Shown one piece after another: positions 1-64,000 of a DNA stretch of 64,000 bases. A program made the translations under genes and the position numbers. How positions within the stretch are numbered: position 1 is the first letter of the stretch; the number at the start of each line of letters is the position of its first letter. The stretch is from Arbacia lixula (Eukaryota; Echinodermata; Echinoidea; Arbacioida; Arbaciidae): positions 14,707,105 to 14,771,104 of the forward strand of contig OZ022583.1 in NCBI GenBank assembly GCA_963669155.1, written 5' to 3'. The notes below the pieces were generated by a model. The model did not search any database and was not told the DNA's origin. It saw only the letters and a program-made list of their open reading frames with translations.

Positions 1-1104
1 GGCCTATCAGAGAATTCTCTTTTTTGTACTCTATAGCTGAAGATGCAATTATTTTTTCTGTATAAAGGGGCAATTTTTATGTTAGAACATCTGTGCACTC
101 AAGTTCCAGACATAACATCTGTGTGCTTGTACATATATGTATGTGTGTTCAGGGAGCCTGGCAAACATTTTTCCTTTCTGTCACTCATGCCTGAACAGAC
201 GATTTATTATATTTTATTTTTTCTCTGCTTTTATTTCTAATAGATTTATCAATCAATATCATTACTATAGAGAGTAAGAGGAAAAGCAAAGATTGTATCA
301 TCTTTTGCCTCTCCGCAAAACATTCAACACTTTGAATAAACATCAACATACATGTATATGTACATAAGCATGTATGCAGGTGGTACATGTGTATGTCTGT
401 ATGCGAAATTCTGTTCTGTCACTTTCTTTCTTCGTTTCTCTCATCCCTTTCTGTCTCCCTCCATCCTTCCTTCTCTCATATCTTTCTCTCACTTTCTTTT
501 TCACTTCCTCTCTGGTCTCTTTCAGGTTCTTTTGGCCTACCTTCATCCTTCCTCTCATTTCTTTCTCCCATTTTTTTTTTCATCTTTCATGCAGAGCAGT
601 TTCTGTCACTATTTTTCTCCCTCTCTGTCTCTGTCTCTCTCGCAGTATCACTCTCTCTCCCTCTCTCTATCACTGTATCTCTCTGTCCTTCATTATATTA
701 ACACAAATGTTTGTATCTTGAATTAATGTTGAGCACTGTGTTAATATAGAGCCTGTTTCTTATCCATGGAAGCATGTCTTTCACTCTAAACTTATCTTCA
801 GGAATTGCCTTCATTGCATAACATCCTGCACACAACAGTCATAACACATTACCCGACAGATTTTCCATTATGTAACAGATCGGTTGAACATTCAGACAGA
901 ATATCGCTTGCCATTGTTAGCCTTTCATTGGTCTATTGGCAGGATTTTCTCATCCGATAAAATGGGGGGGGAGCCACCTAAGCATTTATAAATTGGTATT
1001 TATTGCGATTATCTTGATTTGCCGTGGCAGAATATCACTGGCGTCCAACGGGAAGCGGCATATCTTCTGTGTAAACACAGCTTGAAAGTGAAGAGTGGAC
1101 TTAC
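1..1104. other. Rabaptin intron (left edge)
   Basis: No exon seen. Positions 415-670 are a pyrimidine-rich stretch of mixed CTTT/CTCT repeats. The open frames there are products of the simple sequence. Confidence 0.6.
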
Positions 1105-1278
1105 GAGAGACGATCTGTTGAAGCGAGGCAACCTCATCTGTCCATTTCTGCCGGATGGCTTCTATCTCCTCTTCTTTGGTGCTCTCTATCACAGCCGCAG
1201 CCGCCTTCAGACCAGCCAGCTCTTCAGTCAATCGCTCCTTCTCCTCACGAATGAGATCCACCTCCTTGATCAGCTCCT
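1105..1278 (-). CDS. RABEP1: Rabaptin exon 3 (coiled coil)
   Basis: A 174-bp exon with acceptor CCAAACAG before 1278 and donor GTAAGT after 1105, phase 1 at both ends. The split codon with exon 2 reads CAG (Gln), giving LARE-Q-ELIKEVDLIREE. It codes a charged heptad coiled coil that ends in KWTDEVASLQQIVS, matching QWREEVASLQAVMK of vertebrate rabaptin-5. The next exon must lie left of the window. Confidence 0.92.
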
Positions 1279-4200
1279 CTGTTTGGAAGGATGGATAAAG
1301 AAGGAAGGATTCATTTGTCCATTCATTCAGATATAACTCGAAGAATTCATTCATTAAATCCAATAGATCATTCACTCATTCATTCAATACTTGAATCAGT
1401 CAATAAGCACCTTCTTTGTTTTTAACTTTTGAAGAAAAACATGATTTAACCAATCAGTCGTTAATTCACTAATATTCACATGTCCCATTTCAGTCACACT
1501 CCTGTTTTTGTGTTTCTTTGACTGCCTTTTCCTGTCAAAACTTACATGTAACTGTAAAATGTACACTGCAACTGTAACATGTAACATATATTCTTGCTTC
1601 CAGGCTGTTGGATATATTCCAATTCATAATCAAAACTTGTCAATTACAACTTAAAGGTAAAGGATAACAGTAGTAATACTAGAACAGTTTTGCTACCATC
1701 ACATGGTCCGGTTTTTGTTCAATTTCAATGGTTTCATCATTTTGCGACGATTCCTTCTGGTATCCTTACATCAAAGGGTAATGAAACCCATTCTCATGAC
1801 AGAAATGCACTCCATCAATCATGGATCCTACAGTCTTTACCCTTACTATGACTGCCCCATACCTTTAATTATGGTGTACAATAAGATTTTACAAATGCAC
1901 TTGGCTAGATTAGACCATCTGCTGTATGATATTTCTACAGCTCAAATTATTTTTCTAAAGAGCAAAGGAGAATTATAGTGCTCACTGTATTCTTGTTCAT
2001 ACAAGATCTATTACCACAATGCACCTATTATTTGGATTAGAAAATGTCTAACAGCCTTGGAGCCAGGCTAAAGTCAATTATCTTTCTACATGTTGAAGTA
2101 CTGAACACAAAGATGATACGTGACATTTCCGAAAGGATCTTTGGTTTCATGTTCATAAAAACACATTTCTAAACTTTTCTTCAGTGGAGGAGAGAAGCAT
2201 TTTTTTGTGTGTATCTAGGAAATGTTCTTAAGGCTACATTTATTGGACTAAACAAGTTTTCTGTTTCTGCTGAGCGTAACAGCGACATGTTGGTGTGAAG
2301 ATGAATACCTAAGTACCGCTTCATGAAACGGTACATGTACATGTATACAGCTCGATAAACCTACATTTACATTGCACTGTATCACTTAACACGATGTGAG
2401 TTGATCTTTTACTTCACCCTTTGTTCCCAGACAAAAGGCTGCCTGTATTTTGTGTAAAGATGCATCAGTGCCGTAGTATAAGAGTTGCATGTATACATCC
2501 TCTTAAGGTGAAGCTTCATCATCCCTCACTTTGTGAAACTGCACAATATACACAATGTCCAACTGATCAATATCCCGACCAGGGAAAAAAAATACATGGG
2601 GGCTCAGGGCACTTTTGCCCCCAAAATGCTGAAAAGAGCCCTGGAAAATGTTAAAAGAGCCCCCCAAATTCACATAGACACTATGTACATGTAAACTTGT
2701 TAGTCAAATCAGCCAATGTACTCAAAAAGTAGCCCCCCCCCCCCCCCCAATTTTTTTTTTTCCCTGATCCCGACTCAATGACTGCTCCACTTCCATGTAA
2801 TTAGTAATCAACAGAAACTTCTTTTGGCTCCTACTGGGGGGAGAAAATGTTTTCTTGTTTTACATGCAAGCACATTCCAGTGTACATGTACACATGCATT
2901 ATGGTTCTGACTTTTGTACGCACATCAAACAACTCAATATGTACTTCTATTTGTTCAATTCTCTCTAGATATCATCTCCTTTCTTTTACTTGTATAATAA
3001 TAAAAATGTATTAATATCACACAATACATTTACAAAGAACTTTGGCATAATGATTACAGTATAGGTACCCCACTTCCACAGTAATGGGGAAAATCTACTC
3101 CCTCAACAAGAAATTAAATGGTGAACTTGAAGAGAGACTTACGTTCTCTTGCCAGGTACAGCTCCTTGAACTTGGCTCTCTTCTGAGCAAAGTCTTCCTC
3201 CTGGAGCTTCTTCTCCTGGAGAACCGACTGGAGTGTGGTCTCCAGGTCTCCCACTCTCTGCTGGACATTGAGAACTTCTCCTAGTGGAGCCAAGAGGGAG
3301 AACATATTCAGAGATACAGATTGACATGCAACAACACTGAGCAGTTTGCTCCAGGTGGAGACATTAAAGTGATGGGAGGCCTGACCTTGGAGCATGGTCT
3401 CCAGGTCTCCCACTCTCTGCTGGACATGGAGAGCTTTTCTTGGTGTAGCCAAGAGGCAGCATATTGTACTAACAACATCAATTACATACCATTAAGAATG
3501 CTCATGTCATTAAATTTGACATTGTAAGTTTCATGAACATGAGTAAAATGCTGTATGCATGAGTGCTGTCCTTGCTGGATCGCAACCCAGCCAATGATAC
3601 TTTCACAGGATTCTACATAATCACCAACAGCTGTTCATTACGTTGCCATGCATATATCTCGATTATTGCAAAGTTGTGATATTAAATGGAGACCACATGA
3701 ACAAATGTTCCTGAATAAAGTTGATACCCTTCACCTGAGGGGGTGGGGTGAGAAGGGGATGCAACACAAGGGTTACTTCAATTTCACATACCGGTAGTGG
3801 TTTCATTTTCCTGACATAGATGTACTGTATTCTGTTCATACACATTATTGCACATTATACATATTTTTTAATCTGTTTATTATTTTCCACACTGTTCAAA
3901 ATGATTATGATACTGTTATGACATCAATAAAATATTTGTGCAATTAACCTGAATGGTATGCATTCATTCTGATTTGTTAACTTATGTTAAACAGGATGTC
4001 CTGGTGAGTAGAACATTGTTCTGAACCGCTGAAGGATCTACCGTATGTACCCTGTCAACAGAACACAAATAAAGCTTCATACTTTTTTAGGCTTCAGGCA
4101 CCAGTATTATAATTGAACAGTTGGGCAAGAGGGGAAAATAATACACAAATATTCAGGGCAATTTAGCCTCCGCAATACAAAAAAGACTTCCCGAGGTAAC

Positions 4201-7200
4201 AAAAGAGCTTCTACAGACAATGCACATCATGCAGGGCTCTACAAACCCACTTGCCCGATTGCCCGGGGCAAGTGAAAATGACGCCCGGGCAAGCATTTCT
4301 CAAAGACACTTGCCCGTCCGGGCAAGTGGTTATTTTCCACCCAAAAATATGGAAATAACATTGTTCTTACGCATGCGAGAAAATTAATGTGAATGTGTCT
4401 CGTATCATGTCAAACCAGGCAAACACAGCTGAAATTGGAGTGAGATCACTGACATTTTGTCATGAAAATTCGTCTGAAACTCCGTTCCGTGGACACTGCC
4501 ATCTTGAACTGAAAAATAAATTCTGCTCATATGCGCGATATCCGCATTACCGATATTTTAACCAGATAAGAGCACTGGCTTGCGATCGCGAATGTGTGAC
4601 TGCGCGATGTGAAATTTTTCTTAACAGCTGTGTTTATTTGTGTGTCCACATACCGTATTTACGTGGATTACTACATATGGGACTGTAATGTGAAAACGTG
4701 TGTAAGTGATTGTTGTATGAGTTCTGCACATATACCTGCCGTGGAGCAGCAATGATTTAATTGATTTGCCCATGATTTTGATCGCTACCAGTACACTTGA
4801 AACGGCAAAATGAGCACATCTACCAAGAACCCTACCCAGAAATATCGGGCTGATTACTCTAAGGTTTTCTGTATTAACAAGCTCGAAACTGGGAGATCAT
4901 GGCGCTAGTTCATAACTAAGTGTATCCACGACAGCCTACGGCTATGCGGCTAGTCACAGGTAGCTAGCCGCCTAGCCGTCCCGGGGCTATAGGGTCTAAA
5001 CGGACGCTAATGCAGACCTAGAAATCACTTTTTTGGACGATTCAACGGCAAAGAAGTTGTCTAGGGTTAGACATTTTACTTTTGAAATGTGACTGTTTAG
5101 AATCCTGTCAGCGTGCTTATGAGTTACATGTATTATGACAAGCTTTGCCACCTACAAATTACAATGCAATGTGGTGTAGTCAGTGTTATCAATATGTGTT
5201 TTTTAAATTCCTCTAGTCTTGTGAAAGTGTCCTATACCTGCCTACATTTAGTGAGCAGAGTCTGCTCCCAACATGCCTAATTATTAAGGGAGGTCAGGCG
5301 TATGTGTGCTTCATTTCGAGTGAAAGCAAGAGTACTATAGTTAGGAGAGTCAGTGCTAAACATGATGGACTCGGATGATTAAAAACAAACACTAGTAACT
5401 TGTCAAACTCTGTGTAAATACCTATTGTTATGTTCAGTTGTCCTGTAAAGTATGTTATAATTCGGCAGGATAAGGTATGCTGCTTCTGCAGAAAAATTAG
5501 TAAAAAACAGAGGTTATAATAAAAAAAAAAACGGGCAAGCAGTTTTTCCTCCAGGGCAAGCAAATATTTTTACCGCTTGCCCGACAGGGCAAGCGGTAAA
5601 AAAAAATTTTGTAGAGCCCTGCCATGGTTTAGAGCGTTCACTTCATGATGTCAAGCTTTAAAAAAGTAGCCACTGTAAATATTTTTTACCCTTGATGTAA
5701 CCTAATGACAGCTTCTGTCCAACTTATCATTTCATTAAATTCAAATTCATGAATTTGAATCATTTGAGAGTACAAAGGTTCAAGTACATGGCTGCAGATG
5801 AACTTTAGATTTTTATGAAGATTATAAATTTCAAAGCTGATAAGTATTCCAACTGTACTACATGATTAGAATGTACACTGTATTGACTATGCCCTACAGT
5901 GTACAAGTCAATCTTTATTTACAACTTACAATTACTGATAGACGATGCTCGAAATACACAGTACATAACATGCATCTTGTAGAGATTACTCTGAGAATGT
6001 TTATGAATCGCCCATGGCTGAGAGAAACTAATTCATACATTCAAGTGAACTTATCGTGGATAAAGGTGTACTAGTTGCCATACATGTAGTATGTGCTTTT
6101 GTACACTGCACAGTGTATACCTAGAATTCAAAATACTGATTTTCATGATGCCAAACAGGGCTTGCCTGTAACATGGCCACTTTCAAGAGCAGGAGATCCA
6201 CATGGCCAAATGGAGTTTCAGGTGACCCAACGATGAGTGATTTTTCAATGGCAAGCTGGGTCACCAATTTGAGAATTTCAGGTGGCCCAACAACATTTCA
6301 GGTAGTCATTGTATTCCGATTACAAGCCAGTGCCAATAGAATACAATTTAGCAGAGACACAATACATACATTTAGTTGGGACTCGTAGATATGCACAAGC
6401 CCTGACTGGTGTTACTTTTCCCAACATGTTTTTCTGACTATAGTGTGGTTCTCATGAGGACTCAAAACTTAACCTGAAGATTCATAGTAAACTGCTCATG
6501 ATTTGGCCGCATAAGGCATTCACAGCTTTTACGTCATTATATCATTTTTGTAAATTAGCAATGGTAATTTGTACTTTACCAAATGCCAGTGGTAAAAAAA
6601 TCAAAACGGTAACCATAGAAATTTGAATGTTATGAGTCCAACACCCCCATATTCTGCCATGATTCGGTCAGCGTGTTAATGAATGTTCATAATACTAAAA
6701 CATTCATAACTTACTTAATGTTCATGATTTTCCTCAAATTTTTTGTTTACTATGCTTTTAAAATTTGTCTCCTTCTAATTTGGGAATAGAATACCCCTTC
6801 AAGGTAGGATACCCACAAGGCAGAACTTGAGAAGTGAAACAAGAAGATCAAGCTTTGAAAAGTTGTTCTTCAACCTTTTCATACTCACTTCGATGCTGCA
6901 TATGAATACTAAGTCATTAAGAGTGAACACCCCAAAACTATCAGCCTGTCAATATTTGTTTAAATAAGACAACTTAGAAGCCCTAAATTCTACATCAATG
7001 TTCTTATTAGCAACCTATCACTAATTAGCCAATGTTTTAGTTCTGTGAACCGGCAATGACAGCATAATTTAAGATTAAACTTGTACAAGTGCATAAATAT
7101 GTAGAATGGTACTTTTTCCACAAAATATAGAAAATATTCAAGTTTGATCAAAATTCTGAAAAGGATAGTTCACCCTGACAAGTGACATTGAGTTGGTTTC

Positions 7201-10200
7201 AATAAAAGGAGACACATGAGAAACATAGAGAGTAGAAGGTCTGATGAAAACCTGTCAAATGATAAGAAAGTTAGGATTGTGTAAAGTTTTGATTTTGTGA
7301 TGTCACAGGCAAGATGCTCTCTCATACGGTGTGTACAATTTTTTTCTAAAATGTGCATTTTCTTAAAACGACATGCACCCTTTTACATATCATGTGTATT
7401 TGATACATCTTTAGAAACACATTTTTACACACACGTATGTAAAAATGTGTACGATATGTACAGTATGGTATATGGTACAGTTGTATGTTTACGTGTACAG
7501 AAAAAAAATCTCTGTCAAAAACAGGAAAAGAGCAATTTATGGAAAATCACTGTGAATCAAATTTGAAATTGTGTGTGTATACAAAGTTTGAACCTTACAA
7601 TGAGGATGTATTGGTATTGTTACGATCAATTCACGACAGAAACGATCGCACAAAATGATACCAATATTTAGTTTATGTTTTCTTTATTAAATGTGGTATT
7701 TCCCCTTTAAAATCAAGACAAACTTTCAAACTTTCCATATCAATACATATCAGTCACATAATGTATATCAATTACTTTACAGTGTATGGGTACAGGTTAG
7801 CTTACAATGCTGGAGGATACTGAAGTCAAAAGGAATCCACGGCTCCCCGTGATGGTCCAGTTGATAATCCGATCAAGTATTCCCAAATTATGATCGCAAT
7901 GTTGATCCCAATGTTGTACGCTGAAGAGTAGGTAGTCCAGATAGTCAAGTCCAAATAGATGATCCAAGATGGTCAAATATCAATCCACAGAGTGTACGGC
8001 TTTTACAGGCAGGATCTCATGAGCACTATTTAACAGGCAGGTAGTTATCCACGCAGAGAAAATCCTCGTATAAATCCACAGGTGTGTATCAAGCCAAGGT
8101 CACAACAAACTCTTACTACAGGTTACTATTACCACAGGTGACTGGAGCAAGATGATATAAGAACTCTGAACTCATGTCCTCAAACCGCTCATTACCATTT
8201 GTACATTCTGGAAAATTCTATCATCTGTGCTTCTAGAAAACTCTCAGTACTAGAAATACATGACAAACAATATTGACCTGACCCAGATTACACTGATGAG
8301 TCATCACTGGCCCAAAAGGTCACTGAACTCCACAGGCAAACTCCAGCCAGTGCCTCCTTTATTATGCTAATGAGTCCCAGCTACATGTAGGTGTAACATT
8401 CTTTTATGTAGATAACACCTGGCCAAGATAGCTCTCCCATAAATTCCAGAATCTTCCAGGCAGTACACATTGTGCAATGTTTATTTCACCAAGGAGGAAT
8501 TGTGCAACCACATAGACTGCATCTAATTTAATGGCTACAACTTACACAATCTTATAACTAAGCCTGAGTCATATCGATTTTTTCAGAAACCGGTGTTCGA
8601 TGGCTTTGCGCCGATCGAACATCGATGCATCGATACATGACGTCACCCAGCCACTGCCAAGAGCCAATTTATGAATGAAAATATAGTAAGCATACGCAGT
8701 GCAATCCTTCCATTTCCCCACATAGTATTCCACCAAAACAAGCGTGCAATTCTCTATCACCTCGTACCAAAATCGACCTAGAATTTCACTTTCCTATATT
8801 TTATATGAATTATGATAGGTAACCTCGGAGCATCTATTTTCTCACCGATACTGCACATGTAAGCGAATTTCGATTACTTCTTGTTTTTCCGTCAAAATCT
8901 TACAAATTAGCGTCAATATGGCATCGTATACATGTATGTAGGTTGGAATCTGTAGAGTCTATTGCAACGGGCAGAAAGTCAATCAGCTTCCGGGTTGCGA
9001 TTTTTTTTCCCCGTAACCCTAATGCGTCGAAAAATCGCTTCCGGGTTTCGGACAACGTGACTGGATATTGTATCACTGTTTTGGCGACCACATGGTTATG
9101 ACGTGATCTACGCGATGCACCAATCAGTGGTCTCCGAATCGCTGTACGGAGACGCTCTATTAGTCTGTACGTCGGCAGCGTGTATGCAAATGAGCCTTAC
9201 GCACGATTGCCACTGTATTTCCGGGTTTTCACAACACACGATGCTATCCGTTGTACAAAGTCTATGGACAATTGTTTGTTGTGGCGTTGCGCTGTATATA
9301 GTAGTGAACGAATCAAATCCAAGTAGTATGTAGTAGCTGCTTGATCATCGAGCGACCTGTTCATTCTCTTGATGCGTTACCTGCAAATCTCACAAAAGAG
9401 AGTAGGAACCAAGAAAGCAAATTAAAATTGTGAAAATATGAAGATAAATTGTGTATAACAGGACTATCAAACAAAAGATTTTGTGTTTTCTAGTCAATTT
9501 GGTAATTTCGTCGATGCATCGAATTCATCAAAAGGAAATCGGAGTTCGACTTCTTCGATCGAACACCGGCTTAATAATCGATTCGACTCAGGCCTACTTA
9601 TAACACTATTAAACATCAACATTAGTCCCGGAATTTGAGTGGTTACATAATTTTGACGGTTCCATTTCCCCCATTAGCACCATGAGATCGGGGTAATCGC
9701 ACATAGTATCAAAGCAAAATCTTAAGTTTTTAACAGCTTAGTTATCAGAATTTGAAATATTGGGAACAAATTTCAATGAGCATTGTAAGGATTAGAAGAA
9801 ATATTTTGAAATTGAGAGGGGCAAAACTGATCTCATCTGAATGAAAGTGTGTTTAATGTAGTGTTTGCCATTAAAATACCAGGGAAATTACATGTACACT
9901 ACAGCTCAAAGGAATTGGCATACACTGTAGGGAAAGGGAAAGGGAAGAGAGGGAAGGATCCGCAGTTTTAAACTGCGGTATATTTTGTCCAGTTCAGCAT
10001 GAAACATGATGCTTTTTAGGCTGTTTCATGCTGAACTGGACAGAATATACAGCGATTTAAAACTGTGGCTCCTTCCGTTTCTTCCCTTTCCCTTTCCCTA
10101 TGCCATTCCCTATACACCAATCTAGGATTGTTTGTGGGATAACTAGGACATCTATACCACCACCATCTCTTCATCATTTTGCCTTTTGCTGTGAAATAAT

Positions 10201-11896
10201 GTGAACGACAGCCTTCCTCTGTAACCCAAATGACTGGTCAACCCTCTCTTTAGAGAAGCTTTAGTATGTATTTGGGGCCAACTTGCATTCAGCTGCTTCA
10301 TGTACACTGTACATACTAAGGGGCCTATAGATCTCACTGACAGAGAGGTCGCTGTGACTTCCGCGACTCGGCAGTCACAGCGACTCATCAGACCGGAAAT
10401 AGCTTGCGCTCTCGCTATGACGACGTCACCCAAATCTCCCAAGTGAGGGGCAATGTTAGTCTCCATGACGTCACAGGGACGTCTCCAAGGCCTCCTGGAG
10501 ACTGGAAAAAGTCTTCAAAATACATGTATCAAACATGTTTTAAGTTCCCGCAACTCTGTAAAGACCCGGCTACATGTACAGTAGTCTCCGAGAAATTAAG
10601 TCGCTAAGTAGTCGCAAAGTCTCCAGGGCAGTAACAAACGTCTTCAAGCAATCATTATTACGAGAGCTCTGCCATTCACCTGGAAGACGTCAATCACTTT
10701 GCTGGCAGTTGCCCGGCCCTCCATTGCACTCAGCCCTCTCTCACCACTGATCATTTCTCTTTTCATCAACTATAGACTATGACATTCTCAACCATCTTTC
10801 TACCTGAATTCAATGTTAAACATGTGTGTCTAATGGACAGCCATCTGGAAAGGTTACTTGCATATAAACATCTATGTAACATTACACTAGTACAGCCTAC
10901 TGCTACGCTCATCTTTTTTTTCTTTCTAGCTGGTTAAGGTACCATGACCTTCCAAGGCTACACTACAGCTCAAAGGAATTGGCATAGGGAAGGGAAAGGG
11001 AAGAAAGGGAAGGAGCCGCAGTTTTAAACCACAGTATATTTTGTCCAGTTCAGCATGAAACATGATGCTTTAGCCTAAAAAGCATCATGTTTCATGCTGA
11101 ACTGGACAAAATATGCTGTCGTTTAAAACTGCGGCACCTTCCCTTTCCCTTTCTTATGGCAGTTCCTTCGAGCTGAAGTGTACATGAACATGCTACTTGG
11201 ATCTGAATGGATTCACAGAAAATTCACTGTCATAACCATTCTTTTTCCAGTGCCAGTCTACCGGAAACTCATGTTTTGATTATGGCTGGCTTACTCACCT
11301 ACAATAATAACGCAATAACGTTGAATGTTACTCAACTACTCAACTTCATTAATCAAATCAACTCCACAATATCATGCCCAAAATAAATGGCAATCACCTG
11401 TCAATCTAGACAGGAATAACCATATCATACGGGCCATGCGATTCTTTAATCAAAATTACATTTTTGGAGGGGCGTTCAGAGGAGCCAGATGCAAGCCAGC
11501 GGATCTAACGTCCGATCTAACGTCCGACTGATTTTTCGGTCTACCGTCATGACCCTTAATCCGGAATCCGTCACCAAATTAAAGACTTTCATAAAGCATC
11601 CAGTTGGGTCTGCTCTTTAAATGCAGCTCACAATTCATCTTGTACAGCCCTTAACTATGCTAAAGTGGACCATCAATAAATATTTCAACGGAGGAAGGAA
11701 GAAGAGGAAGAGGAAGAAAAAGAAGATCAAATTCATGACGGACGTCCCCATCCCCTCCCTAACTGGACTGGAGCCAGTTTCGTGATGAAAAATTATGTGA
11801 ATTACCAATAACATGAACAATCTATGAAACATTTTCTTTCTTACCTTCAATATCCATTGGGCGAGCTGGAAAACTGTTTGTATCGTGACTAGACAT
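1105..11896 (-). CDS. RABEP1: Rabaptin (Rab5 effector), 5' half of a spliced gene, runs off the left edge
   Basis: Three exons join in phase: 11845-11896, 3143-3280 and 1105-1278. Together they code about 121 residues: a short start (MSSHDTNSFPARPMDIE), then a coiled coil with the blocks VQQRVGDLE and QKRAKFKELYLARE, then AAAAVIESTKEEEIEAIRQKW and DEVASLQ. These match the N-terminal coiled coil of vertebrate rabaptin-5 in order and spacing (QQRVAELE, QKRAKFKELYLAKE, EEVASLQ). Rabaptins are dimeric coiled-coil proteins that bind Rab5-GTP and the exchange factor Rabex-5 on early endosomes and also bind Rab4. The Rab5- and Rabex-5-binding parts are further C-terminal and lie outside the window. 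Invertebrates usually have one rabaptin, so RABEP1 versus RABEP2 is not resolvable here. The start is the only ATG in phase upstream of a good donor. No NUP88-like sequence was seen between this gene and RPAIN. Confidence 0.88.
1279..3142. other. Rabaptin intron between exons 2 and 3
   Basis: No coding signal. It holds one complete hAT-like mini-element (2580-2766). The rest is unremarkable AT-rich sequence with TACATG words. Confidence 0.6.
2580..2766. mobile_element. hAT-like mini-element with perfect 8-bp target duplication
   Basis: 187 bp, ends CAGGGAAAAAAAAT and ATTTTTTTTTTTCCCTG, flanked by ATCCCGAC on both sides (2572-2579, 2767-2774). The interior has GGGGGCTCAGGGCAC and AAAAGAGCCC, words seen again near 43596, 51041 and 56472. 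A 16-base C run sits in the right end repeat. Confidence 0.9.
3143..3280 (-). CDS. RABEP1: Rabaptin exon 2 (N-terminal coiled coil)
   Basis: A 138-bp exon with acceptor CCACTAG before 3280 and donor GTAAGT after 3143, phase 1 at both ends. It codes EVLNVQQRVGDLETTLQS, then the hallmark stretch QKRAKFKELYLARE, which is nearly identical to vertebrate rabaptin-5. Its 5' border (acceptor plus about 50 bp of exon) has a second, partial copy about 160 bp upstream in the intron (3386-3465). Confidence 0.92.
3386..3465 (-). pseudogene. Partial tandem copy of the rabaptin exon 2 border
   Basis: About 80 bp, near 86% alike to 3229-3308 by eye. It covers intron tail, acceptor position and the first part of exon 2 (VQQRVGDLETMLQ is still open). 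At the place of the acceptor TAG the copy reads CAA. An AAG one base further on would be out of phase with the parent join. After the copied exon part comes CAAG/GTCAGG, which resembles a weak donor. It is probably a dead exon fragment; use as a tiny alternative exon cannot be ruled out from sequence. Confidence 0.7.
4232..5622. mobile_element. hAT-like element (1.39 kb, non-autonomous)
   Basis: Ends CAGGGCTCTACAAA and TTTGTAGAGCCCTG. Subterminal GGGCAAG/CTTGCCC words are repeated at both ends (4257-4326, 5533-5597). No transposase frame. No clear 8-bp duplication was found, so the edges may have decayed. A block inside (4901-5070) is shared with 16638-16830. Confidence 0.75.
6158..6402. mobile_element. 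Small hAT-like element
   Basis: About 245 bp with ends CAGGGCTTGCC and the inverse of CAGGGCTTGTGC. The interior repeats TTTCAGGTGRCCCAAC three times. No target duplication seen. Confidence 0.5.
7157..7706. mobile_element. Diverged long relative of the TTAA element at 57595
   Basis: It starts AGGATAGTTCACCCTGA, and TTGGTTTCAATAAAAGGAGAC follows nearby; both match the ends of 57595-57752. The right end is TTTCCCCT before TTAA (7707-7710). The left TTAA has decayed. Edges are approximate. Confidence 0.45.
8559..9596. mobile_element. hAT-like element (1.04 kb) with 8-bp target duplication
   Basis: Flanked by CTTATAAC on both sides (8551-8558, 9597-9604). Ends TAAGCCTGAGTC and GACTCAGGCCTA, followed inside by inverted ATCGAT and CCGGTGTTCGAT words. 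CpG-richer than its surroundings, with no transposase frame. Its interior has TGACGTCA-type words. Confidence 0.88.
9893..10117. mobile_element. Palindromic element, family CTCAAAGGAATTGGCA, copy 1
   Basis: Ends CACTACAGCTCAAAGGAATT and, inverted, a decayed version. The inner arms are AAACTGCGG, GTCCAGTTCAGCATGAAAC and their inverses, with a short AT loop. It could fold into one long hairpin of about 220 bases. Confidence 0.8.
10969..11182. mobile_element. Palindromic element, family CTCAAAGGAATTGGCA, copy 2
   Basis: Same structure as 9893-10117: TACACTACAGCTCAAAGGAA at the left, the inverse of this at the right, and GTTCAGCATGAAACATGATG arms around a loop with TTTAGCCTAAA. Confidence 0.82.
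11845..11896 (-). CDS. RABEP1: Rabaptin exon 1 (start codon)
   Basis: The ATG is the complement of 11894-11896. Seventeen codons (MSSHDTNSFPARPMDIE) plus one base lead into the donor GTAAGA at 11844. The leftover G joins GA of the next exon to make Gly, giving DIE-GEVLNVQQRVGDLE. Human rabaptin-5 has a similarly short, poorly conserved start before its QQRVAELE block. The exon is only 52 bp and was found by phase and position, so it is less certain than the coiled-coil exons. The 5' UTR and promoter should lie just to the right. Confidence 0.72.
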
Positions 11897-14800
11897 CAAT
11901 CTGCCAGCAAATTCTGAAGTTAATTTCACAGTCACTCAATAGAGCTCAACAGCGGAATATACCTCCAGCCCATTTACATTGCAAGTAACATGTCTGATTG
12001 TGTGTCAATCTCAGCCCGTCCCACGGGTGAGATAAGAGAGCGCATCGAGTTCCAGTGTGTTGCCAATTTAAGATTGTAAATCTGTTTAAAGGTCGGGCAA
12101 ACTAAAATAACAAATTAGCATCTTGAAAATACCAATAGTCGTTTTAATTTTACATTCATGAGGTTAAATTGTTAGAATATTAATTCCTATTTTTTATTTT
12201 AAAACATTCATTATAAGTTTAGCTCAGAGTCTAATTCCTCTTTATGATTATTGATTGGCAGGGGTGGTTGGTACGGTAAGCCCTTGCAAGATCTATGCAT
12301 ACCCAGGACAAAAAAACAGTAAAAACCAGTAGAGAAAAACCATTAGAATTTCTACTGGAAATTTTCTACTGGAAATTTTCTATTGGTTTGAATATGGAAA
12401 GTGAAATGATTTCCAGTAGAAACCATTAGATAGGCTGACCCTATCAATAGAGTACCGAAGTGGTGTTGCATGTGCATGTTGTCAAGACATTATTTTGGTT
12501 ATAAACAAACTAACTCAGTGAGAGGTTTGGCGGTCCGATATTGTTTATCGGGCAAGTGTCGGGCATTCCCAATTACATTCCCCGCTGTGACCACTGCTTC
12601 TACTCGATCTACCCGCATTGTTTATCTGTTGTCTTGACAATTCGGGACTCGTGGCTTTCACCGTGGGGGGGGGGGGGGGGGGGCACAGCCCCCTTCCCTC
12701 CCCCCCCCCCTTCCCTTCCCTCCAGACGTAACACAAATGTGTTTTTTTTTAAATGTTCAAATTAACAGCTTTTGTATAGAATCCAACTGAATTAAAATCC
12801 TTATTTTCAAACTGCAAGGAATATCTTTGATATTTATTTGCAGGTGAAACTACATGTAGGTGTCCATATACTACATTGTGATATATTGATTGGATGAGTT
12901 TAGGCTCTGTGTACATTTGTATGAGCAGTATTTAAAATTTATTTCGGAGGCATCAAATCAGCTAACCGAAAATTCACACTCCTCAGTTAAGCTTTCAAAG
13001 TATTTTAAATAGAAATATGATGAAAGAAATTTGGTTATTATTTGGAAGTGTATATTTCAAGTGTTATATAAATTACTAAAGGAATGAAAAATAATTTTCA
13101 AGATCCACAGCTCGGAGTTTTGTTAGCTATTGTTAACGGAAAATGAAGCCTCCAGAACAACATGTTTTGGAAGGAACATTCTTCCTTTGAGCCCATACGT
13201 GGCACGGCCGAAAAATTATGTGGTCGCAGCATGTGCTTTTCGCGTGATGTTTCAACAATAGCGAACAGGATTGCCTAGCAACGGTTTCTCAGAGAGAACA
13301 AAAGAAATGTAGAGTCTTATTTCGCTTGTCCACTTCTTTTGGATTGCATCAATACTTTTGTGAGGAAAAGAGATATCAGCGAACAAAAATAAACAGCTTT
13401 TTTTTTAGTAAAATATCTCATCTGCACGCAAATTCACGCAAACTCTGTTAATGGTAATAAACCAAGCTTACTATATAATTTTGATAATGATTGAATCCGA
13501 CATTTCCGGAAATCTCCGGAAAGTGAAGAAATTTGTTAATTATTTAAGTAAGAATATTATCTTATATCTCTGTTTGAGCATCATTCAACAATTCTTTAGA
13601 AGAAAAATGAATACAGGATCTTTAATGGTGTTGCCCGTAACTTTCTTGAAAATTACAACAACAAAAATGTGATAAGAAACACACCTTCGAGAAACAAAAC
13701 AGGGAATTAAAGATATTGCTCTCTAAGTTGACGGCAGCAAAATGACGGTGCCGCGCATGGGACTTTAAGGCATTGCAGTGATCGTGGAATGCTTTTGACA
13801 TTCATTAGCACGCTTTAGTATCCATACAGATGTTTGAATATATTATGCTCGAGTTGTCCCTCCTTCTTAACACATCCCTGGGTTCATGCTACCCGAGGTC
13901 CCAATGAGGTCAATCATATGCCACTGTATCTGTGGCTTTATGAAATTGCTAAAGACAAAAATGTTGACATTTCACAGTTGCACCCTGTACTGTGAACATG
14001 ACCATATATATATCAGGTGATTGAAATAACTTAGTGGAAAGACAGAGAGTTAAAAGCAATCCAGATTAAAAAATGTAAAACTTAATTATTTGGTTGTGTT
14101 ATCATGCGCGGCTTCACCTGCATCGAACTAGAACGACCATAATTTATACTACACTATACTGAAACCAGGGAGGTGTTAAAGGAAAGAGAAGAAACTCGAG
14201 CACAATTATTTTCAAACATTGCGTTCTAAAGCGTGCTCATGAATGTCAAAAGCATTCCATATGACAATGCTTTGATGTACTATGTTCGGGGCTGACATTT
14301 AGCTGTTGTCAACTTGAAAAGAAATTTCTTTAATTGCCCATTTGTCTCTAGAAGCTTTGTTTTTGACAAAATTGTTTACAAACTATAAAGAAGTCAAAGG
14401 TCCTAAGACATGAAAATGTATGTTGATAATAGGGTTAATAGGATAATAGACAGAATTTATGCATAAACTAAACTCCACCTGCCCACAAGAGCATCACATG
14501 TCTTCAAACAATACCATCTAACAACCTTTCCTGTGGGAATAATCGTTTCCTCCTTATGTCAGAAATGTTCTAGCTATGCCAATGAAAAACATAAATTTGC
14601 ATTGTATAAACACGTGATGCTATCATAATATCTGAATTGGTAGTTTTTTGTATTTTTTTTCCAAAAACGCACCCCCCCCCCCCCCCCCCCTCCTTGAAAA
14701 AAGCTGGTAACGCGGCACTGGTGCTCTCTATAAGACGGCATAAACCACCTATTCCCTCCGGGCCCCTGGAAATGGTCTCAAACCATTTATTCAAATCTTC

Positions 14801-15299
14801 AAACATTTCTTATCTTAAGACAGCCTGGTTGAAACCCCAGCCATCTTCCATAATCAATAATAGCTTCCAAACCCAGCCTTCATTTTAGAATAATTATCAT
14901 TGAACAATGTTGTACTGATATTAATACTTTTGTCAGAAACAATGCAGAGGGGGGGGGGGGGGCGGGTTGGCGTTACCGAAAAAGAAGCTAGCTGCATGGG
15001 AGACAACAGCAGGCCTAGAACAATACAATGACGAGAAATGAATAAGTATAGCAAAATACCTTTCTTGTATTAGAGAAATGGATTAAAGAGGCTCATTCTT
15101 GCTCCAGGTTCATCTCTTATAGTTCCTTCAAAACATGCTAAATACAGTAACTGTAATGAAATGTCCCTACCTCGATAATCTCTATAACGTCTTCAAATGG
15201 TGTTGCCATCAAATAAAAACGCAAGGAGATTGGTCAGCTTCAATGAAGTTGAAAGTTCACCGAGCCAAACTCAAATCGGACCTCTCTAACAAAGTAATC
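11897..15299. other. Head-to-head intergenic region between rabaptin and RPAIN
   Basis: 3.4 kb between divergent start codons, so it should hold both promoters. No TATA box can be assigned. It contains runs of G (12665-12683, 14949-14962) and C (14672-14690), a motif repeat with TTTCTACTGG around 12340-12430, and a diverged foldback (13650-14410). No protein-coding exon (for example NUP88) is recognised. Confidence 0.5.
13650..14410. repeat. Diverged foldback
   Basis: Inverted arms of about 260 bp share GGAATGCTTTTGACATTCAT, AGCACGCTTTAG, AAGTTGAC and TGCTCGAGTT. Likeness is around 70%, so it is an old element or inverted duplication. No end repeats or target duplication could be fixed. Confidence 0.55.
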
Positions 15300-15386
15300 A
15301 TGGCAGACTGCTCTTCTACCCCAAAGTCGGCGCGTCGTGACATGTACAAAAAGAAAACTCCGTCGTGGAAAGATGCGTATAGGAAG
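15300..15386 (+). CDS. RPAIN: RPAIN exon 1 (start codon)
   Basis: ATG at 15300, 29 codons (MADCSSTPKSARRDMYKKK, then TPSWKDAYRK), donor GTAGAT at 15387, phase 0. The frame is open upstream to 15135 with other ATGs, but this start gives a length and beginning like vertebrate RPAIN. A CpG-rich stretch follows at about 15480-15620 inside intron 1, as expected near a transcription start. Confidence 0.9.
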
Positions 15387-18300
15387 GTAGATCTCTCAGT
15401 TTTCATTTTCCTTTCCTTTTGAGGTTGTTATCTCTTCCGTTGCATTGTGAATAGTAAATGAGTTTTATGTTTGACCATTACTCTGCGACAAAGGCAGCGA
15501 GTTAGCGGGGGGAAGGTTTTTGTCAGCCCGCTCGTCTCGGCGATTAATGACATCGGCGTTCGTAGGCAGCGCAGCGCGCAGTTGGATCTACGTGATCGTG
15601 AGTGAGCAGAGACAGTGAGTGGTCAAATTTGAATATTAACTGGCCCCCTCCACTCAGTCTCAGTTGTTTTCCTGCCCAATGCGTCTTATCCAAGTTTGGA
15701 TACCTGCTCTCGCTTCTTGTGAAGCTACGGGTTAATTAACAAGATGCAAGATTCCTGGATCCCGCGAAGTAGATTTAGCCTGCACTTGCCAAGCCCTTCA
15801 TGCCCTTGCATTCAAGTAGGTAGGCCCCTATGGCTATGTGAAATGAAAATTCCAACTTGAAAAGTTTGGTATCAACTGAAAGGTCTGGGAAAGACAAGTG
15901 CAGTAGTTTTTTAATTACTTAAATCGGATTGTTATTAAAGAAATTGCAGCATTTTAAAAATCGCAAAACACTGCTTTTTTGGTAACGGAAATTGTACAGT
16001 ATATCAAGAGGATATTTAAAAATGTTGTGACCAACAATAGATCCGAAACGACCTTAAAAATGACATCATAACTCACATGCAATTGACACGGGTTAACCCA
16101 CAAATCTACGCCACTACTGCTGGCGTAGACCGCCACTGCTTCGCGGTGGAGCTCCTGGGTTAGCTAACGTGTACACATAGTACTAACATGGAAAATGGCG
16201 GAGATTAAAAAAGTACTTTGCAACAATAAATTCTCATCAAGATTTCAAAATGTTTTAAGTATTAATCTAAATCTACTTTTTCAACATTGAAATAAATTCT
16301 ATCACTTTCGGTTCCTTCATGAAGTTTAATCACGATTCCAATGACCAAACATTTTCATCGTTATACTGGCTCGTGTAGAACTACCGGTAATCGTGTTGAC
16401 AAAAAAATTTTGCACACAACAGTAGTTCATGGTCTCGTGTCTTCGCTGATACCTTCTTTGTGCATATTGGCATTAAAATATGAGAACAGCGAAAGCTTTT
16501 GTAAGAGTAGCCCCCTCCTGTCACAACATCAACCCTAGTACAAAACATAATGCGATTTTGGGACAGTTTCGTGATAGCGCGCGCAGAGATTTCACATACA
16601 TACATTGGCCTAAGTTAGTTGTAGTAAGTAGCATGCATGGCTAGGCCGGCGCTAGTTCATAAGTGAAAACCCTGACCCTAACCCTAACCCTAACCTTAGA
16701 CAATGTCTTTGCCATGCCATTGAATTCGTCCAAAAAAAGTGATTTCTGGGTCTACATTAGCGCCTGTTTACTTTAAGCTAGGCCCTAGCCTAGCCGGCCT
16801 AGCCCCGGGACTGCTATGCGACTAGCTACCCGTGACCATGTTGGCGGGGAATGCATGTTTGCGGGGCGTGTATTACCGCACGCACGTAATGTGGACCTGT
16901 GGTCGTGTGTTTGTTGCACGGCGTGTGTGATCGGTTTCTTGTTAGGGGAGGTGTTCAACGGCGCAAAAAAATTGCTTGTGTTATTGTCGCATTTCCCTTG
17001 CTGGGCGGCATGGCTGAAAGGAGTGCTCGCAAAAATGGGGTCAATTTCCTTTGTTTTTCTTTATTCTTGGGCTAGGAATTTGCCTCGCTATAGAAGAAAT
17101 TTTGCTTTAGCTAGGCCCTAGCCTAGCCTAGCTGATATGAGAAGCAGAATACATGGAGCCCTATGGAAGAAAATTTGGGACCCAAGAAATGTCCTCGTAA
17201 TATGAAAAGCGAGTTCTCTCTGTACCCGTACTTGCTATAACAGGGTTTGCCTGTAATACACTACAGGGGAACCCCGTTATAACGAACACGGATATAGCGA
17301 GAACCCCCTTATTACGAGGAAATTTCTTGGGGCCCAATTTTTCTTCCATAGATCTCTGTGTATTCTGCTTCTGATATAACGAGATCGGCTATAGCGAAAT
17401 TTCTGCTAAAACGAGGCAAATTCCCAGCCCAAGAGTGAAGAAAAACAAAGAAAATTGACCCCGTTATTACGAGCACTCGCTTCAGCCACGCCGCCCAGCG
17501 AGGGAAATGCAACAACAAACATCAGCAATGATTTCGCACTGTCAAACACATCGCCTCGCGAGAGACTATCACGCACGCCGTTCAAGAATCTATGCACACA
17601 AAATGACACGTGCAAGAGGGCACATGGCGTGCATGTACTGTAGTGAGAGTACATGGATTTCCTCTCCCTGCGAGCGCTGCAAGAAGGCCATTGCGCATGT
17701 GTCACAAAATATGCGGGGTTTCCCCACTGAAACTTTACGTCATGTAGAGTAAGGCATGGCGCGCGGCGGTGTGGTTCCTTTCCTTACGCATAGCAACACA
17801 GATTAGCTGTCGCTGATTGGTTGGTCGTTCTTGCTTTTGTATGCCTAAGAAACGTACATTGGGAAGGAAGGTTCCAGAATAAAAGGGGTGTGTCTCGTTA
17901 AGTTGAAGTGATTGGGTGAATGTGTGAGGACGAAAGTGGGCTCGACCACAGGTGTAAATATGATTGGTTGTTGTCAAGCTATCACAAGAGTACAAGAGCC
18001 TCGATGTGATGCTAGTGTGTACGATCGTGTACGTGTATGAAGGCGCATTGCGTACACTCAATCATTGTTCACGCACGTTCATGCCAGCGCCAGCATGCAG
18101 GCGCATAATATGTACAATTTACATGTACCGGTAAGTCTCCCCGTTGCTTCATCTGTCGGTAAACGGAGACGTTCGAATGACGTTTATTTACATTTTCAAC
18201 TGTGCTGTTAATTATTTTAGTGACTTTTAAAGCTAGTCATTTCTGTTTGATATGCTTGCAAAGCCCTTAAACGATTACAACACACCTGTACTAGCAGTGA

Positions 18301-21300
18301 ATAGGTCATTGTACATGTGTAGTCCCATATGCATATATATTTCTGTATATTTTGATCATGTACTGATATAGCGAGCAATCGGCTATAGCGAGGAAAATGT
18401 GTTGGTCCCGGCTACCTCGTTATATCGGGGTTTGCCTGTATTTTGATGGGATAAGTGCATTTTTCACAAGGTTAATAGTACACGTATGTTCTTTCATTAT
18501 AAAACTTACTTTATTTTGAAAACTTATTAAAAAATATAGGTTTTCATACCATGGAAGTTTCACCAGATAACGAATGCAACTTCCAATTTTATTTCCTACA
18601 AAAATGTCAAATTTGATATTTTAATCCCTGACAGATGGATACAAAGGTTCAGATGACCACCAACAAATTGCACAAATCATTGATCTTGAAATTTACATTT
18701 GCACATTCCATGAAGTTCTTTATGCAATTCCCTGTGTGCTGTTACTTTACAGAATACAGACTTGCTTTGACATTTTCCAATGTGTTACCAATTTACAGCT
18801 CTAAATAAGTTCTTTGATAAGTTCAATGACTTGTCAATATATGGAGATGCATTGACATTTTACCAATGTGTTGCCAATTTACAGCTCTAGGTTCCTTGAC
18901 ATTTTCCAATGAGTTGCCAAGTTATAGAGCTGCTTTGACATTTTCTGAATGTGTTGCCAATTTACAGAGCTGCTTTGATACAGTGAAACCTGTCTACAGT
19001 TGCCACCCAAGGGAAACAAAAATTGTGGCCTTTATAGACAGGTGGCTGCTATAGACAGGTTCTTAAACACATGATCTCTCTCCGGGGGAATTATTTTAGT
19101 GGCCACTATAGACAGGTTGGCTGCTATAGACAGGTGGCTGCTAAAACCGGTTTGACTGTATTTTCAAATGTGTTGCCAATATACTGAGGTGCATTGACAT
19201 TTTCCAATGAGTTGCCAATTTACAGCTCCAGGTGGTTTGACATTTTCCTAAGATGTGTTGTCAATAAACAGAGATGCATTGACATTTTCCAATGTGTTGC
19301 CAATTTACAGAGGTGCTTTGACAGACTGCGAGGGAGTAGGGAGAGCCTGCTACAGAGGTTCCGGGGCTGCGCTCCACCCACCTCCCCCTCCGCCATGGGC
19401 CCGACCTGTCGCATCGGCAGCCCCGCTGTTCCAGGCCTTCTTGTGGCCCAGGTCATGGAGGAAGAGTGGAAATTGCTCAGAGAGAATGACCCGTCCTTTG
19501 GGGTAAGTGGAAATATAGATGTACATGTAGATCATACGACAATATAATTTTCTCATCCAAATAAGATTATTTTATTTTGATTCTTTTCTAAAATTATGAT
19601 TGAAATTGATTTTATAATGTATGTATTGTAAGTGAATGTTCTTTGAAATACAGTTCTTTTAGGCTAAGAGGTCGGCACCTCTGGGGACCAACCATGACAC
19701 ATGGTGGTCACTGTTTCAAATCAATGATGACAGAAATAAGAAGTGCAGAAATGCAACAATAATAAGTATTGCAGAAATAATCTAATTTTATGGGGCTTTC
19801 TCTCTTTGGCCCATGCAGTCACATGTACATAAATGCTGGTAAAAGCTGTTATTACTAATTTCACTGTTATTTGTAAGATGGAAACGAACTGTTTGTCATA
19901 CTTAGTTGGTGTAGTAGATTGTCACTGTCACCATCAAACTGAACTTTACTGTGTTTTGAATTTGCAATTGCAATTGCAAGTCGGCAAATGTGTTGGACCT
20001 GTAACACAGTGCCAATGACAAGTGGATAACCCACGTTATGAACCAGTAACAAATCTTCACTGAAGTCGTTGTCATAACATTTGTTATGATGAGGTTCATG
20101 TTTCTATTTTTATTCCCCCGTAGATGATAGATGATGAAATGGACCTCAGAGAAGAACTACAAGAGGAACTAATGAAAGAAGGTAAAATTTTGTCTTTGGA
20201 TCAAGGAGAATCCCCAAATTGATTACCATTTGTATGCCTTCAAGACAAAGTGTCACTGACATTTTAGCTATCTGTCCAGGCAACGGACAAGCAAACTTTA
20301 GTTCTTGTCAGTGTTTAAAGGGCATATACTGTACTGGGAAGGCAAAAAAGCCTTCAAAATGTAATTGTTAGCAATCTTCCTGCCAATGGTCTTAAATTCA
20401 TGAATTGTCTATTTCAGAAGCTTGCTGAAAGTTATTTGCCCTCAAATGATCTACATTTGGAGTAATGAGTGATTAAATCACAAATCCTCAAAATGTTCGG
20501 CCCAAACATTTTGAGGATTTCATCATTTATTATTGATTACTCGATATGTGGATCATTTGAGGGCAAATAACTTTCAGCAAGCTTCTAAAATAGACAATAC
20601 ATGAATTTAAGACCATTGGCAAGAAGATTGCTAACAATTACATTTTGAAGGCTTTTTTGCCTTCCCAGTACAGCATATGCCCTTTAAGCAGTCAAATTTG
20701 TCTAGTTTGAGTGTGTTAGAGTGATAGTCTGCTATGCTTTACAAGTCATTCTCAAATGAGAATGAAGTGTGAATTGAAGAAAATACATCTAAGGAAGACC
20801 AGAGTATTCTGTTATGAGGCACCATTCTTCACAGAGTGGCGCATGCCTGCTTTGCGCTTGATCATTGAGCTTGTTTTTTACATGGGGAAAAAATGGCTGC
20901 CTTCACGTTCGTGATGTTAAGGCGGTACAGCGCATGGTAAACACCCTCCTACCATGCAATGCACAGCCCCAACGCACTCACAACTGTGCATTATTTGTAT
21001 ATTGGTGCATAATCGGCACAAGAATAACATGCAACTCTCATAGAGGAGCACTTTTTTAGCACTGAAAGGGTTGATTCCAATCTGATTTTGTTCTGTGCAG
21101 AGTTGAGCATCATACAGGAATATGAAGCCAGCCTAAGACTGGAGGAAGCACAGCTGGAAGCTGCTGTCAGCCAGTTCACTGAGGACTCTGTCATCTGCCC
21201 TCTATGCCAGAGGTGAGTGCACTGTTGTAGCCAGAAGGCAGCGCAGATTGTCACCCCCTCTCCCTCCCCCCACCCACACACCCAAGCTTGTAACAGCTGC

Positions 21301-24300
21301 CTCTTAAAAACATTTGTACACATGGCTTTTCCAATATGAAATATGAAAAGACCTTCATAAAAGTTTTTTTTTCTGGTGAGCAACCTGGAAGGGGAGGGGG
21401 GGGGGGGGGGTGGTGGTGTTGGGTTGAATAGGGGTGATCACTAGAAAATATGTTATGCATGGTTGAAAAGGGAAGGATGTTAGATATCTGTGCTAAATGA
21501 GAGGTTAAAGACTGTGGAACACGTGTGTGGTGCCAAGAGAGCACAAACAATCAAACTGAGAATTTCTACATTCAGTGAAGTAACTTTATGCGACATGTAA
21601 TCAGCTTTTCCCCCAACGCACATTGCAAACCCACCAAATGTTTTATAAACCTCCTTACTTTAATTGCCAAGGGTGAATTGATTAACAGAGAAGAAATTAT
21701 AAGAACTGGGTAAATATCATTATGCAGACAGAAAGTCGATGCTCTGAAGCTTTTAGTGGTGTTATTGCAGGTGTGGCCAAATTTGATTGCAGTGCATATT
21801 TGTGCATTGAATAAGCCTAAAAACCTCATGAACAATGCATGGGCACACACGTGCATGGCCTAAAAAAAAAATCAATGAATATTTTCTGGGGATTTCAAGC
21901 CTCATGTCTCAAAACAAACTCATTGAATAATGATGTGCATCATTATTTCCATACGGGCTGTTTTTTTTTTTGCATTTCTGGGCCTATATCTCTCTGCATC
22001 CACTGTCTTATTTTTTTCACTGCATTTTTACATTTTACAATGTAGCCAAAATCATAAAACCTGCATGTTTATGTAAGTAAGACCTGAGATTCTAAAAAGT
22101 CATTTTTGTCTCGCCTGAACGAAGTTCGGTAGAGACCTAGTAATCATTTTTCCTGTTAGTCTGTTGGTCTGTTGGTCTGTTACAAAAATGTTAAAGTTTT
22201 TATTTGACTTGCATTCATTTCTTTATTTTTGCATCAATTGTGATCTTTCTTGGTACAAATGATCCTTGGGTAATACCATGTGTGTCTTCATGAAGATGAT
22301 GGGGTCAAAGGTCATCTAGGGGTCAAAAGGTCAAATGATATGAGGCCATGTGCATCATTTTTTCTCAAAAGTTTTTGTTTGACTTGCATTCATTTCTTTA
22401 TTTCTGCATCAATTGTGATCACACTTGATACAAATGATCCTTGGGTAATACCACATGTGTCTCTTCATGCGGCTGATGGGGTCAAAGGGGTCAAAAGGTT
22501 TGAAAAACATATTTGAAAAAAAACTAAGCACTGTTTATCGATTGCGAAATCAGGCGAGACCCGTGGTTCGCAAACCACCTTGTTGGAATTTCTATGGTTT
22601 TGTTGTTGTTCTCATCACAGGAACCGGCTTCTGCTGAACAAAGGCATCGTGTTCTGTGCCTGCGGACTGAGGGTAGACACAGAGGTAAGGTACACGCACA
22701 AAGGGTTGATCTTGCCACTTGCACATCCTGGAAGATTCACTTCCTTGGGGCTTCAATAACTTTCTGCTCATTTTGATGTTGATCTTGATTTTAAAGACAG
22801 GGTGTCCCAGTCGCAAAAGTCATGAAAGTCTGCTGGAATCAGCAGTATACCCTAACGATAATGTGTATGAAATCTCAGTCGTAGCATCACAAACCTTTGC
22901 AGGAAAAGTGAAAAAGTATTGATGTTTACATTTGAAACCTAGCAGCCATAGTCGTGTTGCCCCTATCAGAGCACGATGCACCGTGCATAGTGGGCATGCC
23001 CCCATTGAACTCATGCACTGTGGTGAGGACCATAGCGCACAGCGGTCTCCGATGTCTAGGCTAATACATGTGGGTCTGTCTACAGTAAAGGGATATTTTT
23101 CGGCACAACTGAATCATTTAAAATTATGACCACCTTCCACCACCAAAATATTGAATATTGAGTGTTGAATTACGTCCAAAATAACTTCAGCTGAAATCCT
23201 GCTCTGAATGTTCATTATTATATATTTCTAAACTTAGCATGTACATATTTGCCATATCACAGTGGTAACAGGACAGACGAGTGTATTTCAAACTCGTCTG
23301 TCCCGTTAACAACGTGATGTGGCAAATTTGGTTTATTTAAGAGACAAAAAATAATTGGAATTTAAGATATTTATGCAAATGTTACAGTAAATGTAACTGA
23401 AATGAACCCATTACTGTGGACAGGCCCATGCACATGTAGGTTTCGAACGACTTGCCGAAAGTCTCAAAATCTCGCAACTGCTATAATTTTACTTCAAGTC
23501 AATTTCTAGTTCTATTATTTGGAGGGAAGTTCTAATACAGTATCTTGTTCCATTTTCAGTGTTTTTTTTTTTTACACAACTTTATTTTTTAGACCTGTGA
23601 AAGGGACACATTATCTTTAATTTGTGTTTATATTGGATGGCCATTACAAATACAAAGCTGTTCATATTTTCTAACCAGTCAAAAGAAATAGATTTTCCCC
23701 TGGATGCTGCCCTCTAAGATTTTTGGATGGTAAGAGTTACCCAAACCCATGCAATAGGGCAAGGGCAGAACTCAGTGATGTCTATAAAGTTATTAGAAAG
23801 TGTCACAGTACTACACAAGTAGAAACCCAAGTTTACAAGAAGGAGGAATGAGAATTGGTTGTGTATTTAAATCCTGTAGATTTACTAGTACATGGAGTTA
23901 TCAAGGCCATCTAATATGAGAAATATTTGCTGATAGGGGGTGTGACATAACATTATTTAGTGAATATCTGTATATCTGTTATGTGGACAAAAAAGAAGAA
24001 ATGACATGGCATACATATTAAAGTGGGACATTAATGTATTTGATTCATTCTAAGGATAGGAGAGTAGGAGCTGGCATTTATTTCTGTTATATTTGTTGAT
24101 AGGTTTATTCATCAACCCACTAATCTCCTTGATAAAACCTAAACCCAATCCTACATATAACCAGAACAGCAGTTGAACCTAGCCTCACATTTTTTCTTTC
24201 CCCCTGCATATATACAGCAAGATGGTCTGAACCTGCGGAACGTTGGGGATAGTCTAGACCATGGAGTCCAGCAGCATAGCTCCACCTGCCCAGCCACACC

Positions 24301-25497
24301 AAGCTTTGGCGTCTTGGAGCTGGAGGAGATGCGCAATCTGATCATGTCTTGTGAGGTGGGTATTCATTAAAGGGTTACTAAATTAGAAAAATAAGTTCCC
24401 ACTAATCTATGTAAAATTATCCGCTAAAAACAAATTTCACATTCGTTTGCCGCAATAAAGTCTCATTTTGACGATAATTTGAAAAAATGCATGCCCAATT
24501 CCATAGATGTACGTAAATCAACAATAGACCATTTTCATTTTCACAACTTTCCCCCTAACTGCGTAGTACGCGTTATTGCATTCACCTGTAGCTTGTCATT
24601 CAGATTCAATGGATGGAATGCACTTTGAATCTATTAGTTATTGCTACTCAGACAAACCTTGGACGAGCTTTGGGGTTCCCATTGGTAACGTATTGTTTGA
24701 ATTGCATGAATAAAACATTTTATTTACGCCGTTGGCATTTGTGAAATTTTGACTTCTCATACGTCATTGGAGGTATGCGTTTTTTCAAATTTTCGTCAAA
24801 ATGAGACTTTATTGCGGCAAACGAATGTGAAATTCGTTTTAAGTGGATAATTTTACATAGATTAGTGGGAACTTATTTTTCTAATTTAGTAACTCTTTAA
24901 CCCTCTTTATGCTGTGTGAACATTTTTTTCATATTTGATGCACATAAAAGTATAATTTTGTCAGGCACATCAGGGGTTAAAGGGCAATGCAACCCTGGTG
25001 ATATTTGAATATTATAATAGTTGAAAAATCACAGAAAAAGAATGGTGAAAATCAGACACTTTATAAGAGAGACATTAATATCCCCCAGAGAAGCACAATG
25101 GAATACCATATGAAGTTTTCGTAAATTATAAATATGTTCATTTGTTTGTAACATTCAGTTCATCTATCTTACAAAACAATATGTTCTGTACAGTTCTGTG
25201 TTTCTCATTAAAGCTGAAAAGAGGCAGCAGTAGATTTATTTTTCTTAGTTTGCAGTAAAATGGAAGTTTGTACCAACATGACTATAGGTAACATGTGTGA
25301 ATATTTAAGATTCTGTTCTTACATCTTACATAACAATATTTCATTTCTGTGAGTAAACTAAAGTGGAAGAGAGTTGGCAGCAGAGTTTAATTCTTAATAC
25401 TGGAAAATGGAAATTATGAACCAATGATAGTATATGTGCCTTATGTTTGTTTCTCTTTTTGACACAGGCCTGTGGATTTTTACACATAGTGATCTGA
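15300..25497 (+). CDS. RPAIN: RPA-interacting protein (RPAIN / RIP-alpha), complete, seven exons
   Basis: Exons 15300-15386, 19311-19502, 20124-20181, 21101-21212, 22621-22684, 24218-24355 and 25468-25497 join to 681 bp, 226 codons (human protein: 219). The layout fits the family: a basic start with PSWKDAYRKRC (human PPWKEAFRQRC), RGSRESLLQRFR, the conserved VMEEEW box (residues about 78-83), an acidic middle (IDDEMDLREELQEEL), IIQEYEASL, and a C-terminal zinc-binding part. The ligand residues are visible: CPLC (145, 148), CAC (162, 164), H191/C195 and CEAC (216, 219), and the chain ends HIVI. From work on the Xenopus protein, RIP-alpha carries replication protein A into the nucleus by binding RPA and importin-beta. 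Every exon junction keeps phase, and no stop or missing ligand is seen, so the gene looks intact. Confidence 0.95.
16638..16830. repeat. Repeat block with TTAGGG tract, also at 4901-5070
   Basis: Contains GGCGCTAGTTCATAA, a CCCTAA tract (16670-16698), and GTCCAAAAAAAGTGATTTCT. The last parts are the reverse complement of 4901-5070 (AAATCACTTTTTTGGACGA). The tract is four CCCTAA units where the other copy has one. It directly adjoins the truncated pogo-like copy. Confidence 0.7.
16835..17253. mobile_element. Truncated, inverted copy of the pogo-like element
   Basis: Its right end is GTTTGCCTG followed by TA (17254-17255). Read on the minus strand, it matches the start of the element at 17264 over about 400 bp (for example CCAGCCCAAGA and GCTGGGCGGC phrases), with roughly 80% likeness by eye. 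The two lie back to back with 8 bp between. The left edge is uncertain. Confidence 0.68.
17264..18438. mobile_element. Pogo/Tigger-like element (1.18 kb, non-autonomous)
   Basis: Ends CAGGGGAACCCCGTTATAAC and the inverse CAGGCAAACCCCGATATAAC, with TA on both sides (17262-17263, 18439-18440). Such ends are typical of pogo/Tigger elements. No transposase frame is seen inside. Confidence 0.78.
18765..19323 (+). repeat. Tandem array of the RPAIN exon 2 acceptor region
   Basis: About eight units of roughly 40-46 bp, each near TTGACATTTTCCAATGTGTT followed by GCCAATTTACAG and then AGGTGC or a variant. Units start near 18766, 18850, 18896, 18935, 18974, 19192, 19236 and 19277. Unit five is split by a TA-flanked mini-element. 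The last unit's ATTTACAG is the true acceptor of RPAIN exon 2, and its AGGTGCTTTGACA is the first 13 exon bases. Several other units keep AATTTACAG intact. Confidence 0.9.
18981..19158. mobile_element. Pogo-like TA-flanked mini-element inside the acceptor array
   Basis: 178 bp with ends CAGTGAAACCTGTC and the inverse of CAGTCAAACCGGTT, flanked by TA on both sides. Internal text is made of repeated TATAGACAGGTGGCTGC-type phrases. A second copy in inverted orientation lies at 44493-44666. Cutting it out with one TA restores an array unit (GCTTTGATATTTTCAAATG). Confidence 0.82.
19311..19502 (+). CDS. RPAIN: RPAIN exon 2
   Basis: A 64-codon exon, phase 0 at both ends, with acceptor AATTTACAG at 19310 and donor GTAAGT at 19503. 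It codes RCFDRLRGSRESLLQRFRG, a Pro/Ser/Ala-rich linker, then VAQVMEEEWKLLRENDPSFG. The later AG at 19323 would break the frame, so 19310 is the true acceptor. The acceptor and the first 13 bases of this exon form the last unit of a tandem repeat that fills the preceding 550 bp of intron. Confidence 0.94.
20124..20181 (+). CDS. RPAIN: RPAIN exon 3
   Basis: A 58-bp exon coding the acidic segment MIDDEMDLREELQEELMKE plus one base of the next codon. Acceptor CCCCCGTAG, donor GTAAAA. It matches the IDMAVLEEIQQELINQE segment of human RPAIN. The extreme acidity fits the central importin-beta-binding region reported for the family. Confidence 0.9.
20319..20683. mobile_element. TTAA-flanked palindromic element, family A copy 1
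   Basis: 365 bp between TTAA sites, with ends AGGGCATATACTGTACTGGG and its inverse. The two arms are nearly complementary throughout and meet at TGTTCGGCCCAAACA. The target is as used by piggyBac and Kolobok families; the first bases (AGGG) fit Kolobok-type ends better than the CCY of piggyBac. Confidence 0.88.
21101..21212 (+). CDS. RPAIN: RPAIN exon 4 (first zinc-ligand pair)
   Basis: Acceptor TTCTGTGCAG, donor GTGAGT. It codes ELSIIQEYEASLRLEEAQLE and ends at VICPLCQ, which holds the first Cys pair (145, 148). The human counterpart is EQSIISEYEKSL to LICPVC. Confidence 0.93.
22109..22560. repeat. Interspersed repeat with internal tandem unit and DR1-like words
   Basis: Bounded by GTCTCGCCTGA and its inverse TCAGGCGAGAC. 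It holds two copies of a unit of about 175 bp (22195 and 22370: TTTGACTTGCATTCATTTCT, GATCCTTGGGTAATACCA). The units contain GGGTCAAAGGTCA (22302-22314), a direct-repeat-1 nuclear-receptor consensus, and GGGTCAAAAGGTCA just after it. Confidence 0.7.
22621..22684 (+). CDS. RPAIN: RPAIN exon 5 (second zinc-ligand pair)
   Basis: A 64-bp exon, acceptor CTCATCACAG, donor GTAAGG. It codes RNRLLLNKGIVFCACGLRV plus DTE, with Cys162 and Cys164 matching VVVCQCGLSI of human RPAIN. It starts only 60 bp after an interspersed repeat (22109-22560) ends. Confidence 0.93.
22795..23616. mobile_element. TTAA-flanked element, family E copy 1 (carries an insertion)
   Basis: Ends AGACAGGGTGTCCC and GGGACACATTATCT, TTAA on both sides. 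It matches 47168-47577 in inverse orientation (CCCCCATTGAACTCAT, CATAGCGCACAGCGGTCTCC, GGGAGGGAAGTTCTAATACA-like words) but is about 400 bp longer. The extra part is roughly 23090-23425 and includes a hairpin (23249-23326). Confidence 0.8.
23249..23326. repeat. Hairpin
   Basis: GCCATATCAC and GGACAGACGAGT are mirrored by ACTCGTCTGTCC and GTGATGTGGC, with a loop of about 10 bases. Confidence 0.65.
24218..24355 (+). CDS. RPAIN: RPAIN exon 6
   Basis: A 46-codon exon, phase 0 at both ends, acceptor TATATACAG, donor GTGGGT. It carries HSSTCPATPSF (H191, C195; human HSAHCPHTPEF) and ends LIMSCE, the first Cys of the last pair. A TTAA-flanked foldback element begins 15 bp after the donor. Confidence 0.93.
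24371..24896. mobile_element. TTAA-flanked element, family B
   Basis: 526 bp with inverted ends of about 120 bp (AGGGTTACTAAATTAGAAAA and AGTTACTAAATTAGAAAAAT on the other strand), TTAA on both sides. It begins 15 bp past the donor of RPAIN exon 6. Confidence 0.87.
25468..25497 (+). CDS. RPAIN: RPAIN exon 7 (stop codon)
   Basis: Acceptor GACACAG, then ACGFLHIVI and TGA at 25495-25497. It completes the CEAC pair and matches the human end LACDTWAVIL. The 3' UTR follows directly. Confidence 0.9.
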   Translation, partial: ACGFLHIVI

Positions 25498-26350
25498 TGA
25501 CATCATCAGGACTTCTTTTCTCAAAGAATGCAAGGAGTTGCTCCATTCCTCGCAGCAAGAGAATGCAGGAACCGCCTTCCTATGCATGATTGAACAACAT
25601 ATTGTAAGGCATGTTATTTATCAATGGTACGATTTGTAGATTTTGCTTCATTTGTTTTTATCAATCCTTTTATCCCCGTCTTGATATTTGGGTGCTTTCT
25701 TCTGTTTCATTTTCTTCTTCATCTTATTTACTGTCTTGTCATCCTCATCCTTCCACAATCTTGCTTATTTGCCTCCTTTTGTCCTTCCATTCTTTAATAT
25801 TTGTTTCTGCTGTTTCAGTGTTTTCCTCCTCTTTCTTCTCTTCCTCCCCTTCCTCCTCCTCTTTCCAATTTTGTTTTCACAGCATCCTCTGTTCTTGTGT
25901 TTCCTCTGCTTCTTATTTTCCACCTTTCTTTATATAATAACTTGAAAGAAAAGATAGTGCATGTATTTCTGATAAAGATACCTCTGCTGGTCAGAGGATA
26001 TAAGTAAAGTATAATACGCTGGAACCCGGTACGTGTACTACTGTAGTTGTTAGCTGATGTGCAGTTTACCTTCAGTCCATAATATGAAGCTAGTTTTACT
26101 TAAATTCCAGATTGAGCTAGAAACTTATGTTGTAAGATCAAAGTCTTCAATGTCTTAATATAGCACAATCATGTTGTTCATGATTATGTTTATGTTTATG
26201 TCCATTAGCTATCATGCCTTGACCAAGTCACAAGCAGTTTCTAATTGTCTGTCATATTTGATGGAGTACAATAAGAATAGACTTTAACCCAGTGAGTCCT
26301 ACACGCGACAAGTTTGTATGGATAATACAAGACTTAACACGTCCTAACTT

Positions 26351-26356
26351 AATAAA
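26351..26356 (+). terminator. Candidate poly(A) signal for RPAIN
   Basis: This AATAAA, 854 bp after the RPAIN stop, is the first canonical signal I found downstream. Further candidates are ATTAAA at 26851 and AATAAA at 27381. Which one is used cannot be told from sequence. Confidence 0.35.
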
Positions 26357-27657
26357 CCAACAAATGTTGCTTGTAAGTTGTCCCAATTCTTCATCACTGA
26401 AGTGCTTCTGAATGTTGACTTATGAATATATGCATAGGCCAAAAATCTTGCCTTGTATAATTCTGTATGGTTTTGATTCTATCCAGTGTTTGCTGTTGGG
26501 TACACAAGTACCATCAGTTGGAATGTTAACATTGACGTACACCAGCAGTTGAAGATAAATGAGGCTATGGATGTGCATTTCCTTTTCAAAGAATGCAATT
26601 TAAGAAAAAGATTTGAGCAATCACAAACCATAACATTGATGATGTGTTTCCACAATACAGCTTAATTCTTGATTCAAGATTACTTCTTTGTTTTACTCTC
26701 TCCTTCTTTCTACAAAGTTTTCAATATATATTACAATATGACTTGGATAACAACTTTTTATATTATGTAAAGAATGTGTCAGATATATAGATGAAAAATA
26801 TTTTGTTCTGTGTCTGTGTGTGTATTGTAAAATGGTTATGAATTATGTGAATTAAAGGAATTTTTTTATAATGAAGGAATTTTGCTTTTTGCTTTGTATA
26901 ATTGAGAGTACATGTACTATTAATACTCTTTTTTAATCAAGGTCTGATACATGAATCTCAGGTTTTCACTCGAGGGAAAGATAATTACAAGGAGAGGGAT
27001 AGAGGAGTGCAATGAATGCATTGAACTATGATCCGGAGAACTTTGTATTGTGTAATACACTACACGATTTCAAAGATAGTTTTAAAAGAAAGTTTCAAAG
27101 AAAGTTTCTGTTTTGCAAATTGATATTAATCTGTACAAACAGCATGGACCACAAAAAGGTACAGTTTGTGATATTTGAAACTAGTCAGTGAATTAGAATT
27201 GGAACAATTCATGTAAAACACTTCTTTTTAGTAGTTTGTCTCTCTGGTTCATATTCGTTTCCAGTCACAGATAAATGTTGGAGTGAAAAGTGTAAAGTTC
27301 TGCTGGGTACTAGACTAAACCATAAGTATGCCTTGACTAAATATGTGAACTAAACAAGAGATTAACTTAATGGGCTGCCAAATAAAAGAACATGAAACAT
27401 GAAACTGATCAAATATAATTGATTTCTTCTCAGAATCACTGTGGGATGTTGAGTTTGTCCACAAATTGATTACTCTGAACATTTAAAATCACCCACTGTT
27501 GTGATTCTGTGATGAAAATCAATGATTTTGTGATGGCAACAGATGATTGTGCGCCCCATAGAGTAAGTCTATGTTTAGTATGCGGTCTCACTGTTGTGAA
27601 TACGGCCACTGTGATTCGCCAATAGCTCAATTTGAAATGTAATGATCAGTACAGTAC

Positions 27658-27902
27658 TGCCCTACTCTGACAAAAAGAAGCAAGTAACAAATCACTTAAA
27701 TCTGGGTTATTGGTGTTCTTTGATTGTACCCGGCATTCCCTTCATACAGCCAAAATCTGGACAAGAAATATTCATCTTGCTGCGAGTTATTCAATCAAAC
27801 ATGATGTGGTGTTGCACTGATTCCAATGCAAGTGACTGACATATTTTACTCATTTACAAGAAAAGTCTTTTGTTAGTGGCTACCTTTTGTCAGAGTAGGG
27901 CA
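27658..27902. mobile_element. TGCCCTACTCTGACA element, copy 1
   Basis: 245 bp, ends TGCCCTACTCTGACA and TGTCAGAGTAGGGCA. It shares GCTGCGAG and CATGATGTGGTGTTGCACTG with 31965-32210. No sure target duplication. Confidence 0.8.
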
Positions 27903-28929
27903 CAGCAGAGCTAAAAGTCAGCATTCAATTCCTATATTCTGAGGGAAGTTCTTTAAACAGCATTTTGCTTATTTCCACAACTTCATATGTTTGGCCTGGA
28001 AAAGGGATACATCACCTTGAAACTTTGATATAAAGAATGTTTGTGTCAACAACAAAAATGGAAATGAAGACAACAAATTACAAAAATGTGATACTGATAT
28101 CATAAACTTATTTAATTTCATAATCTCCTTATAATCTTTAATTTACACCTTTTTTCCTGTTAATATCACACGAATATCTAGATCAAAATTCTATGCAAAT
28201 GGTAAAATTAAACATTCATTCATACAAAAAACATTAGCAAATCTTTGTCTTTCTGAGATGTATTGCTCCTTCAGTTACATGGATCTATACAATTTACAAA
28301 CAAATGCAACATGACTTATTTACTGCACATACATATTCATGTATATTCATATGAACATACTTTCAACTTAAAACTCAATCTAAGTACATTTCTCTTTATA
28401 TACAAACCATGTACATGCATTATAAATGTCTTCCAGACTCGTATACTCCACATGAATGTTGCTTATTAACTGCCATGCACAACATTAATGGTGGGATGGG
28501 TGATTTATAACCTATACCTAGACTTAAGATAAAGGAAGTGAGATGCCTTGAATGTGTATGTTGATATTGCTTATTGCTCAAAATTGTTCTACGTTGCATT
28601 GTAAACTTGGCTGACTTTTGGATAAATTAAAAAAGCACAGATTAAGTAATGTGGACTTACACAGTTCTGAAAAAATATGCATTATTAGACATATTTTGAC
28701 CCATTGATGAAGTGCTCCCTAAACACATGTCTTCACATAAAGGTTAACATGTACATTAAGTTCATTCATAAAAACTTAAACAACACAATTTGCTTAGATG
28801 CAAAGAAATCCAAATGTACAACAATAACACCAGCACAAAAATATGATGCAACAGGTTCAGATTACAGCTTGCTTGGCTTTTCAAGTTTCTGGGATCATGA
28901 CAACTGTCTGACACTAGCCTATAAATTAA

Positions 28930-29291
28930 AGGGCATATACTGTACTGGGAACACAAAAGCCTTCAAAAAGGTGACCGTGAACAATCTTCTTGCCAATAGT
29001 CTTAAATTCATGTATTGTCAATTTTAGAAACTTGCTGAAAGGTATTTGCCTTCAAATGATCCACATTAGGAGTAATGAGTGATTAAATCACAAATCCTCA
29101 AAATGTTCGGGCCGAACATTTGTGATTTGTGGTTTAATTCACTAGTGACTACAAATGTGGATCATTTGAGGGCAAATAACTTTCAGCAAGTTTTTAAAAT
29201 TGACAATACATGAATTTAAGACTATTGGCAAGAAGATTGCTCATGGTCATCTTTTTGAAGGCTTTTGTGGTCCCAGTACAGTATATGCCCT
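28930..29291. mobile_element. TTAA-flanked palindromic element, family A copy 2
   Basis: 362 bp, same ends (AGGGCATATACTGTACTGGG) and TTAA flanks. It lies between the RPAIN and TBC1D10 3' ends. Confidence 0.87.
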
Positions 29292-29359
29292 TTAAGAGGC
29301 AATTGAGTGGTGTTGTTTGAACCTAGAAGCCAAAGAAAATAGTTGCACTAGACTCATGT

Positions 29360-29900
29360 ATCTGGGGCGTTGGGGTGGGTTCCTTGAAGTAATGACAACT
29401 CTTAACTTCAGCGGTTAGAGCCTTCGTTCCACCTGGGCTCCATTCCTCCCTCATATACTCACCACATGCAGAACTTTAAGATGCGTAGCATTGTACATGT
29501 TTCGACTACAATAAGTCATCGATGTGCATGTCCTGCATTTGTTCAGGAGTTATTACATACATTTGTCCCTCGTGATTCAGTTTGACCTTTTATGAATATG
29601 CATGTCCTGTCAAACAGAATATGCTGTTTTCAAAGTGCATCAAAGTTGATTGAAATTTTTTCCCTGACTGTCTACGGTAATACAGTACATGTATGCATAA
29701 AGCTGTTGCCAGTGATTCAGTCTTATAGGGTAATGCACTTTGAAAGCACTTTGCAAATATCAGTTGCTAGTCGGACAAAACTATGACAAGCTTTCAGGTT
29801 ACTATGAGAAATGGTCTAGTGGAGCCCAGGTAGCGCTGACACAAATTAGGAGCTGAAGTTGGAATTGTCATCATTCAGAGAAACCCACTCCATGTCTTCT
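29360..29900. repeat. Possible degraded foldback
   Basis: TGGGTTCCTTGAAGTAATGACAA and ACTTCAGC near the left recur inverted near the right (CATCATTCAGAGAAACCCACTC; GCTGAAGT). ACCTGGGCTCCA is also mirrored. Edges uncertain. Confidence 0.35.
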
Positions 29901-31964
29901 TTCAACTTTTATCAAGAGTATCCCAACTCCTCCCTTACAATCTCACATTAAGTACGCAGTCTTTCACCTTGCATTGCAGGCATAATTTGGGTGTGACATG
30001 ACCATATTTGGAACATTTAACATGATAGGAACTCAAATACCATTTACACTTTCCATACATTGAATAACGACTTGATCTTTCCAATATGCACTTGAACGTG
30101 TTACCGTGAGTCAAACCACCTATCGAGTATGAAATAAATGGCTTTACAACAATATAAAATTACTGAAATTCTGCAATAAATATGTAACATGCTATTCCTG
30201 CATTGGGATCAAATAGAGCTTTATATTTCATACATAATGACATATACACATGTACCTATTGGACAGAAAAATTATATTTTAATGCAATGTTGAGCCAGTC
30301 CATGGCTCCATATATATATACTTCTTGCGTATGGTCTGTTTCTGCAGGCCTCTTTTTTTTTCTGCAATTTTACTTTACTGTTATGTATACTTTCTTAATA
30401 TACAGAGTAACAATTTTTAAAGCATTTCAAATTTTAGGAATAACATTTGGCATACTTTTAATACATGCTAGATATGTTTTAACACAAAGATAAATACAAT
30501 CTATAACTTGACACATTATGCAATTATGTGCTGATATTTATACTGCGATATATTAACTTACAATGCAGAGTATATTGCCAATGAAATACATTATGCCTCT
30601 ATACAGTACAAATATATTACATCATAACATATAACACACACAAGTTCAGAAATGTCATAAGTCTTGCCGGAACATCAAATCATATGAGGAATGTTACATT
30701 ACATTTCAACAGTTAACACATCGTTTTCCAAAGTCATTCACACAACATGTATTCTTATGAATATGTAATAAAATGATTAGATATGCATGAAACTTCATTT
30801 TTTAAACTTAATGAGACACTAGTTTCTTTTCATATTCATGCTCTGAATAAGAATTGTGCAGGTACAATGTAATAGGTAGAAATCAATTGATAACTAATTT
30901 CAAATATCCCTTTTTGACATATCTTTAGGCATAATACATGAAGCCTACAAGTATCAACTTTCAAAACATGTTTCACGTAATATATTCTGTTGATAAATTA
31001 TGCAGTTTCTATACTATTAAACAAACTGGAAGTCAATAAACAAAAGGCATCATGAAAATCCATGTGCTTTTGGGGCCTGTCCCAGCAGGAAAGGGAACTT
31101 TGGCGGCTACAACTGCATCATTTGAATCATGACCACTTAATGCAACCATAGTAACATAATGGAATATTGCTGACTTTGTTCCAGAAGAAAAGACCACAGA
31201 AGAGAAGAGAGAAAAGATTCATTGAAAAAAGCTCACTAGCATACCATATTCCCAAATTAAACATGGACACACTTGTGGCAGACTCTTTTGTCCAGTTTAT
31301 AGCATCGTGCCACAGGAAATCTGTACAACGCATATCTTTGAAGAAAAAAATCAACATCATTGCCTAGTATATTTGAGAGAAATCTACAAAAGATTGTGAT
31401 ATTTGTAGTGAACATTGTAGTAATTGCACGAAAATATTCCTTCTTCCTGTACTCGGGCTCATATTCATGGTTGTATTGCATCTCTTCACCTCTAATTCAT
31501 TAATTGTTTTTAGTTTAATTAGGATGGGACAGGCAAGAAACAATACTTTTAAAAAATAGTACACATAAAAAAAAAAAATGAGTGCACTTGACATACATGT
31601 AGATAGGAAGTAGAACAATACAATAAATGTATATGCCAACAAGCACACACCCAAAGGCAAAAATGTATACCGGTAGATCTCCTGCAGTACATATCAGTTT
31701 GCACACTTTGTTTCTAAGATTCAAATTTTGAAGGCTTCCAATAGCTGGATGCTGTTTATAATTTTGTTTTTATGCATGTATTTATTCTCATGCAACTTGT
31801 AAGAATAGAAGTCTCCCTCAAAGAATGTTAGGAGCTCATAATTCGGTACCGATATACAGCATCTAATCTCTGAATAATGACCAAACGTTAATTGAAGTAC
31901 CTACAAGTATTATAGGCTTGATTCCAGGCTGTTGGGTTTTTTTTTAATCACGACTATGCAATTC

Positions 31965-32210
31965 TGCCCTACTCTGACATAAGGAAGCAAGTGACAAATC
32001 ACTCAAATCTGGGTTATTGGTATTCTTAAATTGTACCCAGCATTCCCTACGTACGGCTAAAATCCGGACAAGAAATATTAATCTTGCTGCGAGATATTCA
32101 ATCTAACATGATGTGGTGTTGCACTGATGCCAATGCAAGTGACAGACATATTTTGCTCATTTACAAAAAGGTCTCTTTTGTTAGTTGCTTCATTTTGTCA
32201 GATTAGGGCA
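31965..32210. mobile_element. TGCCCTACTCTGACA element, copy 2
   Basis: 246 bp, same orientation as 27658-27902 and about 88% alike by eye. Right end TGTCAGATTAGGGCA. Confidence 0.8.
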
Positions 32211-33722
32211 GAAATGATAGGACTGAACCACAGTACATGATTCATGCATGAGTTCTAGTCTGGCTAGGATTGACTGAGAAATAGAAAAATGGACGAGCGA
32301 CTTGTGTTTATGGTATCAGACTCTATTTTACTGTGTGATTTATAATGTCAAACAACCTAGAAGATTAATACAGAATCATAAATCTAGGTATGTGTACATG
32401 GGGAATGACTAACACACATTGCCTATAAAGTTTCTATTTTAAGTACACTCTCTCTATAGAAATATTAAAGCACAATTAAATTAAACAATTAAAGCTGGAA
32501 ACAACTGTTGTTCTCTTCCAAAGTCTGAATATAATTACACACAATTTTGTTAAGATTTTTAGGTTTTTTTAATTTCCATGACTGTACAGTCCCTTTCATG
32601 TACTTGCAATTACATCATTACTGCCGTATTGCTTTGGCGATGTATCTTTGTGTTTTTTTTATTCAAATCTTCCACACTATAAAAAAAGGTGAAATTAAAA
32701 ACGATACTCTCAAATTTCTGCATCCTTTGTCAAATAAAGAAAGATTGCAGTAGAAGTATGTGTGAATGCATTCACCAAGCCTGGTACAACCTTTTGAAAG
32801 CAGATACTAATATTGTTGCCAATTATTTTTAAAGGCTACCAAACACAACACAATGTCGTGCACTGTATGCACAAAACAAACAATACATATAACTTTTCCC
32901 AAAGGATACAATAAAAACACTGAAATATGTGCTGCATAGCATTCTATCCTTTAACACCAAACCTATCTGTGTGTCAATTCTTCTGAGCCGCATGGCTGGC
33001 AAGATATACTCCTCCTTCTTAATAGTCTTTTTTTATACCATTTCCCATACGCACTTGAACATTGCACATATCCCTTTTCATACACACTTTAATATTTTTT
33101 GTGACCACTTCTAGCTGTTTCCCTTTCCGACAACAGTAATAGCGTATTGCATGACATTTGCAACATGTTTCTTTGCTGCCTGCCTAGTGCTATGCCAACA
33201 GCGGTGGAAGAAGGAGTGTCTACCCAACAAATTATGATAGATTTGAAGTAATTTCAATTACAACACTGAACTGTTGCGCTCAAAACAATAAATCAATGAA
33301 ATTCTATTAAAATGGCTTTAAACTATGAATTTAATCTGATCACAAACATTGATGCAGTTCCCCTTGGTAGAGCAGTATTTTCAATGAAAGGTCTATCCTG
33401 TTGGAATAAAACTGAATGAATGAATAAATAAATCCACGACTACCTGGTATTAACATTTACTTGACTTTAATTATATTGTTCCCTCATTACATTTTTTTCA
33501 AATAATTAATTCTAATACAATTTTCAAAACTGAGAAGAAATGATTCACAAAGGAATATGCTAGCACCATTCAATGTTCTACAGTACTCTAAGCCTGCACC
33601 TTATATCCATTGTATTTTCCATTTAGCAGGACTATATAATTGTGTAATTCAAATGTGTGTGAATGCACACACTACTATATAAAATCAAACAGAGATCATT
33701 TATTGGGATATATATATATATA

Positions 33723-34994
33723 CAGTTGAGGCCAAAAGTTTACATACACCAGGTAAGAAAACATAGAGATATGATTTTTTACTACCATAAGAACATTGGG
33801 GATCCTTTATTTTGATGAAGATGGTTGGGTATGGTATCTACTTCATTTCCAAAGAGTATGTTTTCATAACAAAAATATTTAGAAACATATATATGGTTGA
33901 TTGAACTTCAATTTGGATAAATTCAGTGGGTCAAAAGTTTACATACACTTACCAAAATTGGTGATGGTGTTGCCTGTATTTAGCCTTATTTTTCATTTTT
34001 TCACTAGTTGAAACTGCCAACAAGCTTCATGTATACTTCTTATGAGATTATTGTCCATTCCTCCAGCAAGGCTGCAACAATTCAGTCATATTTGCAGGTT
34101 TCCTTGGGCGAATACCATGTTTGGGGTCTGTCCATATGGTTTCTACAGGGATTTGGTCTAGACATGTGACAACCCCTCCTCAATCCCCCTTTGCTTAGTT
34201 TATCCACTCTAAAAACTAATTTAAATGATCAATGTTTGGGTTAATGTTGTAATTAAAGACCCTATTTTAATATATTTCCACCTCTAGGCTGGCTTATTAA
34301 CATGATGCTACATGGTTCATCATCCGATTTTACAATCAATAGGGTTTATCAATGGAGATTACACATTGTTTGTGTATTAAGATGTTGGAGCATGTTGCAA
34401 CATATTAATACACCAGCCTAAAAGTAGTAACCCTGTTCAAATTGTGTCTTCAGTCACCACAAAAACCCAAACATTCATTTTAATTAGTTTACAAAGGGGT
34501 GAAACAGAGAAAAGGGGAGATTATGGAGGGTTGTCAAATTTCCAGACCAGATCTCTGTAGAAACCATATGGACAGACTAAAAGTACAGTGGTATTCGACC
34601 AATTAAATCTGCAAATGGGACTGGATTGTTGCAATCTTGCTGGGGGAATTGACAGTAACCTCAGGAGTAGTATACAGAAAGCTTATTGACAACTCCAACA
34701 AGTGAAAAAATTAAAGAAGAAAATAATACTTAGGGTAATACAGGTACCACCATCACCAATTTTGGTTAGTGTATGTAAACTTTTGACCCACTGAATTTAT
34801 CCAAATTGAAGCTCAATCAACCATATATATGTTTCTAAATATTTTTGTTATGAAAACATACTCTTTGAAAATAAAGTAGATACCATACCCAACCATCTTC
34901 ATCAAAATAAAGGATCCCCAATGTTCTTATGGTGGTAAAAAAAATCATATTTATGTTTTCTTACCAGGTGTATGTAAACTTTTGGCCTCAACTG
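33723..34994. mobile_element. Tc1-like foldback with Sleeping Beauty-type IR/DR ends
   Basis: 1272 bp flanked by TA within a (TA)n tract. Outer repeats CAGTTGAGGCCAAAAGTTTA-CATACAC at both ends, and inner repeats CAGTGGGTCAAAAGTTTACA-TACAC about 200 bp inside each arm. The arms are nearly identical for about 480 bp, then meet in a short AT-rich centre. No transposase frame remains. Confidence 0.9.
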
Positions 34995-35799
34995 TATATA
35001 TATATATATATATGCACTTTTCCTGTAGGTAACCCATTCACCAATATGCTGCCGAACATGTATCTCATATCATAATACAATTAATTTTTAACAGCGAACC
35101 TTTGGTACATGCATACAAGAGATTAAAGAACAGCAAAATTACCTCATATACGAGTACATCAAATATCTTACAGGTGTATTTGTTTGGATGAAGATAATGT
35201 TACTATTAAACTTTCCTCACTTGTATTTTTTTCATGTATCTTTGCTCCTTCCACCCGTTACAGTACACATCGATCTACAGCTTCAGAAATGAGAGCAACA
35301 GTGCCATCTCGAGTTGGAAGTTATACAGTTGTAAAGGCTGAAGCAAACTTGTTTTCTTCACTGCTCCTCACCACAGATCACACCATTCATTGATATTTCC
35401 ACTGCACCGACTACAATGCTAAGAACTCTTTGGCTGGTTCCATTGTGGTACAACATTATCCGTTGCAATAATCACAAGTTTAAAAATGTGGTGCAGGATT
35501 TCATAGTTCTTCTTCCTGCTTGCATGAATGTCGGGATGAAATGTCCACCGTATTCCTTATCTGGGGTAAACTTCAAAACATTCTTGTAAAAAGGGAGTAG
35601 AATTCCTAATTACGCCACAATATCTTCACAGTATCAAAGATGTCTTATTGCTTCTTGGCAAGCAACCAGCCTCTTGAAATGAAACTTTGCAAGTCCAAAT
35701 CATCACATGCATATCCAGGAGTGAGAAACACCCTCTCTACCACACAAGCAGTCACAATAATGCTCACGAACATGTACAAACATCAACTCTCAGGTCATA

Positions 35800-37365
35800 T
35801 CATACAGTGGTGCCATAGTCAAAACTGTGATAGTCCCTCAATTGATTTTTCCGCTGCTTATCGCTGCTGCTGCTGCTACCGTTGCTCATCTGCGACAGCC
35901 CCGCGTCCGGGTCCATCCCGTTGGAAAAGGACTGCGGGATCCCGCCCTTTCCCTGGCTGGTACCACCATCGACAGGGGCTCCGCCGATGGGTGTGGTAGG
36001 TTCCGAGCTCGGCGACAGTCGCTGCTCACTTTTCCTCCGCTCCTCGTCTTGCTGCCGTTCCTTGCTGCGCCGCCGTGCGCGCAGCTCGTCGAAGCTAGGG
36101 ATCTCGGGGAGCGGTCCGATGTCAGGCAGGCTGGCCCACTGGTTGGTAAGGTCCTCCTCGTCGCTATACACCAGCCCCATCCGCTTCTCAGACCCACGCT
36201 TCGAGTTCTCTGATGGCTGCCGCCAGCGCTCCACGACCTCGTAATCGCTCATATTTGTAGGTGATGAGATGTTCCCATCACTTACATTCTCGCTCGGAAG
36301 TACGCCATTTCCCTTTGCTATTTCTGACTGCTTCCCAGACCCTTTCTTTTTCTTGTCCTTCTTTTCTTTCTTCTCCTTTTTCTTGTCCTTCTTGGAGGAG
36401 TATGACCGAATTGATTCTGTGTCCGCCTGTGAGAATTTATCCCCACCATCCTCATCCTCCTTACTCCTCACCATGCCTGGAAGATCAAACTCCATGTCTG
36501 CATCTTTACCTTTCTTTCCTTTCTTGGAGTCCTTTTTCTTATCCTTCTTTTTATCCTTCCCCTTTCCCCACGTTCCTTCCTCTGGCATGGTCATGACACT
36601 TATCGTATCCTCCCCTCTCTCGTCCCCAGACGAAATCCTGTCCTTGCTCCTACCTTTCTTCTTTTTCTTTTCCTTCTTCTTCTCCTTCCAATCCAGTCCC
36701 TCCAAACCCCCTTCTGGAGTTGTCACTATACTAATCACATCGTCAGTTTTCTCACCTAACGACAGGCTCTCCACATCCTTTCCTTTACTCTTCTTCTTCT
36801 TGTCCTTCTTTTTCTTTTTGCTCCCATGGGTTTCCAGGGCATCTTCACTCGTATTGTCCATATCTGAATTCCCCATACTCCTGCTCTTTGCGCTCTTGGT
36901 GGGACTTCCAGAGGCCGAGCTTAACCTATCCACAATCTCAAAATCCTGCTCAAGATCCGGACTCGGAGCGCCCTCCGAAAATTGCCTTGTCGTATTCACA
37001 GACAACTTGTTCTTGACCTTCTCCTTCTTCTTCTTCTTCTTGCCCTTGTCATCCTTATGCTCCTCATCGACTCCATTACTGAGCTCCTCGCCGCGTTCTG
37101 TCCGGTAGTCCACGGCGGCTGGCATGCTCTTCACGGAGTCAGTGTCGTTCATCCGCCTCTGCTCCTTCTCTCGCTTCTTCTTCTCCTTCTCCCAGACTTT
37201 GGCCGGGTTCTTCACCTTGGATGTCTTCTTCTTGACCTCGATGTCGCGGGCGTTGGCCGCCGCCTTCTCCGAGGACAGTTGGCGCTCCCGGATGGCCTTG
37301 CGCCGGGCCAGCGACAACGAGTGCTCCGCTTCCAGATCCCGCTCAAACACCCGCACCCTCAGCAT
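35800..37365 (-). CDS. TBC1D10A: TBC1D10 last exon: lysine-rich tail with PDZ ligand
   Basis: A single open 521-codon exon, acceptor CCACCATAG before 37365, stop TGA at 35800-35802. It starts [20 protein letters not shown], continuing the helix after the TBC domain. There are five lysine clusters (about residues 45-70, 104-120, 183-197, 228-242 and 265-288, 325-345) separated by acidic/Ser-rich linkers. Two linkers share a motif: [13 protein letters not shown] (208-220) and [13 protein letters not shown] (252-264). Two others share D(F/Y)E(I/V)V(D/E)R (141-147, 374-380). The end is FDYGTTV. The tail looks disordered. The lysine clusters could bind acidic membrane lipids or the nucleus; that is inference. 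Confidence 0.93.
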   Translation of the reverse strand: MLRVRVFERDLEAEHSLSLARRKAIRERQLSSEKAAANARDIEVKKKTSKVKNPAKVWEKEKKKREKEQRRMNDTDSVKSMPAAVDYRTERGEELSNGVDEEHKDDKGKKKKKKEKVKNKLSVNTTRQFSEGAPSPDLEQDFEIVDRLSSASGSPTKSAKSRSMGNSDMDNTSEDALETHGSKKKKKDKKKKSKGKDVESLSLGEKTDDVISIVTTPEGGLEGLDWKEKKKEKKKKKGRSKDRISSGDERGEDTISVMTMPEEGTWGKGKDKKKDKKKDSKKGKKGKDADMEFDLPGMVRSKEDEDGGDKFSQADTESIRSYSSKKDKKKEKKEKKDKKKKGSGKQSEIAKGNGVLPSENVSDGNISSPTNMSDYEVVERWRQPSENSKRGSEKRMGLVYSDEEDLTNQWASLPDIGPLPEIPSFDELRARRRSKERQQDEERRKSEQRLSPSSEPTTPIGGAPVDGGTSQGKGGIPQSFSNGMDPDAGLSQMSNGSSSSSDKQRKNQLRDYHSFDYGTTV

Positions 37366-40300
37366 CTATGGTGGGATGACAATGACAACACAAGGTTACG
37401 AGTTATGACACATTTAGCAGCGCTATTTGAGAACAACTTTTAACATTTGTGGTTAGACAAAAATAAACCACATACAGGTATAATGGATTATAGTCATGAG
37501 CCTAAAGGCCGCCACACATGACACAATTCAACCTCGATTCTGCAATCGTAAGGGCCAACAACTGGACATCACCTTCTTGTACACATTCAATAACCAGGTC
37601 CTGCGATTCAGCCAGTTGCAGAGTTGTACAACTGATCAGATCAAATCGTCTGCCATGGCCTTTACATGTACCATCGATCCAAACCAATCGCAAATGTTTA
37701 TATTCTTTCCTGCTTCTCAATGTCACTGTGTAGTCATAGTGTTTTTGCCTACTGTGTAATGAATGCAATCATTATACAAAAAGTTCCGATTCATAATGCT
37801 TTCAACCTTCTCCAAAACAAAGATTCTACTTGTGTACTAGCAATCAGCCGCACCACATGCATATTTAGGGGTTGGATAAGGAATAGAATTAACAGTCATT
37901 CATTCTTACCCTTTAACTTTGATTTTAAATAATTTGAGGGGTTAGGGTTAATATCAGGACTGGAAAGTGGGTATCAGAAGAAATTGTAGCAGACCAAAAA
38001 AATGATTAACCCTTTCCCTACCAGTCAATATAGCTCTATATGATCTACCTTCCATGCTGATGGCAAAATGTGACAGAGACAAAAGTGAGAAAAAATTACT
38101 TCTACCCTACCTCTGCAGCCAGGAAGTCCTCCTGCATAGTGGCCTCTGAAATGTGTTTAAGTTTCTCCATGGTCTCGTAGAGCCCCTGGCTCTCTGCTAG
38201 CTGCTGGGAAGAGCCCACCGTGTACTTCAGGAGCACCAGGGCAACCCTGAAGAGGATCTTCACTCCTGGAGAGAGGACAGGCACAGCGAGACGAGGAGAT
38301 CAAAGAAACAAGTAAAGCAAATGCCTGTATCTTAAAGATTGTCCGTCCCTTTTGCAAGCTTAAAATTTGAAATCGTCTATTACGATCGTAAATTGAAGAA
38401 AGTGTGATTCAAGACCATTTCTAAGAATATAGCATGTTGAAGCTTTCTGTATATGTAAAAATTTCAGCCATTAAATTTCAAACCGATTTTTTTCGTACTA
38501 CGAAAAAAGTATTAGTCTTCGTTACAGTATCTATGTGGTTATTATTCATGTGTAAAATCCTAATTTTATGAGTAAATACCAAACTTTGAAGACGATTCCT
38601 TCTATAGAACATTTTTTTTTTATAATGCTTTTCATAAATTAATCAACAGATTAATCAATAAAGCAGATATTTCAACACAAACTGCTAAGAGCCTTAGGTA
38701 AAGACTATTGATCAGACCTTGTTTATGTGCATTATTTGAATTTTACACTACGTATCAGTTTCAAATTATGAATATACAGCTTGCTAACACTTCTCTATAT
38801 GTTTTGCCAATGTTCCGATGGTTTTGTGGTGATCTGAAAATGGGACGGGCTGTCTTTAACCCTCTTAGCACCAAGACGTGTCGAGACCGTTCATTTATAA
38901 CAAAGTGAATGAGCCTAGGGTAATGAAAGGATCAAGCAGCTATCACACAGCTGTCTGGCACATAGTGGACCTTTTTCCTTGATTTTCACTGAACACAATC
39001 TGGGACTTTACCAGCCGGGTGAGTACAAGTTATTATTAAGTCAAGTTGGACATCAACCATTTCAGGACAGGTTGCTGAGGACAGGACTACCATCTATGGA
39101 GATATAGAATAGATACTGCCAACAATATATGAAATCTGGAATGTGAAATGTGAATCTGAATGTAACATAGGGACTATACTGGGTGAGTAAAAAAGCAGTA
39201 AAATGTGTACATTGACCATCTAAGCAAAGGTTGCTTTGGATATGATTATAAAATGATATATGATTACAAAAGACGTAGATGTTGCTCGTACAAGATCTGG
39301 GATGCCAGTCCATAAAATGTTGCCTGCTCATATGGAACCATTTGTTTATATATGGACCATAAAACTAAATTGGTGGCGTATTGTGGGTGCACAGAGAGAG
39401 ATACAAGAATCAATATTTTCCTCTCCTCCCCCTCCTCCTCCCCCCCCCCCCTCCCCCCACCCCCATCCCCCCAGGGTTTAAGTGATGCTTCACATATTTG
39501 AATGAAGGCAAATATTAGACCACTGCATCCTGCTATGTCATTAGTTCCATCTCTATATAGGTCTACCAGTTGCTGCCTATCGTGTAAAACAAGTCTACTT
39601 ATCATGTTTGGATAGCCTACTTTACTGGCAGGCTTTGTACACATTCTCTGTGAAGTGAACAAGTGAGGTACGCGTGTGGTAATCACTGCGATTTAACAAT
39701 CAACTTTTGAATATCACTGATTTTGCACAGCAGAGTGTAGCTAATATGTGCACTAATTAAACAATCAGAGAAACTGGAAAGCAAGATTTGTTGCATTAAG
39801 AGAAGCTGGGACAGCAGCCTAGTGACAGGCTGATCTGAATGAAAAGAGGGGTGAGAGTTTTAAGGAGGACTTAAGAAGAAAGAGAGGAGAAAAACTTCTG
39901 TCTATTCAAGACTCCGTTGACCTTTTCATCTTCAGAGCAGGACACTGTACAAGAATGAATAGTTTCATGCCGTGCACCGGAATTCTCTATCTTGAAGCAA
40001 CTCTCTTCTACTCAGGCAGGCATACAGGTACACATAAGACAATGCAACAACAACAGGACATAACAAGTTGCTGGGGGGGGGGGGGGACACAAAACAAACT
40101 TGATGCCTGTGCCATCAACAACAGGGAAAACCTGACATTCAATACAGGTGTATCATATTATTCTTTCTAATCATGGCTTAAATCAATGCCACAATCCTAT
40201 TTTAGGATAACCCTATAAATACTCATCCACACTAAACTTTTAGTAGTGTAAGGTCATACCCTATTTTGTACACGTACATGTATGTATGGATAATTATGTA

Positions 40301-43300
40301 AACTACTGGATAATACATCTGAGTCGTGAATCTATTTTTAGGACACAGAGCAGGCAATATGATCACATGCGCACATAGTTTGTGTGACACACATCACCCA
40401 ACACTTAAAAATGATCATAAAAGTATCTTGTTTCTTATTCCTTGCCATAAAAATGTTCCTGGTTGTATAATAGTATAGTACCTGCAGTAATTCTATGTCA
40501 AAAAGGTAACTATCGTTCACTCACAGACATTACATGTAGGTCTGAATTAAGTCATCTTTGGGGGGCTTTTTCTATTCAATTAACTAGAATATCACAAAAG
40601 CTGTGTATGCTGTTAAAACATTAGATAAGACAAGTATATAATCATGTGTGATTTACACTGGAGGAAAACCCGACATGCTCACATAGAGAAACAGGCACTT
40701 ACAAATCTAGGTGAAGAATGCATAAATTACATTTTACAAGTTTCCCCAGTGTTTTATCTTGATCTAACTTTTTTTGTAGAAAAACTACTTCAAGCTATTT
40801 TTTTAGTAGCATGCATTCTTGTGAGCCAATATCACAGAATTGCACAAAGTCATGTAAAGAAGTTCTTCCTTTGCCAAAGAGTCTTTTCCGATCGCATGTA
40901 AAAACAATCATGACAAGAGCCGATCTTGAACATATCAAAATAGTTCAAATAGATCAAATTGGATGTTTTACCCTATATTTGCCTAGTCATTAACAAGATT
41001 AGAACACAAGAATGCAACTTTGTGCTCAATTTATTATGATCCTGTTGTCAAGGCGGCAGGCGGCAGGGCTCCATGGCAACTGCTTGTTTCCTGGTTGTCA
41101 AGCTGGGCATCACGATGTCAGACTTTGAGAAGGTCAACAAAGCCTTTAAAGGTCAACAAAGCCCTAAGGACTTATGATCTTATGATCTCAAAGCAAGCGT
41201 CCCCGCCACACGACCACAGAACCTCCACCACATATGATGAACTGTCTGTGGGCCTGGGTAGTGGTTTTTAACCAGCAGTACACTTAAATATCATAATGGT
41301 ACTTTTCAGGGTAAGGGAGAGATTAAGGGCAGTATATAGTCCGTGCTCCTACTGAACCGGCTACGAACCGGGGTTGGGAGATTCAATGACAACATGTACC
41401 ACTGGAAACTCTGGGATTCACCGGCATGCGCCTGTGGTGCAGATGAGCAGACAGCAGATCATATCTTATACCACTGCCCCAATCTCCAACCCCCCGACGG
41501 GATGACTGATCTGTCATGCCCAAAAGACGCACAAATCAACTGGCTTATGCAGCTCCAAGAAAGAGCTTGATGTTCTTCTACCTCACACGAAAGAAGAAGA
41601 AGTGAAGACCCGTAATCATGGTCTTGTTTAATTTCAGCAACGACCCGTTCAATCGCTGGAGATATTCCTTCATTTGATCCTGAAATCAAAATGGGACCCA
41701 TGCTCATGGTAAGACAGTGCTGAATAGTTTTACCACAATCACCCATCCCATTTACTGCCGTGAGGTACTGCAGTCACAAGTTAGTGCCAGTGCTATCCAT
41801 AAATCCTATGTAAATGTGTATTTTCTGTCAGAGAATGGGTTAGCAATACTGACCTTCGCAGAAGAACATGTCCCACACCCGCAGCACGGATGTCCAGGGT
41901 AACGTTCGGGCAAAGATACACATGAACCACTCCGTCATGTACAGGATGGGCTCGATCCGGTGCTTCTTCTGCAGAGATGGTCAATCACAAGAGGGTGTGG
42001 GAGAGAGGGGGTAGGAGAGGGGGAGAAAGGGAGAGAGGGGAAAAGAGAGAGAGGAAGAGAGAGGGGCAGAGAGGGGCAGAGAGGGGCAGAGAGGGGGGGA
42101 GAGAGGGAGAGAGGGGGCGAGAGGGGGAGAGAGGGGGGAGAGAGGGGCAGAGAGGGGCAGAGAGGGAGAGATAGGGGGAGAGAGGGACAGACGGGGAGAG
42201 AGGGGGAGAGATGGGAACATATGGTGAGAGAGGGAGAGAGAAACAGTCAAGATTAATTGAAAAATTACCAAGTGAACATTTTTAAATCTACCAAATGACA
42301 GAGCGGAAGACTAAAGAATGATGAAGGATGTTTTAAATATTTTACCGGTACACACAATAAAAGCAATTGATTAAATATAATCATTTCCGTAGATTTCAAA
42401 GAGAGAGAGTATAGATGTAAGCCCTGTCTGAACATGACATCACTGGCAGACTTTTGCTCAATGACACCAGCTATATTTAACTTTATAACATTATGTAACT
42501 TCCTTGTTACACATATTCTGATGTACACACCATGCCAACCAATTTTTGCTCAATATTTCTCTGTATTTGGTGCTTTCATATGATGTAATATGCTATTTTA
42601 AACTATCCCTTTGACTTGTGATGTTTGTTCAATGTCTGATCAATGATCCTAACCAACAAAAGTTCTACACAAAATACAGTGATTGTACACAGAAAATCTA
42701 TACAGTATTATAATCATCCACTGCTCCACTACTTATTACGACTGCTTTTTTAAGTCTTCAGTGATATTCAAGAAAATTGCAAACAACACCTTAATATTTA
42801 CAGTAATATATCAAATGTACAAAAAGACACTCATTTCCTTGTAATATTAAAGTAGTTTCACAACTGTGGTCAGTACCAGTAAATCACACCACACACTCTA
42901 TAGCCAATAATTAATCCCCAACTTCTCAATTACATCTTTACACACCGAGATTATATACTGCTGTGTTAGTCATGCTGTCTTTGTAACAGCTCTTCCCCCT
43001 TTGCTGTCTGTTTCCTCACTCTTTAAGAGTATATGCCCTCCCCCCCCCCCACCCCCGCACCAACCATGTGTGATTCACTCTGAGTCAACCGGGGTAGCCA
43101 CGATCATGTTTCTTCTGTTACAGAACAGAAGAATAGCGGTGTAGGGTTTCAAGTATCAGCGAGAAAAGCGGAGCAATTAATGCAAGTACATGAGTAGTTC
43201 TGTGGTTATGAACGATCATGTATTGAAATCCCAGACCGTTGAATACAATGAAACCTGCACTAATTAATGACCAGCTGTATAGAAAGACCACTCGTTTTGT

Positions 43301-46300
43301 TTTCCTAAGACTGTGTTTCGTATTGAAACCCATATAAAAAAAAATATGTGCATGTGAAGACGGCATTGCTTACAAAATCTCTCTTGAGCGGTCTTAACAT
43401 ACAGGTTGTTGTACTAAGCAGTGGCTGTTTACTAGTAAAGAATGGTTTCAACTTCAGCATGAGATAGATGATCATCAACGTCCCCCCCCCCCCTCCCCCT
43501 CTTCCCCAAGCATCATTCCTACAATTATACAAATGCATATTACACAAACATGTAGATATTGATAGGTGCAAACAAGTTGAAGGATATACAGAGGGGCTCG
43601 AGGCAATTTTATCAGCCCCCGCAATGGAAAAAGAGCCCCCTAGAATGACGAAAGAACACCTGTCACAACAAATCCCCATTTGGTATAATGCAAAAGATGG
43701 TTCGGGGTGTTCAATTCATGATTCAACTTACCACCAATGGTAACTACCATGGCAACAGGTGAAATAATGAGAGCTCATTGGCCATTGCCATGGCAGTTAC
43801 CACTGATGGTAAGTTACAATAATTGGAAACCTATACATGTACATGTATGCACTATGGCCCAGGTTTGAAAAGAACCCCCTGGCGTACATGTATCTATCAA
43901 TCTTAAAGTGTTTTCCCTGGTGCACACAAAACAGGCACATCAAACTTTACATCTTTCCAAACTTTGCTAACAAAACAGGTAGGCTCAAGCTCCCTAATGA
44001 AATACTAGTAATGATATGAAAGTAGAAATGAATCAAAACCAACATGCACTCTGATGTTTTCTCCATCTAGTCCCCAAGGGTGCTATCTGAAGAGGGTGCT
44101 AGAGAAACAAATCCAGCAGATTCATTCAGCTTACAGATATAATTACGGCTTGGCAGACGGTGCTATCGATCCTTGATAAGTTGAGCTGATATTTCCTGTA
44201 TCTCGAGATTGACATCTCAAAATCGCATCAAGAGATATACAGCACGTCAGTCTGTAAATGATTGCAGAATTCAATGTGCAGGGGGAAGTCGATAGCTCTA
44301 CACATCTTGGATTTTTAAGCCGAGGGATATTTATCATTAGTTTCTTTGAAAAATAAGCCATCGTGATCATGTTGAGACATGAAAAAAGCTACTCACATAA
44401 TCCAGTGGTTGAATTAAAGAAATTAGTTGAGGGCTAATGTTTTTGTAAACATGCACTGAACTATACACATGCATGCCAAATAAGGGCAATTACAGTCAAA
44501 CCTGTCTTAGTGGCCACCTGTCTATAGCAGCCAACCTGTCTATAGTAGCCACTAAAATAATTCCCCCGGAGAGAGATCATGTGTTAAAGAATCTGTCTAT
44601 AGCAGCCATCTATAAATGCCACAATTTTTGTTACCCTTGGGTGGCCACTGTAGACAGGTTTCACTGCACACATACCTGTGACATTGAGCAAAATTAATAG
44701 AACGTGAAATTTGTGTAAAATTGAAAGGAGCATTGAACAGCTGTGACTTACCATATGTTTGTACGTTGCAGGGAGGACCTTCTTAAGGAGACCAAACAAG
44801 ACTTCTCCATCCACCTGGACTGCCTCTAGACCAGGGCTGTAGTAACCTGTCAGGTACCGCTCACAGATCTGGACCAGGCACCAAAATGCCTCCTGAGAAG
44901 TTGCAATAGATATCAAAGAAACCAGATAAAGTTAGGAACCGTGAAATATATACATGTAGACTGGGCTTCATGAATATAACCAGAGTTTACCATTCCAAGT
45001 CCTTAAATTCAACGAAATACAACTTGATAAAAATGTTGAATAAGACTTCAATTTGTTCACAGCACACTTCATGAATGAAAACTACAAGCTCCCCTTAATG
45101 GCCATCTTAAACTTTCTCAATGATGTCTCCTTTGAGGGCAGCACCTCATTTCTGGAAAGGGGAGGGGGGGCAGGAATAAAAGAATAAATGTATTCATTTC
45201 TTGTCCTGAAGGCTGTTTTCTTTTTATCTTTTCCCACTTTATTCAGCACTTCTTAGAGGTGAAATATGCACAAAGACACTAGTGTTTCAATGGTGATGAA
45301 TGAATCCAGTTTCACAGCACAAGTTTGTAGAAAACAGAACTCTATGAATCAAATCAACTGTACGATTTCTTCACTTAATCACCTTATATAAATACAGCAT
45401 ATGGTTGCACCTTTTGCATGAGTGAGAGAGTGTGCCATACTTAACCTGAGTCATAATGTAAGGTGTTGTCTTCACACTTTTCTCTTGTCTATTAAGACAG
45501 AGGTGACATTTGCCAACAAATCACCATCTCTATAATACCAGGACAGTCCCATTACTACATGTATGAGCGAAGGGGTGAGCATATCAAAATCATCTCCTCT
45601 GCACCCCGCCAAAGTTTTGCAGGAATTGATAATTTCCTTCTTAAATTTCCAGTTTAAATCTAATGGCCACCACAGCTGTCTACCCTCTATTTCTGGAGAG
45701 AAAAAATAGCCCTGTTTTCATAAGAAAGGTCATTGCAAGTTTGACGTCTTTTTAGTCTGCTCCGTGACTAGTTTGTGGTCAGTCGGGCAGTGAGTGAATG
45801 AGCCTGCATTGCAAAGGCTAAGGCTCATCTTCTGTATGTAGAGGAAACAGACAGTTTCCACTTGATGTTTCTATCTATAGTTGTTTCAACATATCAAAGG
45901 TAAGGGGCAGAAAGATGTGGTAAGTTACATCACAGGACCTGAAATCATGACAGAGTCTTTCTGCCACTGACCATGGGTCCCATTCATGATGGATTTCATG
46001 GTCACAGGAAGGAAACATCTCAAGATGATACCATGCTTTAAACCAAATCAGGCCACTGGTACATATAGGTTCTCAATTATTGTAATTTATCATCAATCGT
46101 AACTACCATGGGAACAGCCAATAATTCATTATTGCACATGTTGCCGTGGTTGTTACCATGATATGGTAAGTTCCAATTGAAAGCCTACATGTATTATGCC
46201 ACATGGCCCAGATCCAGACCCGCAATATTGGCAGAACAAGTCCACTATGATTATGTATGCATTAATCATTACCAACACTATCTCTTGATTTTAAGTTCAG

Positions 46301-49300
46301 TATCTTGAACAATGCTTCATACATGTAATGGAGAATTGTAGAACTTGTTTTGAGAGTGCATTCATTTTATTCTGCATAGCTCCAATGTTGAATCCTGGTA
46401 TACTGAAAATGAAACTCTTGAAGTTCATATACACAACCCACACATATGAGCACTTTCTGAGTAGCGGTACATTGCATGAAAGATCCCACCACTTAAAAGA
46501 AATCAGATTTATCAAGTGGATCACTGCACTGACAACAGTTGCAATTACCTGACCAATCAATCATAGTGGAGGTTTTCAATGTCACGCTCGCTAGATATCG
46601 CTCACTACCTCATGCATAGGTATCGCATGTTTCATGTTGTTTCATGCAAGTTGAGATGTTCCTTGAAGGGAGGTGCATAATGATCAATCTAAACATTAAA
46701 GGGAGTATACTGTACTGGGAAGACAAAAAAGCCTTCAAAAGGTGATCGTGAGCAGTCCTCAACAATGGTCTTAAACCCATGTATTGTCCATTTTAAACAC
46801 TTGCTGGAAATTATTTGCTCTCAAATGATCTACATTTGGAGTGATTAGTGATTAAATCACAAATCCTCAAAATGTTCGGCCCGAACATTTTGAAAATTTC
46901 ACTAATAATCATTAATTACTCCAAATGTGGATCATTTGAGGGAAAATAACTTCCAGCAACTTTCTAAAATGGACAATACATGGGTTTAAGATCATTGCTG
47001 AGAGGACTGCTCACGATCACCTTTTGAAGGCTTTTTTGTCTTCCCAGTACAGTATACTCCCTTTAAGCAAACAGCTTGTTTCAGATCCATACTGTGTATA
47101 TTATCGCTATGTTCTGTGCCATCTGACTTAAAACAAGCATGCAGCAGGACATGTGCTTCTTACTTATAGAAAGGCTGTCCTTTTTGCAGGTCAAAAAAAA
47201 ATAGAATTTTGTATGAACCGCGGAGAATGGAAGAAGATACTGTATTAGAACTTCCCTCCCAATTTAAAACTAGAAACTGACTTCAAGCAAAGTTATAGCG
47301 ATCGCTAGATTTTGAAGAGGTCTTGGGCGGGTTGTCCGAAACCTATACCCTAGAGACTGGAGACCGCTGTGCGCTATGAGTTCAATGGGGGCTATGCCAT
47401 ACAGTTACGAATGCAGACTATGGTCAGTGTGTTTTTAAATGTGAACAAGGATAGTTTTTCACTTTTCCTGAAAATTTTTGTGAAGTTATGACTGTGAGAT
47501 TTTGTACACGTTATTGATACGGCATACTGCTGATTCCTGTGGAGTTTCATAACTTTTGCAAACGGGAAACCGTGTCTTTAAATCTGTCTGAACAGCCCTT
47601 TCCAGAGCTTTTCCCAAAGAATAAACCCAACATCCTTTTCAGGATTACAGATGGTGTAGCATGAACACTCATCAAGAATTTATTGTATCCCCGGATTGTA
47701 TCCTGCTTTACGAAGCATACAGTATAGTTCAAGACAGGAGAATATTAATTTCAAAAACTTTTTTACCAATGGTTCAATTTCCCTCAAACTTTCAGCAAAC
47801 TTCCCATACTTTTCGGCTTTCATTAAATTCAAATTGTTTAGAAGGTTAAAGATTGTCCGTCCCTTTTGCAAGCTTAAAATTTGAAATCGTCTATCACGAT
47901 CGTAAATTGAAGAAAGTGTGATTCAAGACCATTTCTAAGAATATAGCATGTTGAAGCTTTCTGTATATGTAAAAAATTTCAGCCGTTAAATTTCAAAGCG
48001 ACTTTTTTCGTACTACGAAAAAAGTATTAGTCTTTGTTACAGTATATATGTGGTTATTATGCGTGTGTGAAATCCTAATTTTATGAGTAACTACCAACTT
48101 TAGAGATGATTCCTTCCATAGAACCATTTTTTTTCATAATGCATTTTAGAATTTAATAAACAAATTAATCAATAAAGCACTATTTCAACACAAACTGCTA
48201 AGAGCCTGAGGTAAAGACTATTAATCAGACGTTGTTTACGTGCATTATTTGAATTTTACACTACGTAGCAGTTTCAAATTGTGAATATAGAGCTTGCTAA
48301 CACTTCTCTATATGTTTTGCCAATATTTCGATGGTTTTGTGGTGATCTGAAAAAGGGACTGGCTGTCTTTAAGGTTAATCAAGGACATGCACATTACATC
48401 CTTGGTTTGATGTTCCAAGTTTGACTCATCTCAACCTTGCATCAAGGTTGAATCTGTTGATTCTTTTCCTTCAAATGTGGTTTCCTATACACAGTACTTC
48501 AGAGTACTGTATAAGTGTGTGTGTGTGTGTTGGTGTGTGTGTGTGTGTATGTCTAAGAGAGGGAGAGAGAGAGAGAGAGAAAGGGGAGAGAAAAAAGCAA
48601 TTTGTGGATTGGTAACTAGTATAAATGTATGTACATGTATGATGGTAACAGAAACTTATATTAGATGATAAGATCTTTAGAGGAGCACCACATTGACAAT
48701 TACATGAACAGTGAACACACACCTGTACCGGGATGAAGCCATTGTTAAAGTTGCTTTACATACTGTACACATTCATGAATCTTGTAACCCTTCCCCAAAC
48801 ATCAGCAATGACAAAACTGCACAAATGCACCTGTACTTGTGTGTGGAGAATCATTTAGTTCTCCTACATGTAAGCAGGAATCAATCCTACATGAAATGTC
48901 TATGACATGGCGTGACACACAACACTGAAGCAACTGGTGCTGTCATACTGTGTAAAGGGCACTTGAACTTGCAATGCACAAGTACTGCGTGCATTTCTAG
49001 GCTACAAAGTATGTAATGTGTAACGGTATAGTCTGATGTGTGCATGACCTGTGTGTGGCTCAGTTGTTGAGATGATATTGATCATGACAACTATGACAAT
49101 GATCATTAGGATGATAATGAGGACGATGATCGACAGTGATGAAGAAACTGAGGATGATGAGGATAATGATGGGAAGCAGTCCTGAGAAGGTGGTGGAGAG
49201 GGAAAAGAAAAGGAGGAGGAAGAAGAAGAAGAAGAATGGAGGAATAGGACAAAGTTGTAGAAAGGGAGGGGAAAGAAGAGGGAAGAACAGGACTGGAAGG

Positions 49301-52300
49301 AGGAGGAGGAGGAGAAAGAAGAAGGGGAAGATGAGGAGGAGGATCATGATGATGATGATGATGATAATGATAATAATATTGATGATGATTGAAGATAAAA
49401 GGAGATTATGAAGATGATACTAAAGATTACCAAATATTATTGTGATTGTGTATCAGGACTCTTCACGAATGCAAGGTTTTCTAGTTGGTAAAAAACAACA
49501 ACAGATCATTCATTTAATATCCGATCAAACTGCTCATGTACTCATTCTGATAACTTTAGAGGTTTTGTTCCTATTCAGTGTATTGCCAAGCCTCAAACTC
49601 CAATCGAAACAGACCTCTGTAAAAGGAACAAAAAAAACCTTTGTTCATGTCACTATACTTTCATATTCAAAACCATGCAGCAATATCCTGTGGTGGTTTG
49701 TCTCTTTGCAGGGGGCTTGGAGATGAAAAGTTCATCCACTGATTCATTTTTAATGAGCCATCCTTCCTCCTTCACACTTCAACATTTTGGCTCGCTCAGG
49801 GGCTCCTTTTGTCATAATAAGGACACCCTGAGCCTTGTGATGCATTATCCTATTAAGGGAAAACAACATTTTCACAGGGGATCTTTTTAGCATGGGGAGG
49901 GGGGGGCTATCATTACAGACTCGCTGCTTTTCTCTATTATATAATTTTCGTGTAACATGCATCTTATTTTTCATGCAGAAATGTGTTTAATTTAGTAACG
50001 TACAGCCCAAAGAAGTTAACCCTTCATGTAATATGCTCATACCATATGCAAACATGAGGTGCGTCTTCATTAGCCCGATCAGACGAAATAGCGAGTTATT
50101 TTGCTGATCCGGGGAACTAGCCTGAAGTTGCAATCGCGTCTTCATTAGCTCAAAACTCAGGATATGTAAGCTCGAAACTCGGGATGCATAAATTATCCCG
50201 ATGTTCGCACATGCGCAGTGTGCGACGGGAATAGGCCACGACCGCGTGGCTTCGGTTGTGAGCTCGCATTCACGCACATATAAAAACCTAACGTAAACAA
50301 TGCCTCGTGCGCGCTGATGCGTGCCGGGGTTGGAACATTTTCGGGCTAATGAAGACGCTCCGAGCTAGCTCAAACTAAGCGAACTAGCTCGAGCTAGCTC
50401 CATCTAGCCCAAGATTTCTTGGGAAATTTTCTCGACCAAATAGCTCGCTACTTTGCCTGATCTGGCTAATGAAGACGCCCCTATGGTGTCAAATCGAGGC
50501 ATGCTGTAGAGGGTGAAGCCTCACAGGCCCTGCTCCAGGGATGCCTGTTGTACATACACGTACGTCCATGACATGCTTTGGCTGAATCATGCCTACTACA
50601 GCTGGACTATTCACAAACGATAATGCGACATGTGCAGGGCAGCGAGTGTATATGAACAGTGGGATCCTGCTAAGACACAAGTAATCTCAAGCAATTGTTG
50701 CTCCTACGGCCTCCCGGGTCCAGAATTAAGGTGAGCAAGGCTCGATAAATTACAGCATCCTGTTTTTGCCCGAGACAAACGCGCCCCCCCCCCCCTCATC
50801 CCCACCCCATTCTCCTTCCCTCATCATCTAATCTTCTTCAGTGAACCTGCCAGCTCTTGAGGAAATTGTCAAACATCTGTATTTAGACTGTAACAACAAG
50901 GGCAACGTTCATGAATGCAGGCTCATACAGTGTACCTATACATGTACATTGTACATTTCCACAAGAGAACCGAATATACATGCAGCAGGAACAAGCCTGT
51001 AAGTTTTCCTGCATATGTACATCAGTGGCAAAAATACACAGGGGCTCAGGATAATTTGTCCCAAAATAGTGAAAAAAGATCCACTATAAATAAAACAGCT
51101 CCTATGAAAACTATGACCGTTTCTTCAAAATGCAGAAATATACTAATATTGCTTAAAATTTCAGAGCCTAAGGCAGGCTACTTTTTTGCAATGACCACGT
51201 ACTTGTTCGCCTGCTGGTAATCTAGAGTAAACACTTCATTTAACAAAACTGTTCTTACCCTGTGTCACTCTTAAAATGGTTGACTTCTGCCAATTTTCTA
51301 AATTTAAAGTAATATGATATATATTGGCCACTGTTGTTCACATTACTCATCGGAGTATGCTCTGTACAGTGTTCATGTACGTGTGGGTAGGCTGGTTCAC
51401 AGTGAGGTACGACTAAGGGGAGTAGGAAGGAGGGGCGGGGGGTATATCACTGTACCTGCTAGGACAGCAGGATGCATGCAACTCTCTTCCAGAATTTAGC
51501 AAGCCAACTCTGATTTCAACGTGTGACAATAACTTCCCCTCTTAACGAGGACCAATTAAGCGGTTACAAGGAAGAAACTGAGACAACCAAGAGAAGCACA
51601 AGCGCTAATTCTGCCTTGTACACACTGTACATGCATGGTCGGGAGCTGAGGCACTGCATAAAATGTGTACATGTGCAGAGTGGTAATGTTGGATACATTG
51701 TAGCATATTCAACGGGAAACTGCAGCCAGATGCGGATATTCCTGGCCAAAGGCAGACTATCAGGACGCAAAGGGCAACCGAGAATGATATTCCTAGAACG
51801 GGGTTTACTGTGGTGTAGCCCTATCCAGTCCAACCTAACCACTCATCAATCATAACGGTACTACTATGCATAACTCTCAGTACCAAGCCAGGAAAAGCCC
51901 ATTGACTTCTTACACATTTCAGGCACCTGAGAGGAGTAAAGGGCCCCAGACAGCCAGACAGCTTAAAATCTGATTTTCACTTATCTACCTTAATTTTTAA
52001 TGGCCATTTCGAATAACCACATACTTTTCAGCGAAAAATAAGAATGAATTGTACATATTACATCAAAACCTGACTAGAACGACATGACGAAAATAGAGAT
52101 CATTGGCAATGATGCTTTAGCCTAAAATGCATCATGTTTTATACTTAACTGGACAAAATATATCGCGGTTTAAAACTGCAGCTACTTCCCTTTCTTCCCT
52201 TTCCCTTTCCCTATGCCAATTCCTTTGAGCTGTAGTGTACATGTAGGGCAGCAGTTTGGCTGGCACTGATAGGGTTCATGTTTGTACTGTACAATGTACT

Positions 52301-55300
52301 TTAAAAGGCCCGTCAACCAAATATTTCTGGTCTTTAAATTGCTTAGACATGTCATATTACCCGCTTTTCATTATTTTCACTTGCTTCCCTTTCTTCCCTT
52401 TCCCTTTCCCTATGCCCATTCCTTTGAGCTGTAGTGTACATGTGCAAACAGGTCTCAATAGCACACAAAGGGTTACAACACTAACATAGAACAGTTCCAT
52501 TTGAATAAACCAGCATGATCAAAATGAAAATCACAAGTGGGAAAGAATAAGGAGAGGGGGCATAGCGAGCCTCAGAGAAATTCAATAATGCCCTAGACTT
52601 GAACCTATTGATTATTCCACCCTGGATACTGTACAAGTGCACATCACATGTCATCTACACGTACATGAACTTCTCTATCTGTTTATTTGTAATGTGGCAC
52701 ATGTGGTACTGCTGTTGCCAGCCAGCATACTGTTTGGATCCAAAATGTTATGTGCCCTGTCTCCCTCTGATTCTCTTTCCCTCAACTTTTCCAGTCAGTA
52801 TCCTATATTTTGTGCCTTCTCTTTATATCATGTAACCTCCAAATTGTCTAAAAAATTCATAAAAGAGAACCAGAAAAACAAAAAGGATGGTATAAAAGAC
52901 TTCCCATCTATTAAGATCTCAGCATCCATGTTATATCTGTGATCTTACAATGGCTGAGTGAAACCATCCACGACAACAAAAATTGTTGCTATCTTTGAGT
53001 TGTCACAATGTTTGTTTTATGAGAATGTGCATTTCCACTGCAAAGAATTACAATCAACTATAGAGTTCTGATTGCTCGCGTAAGTCTCATCAAATTATCG
53101 ATTGAAATTGTAACGATATGTACGTCAAGGCACATGTTGATAAACATGAACAGGAAAAAACAACTTCACAACATGCTCCCTCCTCTAAATGAGTTCAAAC
53201 ACAAGTCAGGAGAACAAATTTGTTGGTCACAAAATAAGAAGAGAAGGCACAAATCATAAGACACCGACTGGAAGAAATTGCGGGAAAGAGAAGAAGAGGG
53301 AGACAGCTTGATACCCAATCACATGAATCCATTCAGCATACTGACTGGTATTAAAGAGCAGTCCTACATATACCGCTCTACGAAAAAACAAAGATGGAGG
53401 TCAGAGCAATTCACTTCCCTGCAGTCACCTCTCGGACTGGCTGAGGGAGATTTTCAGAGAAAATGTGATGAGTCGTGACAATTTCAGATTTGTCTCAAGC
53501 TGTGCGCTTGATAAGTCAGGACAGAGAGCGAGTCATCCATTACATCTATAGTACATGGAGTCAGGTGCTCGCATGTAGATGACTGTACTTTTATTTTCAG
53601 GAGCGCATGTTTTGGGTGATGTGTTTAAATTGGCCAGACTTATGCCCGAGATTGGGGCTTCTTGTTCCTGTAACACAATACTACTCTCAGCTATGATCAT
53701 GGATGAAATATCAATCTTTCTTTCTCGGATTTTGTTCAGTATCACTCCTTCTTATAGCTTAACGTCTTGTTTTTCAATGGTTGAACTTTTCTTTGTTTTT
53801 TTTTTCCTTTTTCATATTCCTCCTTCCAGCTTCCCTCTCACTCTGCCTGTCTGTCACAACATTTGCATGGACTTCTTTTTCTTATTTGTTCTTATTTGTT
53901 CTTTTTCACATGTACAAGTAATTTCACTGTTCCTAGACTCATTATCACTCATATTAAAAAACAACAACAGATTTTTCATTCTACTATAATACACTGATCT
54001 CAGAGTTTGACTGCCAACGAAACTCAAGCTACATGTATCCGTTTTGTAGGTGGCAGTATACACATTTTCGCCTCAGAGATAAATAAGAAAAATCTATGCG
54101 GTACAAAAATGTGTATAGCGTCACCTCACGGCCAGATCAAAGCAACAATAGCGACTCTGATCTAACAGAGGTTATTCTTAGGGCTTAGCTTTCTAGCTAG
54201 CGGTTTCTTTGAGGTGTCTCGGACAAATACTAGCCCTGGTGCTTTCTTCGTACCGGTAATTATGCTGATGATGTGATTGAGAACGTATTACCGGTATTAT
54301 GTCGGGCTCTCAAAGCCATCTATTTTGTAGTTAAATGTTGATTGTTGTCACACAATGCATAGTCCCATACATGTGTATATGTGTTAGTTTGAAAGACCCG
54401 ACTTTTGCTAACGCCGCATATAAGACGCACCCGGACTTTGGCGTGATATTCAAGATAAAAAGACATGCGTCTTATACGCCAGAATATACGGTACCTACAA
54501 ATAAGTTTAAAGAGCATTTATTCTCCTACCTCAGCAGGCATGTGCATAAGAAGCACAGCAGCCACGGGGGCCTGTCCCTGGCAGTAGCCATCCCGAGGGT
54601 TGTAGATGCTGTAGGCCTTGAGGATGCGGTACAGGTCTTGCTGTCCGTTGCCTCCCTTCTTGGCAAACATCTCGTGGAAGGGGAACTGCCTGTCCAGGTC
54701 CTTCTCGATCACGTCCAGCCACTTGGGATCTCCAGGAAGCTCATCAATTTCCTGCGGGAAACGAGAATAGTAAATATCGTGGAATCTGTTTGATATTTGA
54801 TATCTGTATGATATTTGTAGCAACCAGCATAGAAATTCCACCTGAATAACACATGTTTTGTTTCCTTTGAGTAATGTTTCTCATTGAAACTTGTACAAAA
54901 GGTAACCTGTACATAAAGACCACCTGTTTAAATCTCAACCTCATTTCTTGTCTTTCTCAAAACATCTATTCACATCTACATGTAAGCATCACTGTACATT
55001 ATGTATAGTCAAACCAGTATGTACATGTACAGTAAGTCTTTTCTTATTCTTTGGGCTTTTATTGGCTCAAAAATATTCAAATTTGGGGGGGGGGGGGGTA
55101 CATCCTTACTTTCAGAGGCAATTTTTCCACACATGGATGGAAATACTGGTAAAATATTTCAATTATACACTGTATTTTCATTAGCCATGAAACATAAAAT
55201 CAGTTAGTTTAAAACAAAGCATATTAAAAAATAAAAAATAAACAAACAGCAAGGGTTTTTTGAACAAGCGACAAAGTGTAGCATAATGTATGTAATTGAC

Positions 55301-58300
55301 AGTGTTTTGGTTCTCACAGTTGAAGCTGAAAACATTTCTTGCAAAAATTGCATCAATTGCCATGACACCAGCGATGACATGGCTGGCAAACTTTTGTGAA
55401 AATGCACCTAGCACAACTATTTTTTCCATGTCCCTTTTATGTGACAGAACTTCAAAAAATTCAAGGTCTTGTAATCCCTGACAAAATAGTTTTGCTACAT
55501 AAACATGAAAAAAAATTAAAAAGTTACATCCATGCATTTTCTTACAGCACTGAAGTATATTGAAAAAGGTACCATTAAGTGTAACGTAGTAAATCATGAA
55601 ATTGCCCATAAAAGGACTCATGAAAATTGTATAACAGTACTAGTAGTGTGAAGTCAATAAAATAAACAGTAAATCACTCTATACTGCCCGGTAGACTTTA
55701 AAGACCACTAGACAGGTTTCATGTACATGTCACTCTCAGTTATGCATGATTAATCTTAAAACACTTCAGTGCTGTAGACAGATGTGTCTCCGTTCATCTG
55801 AAGTTTCTGATTAGTAAAAGAAAGTGTCTGCATAAATTAGCCAAAAAGAGCACAATATTTTGTCTGTCCCAAATGTAGGTTACAGGCCAGAGGCCTCCGG
55901 CTAATGTACATGTAGTTGTGTCATTCTGGAAGTCTTCTTGATCCTTAAAGATTTTGATAACATCAGATTGGGGATAGGGGCTAATTTTCCAAGCTTGATA
56001 TCATAAAACAAGGACACTGAACCATGATTTTACCCTGGCATAACATTCATATGAGAAAAAAAACAACGTTTTTTTTTTGTGTGTGAGTTCACAGCCCTGG
56101 GCTACATTACCACGAGCCCCCAAGTATCTGTTTTCAAGGACACAATTTTCACATTGCACATGTAGTGTGCCCTCTTAATTGCGAATAGTCTACAAATTAG
56201 GGGGATTATTGCATGTCAAGTGCAGCATTTACAAAATGAACTCAATATACTTCCCAGGCTAAGCAGCCATGTACAGCAGCATACTGTAACACGCGTACAG
56301 TGGCACACTATTTCCGTTCTCAATTATTTCCGTCTTCAAGCGGTATAGTACCTTCTTCCCATTGGCATATTTCCCAGAACAAAAATGTTATTTTAAGGGA
56401 TGATGCTACTATTTGTAGCACTTTGGTACAGTATATACAAATCCGTATGCTCTACAAATAAAAATTTGAATGGGGGCTCAGGGCATTTATGCCCCCCACA
56501 AAAAAACAGAAAAGAGCCCCTCTGAAAATGTTCACATGTACATGTGTATATTGTACGCATATGTTTGCTATACAATGCCAGGATCGAAAAGGAATTCCCT
56601 AAAAATGTATCCCTTGTCTAATTCCCCTGCTTCATTGAAGTACCCTGAAGAGGCCCTCTGGAAACGCGATCATGATCATGTCTCTGTAATGGACCAACAG
56701 TTTACGTACACCGGGGTATTGCATGTAGAACCGAGGAATGTTTATTACAGGTCACACAGCCTGCTCAGATAGACAGGCGGTACAATACTACATAAATACA
56801 CAGTGAGTCATTGCATTCAATGTATGCAGGCACTTGCAAGAAGAACATATTGCTCTTATGACCACATATTGTACATCAAGTACATGTAGTATGCATAATG
56901 ACGTCTGGACATATAACGTACCATGTAGAATAACCACTATTCAATAGTCTATATATGTAGCATAAGGTGTACATTGGTTATCACTAGTCTGTAGACAGAA
57001 ACTCATTCCACTGTCTTCAAACTTCTGGCAGATATAAGTATAAGATAATACTCCCATGTAGAATAACCACTATTCAATAGTCTACATATGTAGCATAAGG
57101 TGTACAGCCTAATCACTATTCTGTAGGCAGAAACTCATTCCACTGTCTTCAAACTTCTGGCAGATAAGACTAGCGCCAGACTTGTCAGTTGTGATGTTTA
57201 GAATCATCAAACAAGTGACAACGAGGGTTCACAGTCTGCAAACTAACCACCACTATCATAGTGTACTGGGCTAACCGAGCCTGCATGTACATGTACATGT
57301 CTAAATTTTCACAGTACATGTATGCACAATGTACAGGACAATAAAAGCCAAGTGTAAATTGTAGGTTATTGATTGTACAGTCGTGTAATTTATTCTAACA
57401 CATAAGGAAGTGTACATGTATTATGTACTTGAATACATGTACAAATGCCAATGTTCAGAGTAGTATAGGTAGACACATCCTCCTCAAGTTAAATTTATGG
57501 AAGTTTTGATATGTACAAATTAACTGTTCCACTGATCAACTCACTGAGTCATTGCTGAGTCCAGACAGACAGTGTAGTTATGATTGCAGTTTAAAGGGGA
57601 AGTTCACCCTGAAATTATTTTGGTTTCAATAAAACTTTAAAATCAAATAACTTTCTTTTCCTTTGACCGATTTTTGTCAAACCTTCACTCACATGTTTCT
57701 TTATTTGTCTCCTTTTATTGAAACCAAAATAATTTCAGGGTGAACAATCCCTTTAAGAGACTCCACAGCCTAGGACATAGCCTACACTGTACATGTAGGC
57801 TCTACCACACAGGCCACCAATTAAATCTCTCTACAATAGAGGGAATCAACTTATCCTTCAGGTTCAGACCCAAAGTTAAGTTAAGAACAGCATTACATGA
57901 GACTGCAAGGCAAAATTTAGCCTAGGCTTTCTTTATCTCTACACAAAGATGCACTTACAATGTAGTCTTTCTGTCCAGACTTAGTCGTGACTACAGCAGA
58001 GCATGAGCCTAGAGTTAGGCTACAGCCCTTGCTCACCTGTATCCCTGGACCAAATGCCAGCAACAAAAGTAAGGATATGAGAAACTTCCTGTGGAAGCTA
58101 AGAGAGCACACTGGTAGCTAGGACAGGCATTGGGTCGATGAAGTCCTACGACCTACGCGTTACGCACACTTTAAGACTGATAGTGTCTTTTTAAGCTTTT
58201 CTACATAAATGGCTAATCTTTCAAAATGGCTGGCACATGCAGGTGCAAAACGCCTGGGCCCTGTTTTATAACAAATTTTTTGATCGTAACTTCTTTTTTA

Positions 58301-61300
58301 GCTTTTCTACATAAGCTTTTCAAGCTTTCTACATAAATGGCTAATCTTTCAAAATGGCTTTTCTACAAAAGCTTTTTAAGCTTTTCTACATACATGTAAA
58401 TGGCTAATCTTTTAAAATTGCTGGCACATGCAGGTGCAAAACGCCTGGGCCCTGTTTCATAACAAATTTGTTGATCGTAACTTCACTTATCAATAAAAAC
58501 TCTGTACGATGGAGATAGGGGGTTGAACTTGCGATCGATTCAGATCGCAACTCTTTAAAAGACAGGGCCCTTATCTTACATTTAACCTCATTTGAGAGAG
58601 GGGTAGGGGAGAAAAAGAGGGTGCTGCTTCTTGATCTCTTTTAACCCTAATCAAGCCAAGGAGGGGCCATTATGGCCCTCCCCATCATCCCGCACCCCCC
58701 TAAAATTTTTAAAATGTGAAAGAATTTTTTCTTTGTAGTCTCACACAACTTTTGAGACCACAATTGCGATGACCAGAAATACCATCACGGCAACACACCG
58801 TTTTTGCACGATGACATCATTTTTTTGATACTGTATACAGTACAAACTCAAAGAAAAGTGTCTTCTTTCATAAAATTAACTGAAAAAAATTATTTTTAAT
58901 TCTAAACACTCCTAGTCATTGGTTTTGGTACCATACACAATGGTGTATGTTATAAGTTCAAATTAAAAGAACAATTAACAATAAAAGAAAACACCCAAAG
59001 ACGATACATAAGAAATCCACAAAACAAAGATATTTTTATGGGCTTATGCAATTTTCTTACAGTGTATGTTCCAAACTTATTGATACAATCTTAAAGAAGC
59101 ATTATGCTGAAAATAATAACTTCTCAACAATTACCTAAGTGAATTATATGGGGGTACGGTAAATGTTGGCATAATTTGTATGATAAAACGAATGACATTC
59201 ACATCATGTACAGCACATGTCTGTGCTTCATTATGCTTTATAAAGTACCAGTGAAGAACTTGGTTCCTTTGAAAATGAGGGTGTCCTGTTATCCTGTAGG
59301 TGTACAGTTTTTGGTTTAAGAAAAAAAGCTGGGTTAGCACCAGGATATGCACAATAGCCAGTGTGCCTGCATTATAGAATTGGGCAGACCCCAATAAAGG
59401 CCTCCATTGATTGAGCATGCACATCCTGGTACTAATTCTGCTCTTGCATCAACTGGAAAGACTCAATCTGAAAATAAAGCTTTCGTCTAATGGTGTCTCA
59501 CTTCACTTTAAATACAAATGTATGAACATGTATGTAATGTACAGTGTATAGTATAATGAGTACAGTACATGTTCTCCATGGATATTTGAATGAATATAAA
59601 TGAGTCATGAAAGTGAAACAATACAGGACTATGCATAAAACATTAATGACGGAAGTCTCCTTCTTCCCTGCCATTGCTAATACTTAAAGACTTTTACATG
59701 TGTGCAACAGGACTACAGGAAAGAAACAGCGAAATGCTAAGCACTTGCCGACATGATATACATGTAGGAGTAATATTGATGTCCATGACAATGGCATTGT
59801 GCTTAACATTTCTACCCTCTCTTTCTCTCACTCTCGTTCTGACCTCTGTCAATATTTACGCTGCAATGGAAGTTATACAGAGAGGGAAATGTAATGTTTC
59901 CACCGTTATTAAGGGTGGAGCAATCACCTTCCTTGATTGATCATCTCAGGGGCCCACTAATAAGTGATTTGATAATGACCTCACATACATCGCGAGGAGA
60001 CCATGTTTGTCCAGGACAGGTTTTCGCCAATTACTAATTTATTATTCAATAGTAATCTCTACCTACTCTGTACATGTACATTTAACCAGTGTTACTGTTT
60101 TAGTAAGTCCAGAAATATATAGTGCGCATATTGTTGTTTTTGATTCAGTGAAGCAGTCAGTCAAATTTTAGCTATTACTTGTATCGTTTTTTTTTTTCAA
60201 AGTAAAATCATGATAATCAATAATTTTCTTTGATTCTTTTTGACAGAACTTCAGAAGAAACTTGCGTAAAGACCTTTGATACAGAAAATGATATGCAGTT
60301 ATTTCCAATGCTCTTGATGTTTCAGAAAACCCTCCTGACAATTTCAACCTCTTAATTACTAACAATAAATCCTGCTCATAATCTGTCATGGGCAACTCCA
60401 ATAGTCTGAAATGGCACACTATACTAAACACAACAAAAAAGTAAGTCCCCCCCCCCCCCTCCCTAAGCAAAATACCATAACTTTTTATTGAAGAGGTTTT
60501 GAGCAACATAACTTGGCAGGATTGCACTTTCACTTATTGACTAAGTTCTGTGTGGAAATCACATTAAATTTTGGGATTCTGTCATATGAATTTTTAATGA
60601 ATTCCATTTCTGGTGCATAATTTATGTCTTTTCATTGTTTATCATCCATCTCTCGACCCACTAACACCTATCCCGACACTTAACACATTGTTCTGGTTGA
60701 GTGAGCATAGTTTAAAAAATATTCATCCCTCTTGAGTTTGAAACTGTTAAAAACCCTTTATTTTCTGGAAAAAAATAAACTCTGGATATTTTGACAAAGA
60801 TGTAACATGACCTTTTATGTGAACCAAAGAAGTCATTTTCATGTCATGGTTGACTAAAAAAACTAAAAATCGCACAAGAAATGCCAAAATGCACTGTTAA
60901 AACGGCATAAACAATTACCCTTGTGACATTTCAAAAGTGACAATTTTGCCTTAATGTGTGCTCATTCATGCATGACAGAGTGGATTCATGTGATTTTCAC
61001 ACGGAAGTTAGCCAATATGTGAAGGTACAACCCTGCCAAGTTATGTTGCTCAAAACCTCTGTGGTAAAAAGTTATATTATTTTGCTTAGGGGGGACTTCC
61101 TTTTTTTGTTGTGTTTAGTTTGTCATTGCTGTTGTGTACCAAGCGTAAACAAGACACTACGGAGGGAATCACTTGATAAACAGGGCTTACTAATGATAAA
61201 CACAAATAACTACCTAAAAATACATGTAGTTTGTCTGCTTTTCTCAAGTGATCTTTCCTTTTCACTGATGTACATAGTTGTTGGTTCTTATCCAATTCAA

Positions 61301-63824
61301 ATTATATTTAGGGTTTCTTCACCCTTTAAGGAAGTTGAGCCAGAGGGATAAACTGCTTTGGGGTGAATCCGTCTTTAAATCGCAGGAACAGGAAGGACAT
61401 ACAACACAAAATATCCCTGCAATACAGGAAGGATATGGGGCAAGAAGGTTAACACACTGGCTCGGGACTAATTTGGGATCTCGCTTTTAACCAGCATCCT
61501 ATTTGGGGAAGGCAATATATTTAGCACACACCACATGTTCACGTTCTCATTCACGTAATCACACAATTTGGCTCGGGCTTGCTGCAACGTAATTACACAT
61601 CCCTATTGATCCAACTGCAGTGGCCTTCAAACATTTAAAAATGAGATAAACACGCACTACAATACAATTTTGTCTTAAAGTAGACGTACGCTGTATACGG
61701 TTCAGTTTGGACGGAAATTGGACAATTTAAGAACCTAACCAGTTTTTTTAAAGTCTTAATCACAACCATGCATTGGTAATTTCATTAGTAACCAGGGATA
61801 TACTAGATATTGTCTTAAATATATTGTGCACAAGGACAATGGCAAGTTCACATCAACAACAGGATGAGTAACTTAAAGAGCTTTGTGTGTGTTTCCTATG
61901 GGTCATTGTAACTTGGCACTGTAAGATTTGCAAACATCCTAACTAGGATTTTCAAAGAAATTCTGAATTTTGTCACCATCTTTATAGATTTGCAAAATGC
62001 TCTGAAAACTTTTATGAGTCTTCATAGCAATAAGTTTTATTATTCTTAGAAATAAGTTTTATTATGAGTGTTCTTAGAAATAAGTTTTTCCACTTTAGTG
62101 GGATTGTATTCCCTTTTGGTAGGGTAAATAACCAGATTTTAGTTTCACTGCAAGTGTGCCTAAACATAAATCATTACATGTCTGATCATTAGGATCATTC
62201 AACACTTTTTTGTTCATCTTCACGTAGTGTTGAAGGAACAGGGAAGTACTGTAGTGGCAAGCCCAAAATGTTCTATTTCATTTGACTTCCATTCTACAGA
62301 ACTCTGTAGTTACTGTAAAGTCAGAAAGCTCAATCAGAAAGCTGATTGAGGGGTAAAGAACCAGGCAAATGTGTTTCGTAGGACATGTACACTACAGCTC
62401 AAAGGAATTGGCACGGGTAAAGGGAAAGGGAAAAAAAGGGAAGCTCTTCAATCGTGTCACATGCTCACCCTCCCACTGGCCTGCACCTCTCTCTGCAATC
62501 CATGCATTCAGACTGTTCATCCAATTCATCTGTTTCTTTCCTCTACCCTTCTTTGCTAGATTTTCCAAATCGTCCATTCTTATTACACTACAGCTCAAAG
62601 GAATTGGCACGGGTAAAGGGAAAAGGAAGAAAGGGAAAGAGGCTTTTTAGGCTAAAGCATCGTGTTTCATGCTGAACTGGACAAAATGTACCACGGTTTA
62701 AACTGCAGCTCCTCGACTTTTTTCCTTTTCCCTTTACCCGTGCCAATTCCTTTGAGCTGTAGTGTACATGTCCTACGAAATTCATTTGCCTGGTTCTTTA
62801 CTCCTCAATCAGCTTTCTAATTGGGCTTTCTGACTTTACAGTAACTACAGTAATTGCACATGCACATGTATGTATGTGTTCTCACACAAGCCAAAGCTAT
62901 TCTGTGGGAACATTCTAGCAACTTCCGGCAAAGTGAAAATTGAATCTTCCCATTCCTACCCCTTACCTTTGACACAAGGAAGCAAACTTTAAACAGAAAA
63001 CGATTACAACCAAATCTATATTTACCTTAAATCTGTCTTTGTTTTGCTCCATCAATTTCTTGCTTCCGCACAGGAACTGCCACGCCCTTCCCCTGAGGGA
63101 TGATGGGATTCCCTTTCGACACCTCTCCCGAACCTGGGTGAGAAACATCAAGGATGTCAATGACATGCATCTGTTCAGTTCTTCTCAAGAAGGTCTCTCT
63201 TGTTGTGTACTGAAACTGTGCAATGTACTCATCAATTTGTTTGTTTCATTCTATTGTTTTTACATCAACAGTAACCTTCCCTACAATGTACATACTGTAC
63301 ATACTTAAATTATCTAAATATTAACACTTTTCTTCTATTCGAACATCCCCAACAAATGTTGTAATTTCGAAAGTTGATACCTTCACCTTTCTAATCAATG
63401 TAAATCACCATAACTACAGTTAGTCTTTATCATCATTTCTCAAACATCCTACATCATGGGAATGTCATCACTTTTCAAGGCTGGTGTCATGAAACGAGGA
63501 CACTAACACATGTTGTGCATTAAAGCTTTTAAATGAAGAACATCCAAGGGCTTTTGTGTCCTCAGCGGAGGCTCATTGCAGGGATAAATCCCAGAGACCA
63601 GGCAGGGACCATAAAGATGAGAACTGTCCCATTAATCCTCCCAATACTGCAGGCACAATACTGCTACCAACGTGAAATCCATTGTTTCACTTTGGTACTT
63701 TGGGGGTTAACCACATCTATTTACCTTCTTGGGTTTCTTGGTCATCCATTTCTCCCAGTCATCAATCATGTCCAGCCATTTCATCTCCCTCTTCCTCAGG
63801 ATCCCTATGGGCAGGCCAAGCTCC
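35800..63824 (-). CDS. TBC1D10A: TBC1D10/EPI64-family Rab GTPase-activating protein, 5' end outside the window
   Basis: Exons 63725-63824, 63026-63133, 54530-54751, 44752-44892, 41854-41968, 38111-38265 and 35800-37365 join in phase to about 801 residues. The TBC domain matches human TBC1D10A almost motif for motif: [34 protein letters not shown] with the IxxDxxR arginine finger (codon at about 54691), [20 protein letters not shown] with the YxQ glutamine finger (Gln codon at about 54580), [43 protein letters not shown]. Both fingers are intact, so it should be an active GAP. Vertebrate EPI64 proteins act on Rab27/Rab35-type GTPases at the cell cortex and microvilli. After the domain comes a 521-residue lysine-rich tail ending GTTV, a class I PDZ ligand, as in EPI64 (ends DTYL, binds EBP50/NHERF1). 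Human TBC1D10A is about 508 residues; the excess here is the tail. The symbol stands for the A/B/C family, whose split is vertebrate. Confidence 0.93.
38111..38265 (-). CDS. TBC1D10A: TBC1D10 exon (end of TBC domain)
   Basis: A 155-bp exon, phase 1 to 0. (G)[19 protein letters not shown] and [20 protein letters not shown], matching GVKIIFRVGLVLLKHALGS to IMQEAFLVQE of TBC1D10A. Acceptor CTCTCCAG, donor GTAGGG. Confidence 0.93.
38336..38855. mobile_element. TTAA-flanked element, family D copy 1
   Basis: 520 bp with only about 18-bp end repeats (AGATTGTCCGTCCCTTTT; other end AGACAGCCCGTCCCATTT), TTAA on both sides. It contains the perfect hairpin TTTTTTCGTA-C-TACGAAAAAA. Nearly identical to 47850-48368. 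Confidence 0.87.
41341..41602 (+). mobile_element. 3' stub of a LINE (non-LTR retrotransposon)
   Basis: Codes [20 protein letters not shown], then [22 protein letters not shown] and a stop at 41568-41570. This is the C-terminal Cys/His motif that follows reverse transcriptase in Jockey/I-like LINEs. It ends in a short GAA repeat (41589-41600) as a tail. It is 5'-truncated, with no reverse transcriptase core present. Confidence 0.78.
41854..41968 (-). CDS. TBC1D10A: TBC1D10 exon (late TBC domain)
   Basis: A 115-bp exon, phase 0 to 1. [38 protein letters not shown]; the split Gly codon joins the next exon. Acceptor CATCTCTGCAG, donor GTCAGT. A long GAGAGG-type simple repeat begins only about 25 bp upstream of its acceptor. 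Confidence 0.94.
41985..42245. repeat. GAGAGG purine-rich minisatellite
   Basis: About 260 bp almost wholly of A and G on the plus strand, with 11-bp units (GAGAGGGGCAG) in the middle. It sits right upstream of a TBC1D10 acceptor, so on the transcribed strand it is a giant pyrimidine tract. Confidence 0.9.
43722..43820. repeat. Palindromic element with TTACCATCAATGGTAAC arms, copy 1
   Basis: Inverted arms AACTTACCACCAATGGTAAC and its near-inverse. Followed by TATGGCCCAGG, which is also near the other copy. Confidence 0.65.
44493..44666. mobile_element. Second copy of the CAGTSAAACCTGTC mini-element
   Basis: 174 bp, TA on the left and CA on the right (decayed). It shares the CCGGAGAGAGATCATGTG core with 18981-19158 in the opposite orientation. 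It has no open frame of its own. It lies 86 bp from a TBC1D10 exon. Confidence 0.8.
44752..44892 (-). CDS. TBC1D10A: TBC1D10 exon (mid TBC domain)
   Basis: A 47-codon exon, phase 0. [20 protein letters not shown], then [27 protein letters not shown]. It matches [19 protein letters not shown] of TBC1D10A. Acceptor ACTTCTCAG, donor GTAAGT. Confidence 0.94.
46078..46177. repeat. Palindromic element with TTACCATCAATGGTAAC arms, copy 2
   Basis: Same kind of arms (ATCGTAACTACCATGG inverted as CCGTGGTTGTTACCAT), with ATGGCCCAGATCC downstream. Confidence 0.6.
46700..47062. mobile_element. TTAA-flanked palindromic element, family A copy 3
   Basis: 363 bp, ends AGGGAGTATACTGTACTGGG and inverse, TTAA on both sides, same GTTCGGCCCGAAC centre. 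Confidence 0.87.
47168..47577. mobile_element. TTAA-flanked element, family E copy 2
   Basis: 410 bp, inverse orientation to 22795-23616. Left flank TTAT (decayed), right flank TTAA. Without the insertion seen in copy 1. It ends only about 270 bp before family D copy 2. Confidence 0.78.
47850..48368. mobile_element. TTAA-flanked element, family D copy 2
   Basis: 519 bp, same ends and TTAA flanks as 38336-38855, about 94-95% alike by eye. Recent relative to the other families. Confidence 0.87.
48517..48590. repeat. (TG)n then (GA)n microsatellite
   Basis: Interrupted TG repeats from 48517 to 48548, then GAGA repeats to about 48590. Confidence 0.85.
49130..49400. repeat. GAA/GGA/GAT-rich simple sequence
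   Basis: A purine-rich tract ending in GATGATGATGAT. The Lys/Arg-rich and Leu/Phe-rich frames seen on either strand are products of composition. Confidence 0.85.
50057..50482. mobile_element. Element with GGGGCGTCTTCATTAGC ends
   Basis: 426 bp, ends AGGTGCGTCTTCATTAGC and the inverse of AGGGGCGTCTTCATTAGC. ATG stands on both sides (50054-50056, 50483-50485), a 3-bp duplication as in PIF/Harbinger, though that family prefers TWA. The interior is rich in AGCTAGCTC words. Confidence 0.7.
52110..52242. mobile_element. Right half of the CTCAAAGGAATTGGCA palindrome
   Basis: Only one arm is present, ending CCTTTGAGCTGTAGTGTACA. A second terminal stub of the same family lies at 52384-52441. Confidence 0.75.
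54410..54492. repeat. Small hairpin repeat (TATAAGACGCA)
   Basis: GCATATAAGACGCACCC is mirrored by TGCGTCTTATACGCC. It lies about 40 bp past the donor of the catalytic TBC1D10 exon. Confidence 0.6.
54530..54751 (-). CDS. TBC1D10A: TBC1D10 exon with both catalytic fingers
   Basis: A 74-codon exon, phase 0, acceptor TTTCCCGCAG, donor GTAGGA. Residues 15-21 of the exon are IEKDLDR (arginine finger) and residues 56-58 are YCQ (glutamine finger). It is the most conserved part of the gene. A small hairpin repeat (54410-54492) ends about 40 bp past the donor. Confidence 0.95.
56462..56545. repeat. Diverged relative of the 2580-2766 hAT-like element
   Basis: Shares GGGGGCTCAGGGCA, TGCCCCC and AAAAGAGCCCC with 2597-2660. 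Other traces lie at 43592-43640 and 51030-51085. Ends are not clear in these copies. Confidence 0.55.
56922..57170. repeat. Tandem duplication
   Basis: Two units of about 133 bp, each with CCATGTAGAATAACCACTAT, GCATAAGGTGTACA and CTCATTCCACTGTCTTCAAA. Confidence 0.85.
57595..57752. mobile_element. TTAA-flanked element, family C
   Basis: 158 bp, ends AGGGGAAGTTCACCCTGAAA and AGGGATTGTTCACCCTGAAA (other strand), TTAA on both sides. Confidence 0.85.
58190..58484. repeat. Tandem duplication ending in a GGGCCCTGTTTCATAAC repeat
   Basis: Two units (58190-58297, 58376-58484) share AGCTTTTCTACATA, GGCACATGCAGGTGCAAAAC and GGGCCCTGTTTYATAAC. A third, shorter part lies between them. Confidence 0.8.
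58447..58570. mobile_element. Small GGGCCCTGT element
   Basis: 124 bp, ends GGGCCCTGTTTCATAAC and AAAAGACAGGGCCC, with inner TTGATCGTAA/TTGCGATC arms. Confidence 0.6.
60422..61121. repeat. Foldback element with AAACACAACAAAAAA ends
   Basis: 700 bp with inverted arms of over 200 bp: CTAAACACAACAAAAAA, AAGTCCCCCC, TTTGAGCAACATAACTTGGC and GGAAATCACAT each recur inverted. One arm has a 13-base C run where the other has 6 G. Confidence 0.8.
62306..62848. repeat. Large foldback built on CTCAAAGGAATTGGCA elements
   Basis: Arms of about 130 bp (62306-62440 and 62715-62848). They include the mini-element ends and also about 85 bp of outer sequence (GTAGTTACTGTAAAGTCAGA inverted as its complement). 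A third mini-element end starts at 62585 between them, so one element sits inside the foldback. Confidence 0.82.
63026..63133 (-). CDS. TBC1D10A: TBC1D10 exon (start of the TBC domain)
   Basis: A 36-codon exon, phase 0 at both ends. [20 protein letters not shown], then [16 protein letters not shown]. This is TBC motif A (R-x-G-I-P-x-x-L-R-G-x-x-W). Acceptor CTCACCCAG, donor GTAAAT. Confidence 0.93.
63725..63824 (-). CDS. TBC1D10A: TBC1D10 exon (before the TBC domain)
   Basis: A 100-bp exon, acceptor TACTCGCAG before 63824, donor GTAAAT after 63725. One base completes a codon begun in an exon outside the window, then [33 protein letters not shown]. It matches [25 protein letters not shown] just before the TBC domain of TBC1D10A. 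Confidence 0.9.
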
Positions 63825-64000
63825 CTGCGAGTACAAAAAACATAACAACCAGTCAAAAATATGAACTAATAACTAGGATTCAAGATCTGGTTATTGATTA
63901 TGTTTGCAAGACATACCTATAAGTGCATGTAAGTATGTTATGTTAATCACAACATCATTAAAATTAGCACAGAAAATTTAAAAATGTATCAATTTGGGTA

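What the first reader, a model, noticed from the sequence alone, without database searches (positions are those of the whole stretch)
18765..19323. Row of copied splice acceptors in front of RPAIN exon 2
About eight tandem units each contain a copy of the junction: GCCAATTTACAG followed by AG(G)TGC-TTTGACA. Only the last is the true acceptor. Its exon half codes Arg-Cys-Phe-Asp, which matches conserved Arg-Cys-Leu-Glu in human RPAIN, so the exon sequence came first and the array grew leftward into the intron. At least four upstream units keep an intact AATTTACAG. The gene therefore offers a ladder of decoy acceptors about 45 bp apart, which could cause alternative 5' ends of exon 2 or slow splicing.
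Basis: partly seen in the sequence, partly recalled or inferred. Interest (0 to 1): 0.72.

Follow-up and report, generated by a model that had tools for sequence, protein, structure and literature searches.

The report
Tandem copies of an RPAIN splice junction
In what looks like a sea-star genome, the short DNA stretch where intron 1 of the gene RPAIN meets exon 2 has been copied about nine times in a row, leaving a row of look-alike splice sites before the one needed to make the protein; whether the look-alikes are ever used was not testable here.

Summary
Nine tandem units (18763-19313) end RPAIN intron 1; each carries ~26 nt of intron end and ~13 nt resembling the start of exon 2. AATTTACAG occurs five times in 64 kb, all here: four upstream units plus the true acceptor. 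Joined exons 1+2 match Pfam RPA_interact_N without a gap at 52.8 bits, fixing the true junction at 19310|19311. A 32-base unit pattern (up to 3 mismatches) hits nothing else in the 607-Mb genome.

Corrections: intact copies are ~85 bp apart, not 45; a 178-bp MITE splits unit U6; only 3 of 8 upstream units have AG plus an AG-free branch-point consensus; 22 of 23 upstream YAGs lead to an in-frame stop, the other adds 13 codons. 'Grew leftward' is unsupported: a strong acceptor-like site at the left edge may be the stranded original.

On a rough recalled matrix the true acceptor is weaker than three others of the gene. Use of the decoys is untested: no RNA. Precedents: ABCA7 donor-site VNTR; junction duplication in a potato gene. 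New variant of a known kind.

The parts
15300..15386 (+). RPAIN exon 1, coding part (29 codons, ends in phase 0; donor GTAGAT at 15387)
   Evidence: PF14766 positions 1-19 here; translation
18724..18762 (+). Left flank with a strong acceptor-like site (AG 18751-18752; a second AG 18758-18759 is in phase with ACT TGC TTT GAC); candidate for the stranded original acceptor
   Evidence: 97.3 percentile of AGs in the window with an AG-free branch consensus; the only one of 112 YAGs in 15388-19324 this good. Not among the unit-profile hits shown (list cut at E about 11)
18763..18809 (+). Unit U1 (AATTTACAG intact, AG-free branch consensus)
18810..18847 (+). Unit U2 (acceptor lost: TATGG)
18848..18891 (+). 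Unit U3 (AATTTACAG intact, AG-free branch consensus)
18892..18930 (+). Unit U4 (TATAG, weak, AG between branch consensus and acceptor)
18931..18970 (+). Unit U5 (AATTTACAG intact, AG-free branch consensus; same rough score as the true acceptor)
18971..19189 (+). Unit U6, split by a MITE (acceptor lost: ACTG)
18981..19158 (.). 178-bp MITE inside U6, TA target duplications at 18979-18980 and 19159-19160
   Evidence: 40 scored places (this one included) of 1621 first-look candidates; of 20 fetched places, this one included, 20 are full length and 17 have TA on both sides
19190..19232 (+). Unit U7 (AATTTACAG intact, AG between branch consensus and acceptor; a further YAG at its end, exon start 19232)
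19233..19274 (+). Unit U8; its AATAAACAG (exon start 19272) is the only upstream YAG tested that keeps the frame open (+39 nt, RCIDIFQCVANLQ)
19275..19313 (+). Unit U9; holds the true acceptor AATTTACAG|AGG at 19310|19311
19311..19502 (+). RPAIN exon 2 (192 nt, phase 0, starts Arg-Cys-Phe-Asp; donor GTAAGT at 19503)
   Evidence: PF14766 positions 20-37 from residue 1; joined exons 52.8 bits

Best explanation
A boundary minisatellite. A 39-bp segment across the intron 1/exon 2 junction of RPAIN (about 26 nt of intron end plus the first 13 nt of the exon) was tandemly duplicated, in part as ~85-bp dimers, and later interrupted by a MITE. Inferred: because exon 2 begins TGC TTT GAC, each copy also carries TTGAC or a variant, which fits the branch-point consensus yUnAy 27-28 nt before the next AG; so U1, U3, U5 and the true U9 each look like a small branch-point-plus-acceptor module, and the only such motif found with no AG before the true acceptor is itself a copy of exon sequence. 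Inferred: splicing chiefly uses 19311; leakage to upstream copies would mostly give premature stops (probably degraded mRNA), and one weak copy (19272) would add 13 codons. The array most likely arose without function and is tolerated.
For: Units and boundary. Exon/intron junction by Pfam and frame. Unit confined to the locus: 4 hits at up to 3 mismatches in 32, all in the array, 0 for the reversed control. Residues R, C, F weigh in the family profile, so the exon half is probably the older copy. AG-free yUnAy in U1, U3, U5, U9; background 319 of 3470 YAGs (9.2%), counted with a spacing of 18-40 that all four also meet. 22 of 23 upstream YAGs give an in-frame stop; of the 23, 8 lie in array units, 11 in the MITE, 4 to the left. 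True acceptor 84.5 percentile against 98.8, 98.9 and 96.9 for three other acceptors of my RPAIN model (weight matrix recalled, not trained here).
Against: No RNA data: use of any decoy is unshown. Five of eight upstream units lack AG or have an AG between branch motif and acceptor, as expected of neutral decay. On the rough matrix the true acceptor ranks only 28th of 112 YAGs in 15388-19324, so the matrix predicts use poorly. The intron half resembles a 21-nt core of an old dispersed repeat (93 places outside the array within 2 mismatches), so part of the unit may come from elsewhere, although the unbiased profile gives only E 0.56-0.76. No related species could be compared.
Confidence: 0.65

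Rival explanations
1. Stranded-acceptor history (the same array, a different order of events). The original acceptor is at the left edge (18753 or 18760). A ~21-nt filler flanked by a duplicated ~18-nt junction (TACAG+AGG+TGCTTTGACA) was inserted, then expanded; the new acceptor arose in the filler and the exon body stayed to the right.
For: The left flank has a 97.3-percentile acceptor-like site with an AG-free branch motif, the only one of 112 YAGs in 15388-19324 that good. The array begins and ends with the exon 10-mer TGCTTTGACA. Joining the flanks (18772 to 19324) reads T-C-F-D-R-L-R-G after TACAG, against R-C-F-D-R-L-R-G in the gene.
Against: The strong AG (18752) is 7 nt out of register; the in-phase AG (18759) scores only 81.5 percentile and has no AG-free branch motif, so a small TACAGA duplication must be assumed. 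The first codon is Thr, not Arg. The idea was formed after looking; coincidence is roughly 1% (density 4.4e-4 per base, times ~20 bases).
Confidence: 0.4
2. Neutral intronic minisatellite: the copies are never recognised and do nothing.
For: 5 of 8 upstream units lack a complete module; 2 of 8 lost AG (and the unit sequences). A MITE landed in the array and stayed.
Against: U5 scores the same as the true acceptor on the rough matrix, and the true site is weak for this gene.
Confidence: 0.45
3. The unit is (part of) a dispersed repeat that carried its tandem units in, and the exon start was overwritten by it.
For: The core TTCCAATGTGTTGCCAATTTA has 99 places within 2 mismatches, 6 of them in the array, against 0 for the reversed control; an old dispersed family carries a similar core.
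Against: The unit pattern is confined to the locus (no indels allowed). With 29 copies chosen without regard to the unit, the match is 21 nt at E 0.56-0.76. The E 2.3e-7 is circular: those copies were picked by likeness to the unit. The exon half encodes residues that weigh in the family profile.
Confidence: 0.1
4. Assembly artefact or chance similarity.
For: One assembly only.
Against: Units differ by 0-32% over aligned columns and one is split by a distinct MITE, unlike a simple duplication error; speak against chance.
Confidence: 0.03

Closest known systems
ABCA7 intron-18 VNTR (human, 25-bp unit; PMC5954066, ten passages read)
   Same: Tandem repeat that starts at an exon edge and includes the real splice site; a cryptic site one unit away is used, retaining one unit and shifting the frame.
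   Different: There the donor is repeated, here the acceptor; there usage and length variation were measured, here neither; here the unit also includes exon bases and a branch-like motif.
Potato RdRp junction duplication (PMC4974935, abstract and Results and Discussion read)
   Same: Tandem duplication across the end of intron 1 and the start of exon 2, carrying putative branch site, tract, AG and an exon piece.
   Different: There one extra copy made a new intron supported by RNA reads; here about nine short copies, no new intron shown.
Intron sliding and proto-splice-site duplication in Drosophila (PMC2891723, twelve passages read)
   Same: Duplicated or cryptic junctions shift an intron boundary or make an intron while the protein is kept.
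   Different: Recognised there by comparing species; here a multi-copy array in one genome.
New introns with weak splice sites backed by nonsense-mediated decay (PMC2809761, abstract read)
   Same: Weak site plus stop codons in the mis-spliced product.
   Different: Here an existing intron would be lengthened; no decay data.

Membership tests
RPAIN gene (Pfam RPA_interact_N, PF14766) | Match over the curated cut-off (28.8 bits) | tested here: met
   52.8 bits, positions 1-37 of 39, joined exons; each exon alone is below the cut-off
RPAIN gene | C-terminal RPA_interact_C domain downstream on the same strand | tested here: met
   28.0 bits (cut-off 25) at window 24218-24358
Minisatellite/VNTR overlapping a splice site | Tandem array whose unit contains the real splice site | tested here: met
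   U9 holds 19310|19311
Minisatellite/VNTR overlapping a splice site | Copy number varies between individuals | not testable with these tools
   one assembly
Alternative acceptor array | Upstream copies are spliced to in RNA | not testable with these tools
   no RNA reads
Alternative acceptor array | Upstream copies have AG plus an AG-free branch consensus | tested here: inconclusive
   3 of 8 do
Intron gain by tandem duplication | New intron with its own donor, absent in relatives | not tested
   AGGT occurs at 8 places in 18700-19330, but use was not tested
Dispersed repeat element as source of the array | Whole unit present at other loci | tested here: not met
   only a 21-nt core elsewhere
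TA-target MITE (the inserted element) | Many copies, terminal inverted repeats, TA duplication | tested here: met
   ends CAGTGAAACC and GGTTTGACTG are inverted repeats at 9 of 10 bases, read from the sequence

The most novel reading that the evidence does not exclude
A self-propagating acceptor array: because the first codons of exon 2 happen to spell a branch point (CTTTGAC), every tandem duplication of the junction makes a complete new branch-point-plus-acceptor module, so copy number sets how much RPAIN mRNA is lost to premature stops, a length-variable rheostat on an RPA-interacting protein.
Probability: 0.12. Interest if true: 0.65.

Novelty: new variant of a known kind. Interest (0 to 1): 0.4.

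Why it matters
It is a compact natural case of a splice acceptor multiplied in place while the protein is kept intact, the mirror image of the ABCA7 donor VNTR. If individuals differ in copy number, it gives a clean test of how the spliceosome chooses among near-identical acceptors and of whether exon bases can become the branch point of the next copy.

Tried and rejected
Dispersed-repeat origin: looked strong (99 places against 0; profile E 2.3e-7), but those copies had been chosen by likeness to the unit; with 29 copies chosen by likeness to L055 instead, E is 0.56-0.76. Kept only as a possible source of the 21-nt filler.

An older tenth unit at 18724-18762: not among the unit-profile hits shown (asked for E up to 50, but the printed list was cut and ends at E about 11). 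A hit at 12049-12070 (E 0.0023; 0.035 with the unbiased profile) was not explained.

Growth direction by divergence gradient: none seen.

Own slips, redone: the first MITE alignment mixed orientations, so its identity column is unusable for several rows (redone); the first joined-flank test was off by one base (redone); one search took exons 3 and 4 one base late (rescored) and ended them one base late, so the tail of its translation is wrong; one search joined exon 1 with three intron bases too many (an extra Val). One search translated the mitochondrial stretch out of frame and was not used. The exons between 21213 and 24217 were not worked out. Model R1 was built but found no use.

Literature: seven searches around repeated or duplicated splice sites, one on RPAIN splicing (20) and one on intron gain (49); in the titles and abstract openings listed I saw no acceptor array like this. 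Open-licence PMC papers only.

Full report
What is there. The window lies in a 607-Mb, 590-contig genome. A 15.7-kb contig holds mitochondrial COX1 in which TGA is read through 12 times, and AAA (2 of 2) fits Asn and AGA (3) fits Ser; judged against conserved COX1 positions that I recall, this is the echinoderm code. Hits fell on contigs C1-C22, 18-56 Mb where a length was listed; this and the genome size suggest a sea star (inference). No tool named the species.

Gene model. PF14766 matches two exons, 15330-15386 (profile 1-19) and from 19308 (19-37), each below the cut-off alone; six other weak matches lie elsewhere. Joined, the two exons give one ungapped match, 52.8 bits against a cut-off of 28.8. 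Exon 1 ends in phase 0 at 15386 (Lys); exon 2 starts AGG TGC TTT GAC at 19311 and ends at 19502. The C-terminal domain lies at 24218-24358, the only one of two matches over the cut-off. So this is RPAIN, apparently single-copy. The exons between 21213 and 24217 were not worked out.

The array. Nine units, U1 to U9, fill 18763-19313. U1, U3, U5, U7, U9 keep AATTTACAG (5 of 5); U2, U4, U6, U8 do not (0 of 4), which with the 83-86 bp spacing points to dimer amplification (inference). Identity over aligned columns is 68-100%. U6 is split by a 178-bp element with TA duplications: 17 of 20 fetched places, the window's own included, have TA on both sides, and the other 19 are 94-96% identical to it; they were the best of 1621 candidates, so the true spread is wider. 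Since the element sits inside a unit, it came after the array (inference).

Chance. AATTTACAG occurs 5 times on + and 0 on - in 64 kb, all in the array. A 32-base unit pattern at up to 3 mismatches has 4 hits in the genome, all in the array, and 0 in the reversed control; the tool scores only best candidates and the pattern allows no indels.

Which came first. Ala substitutions in the joined protein cost 2.3, 3.9, 2.5 and 0.2 bits for R, C, F, D, against 8.4 for the Trp of exon 1 and 8.6 for a later Arg. R, C and F thus count in the family, moderately. RCLE scores 54.7, better than the RCFD present (52.8). So the exon start is probably ancestral and was copied into the intron. All nine units carry GAC or GAT at the fourth codon (in U6 the last base is the MITE's target duplication), so copying followed any change from a Glu codon (inference).

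Splicing signals. With a rough recalled weight matrix, the true acceptor is at the 84.5 percentile of AGs in the window; exon 3, exon 4 and the C-domain exon are at 98.8, 98.9 and 96.9. U5 equals the true site, U3 and U1 are slightly lower, U7, U8 and U4 lower still; extra YAGs at the ends of U3 (18891) and U7 (19232) score higher, 92.3 and 96.5, but without an AG-free branch motif. TTGAC lies 27-28 nt before the AG in U1, U3, U5, U9 with no AG between; U4, U7 and U8 have an intervening AG. The true acceptor ranks 28th of 112 YAGs in 15388-19324, a count that includes it and one AG inside exon 2, so the matrix alone does not predict use.

Reading frame. Exon 1 ends in phase 0, so each upstream acceptor can be read directly. 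Of 23 upstream YAGs from 18635 to 19272 (4 left of the array, 8 in units, 11 in the MITE), 22 reach an in-frame stop; 19272 adds 39 nt, RCIDIFQCVANLQ. That insertion splits the RPA_interact_N match and lowers it to 44.8 bits. The AG at 19323-19324, 14 nt inside exon 2, is also out of frame.

Left edge. TTCCCTGTGTGCTGTTACTTTACAG just before U1 is the only one of the 112 YAGs at its score or better with an AG-free branch motif (56 of 7503 AGs on both strands of the window are). Joining the flanks gives T-C-F-D-R-L-R-G. This suggests the original acceptor was left behind, but the strong AG is 7 nt out of register, the in-phase AG is weak, and the idea was formed after seeing the data.

Dispersed repeat. 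The intron-half core has 99 places within 2 mismatches, 6 of them in the array. An old family (719 first-look candidates, 40 scored) carries a similar core. An unbiased profile matches the array over 21 nt at E 0.56-0.76 only, so descent is not shown.

Verdict. Known precedents (PMC3443670 seen in twelve passages) make it a new variant of a known kind.

Noticed in passing
window 20312-20690: Large inverted repeat in RPAIN intron 3: 189-nt arms, 90% complementary, 1 nt apart.
   Followed up: partly
window 18981-19158: 178-bp MITE family, 1621 first-look candidates, TA target duplications.
   Followed up: yes
window 44499-44551: Tandem 18-bp repeat AACCTGTCTATAGTAGCC that resembles, by eye, the inside of that MITE.
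   Followed up: no
window 11996-12133: Possible weak member of the old dispersed repeat family that shares the 21-nt core with the array (profile is biased).
   Followed up: partly
L055 1400-1700 and L066-L094: Old dispersed repeat family, 71-77% identical over the longer matches and 82-91% over short ones, 719 first-look candidates; class unknown.
   Followed up: partly
window 56921-57166: Tandem duplication of a 132-bp unit, 1.9 copies, 92% matches.
   Followed up: no
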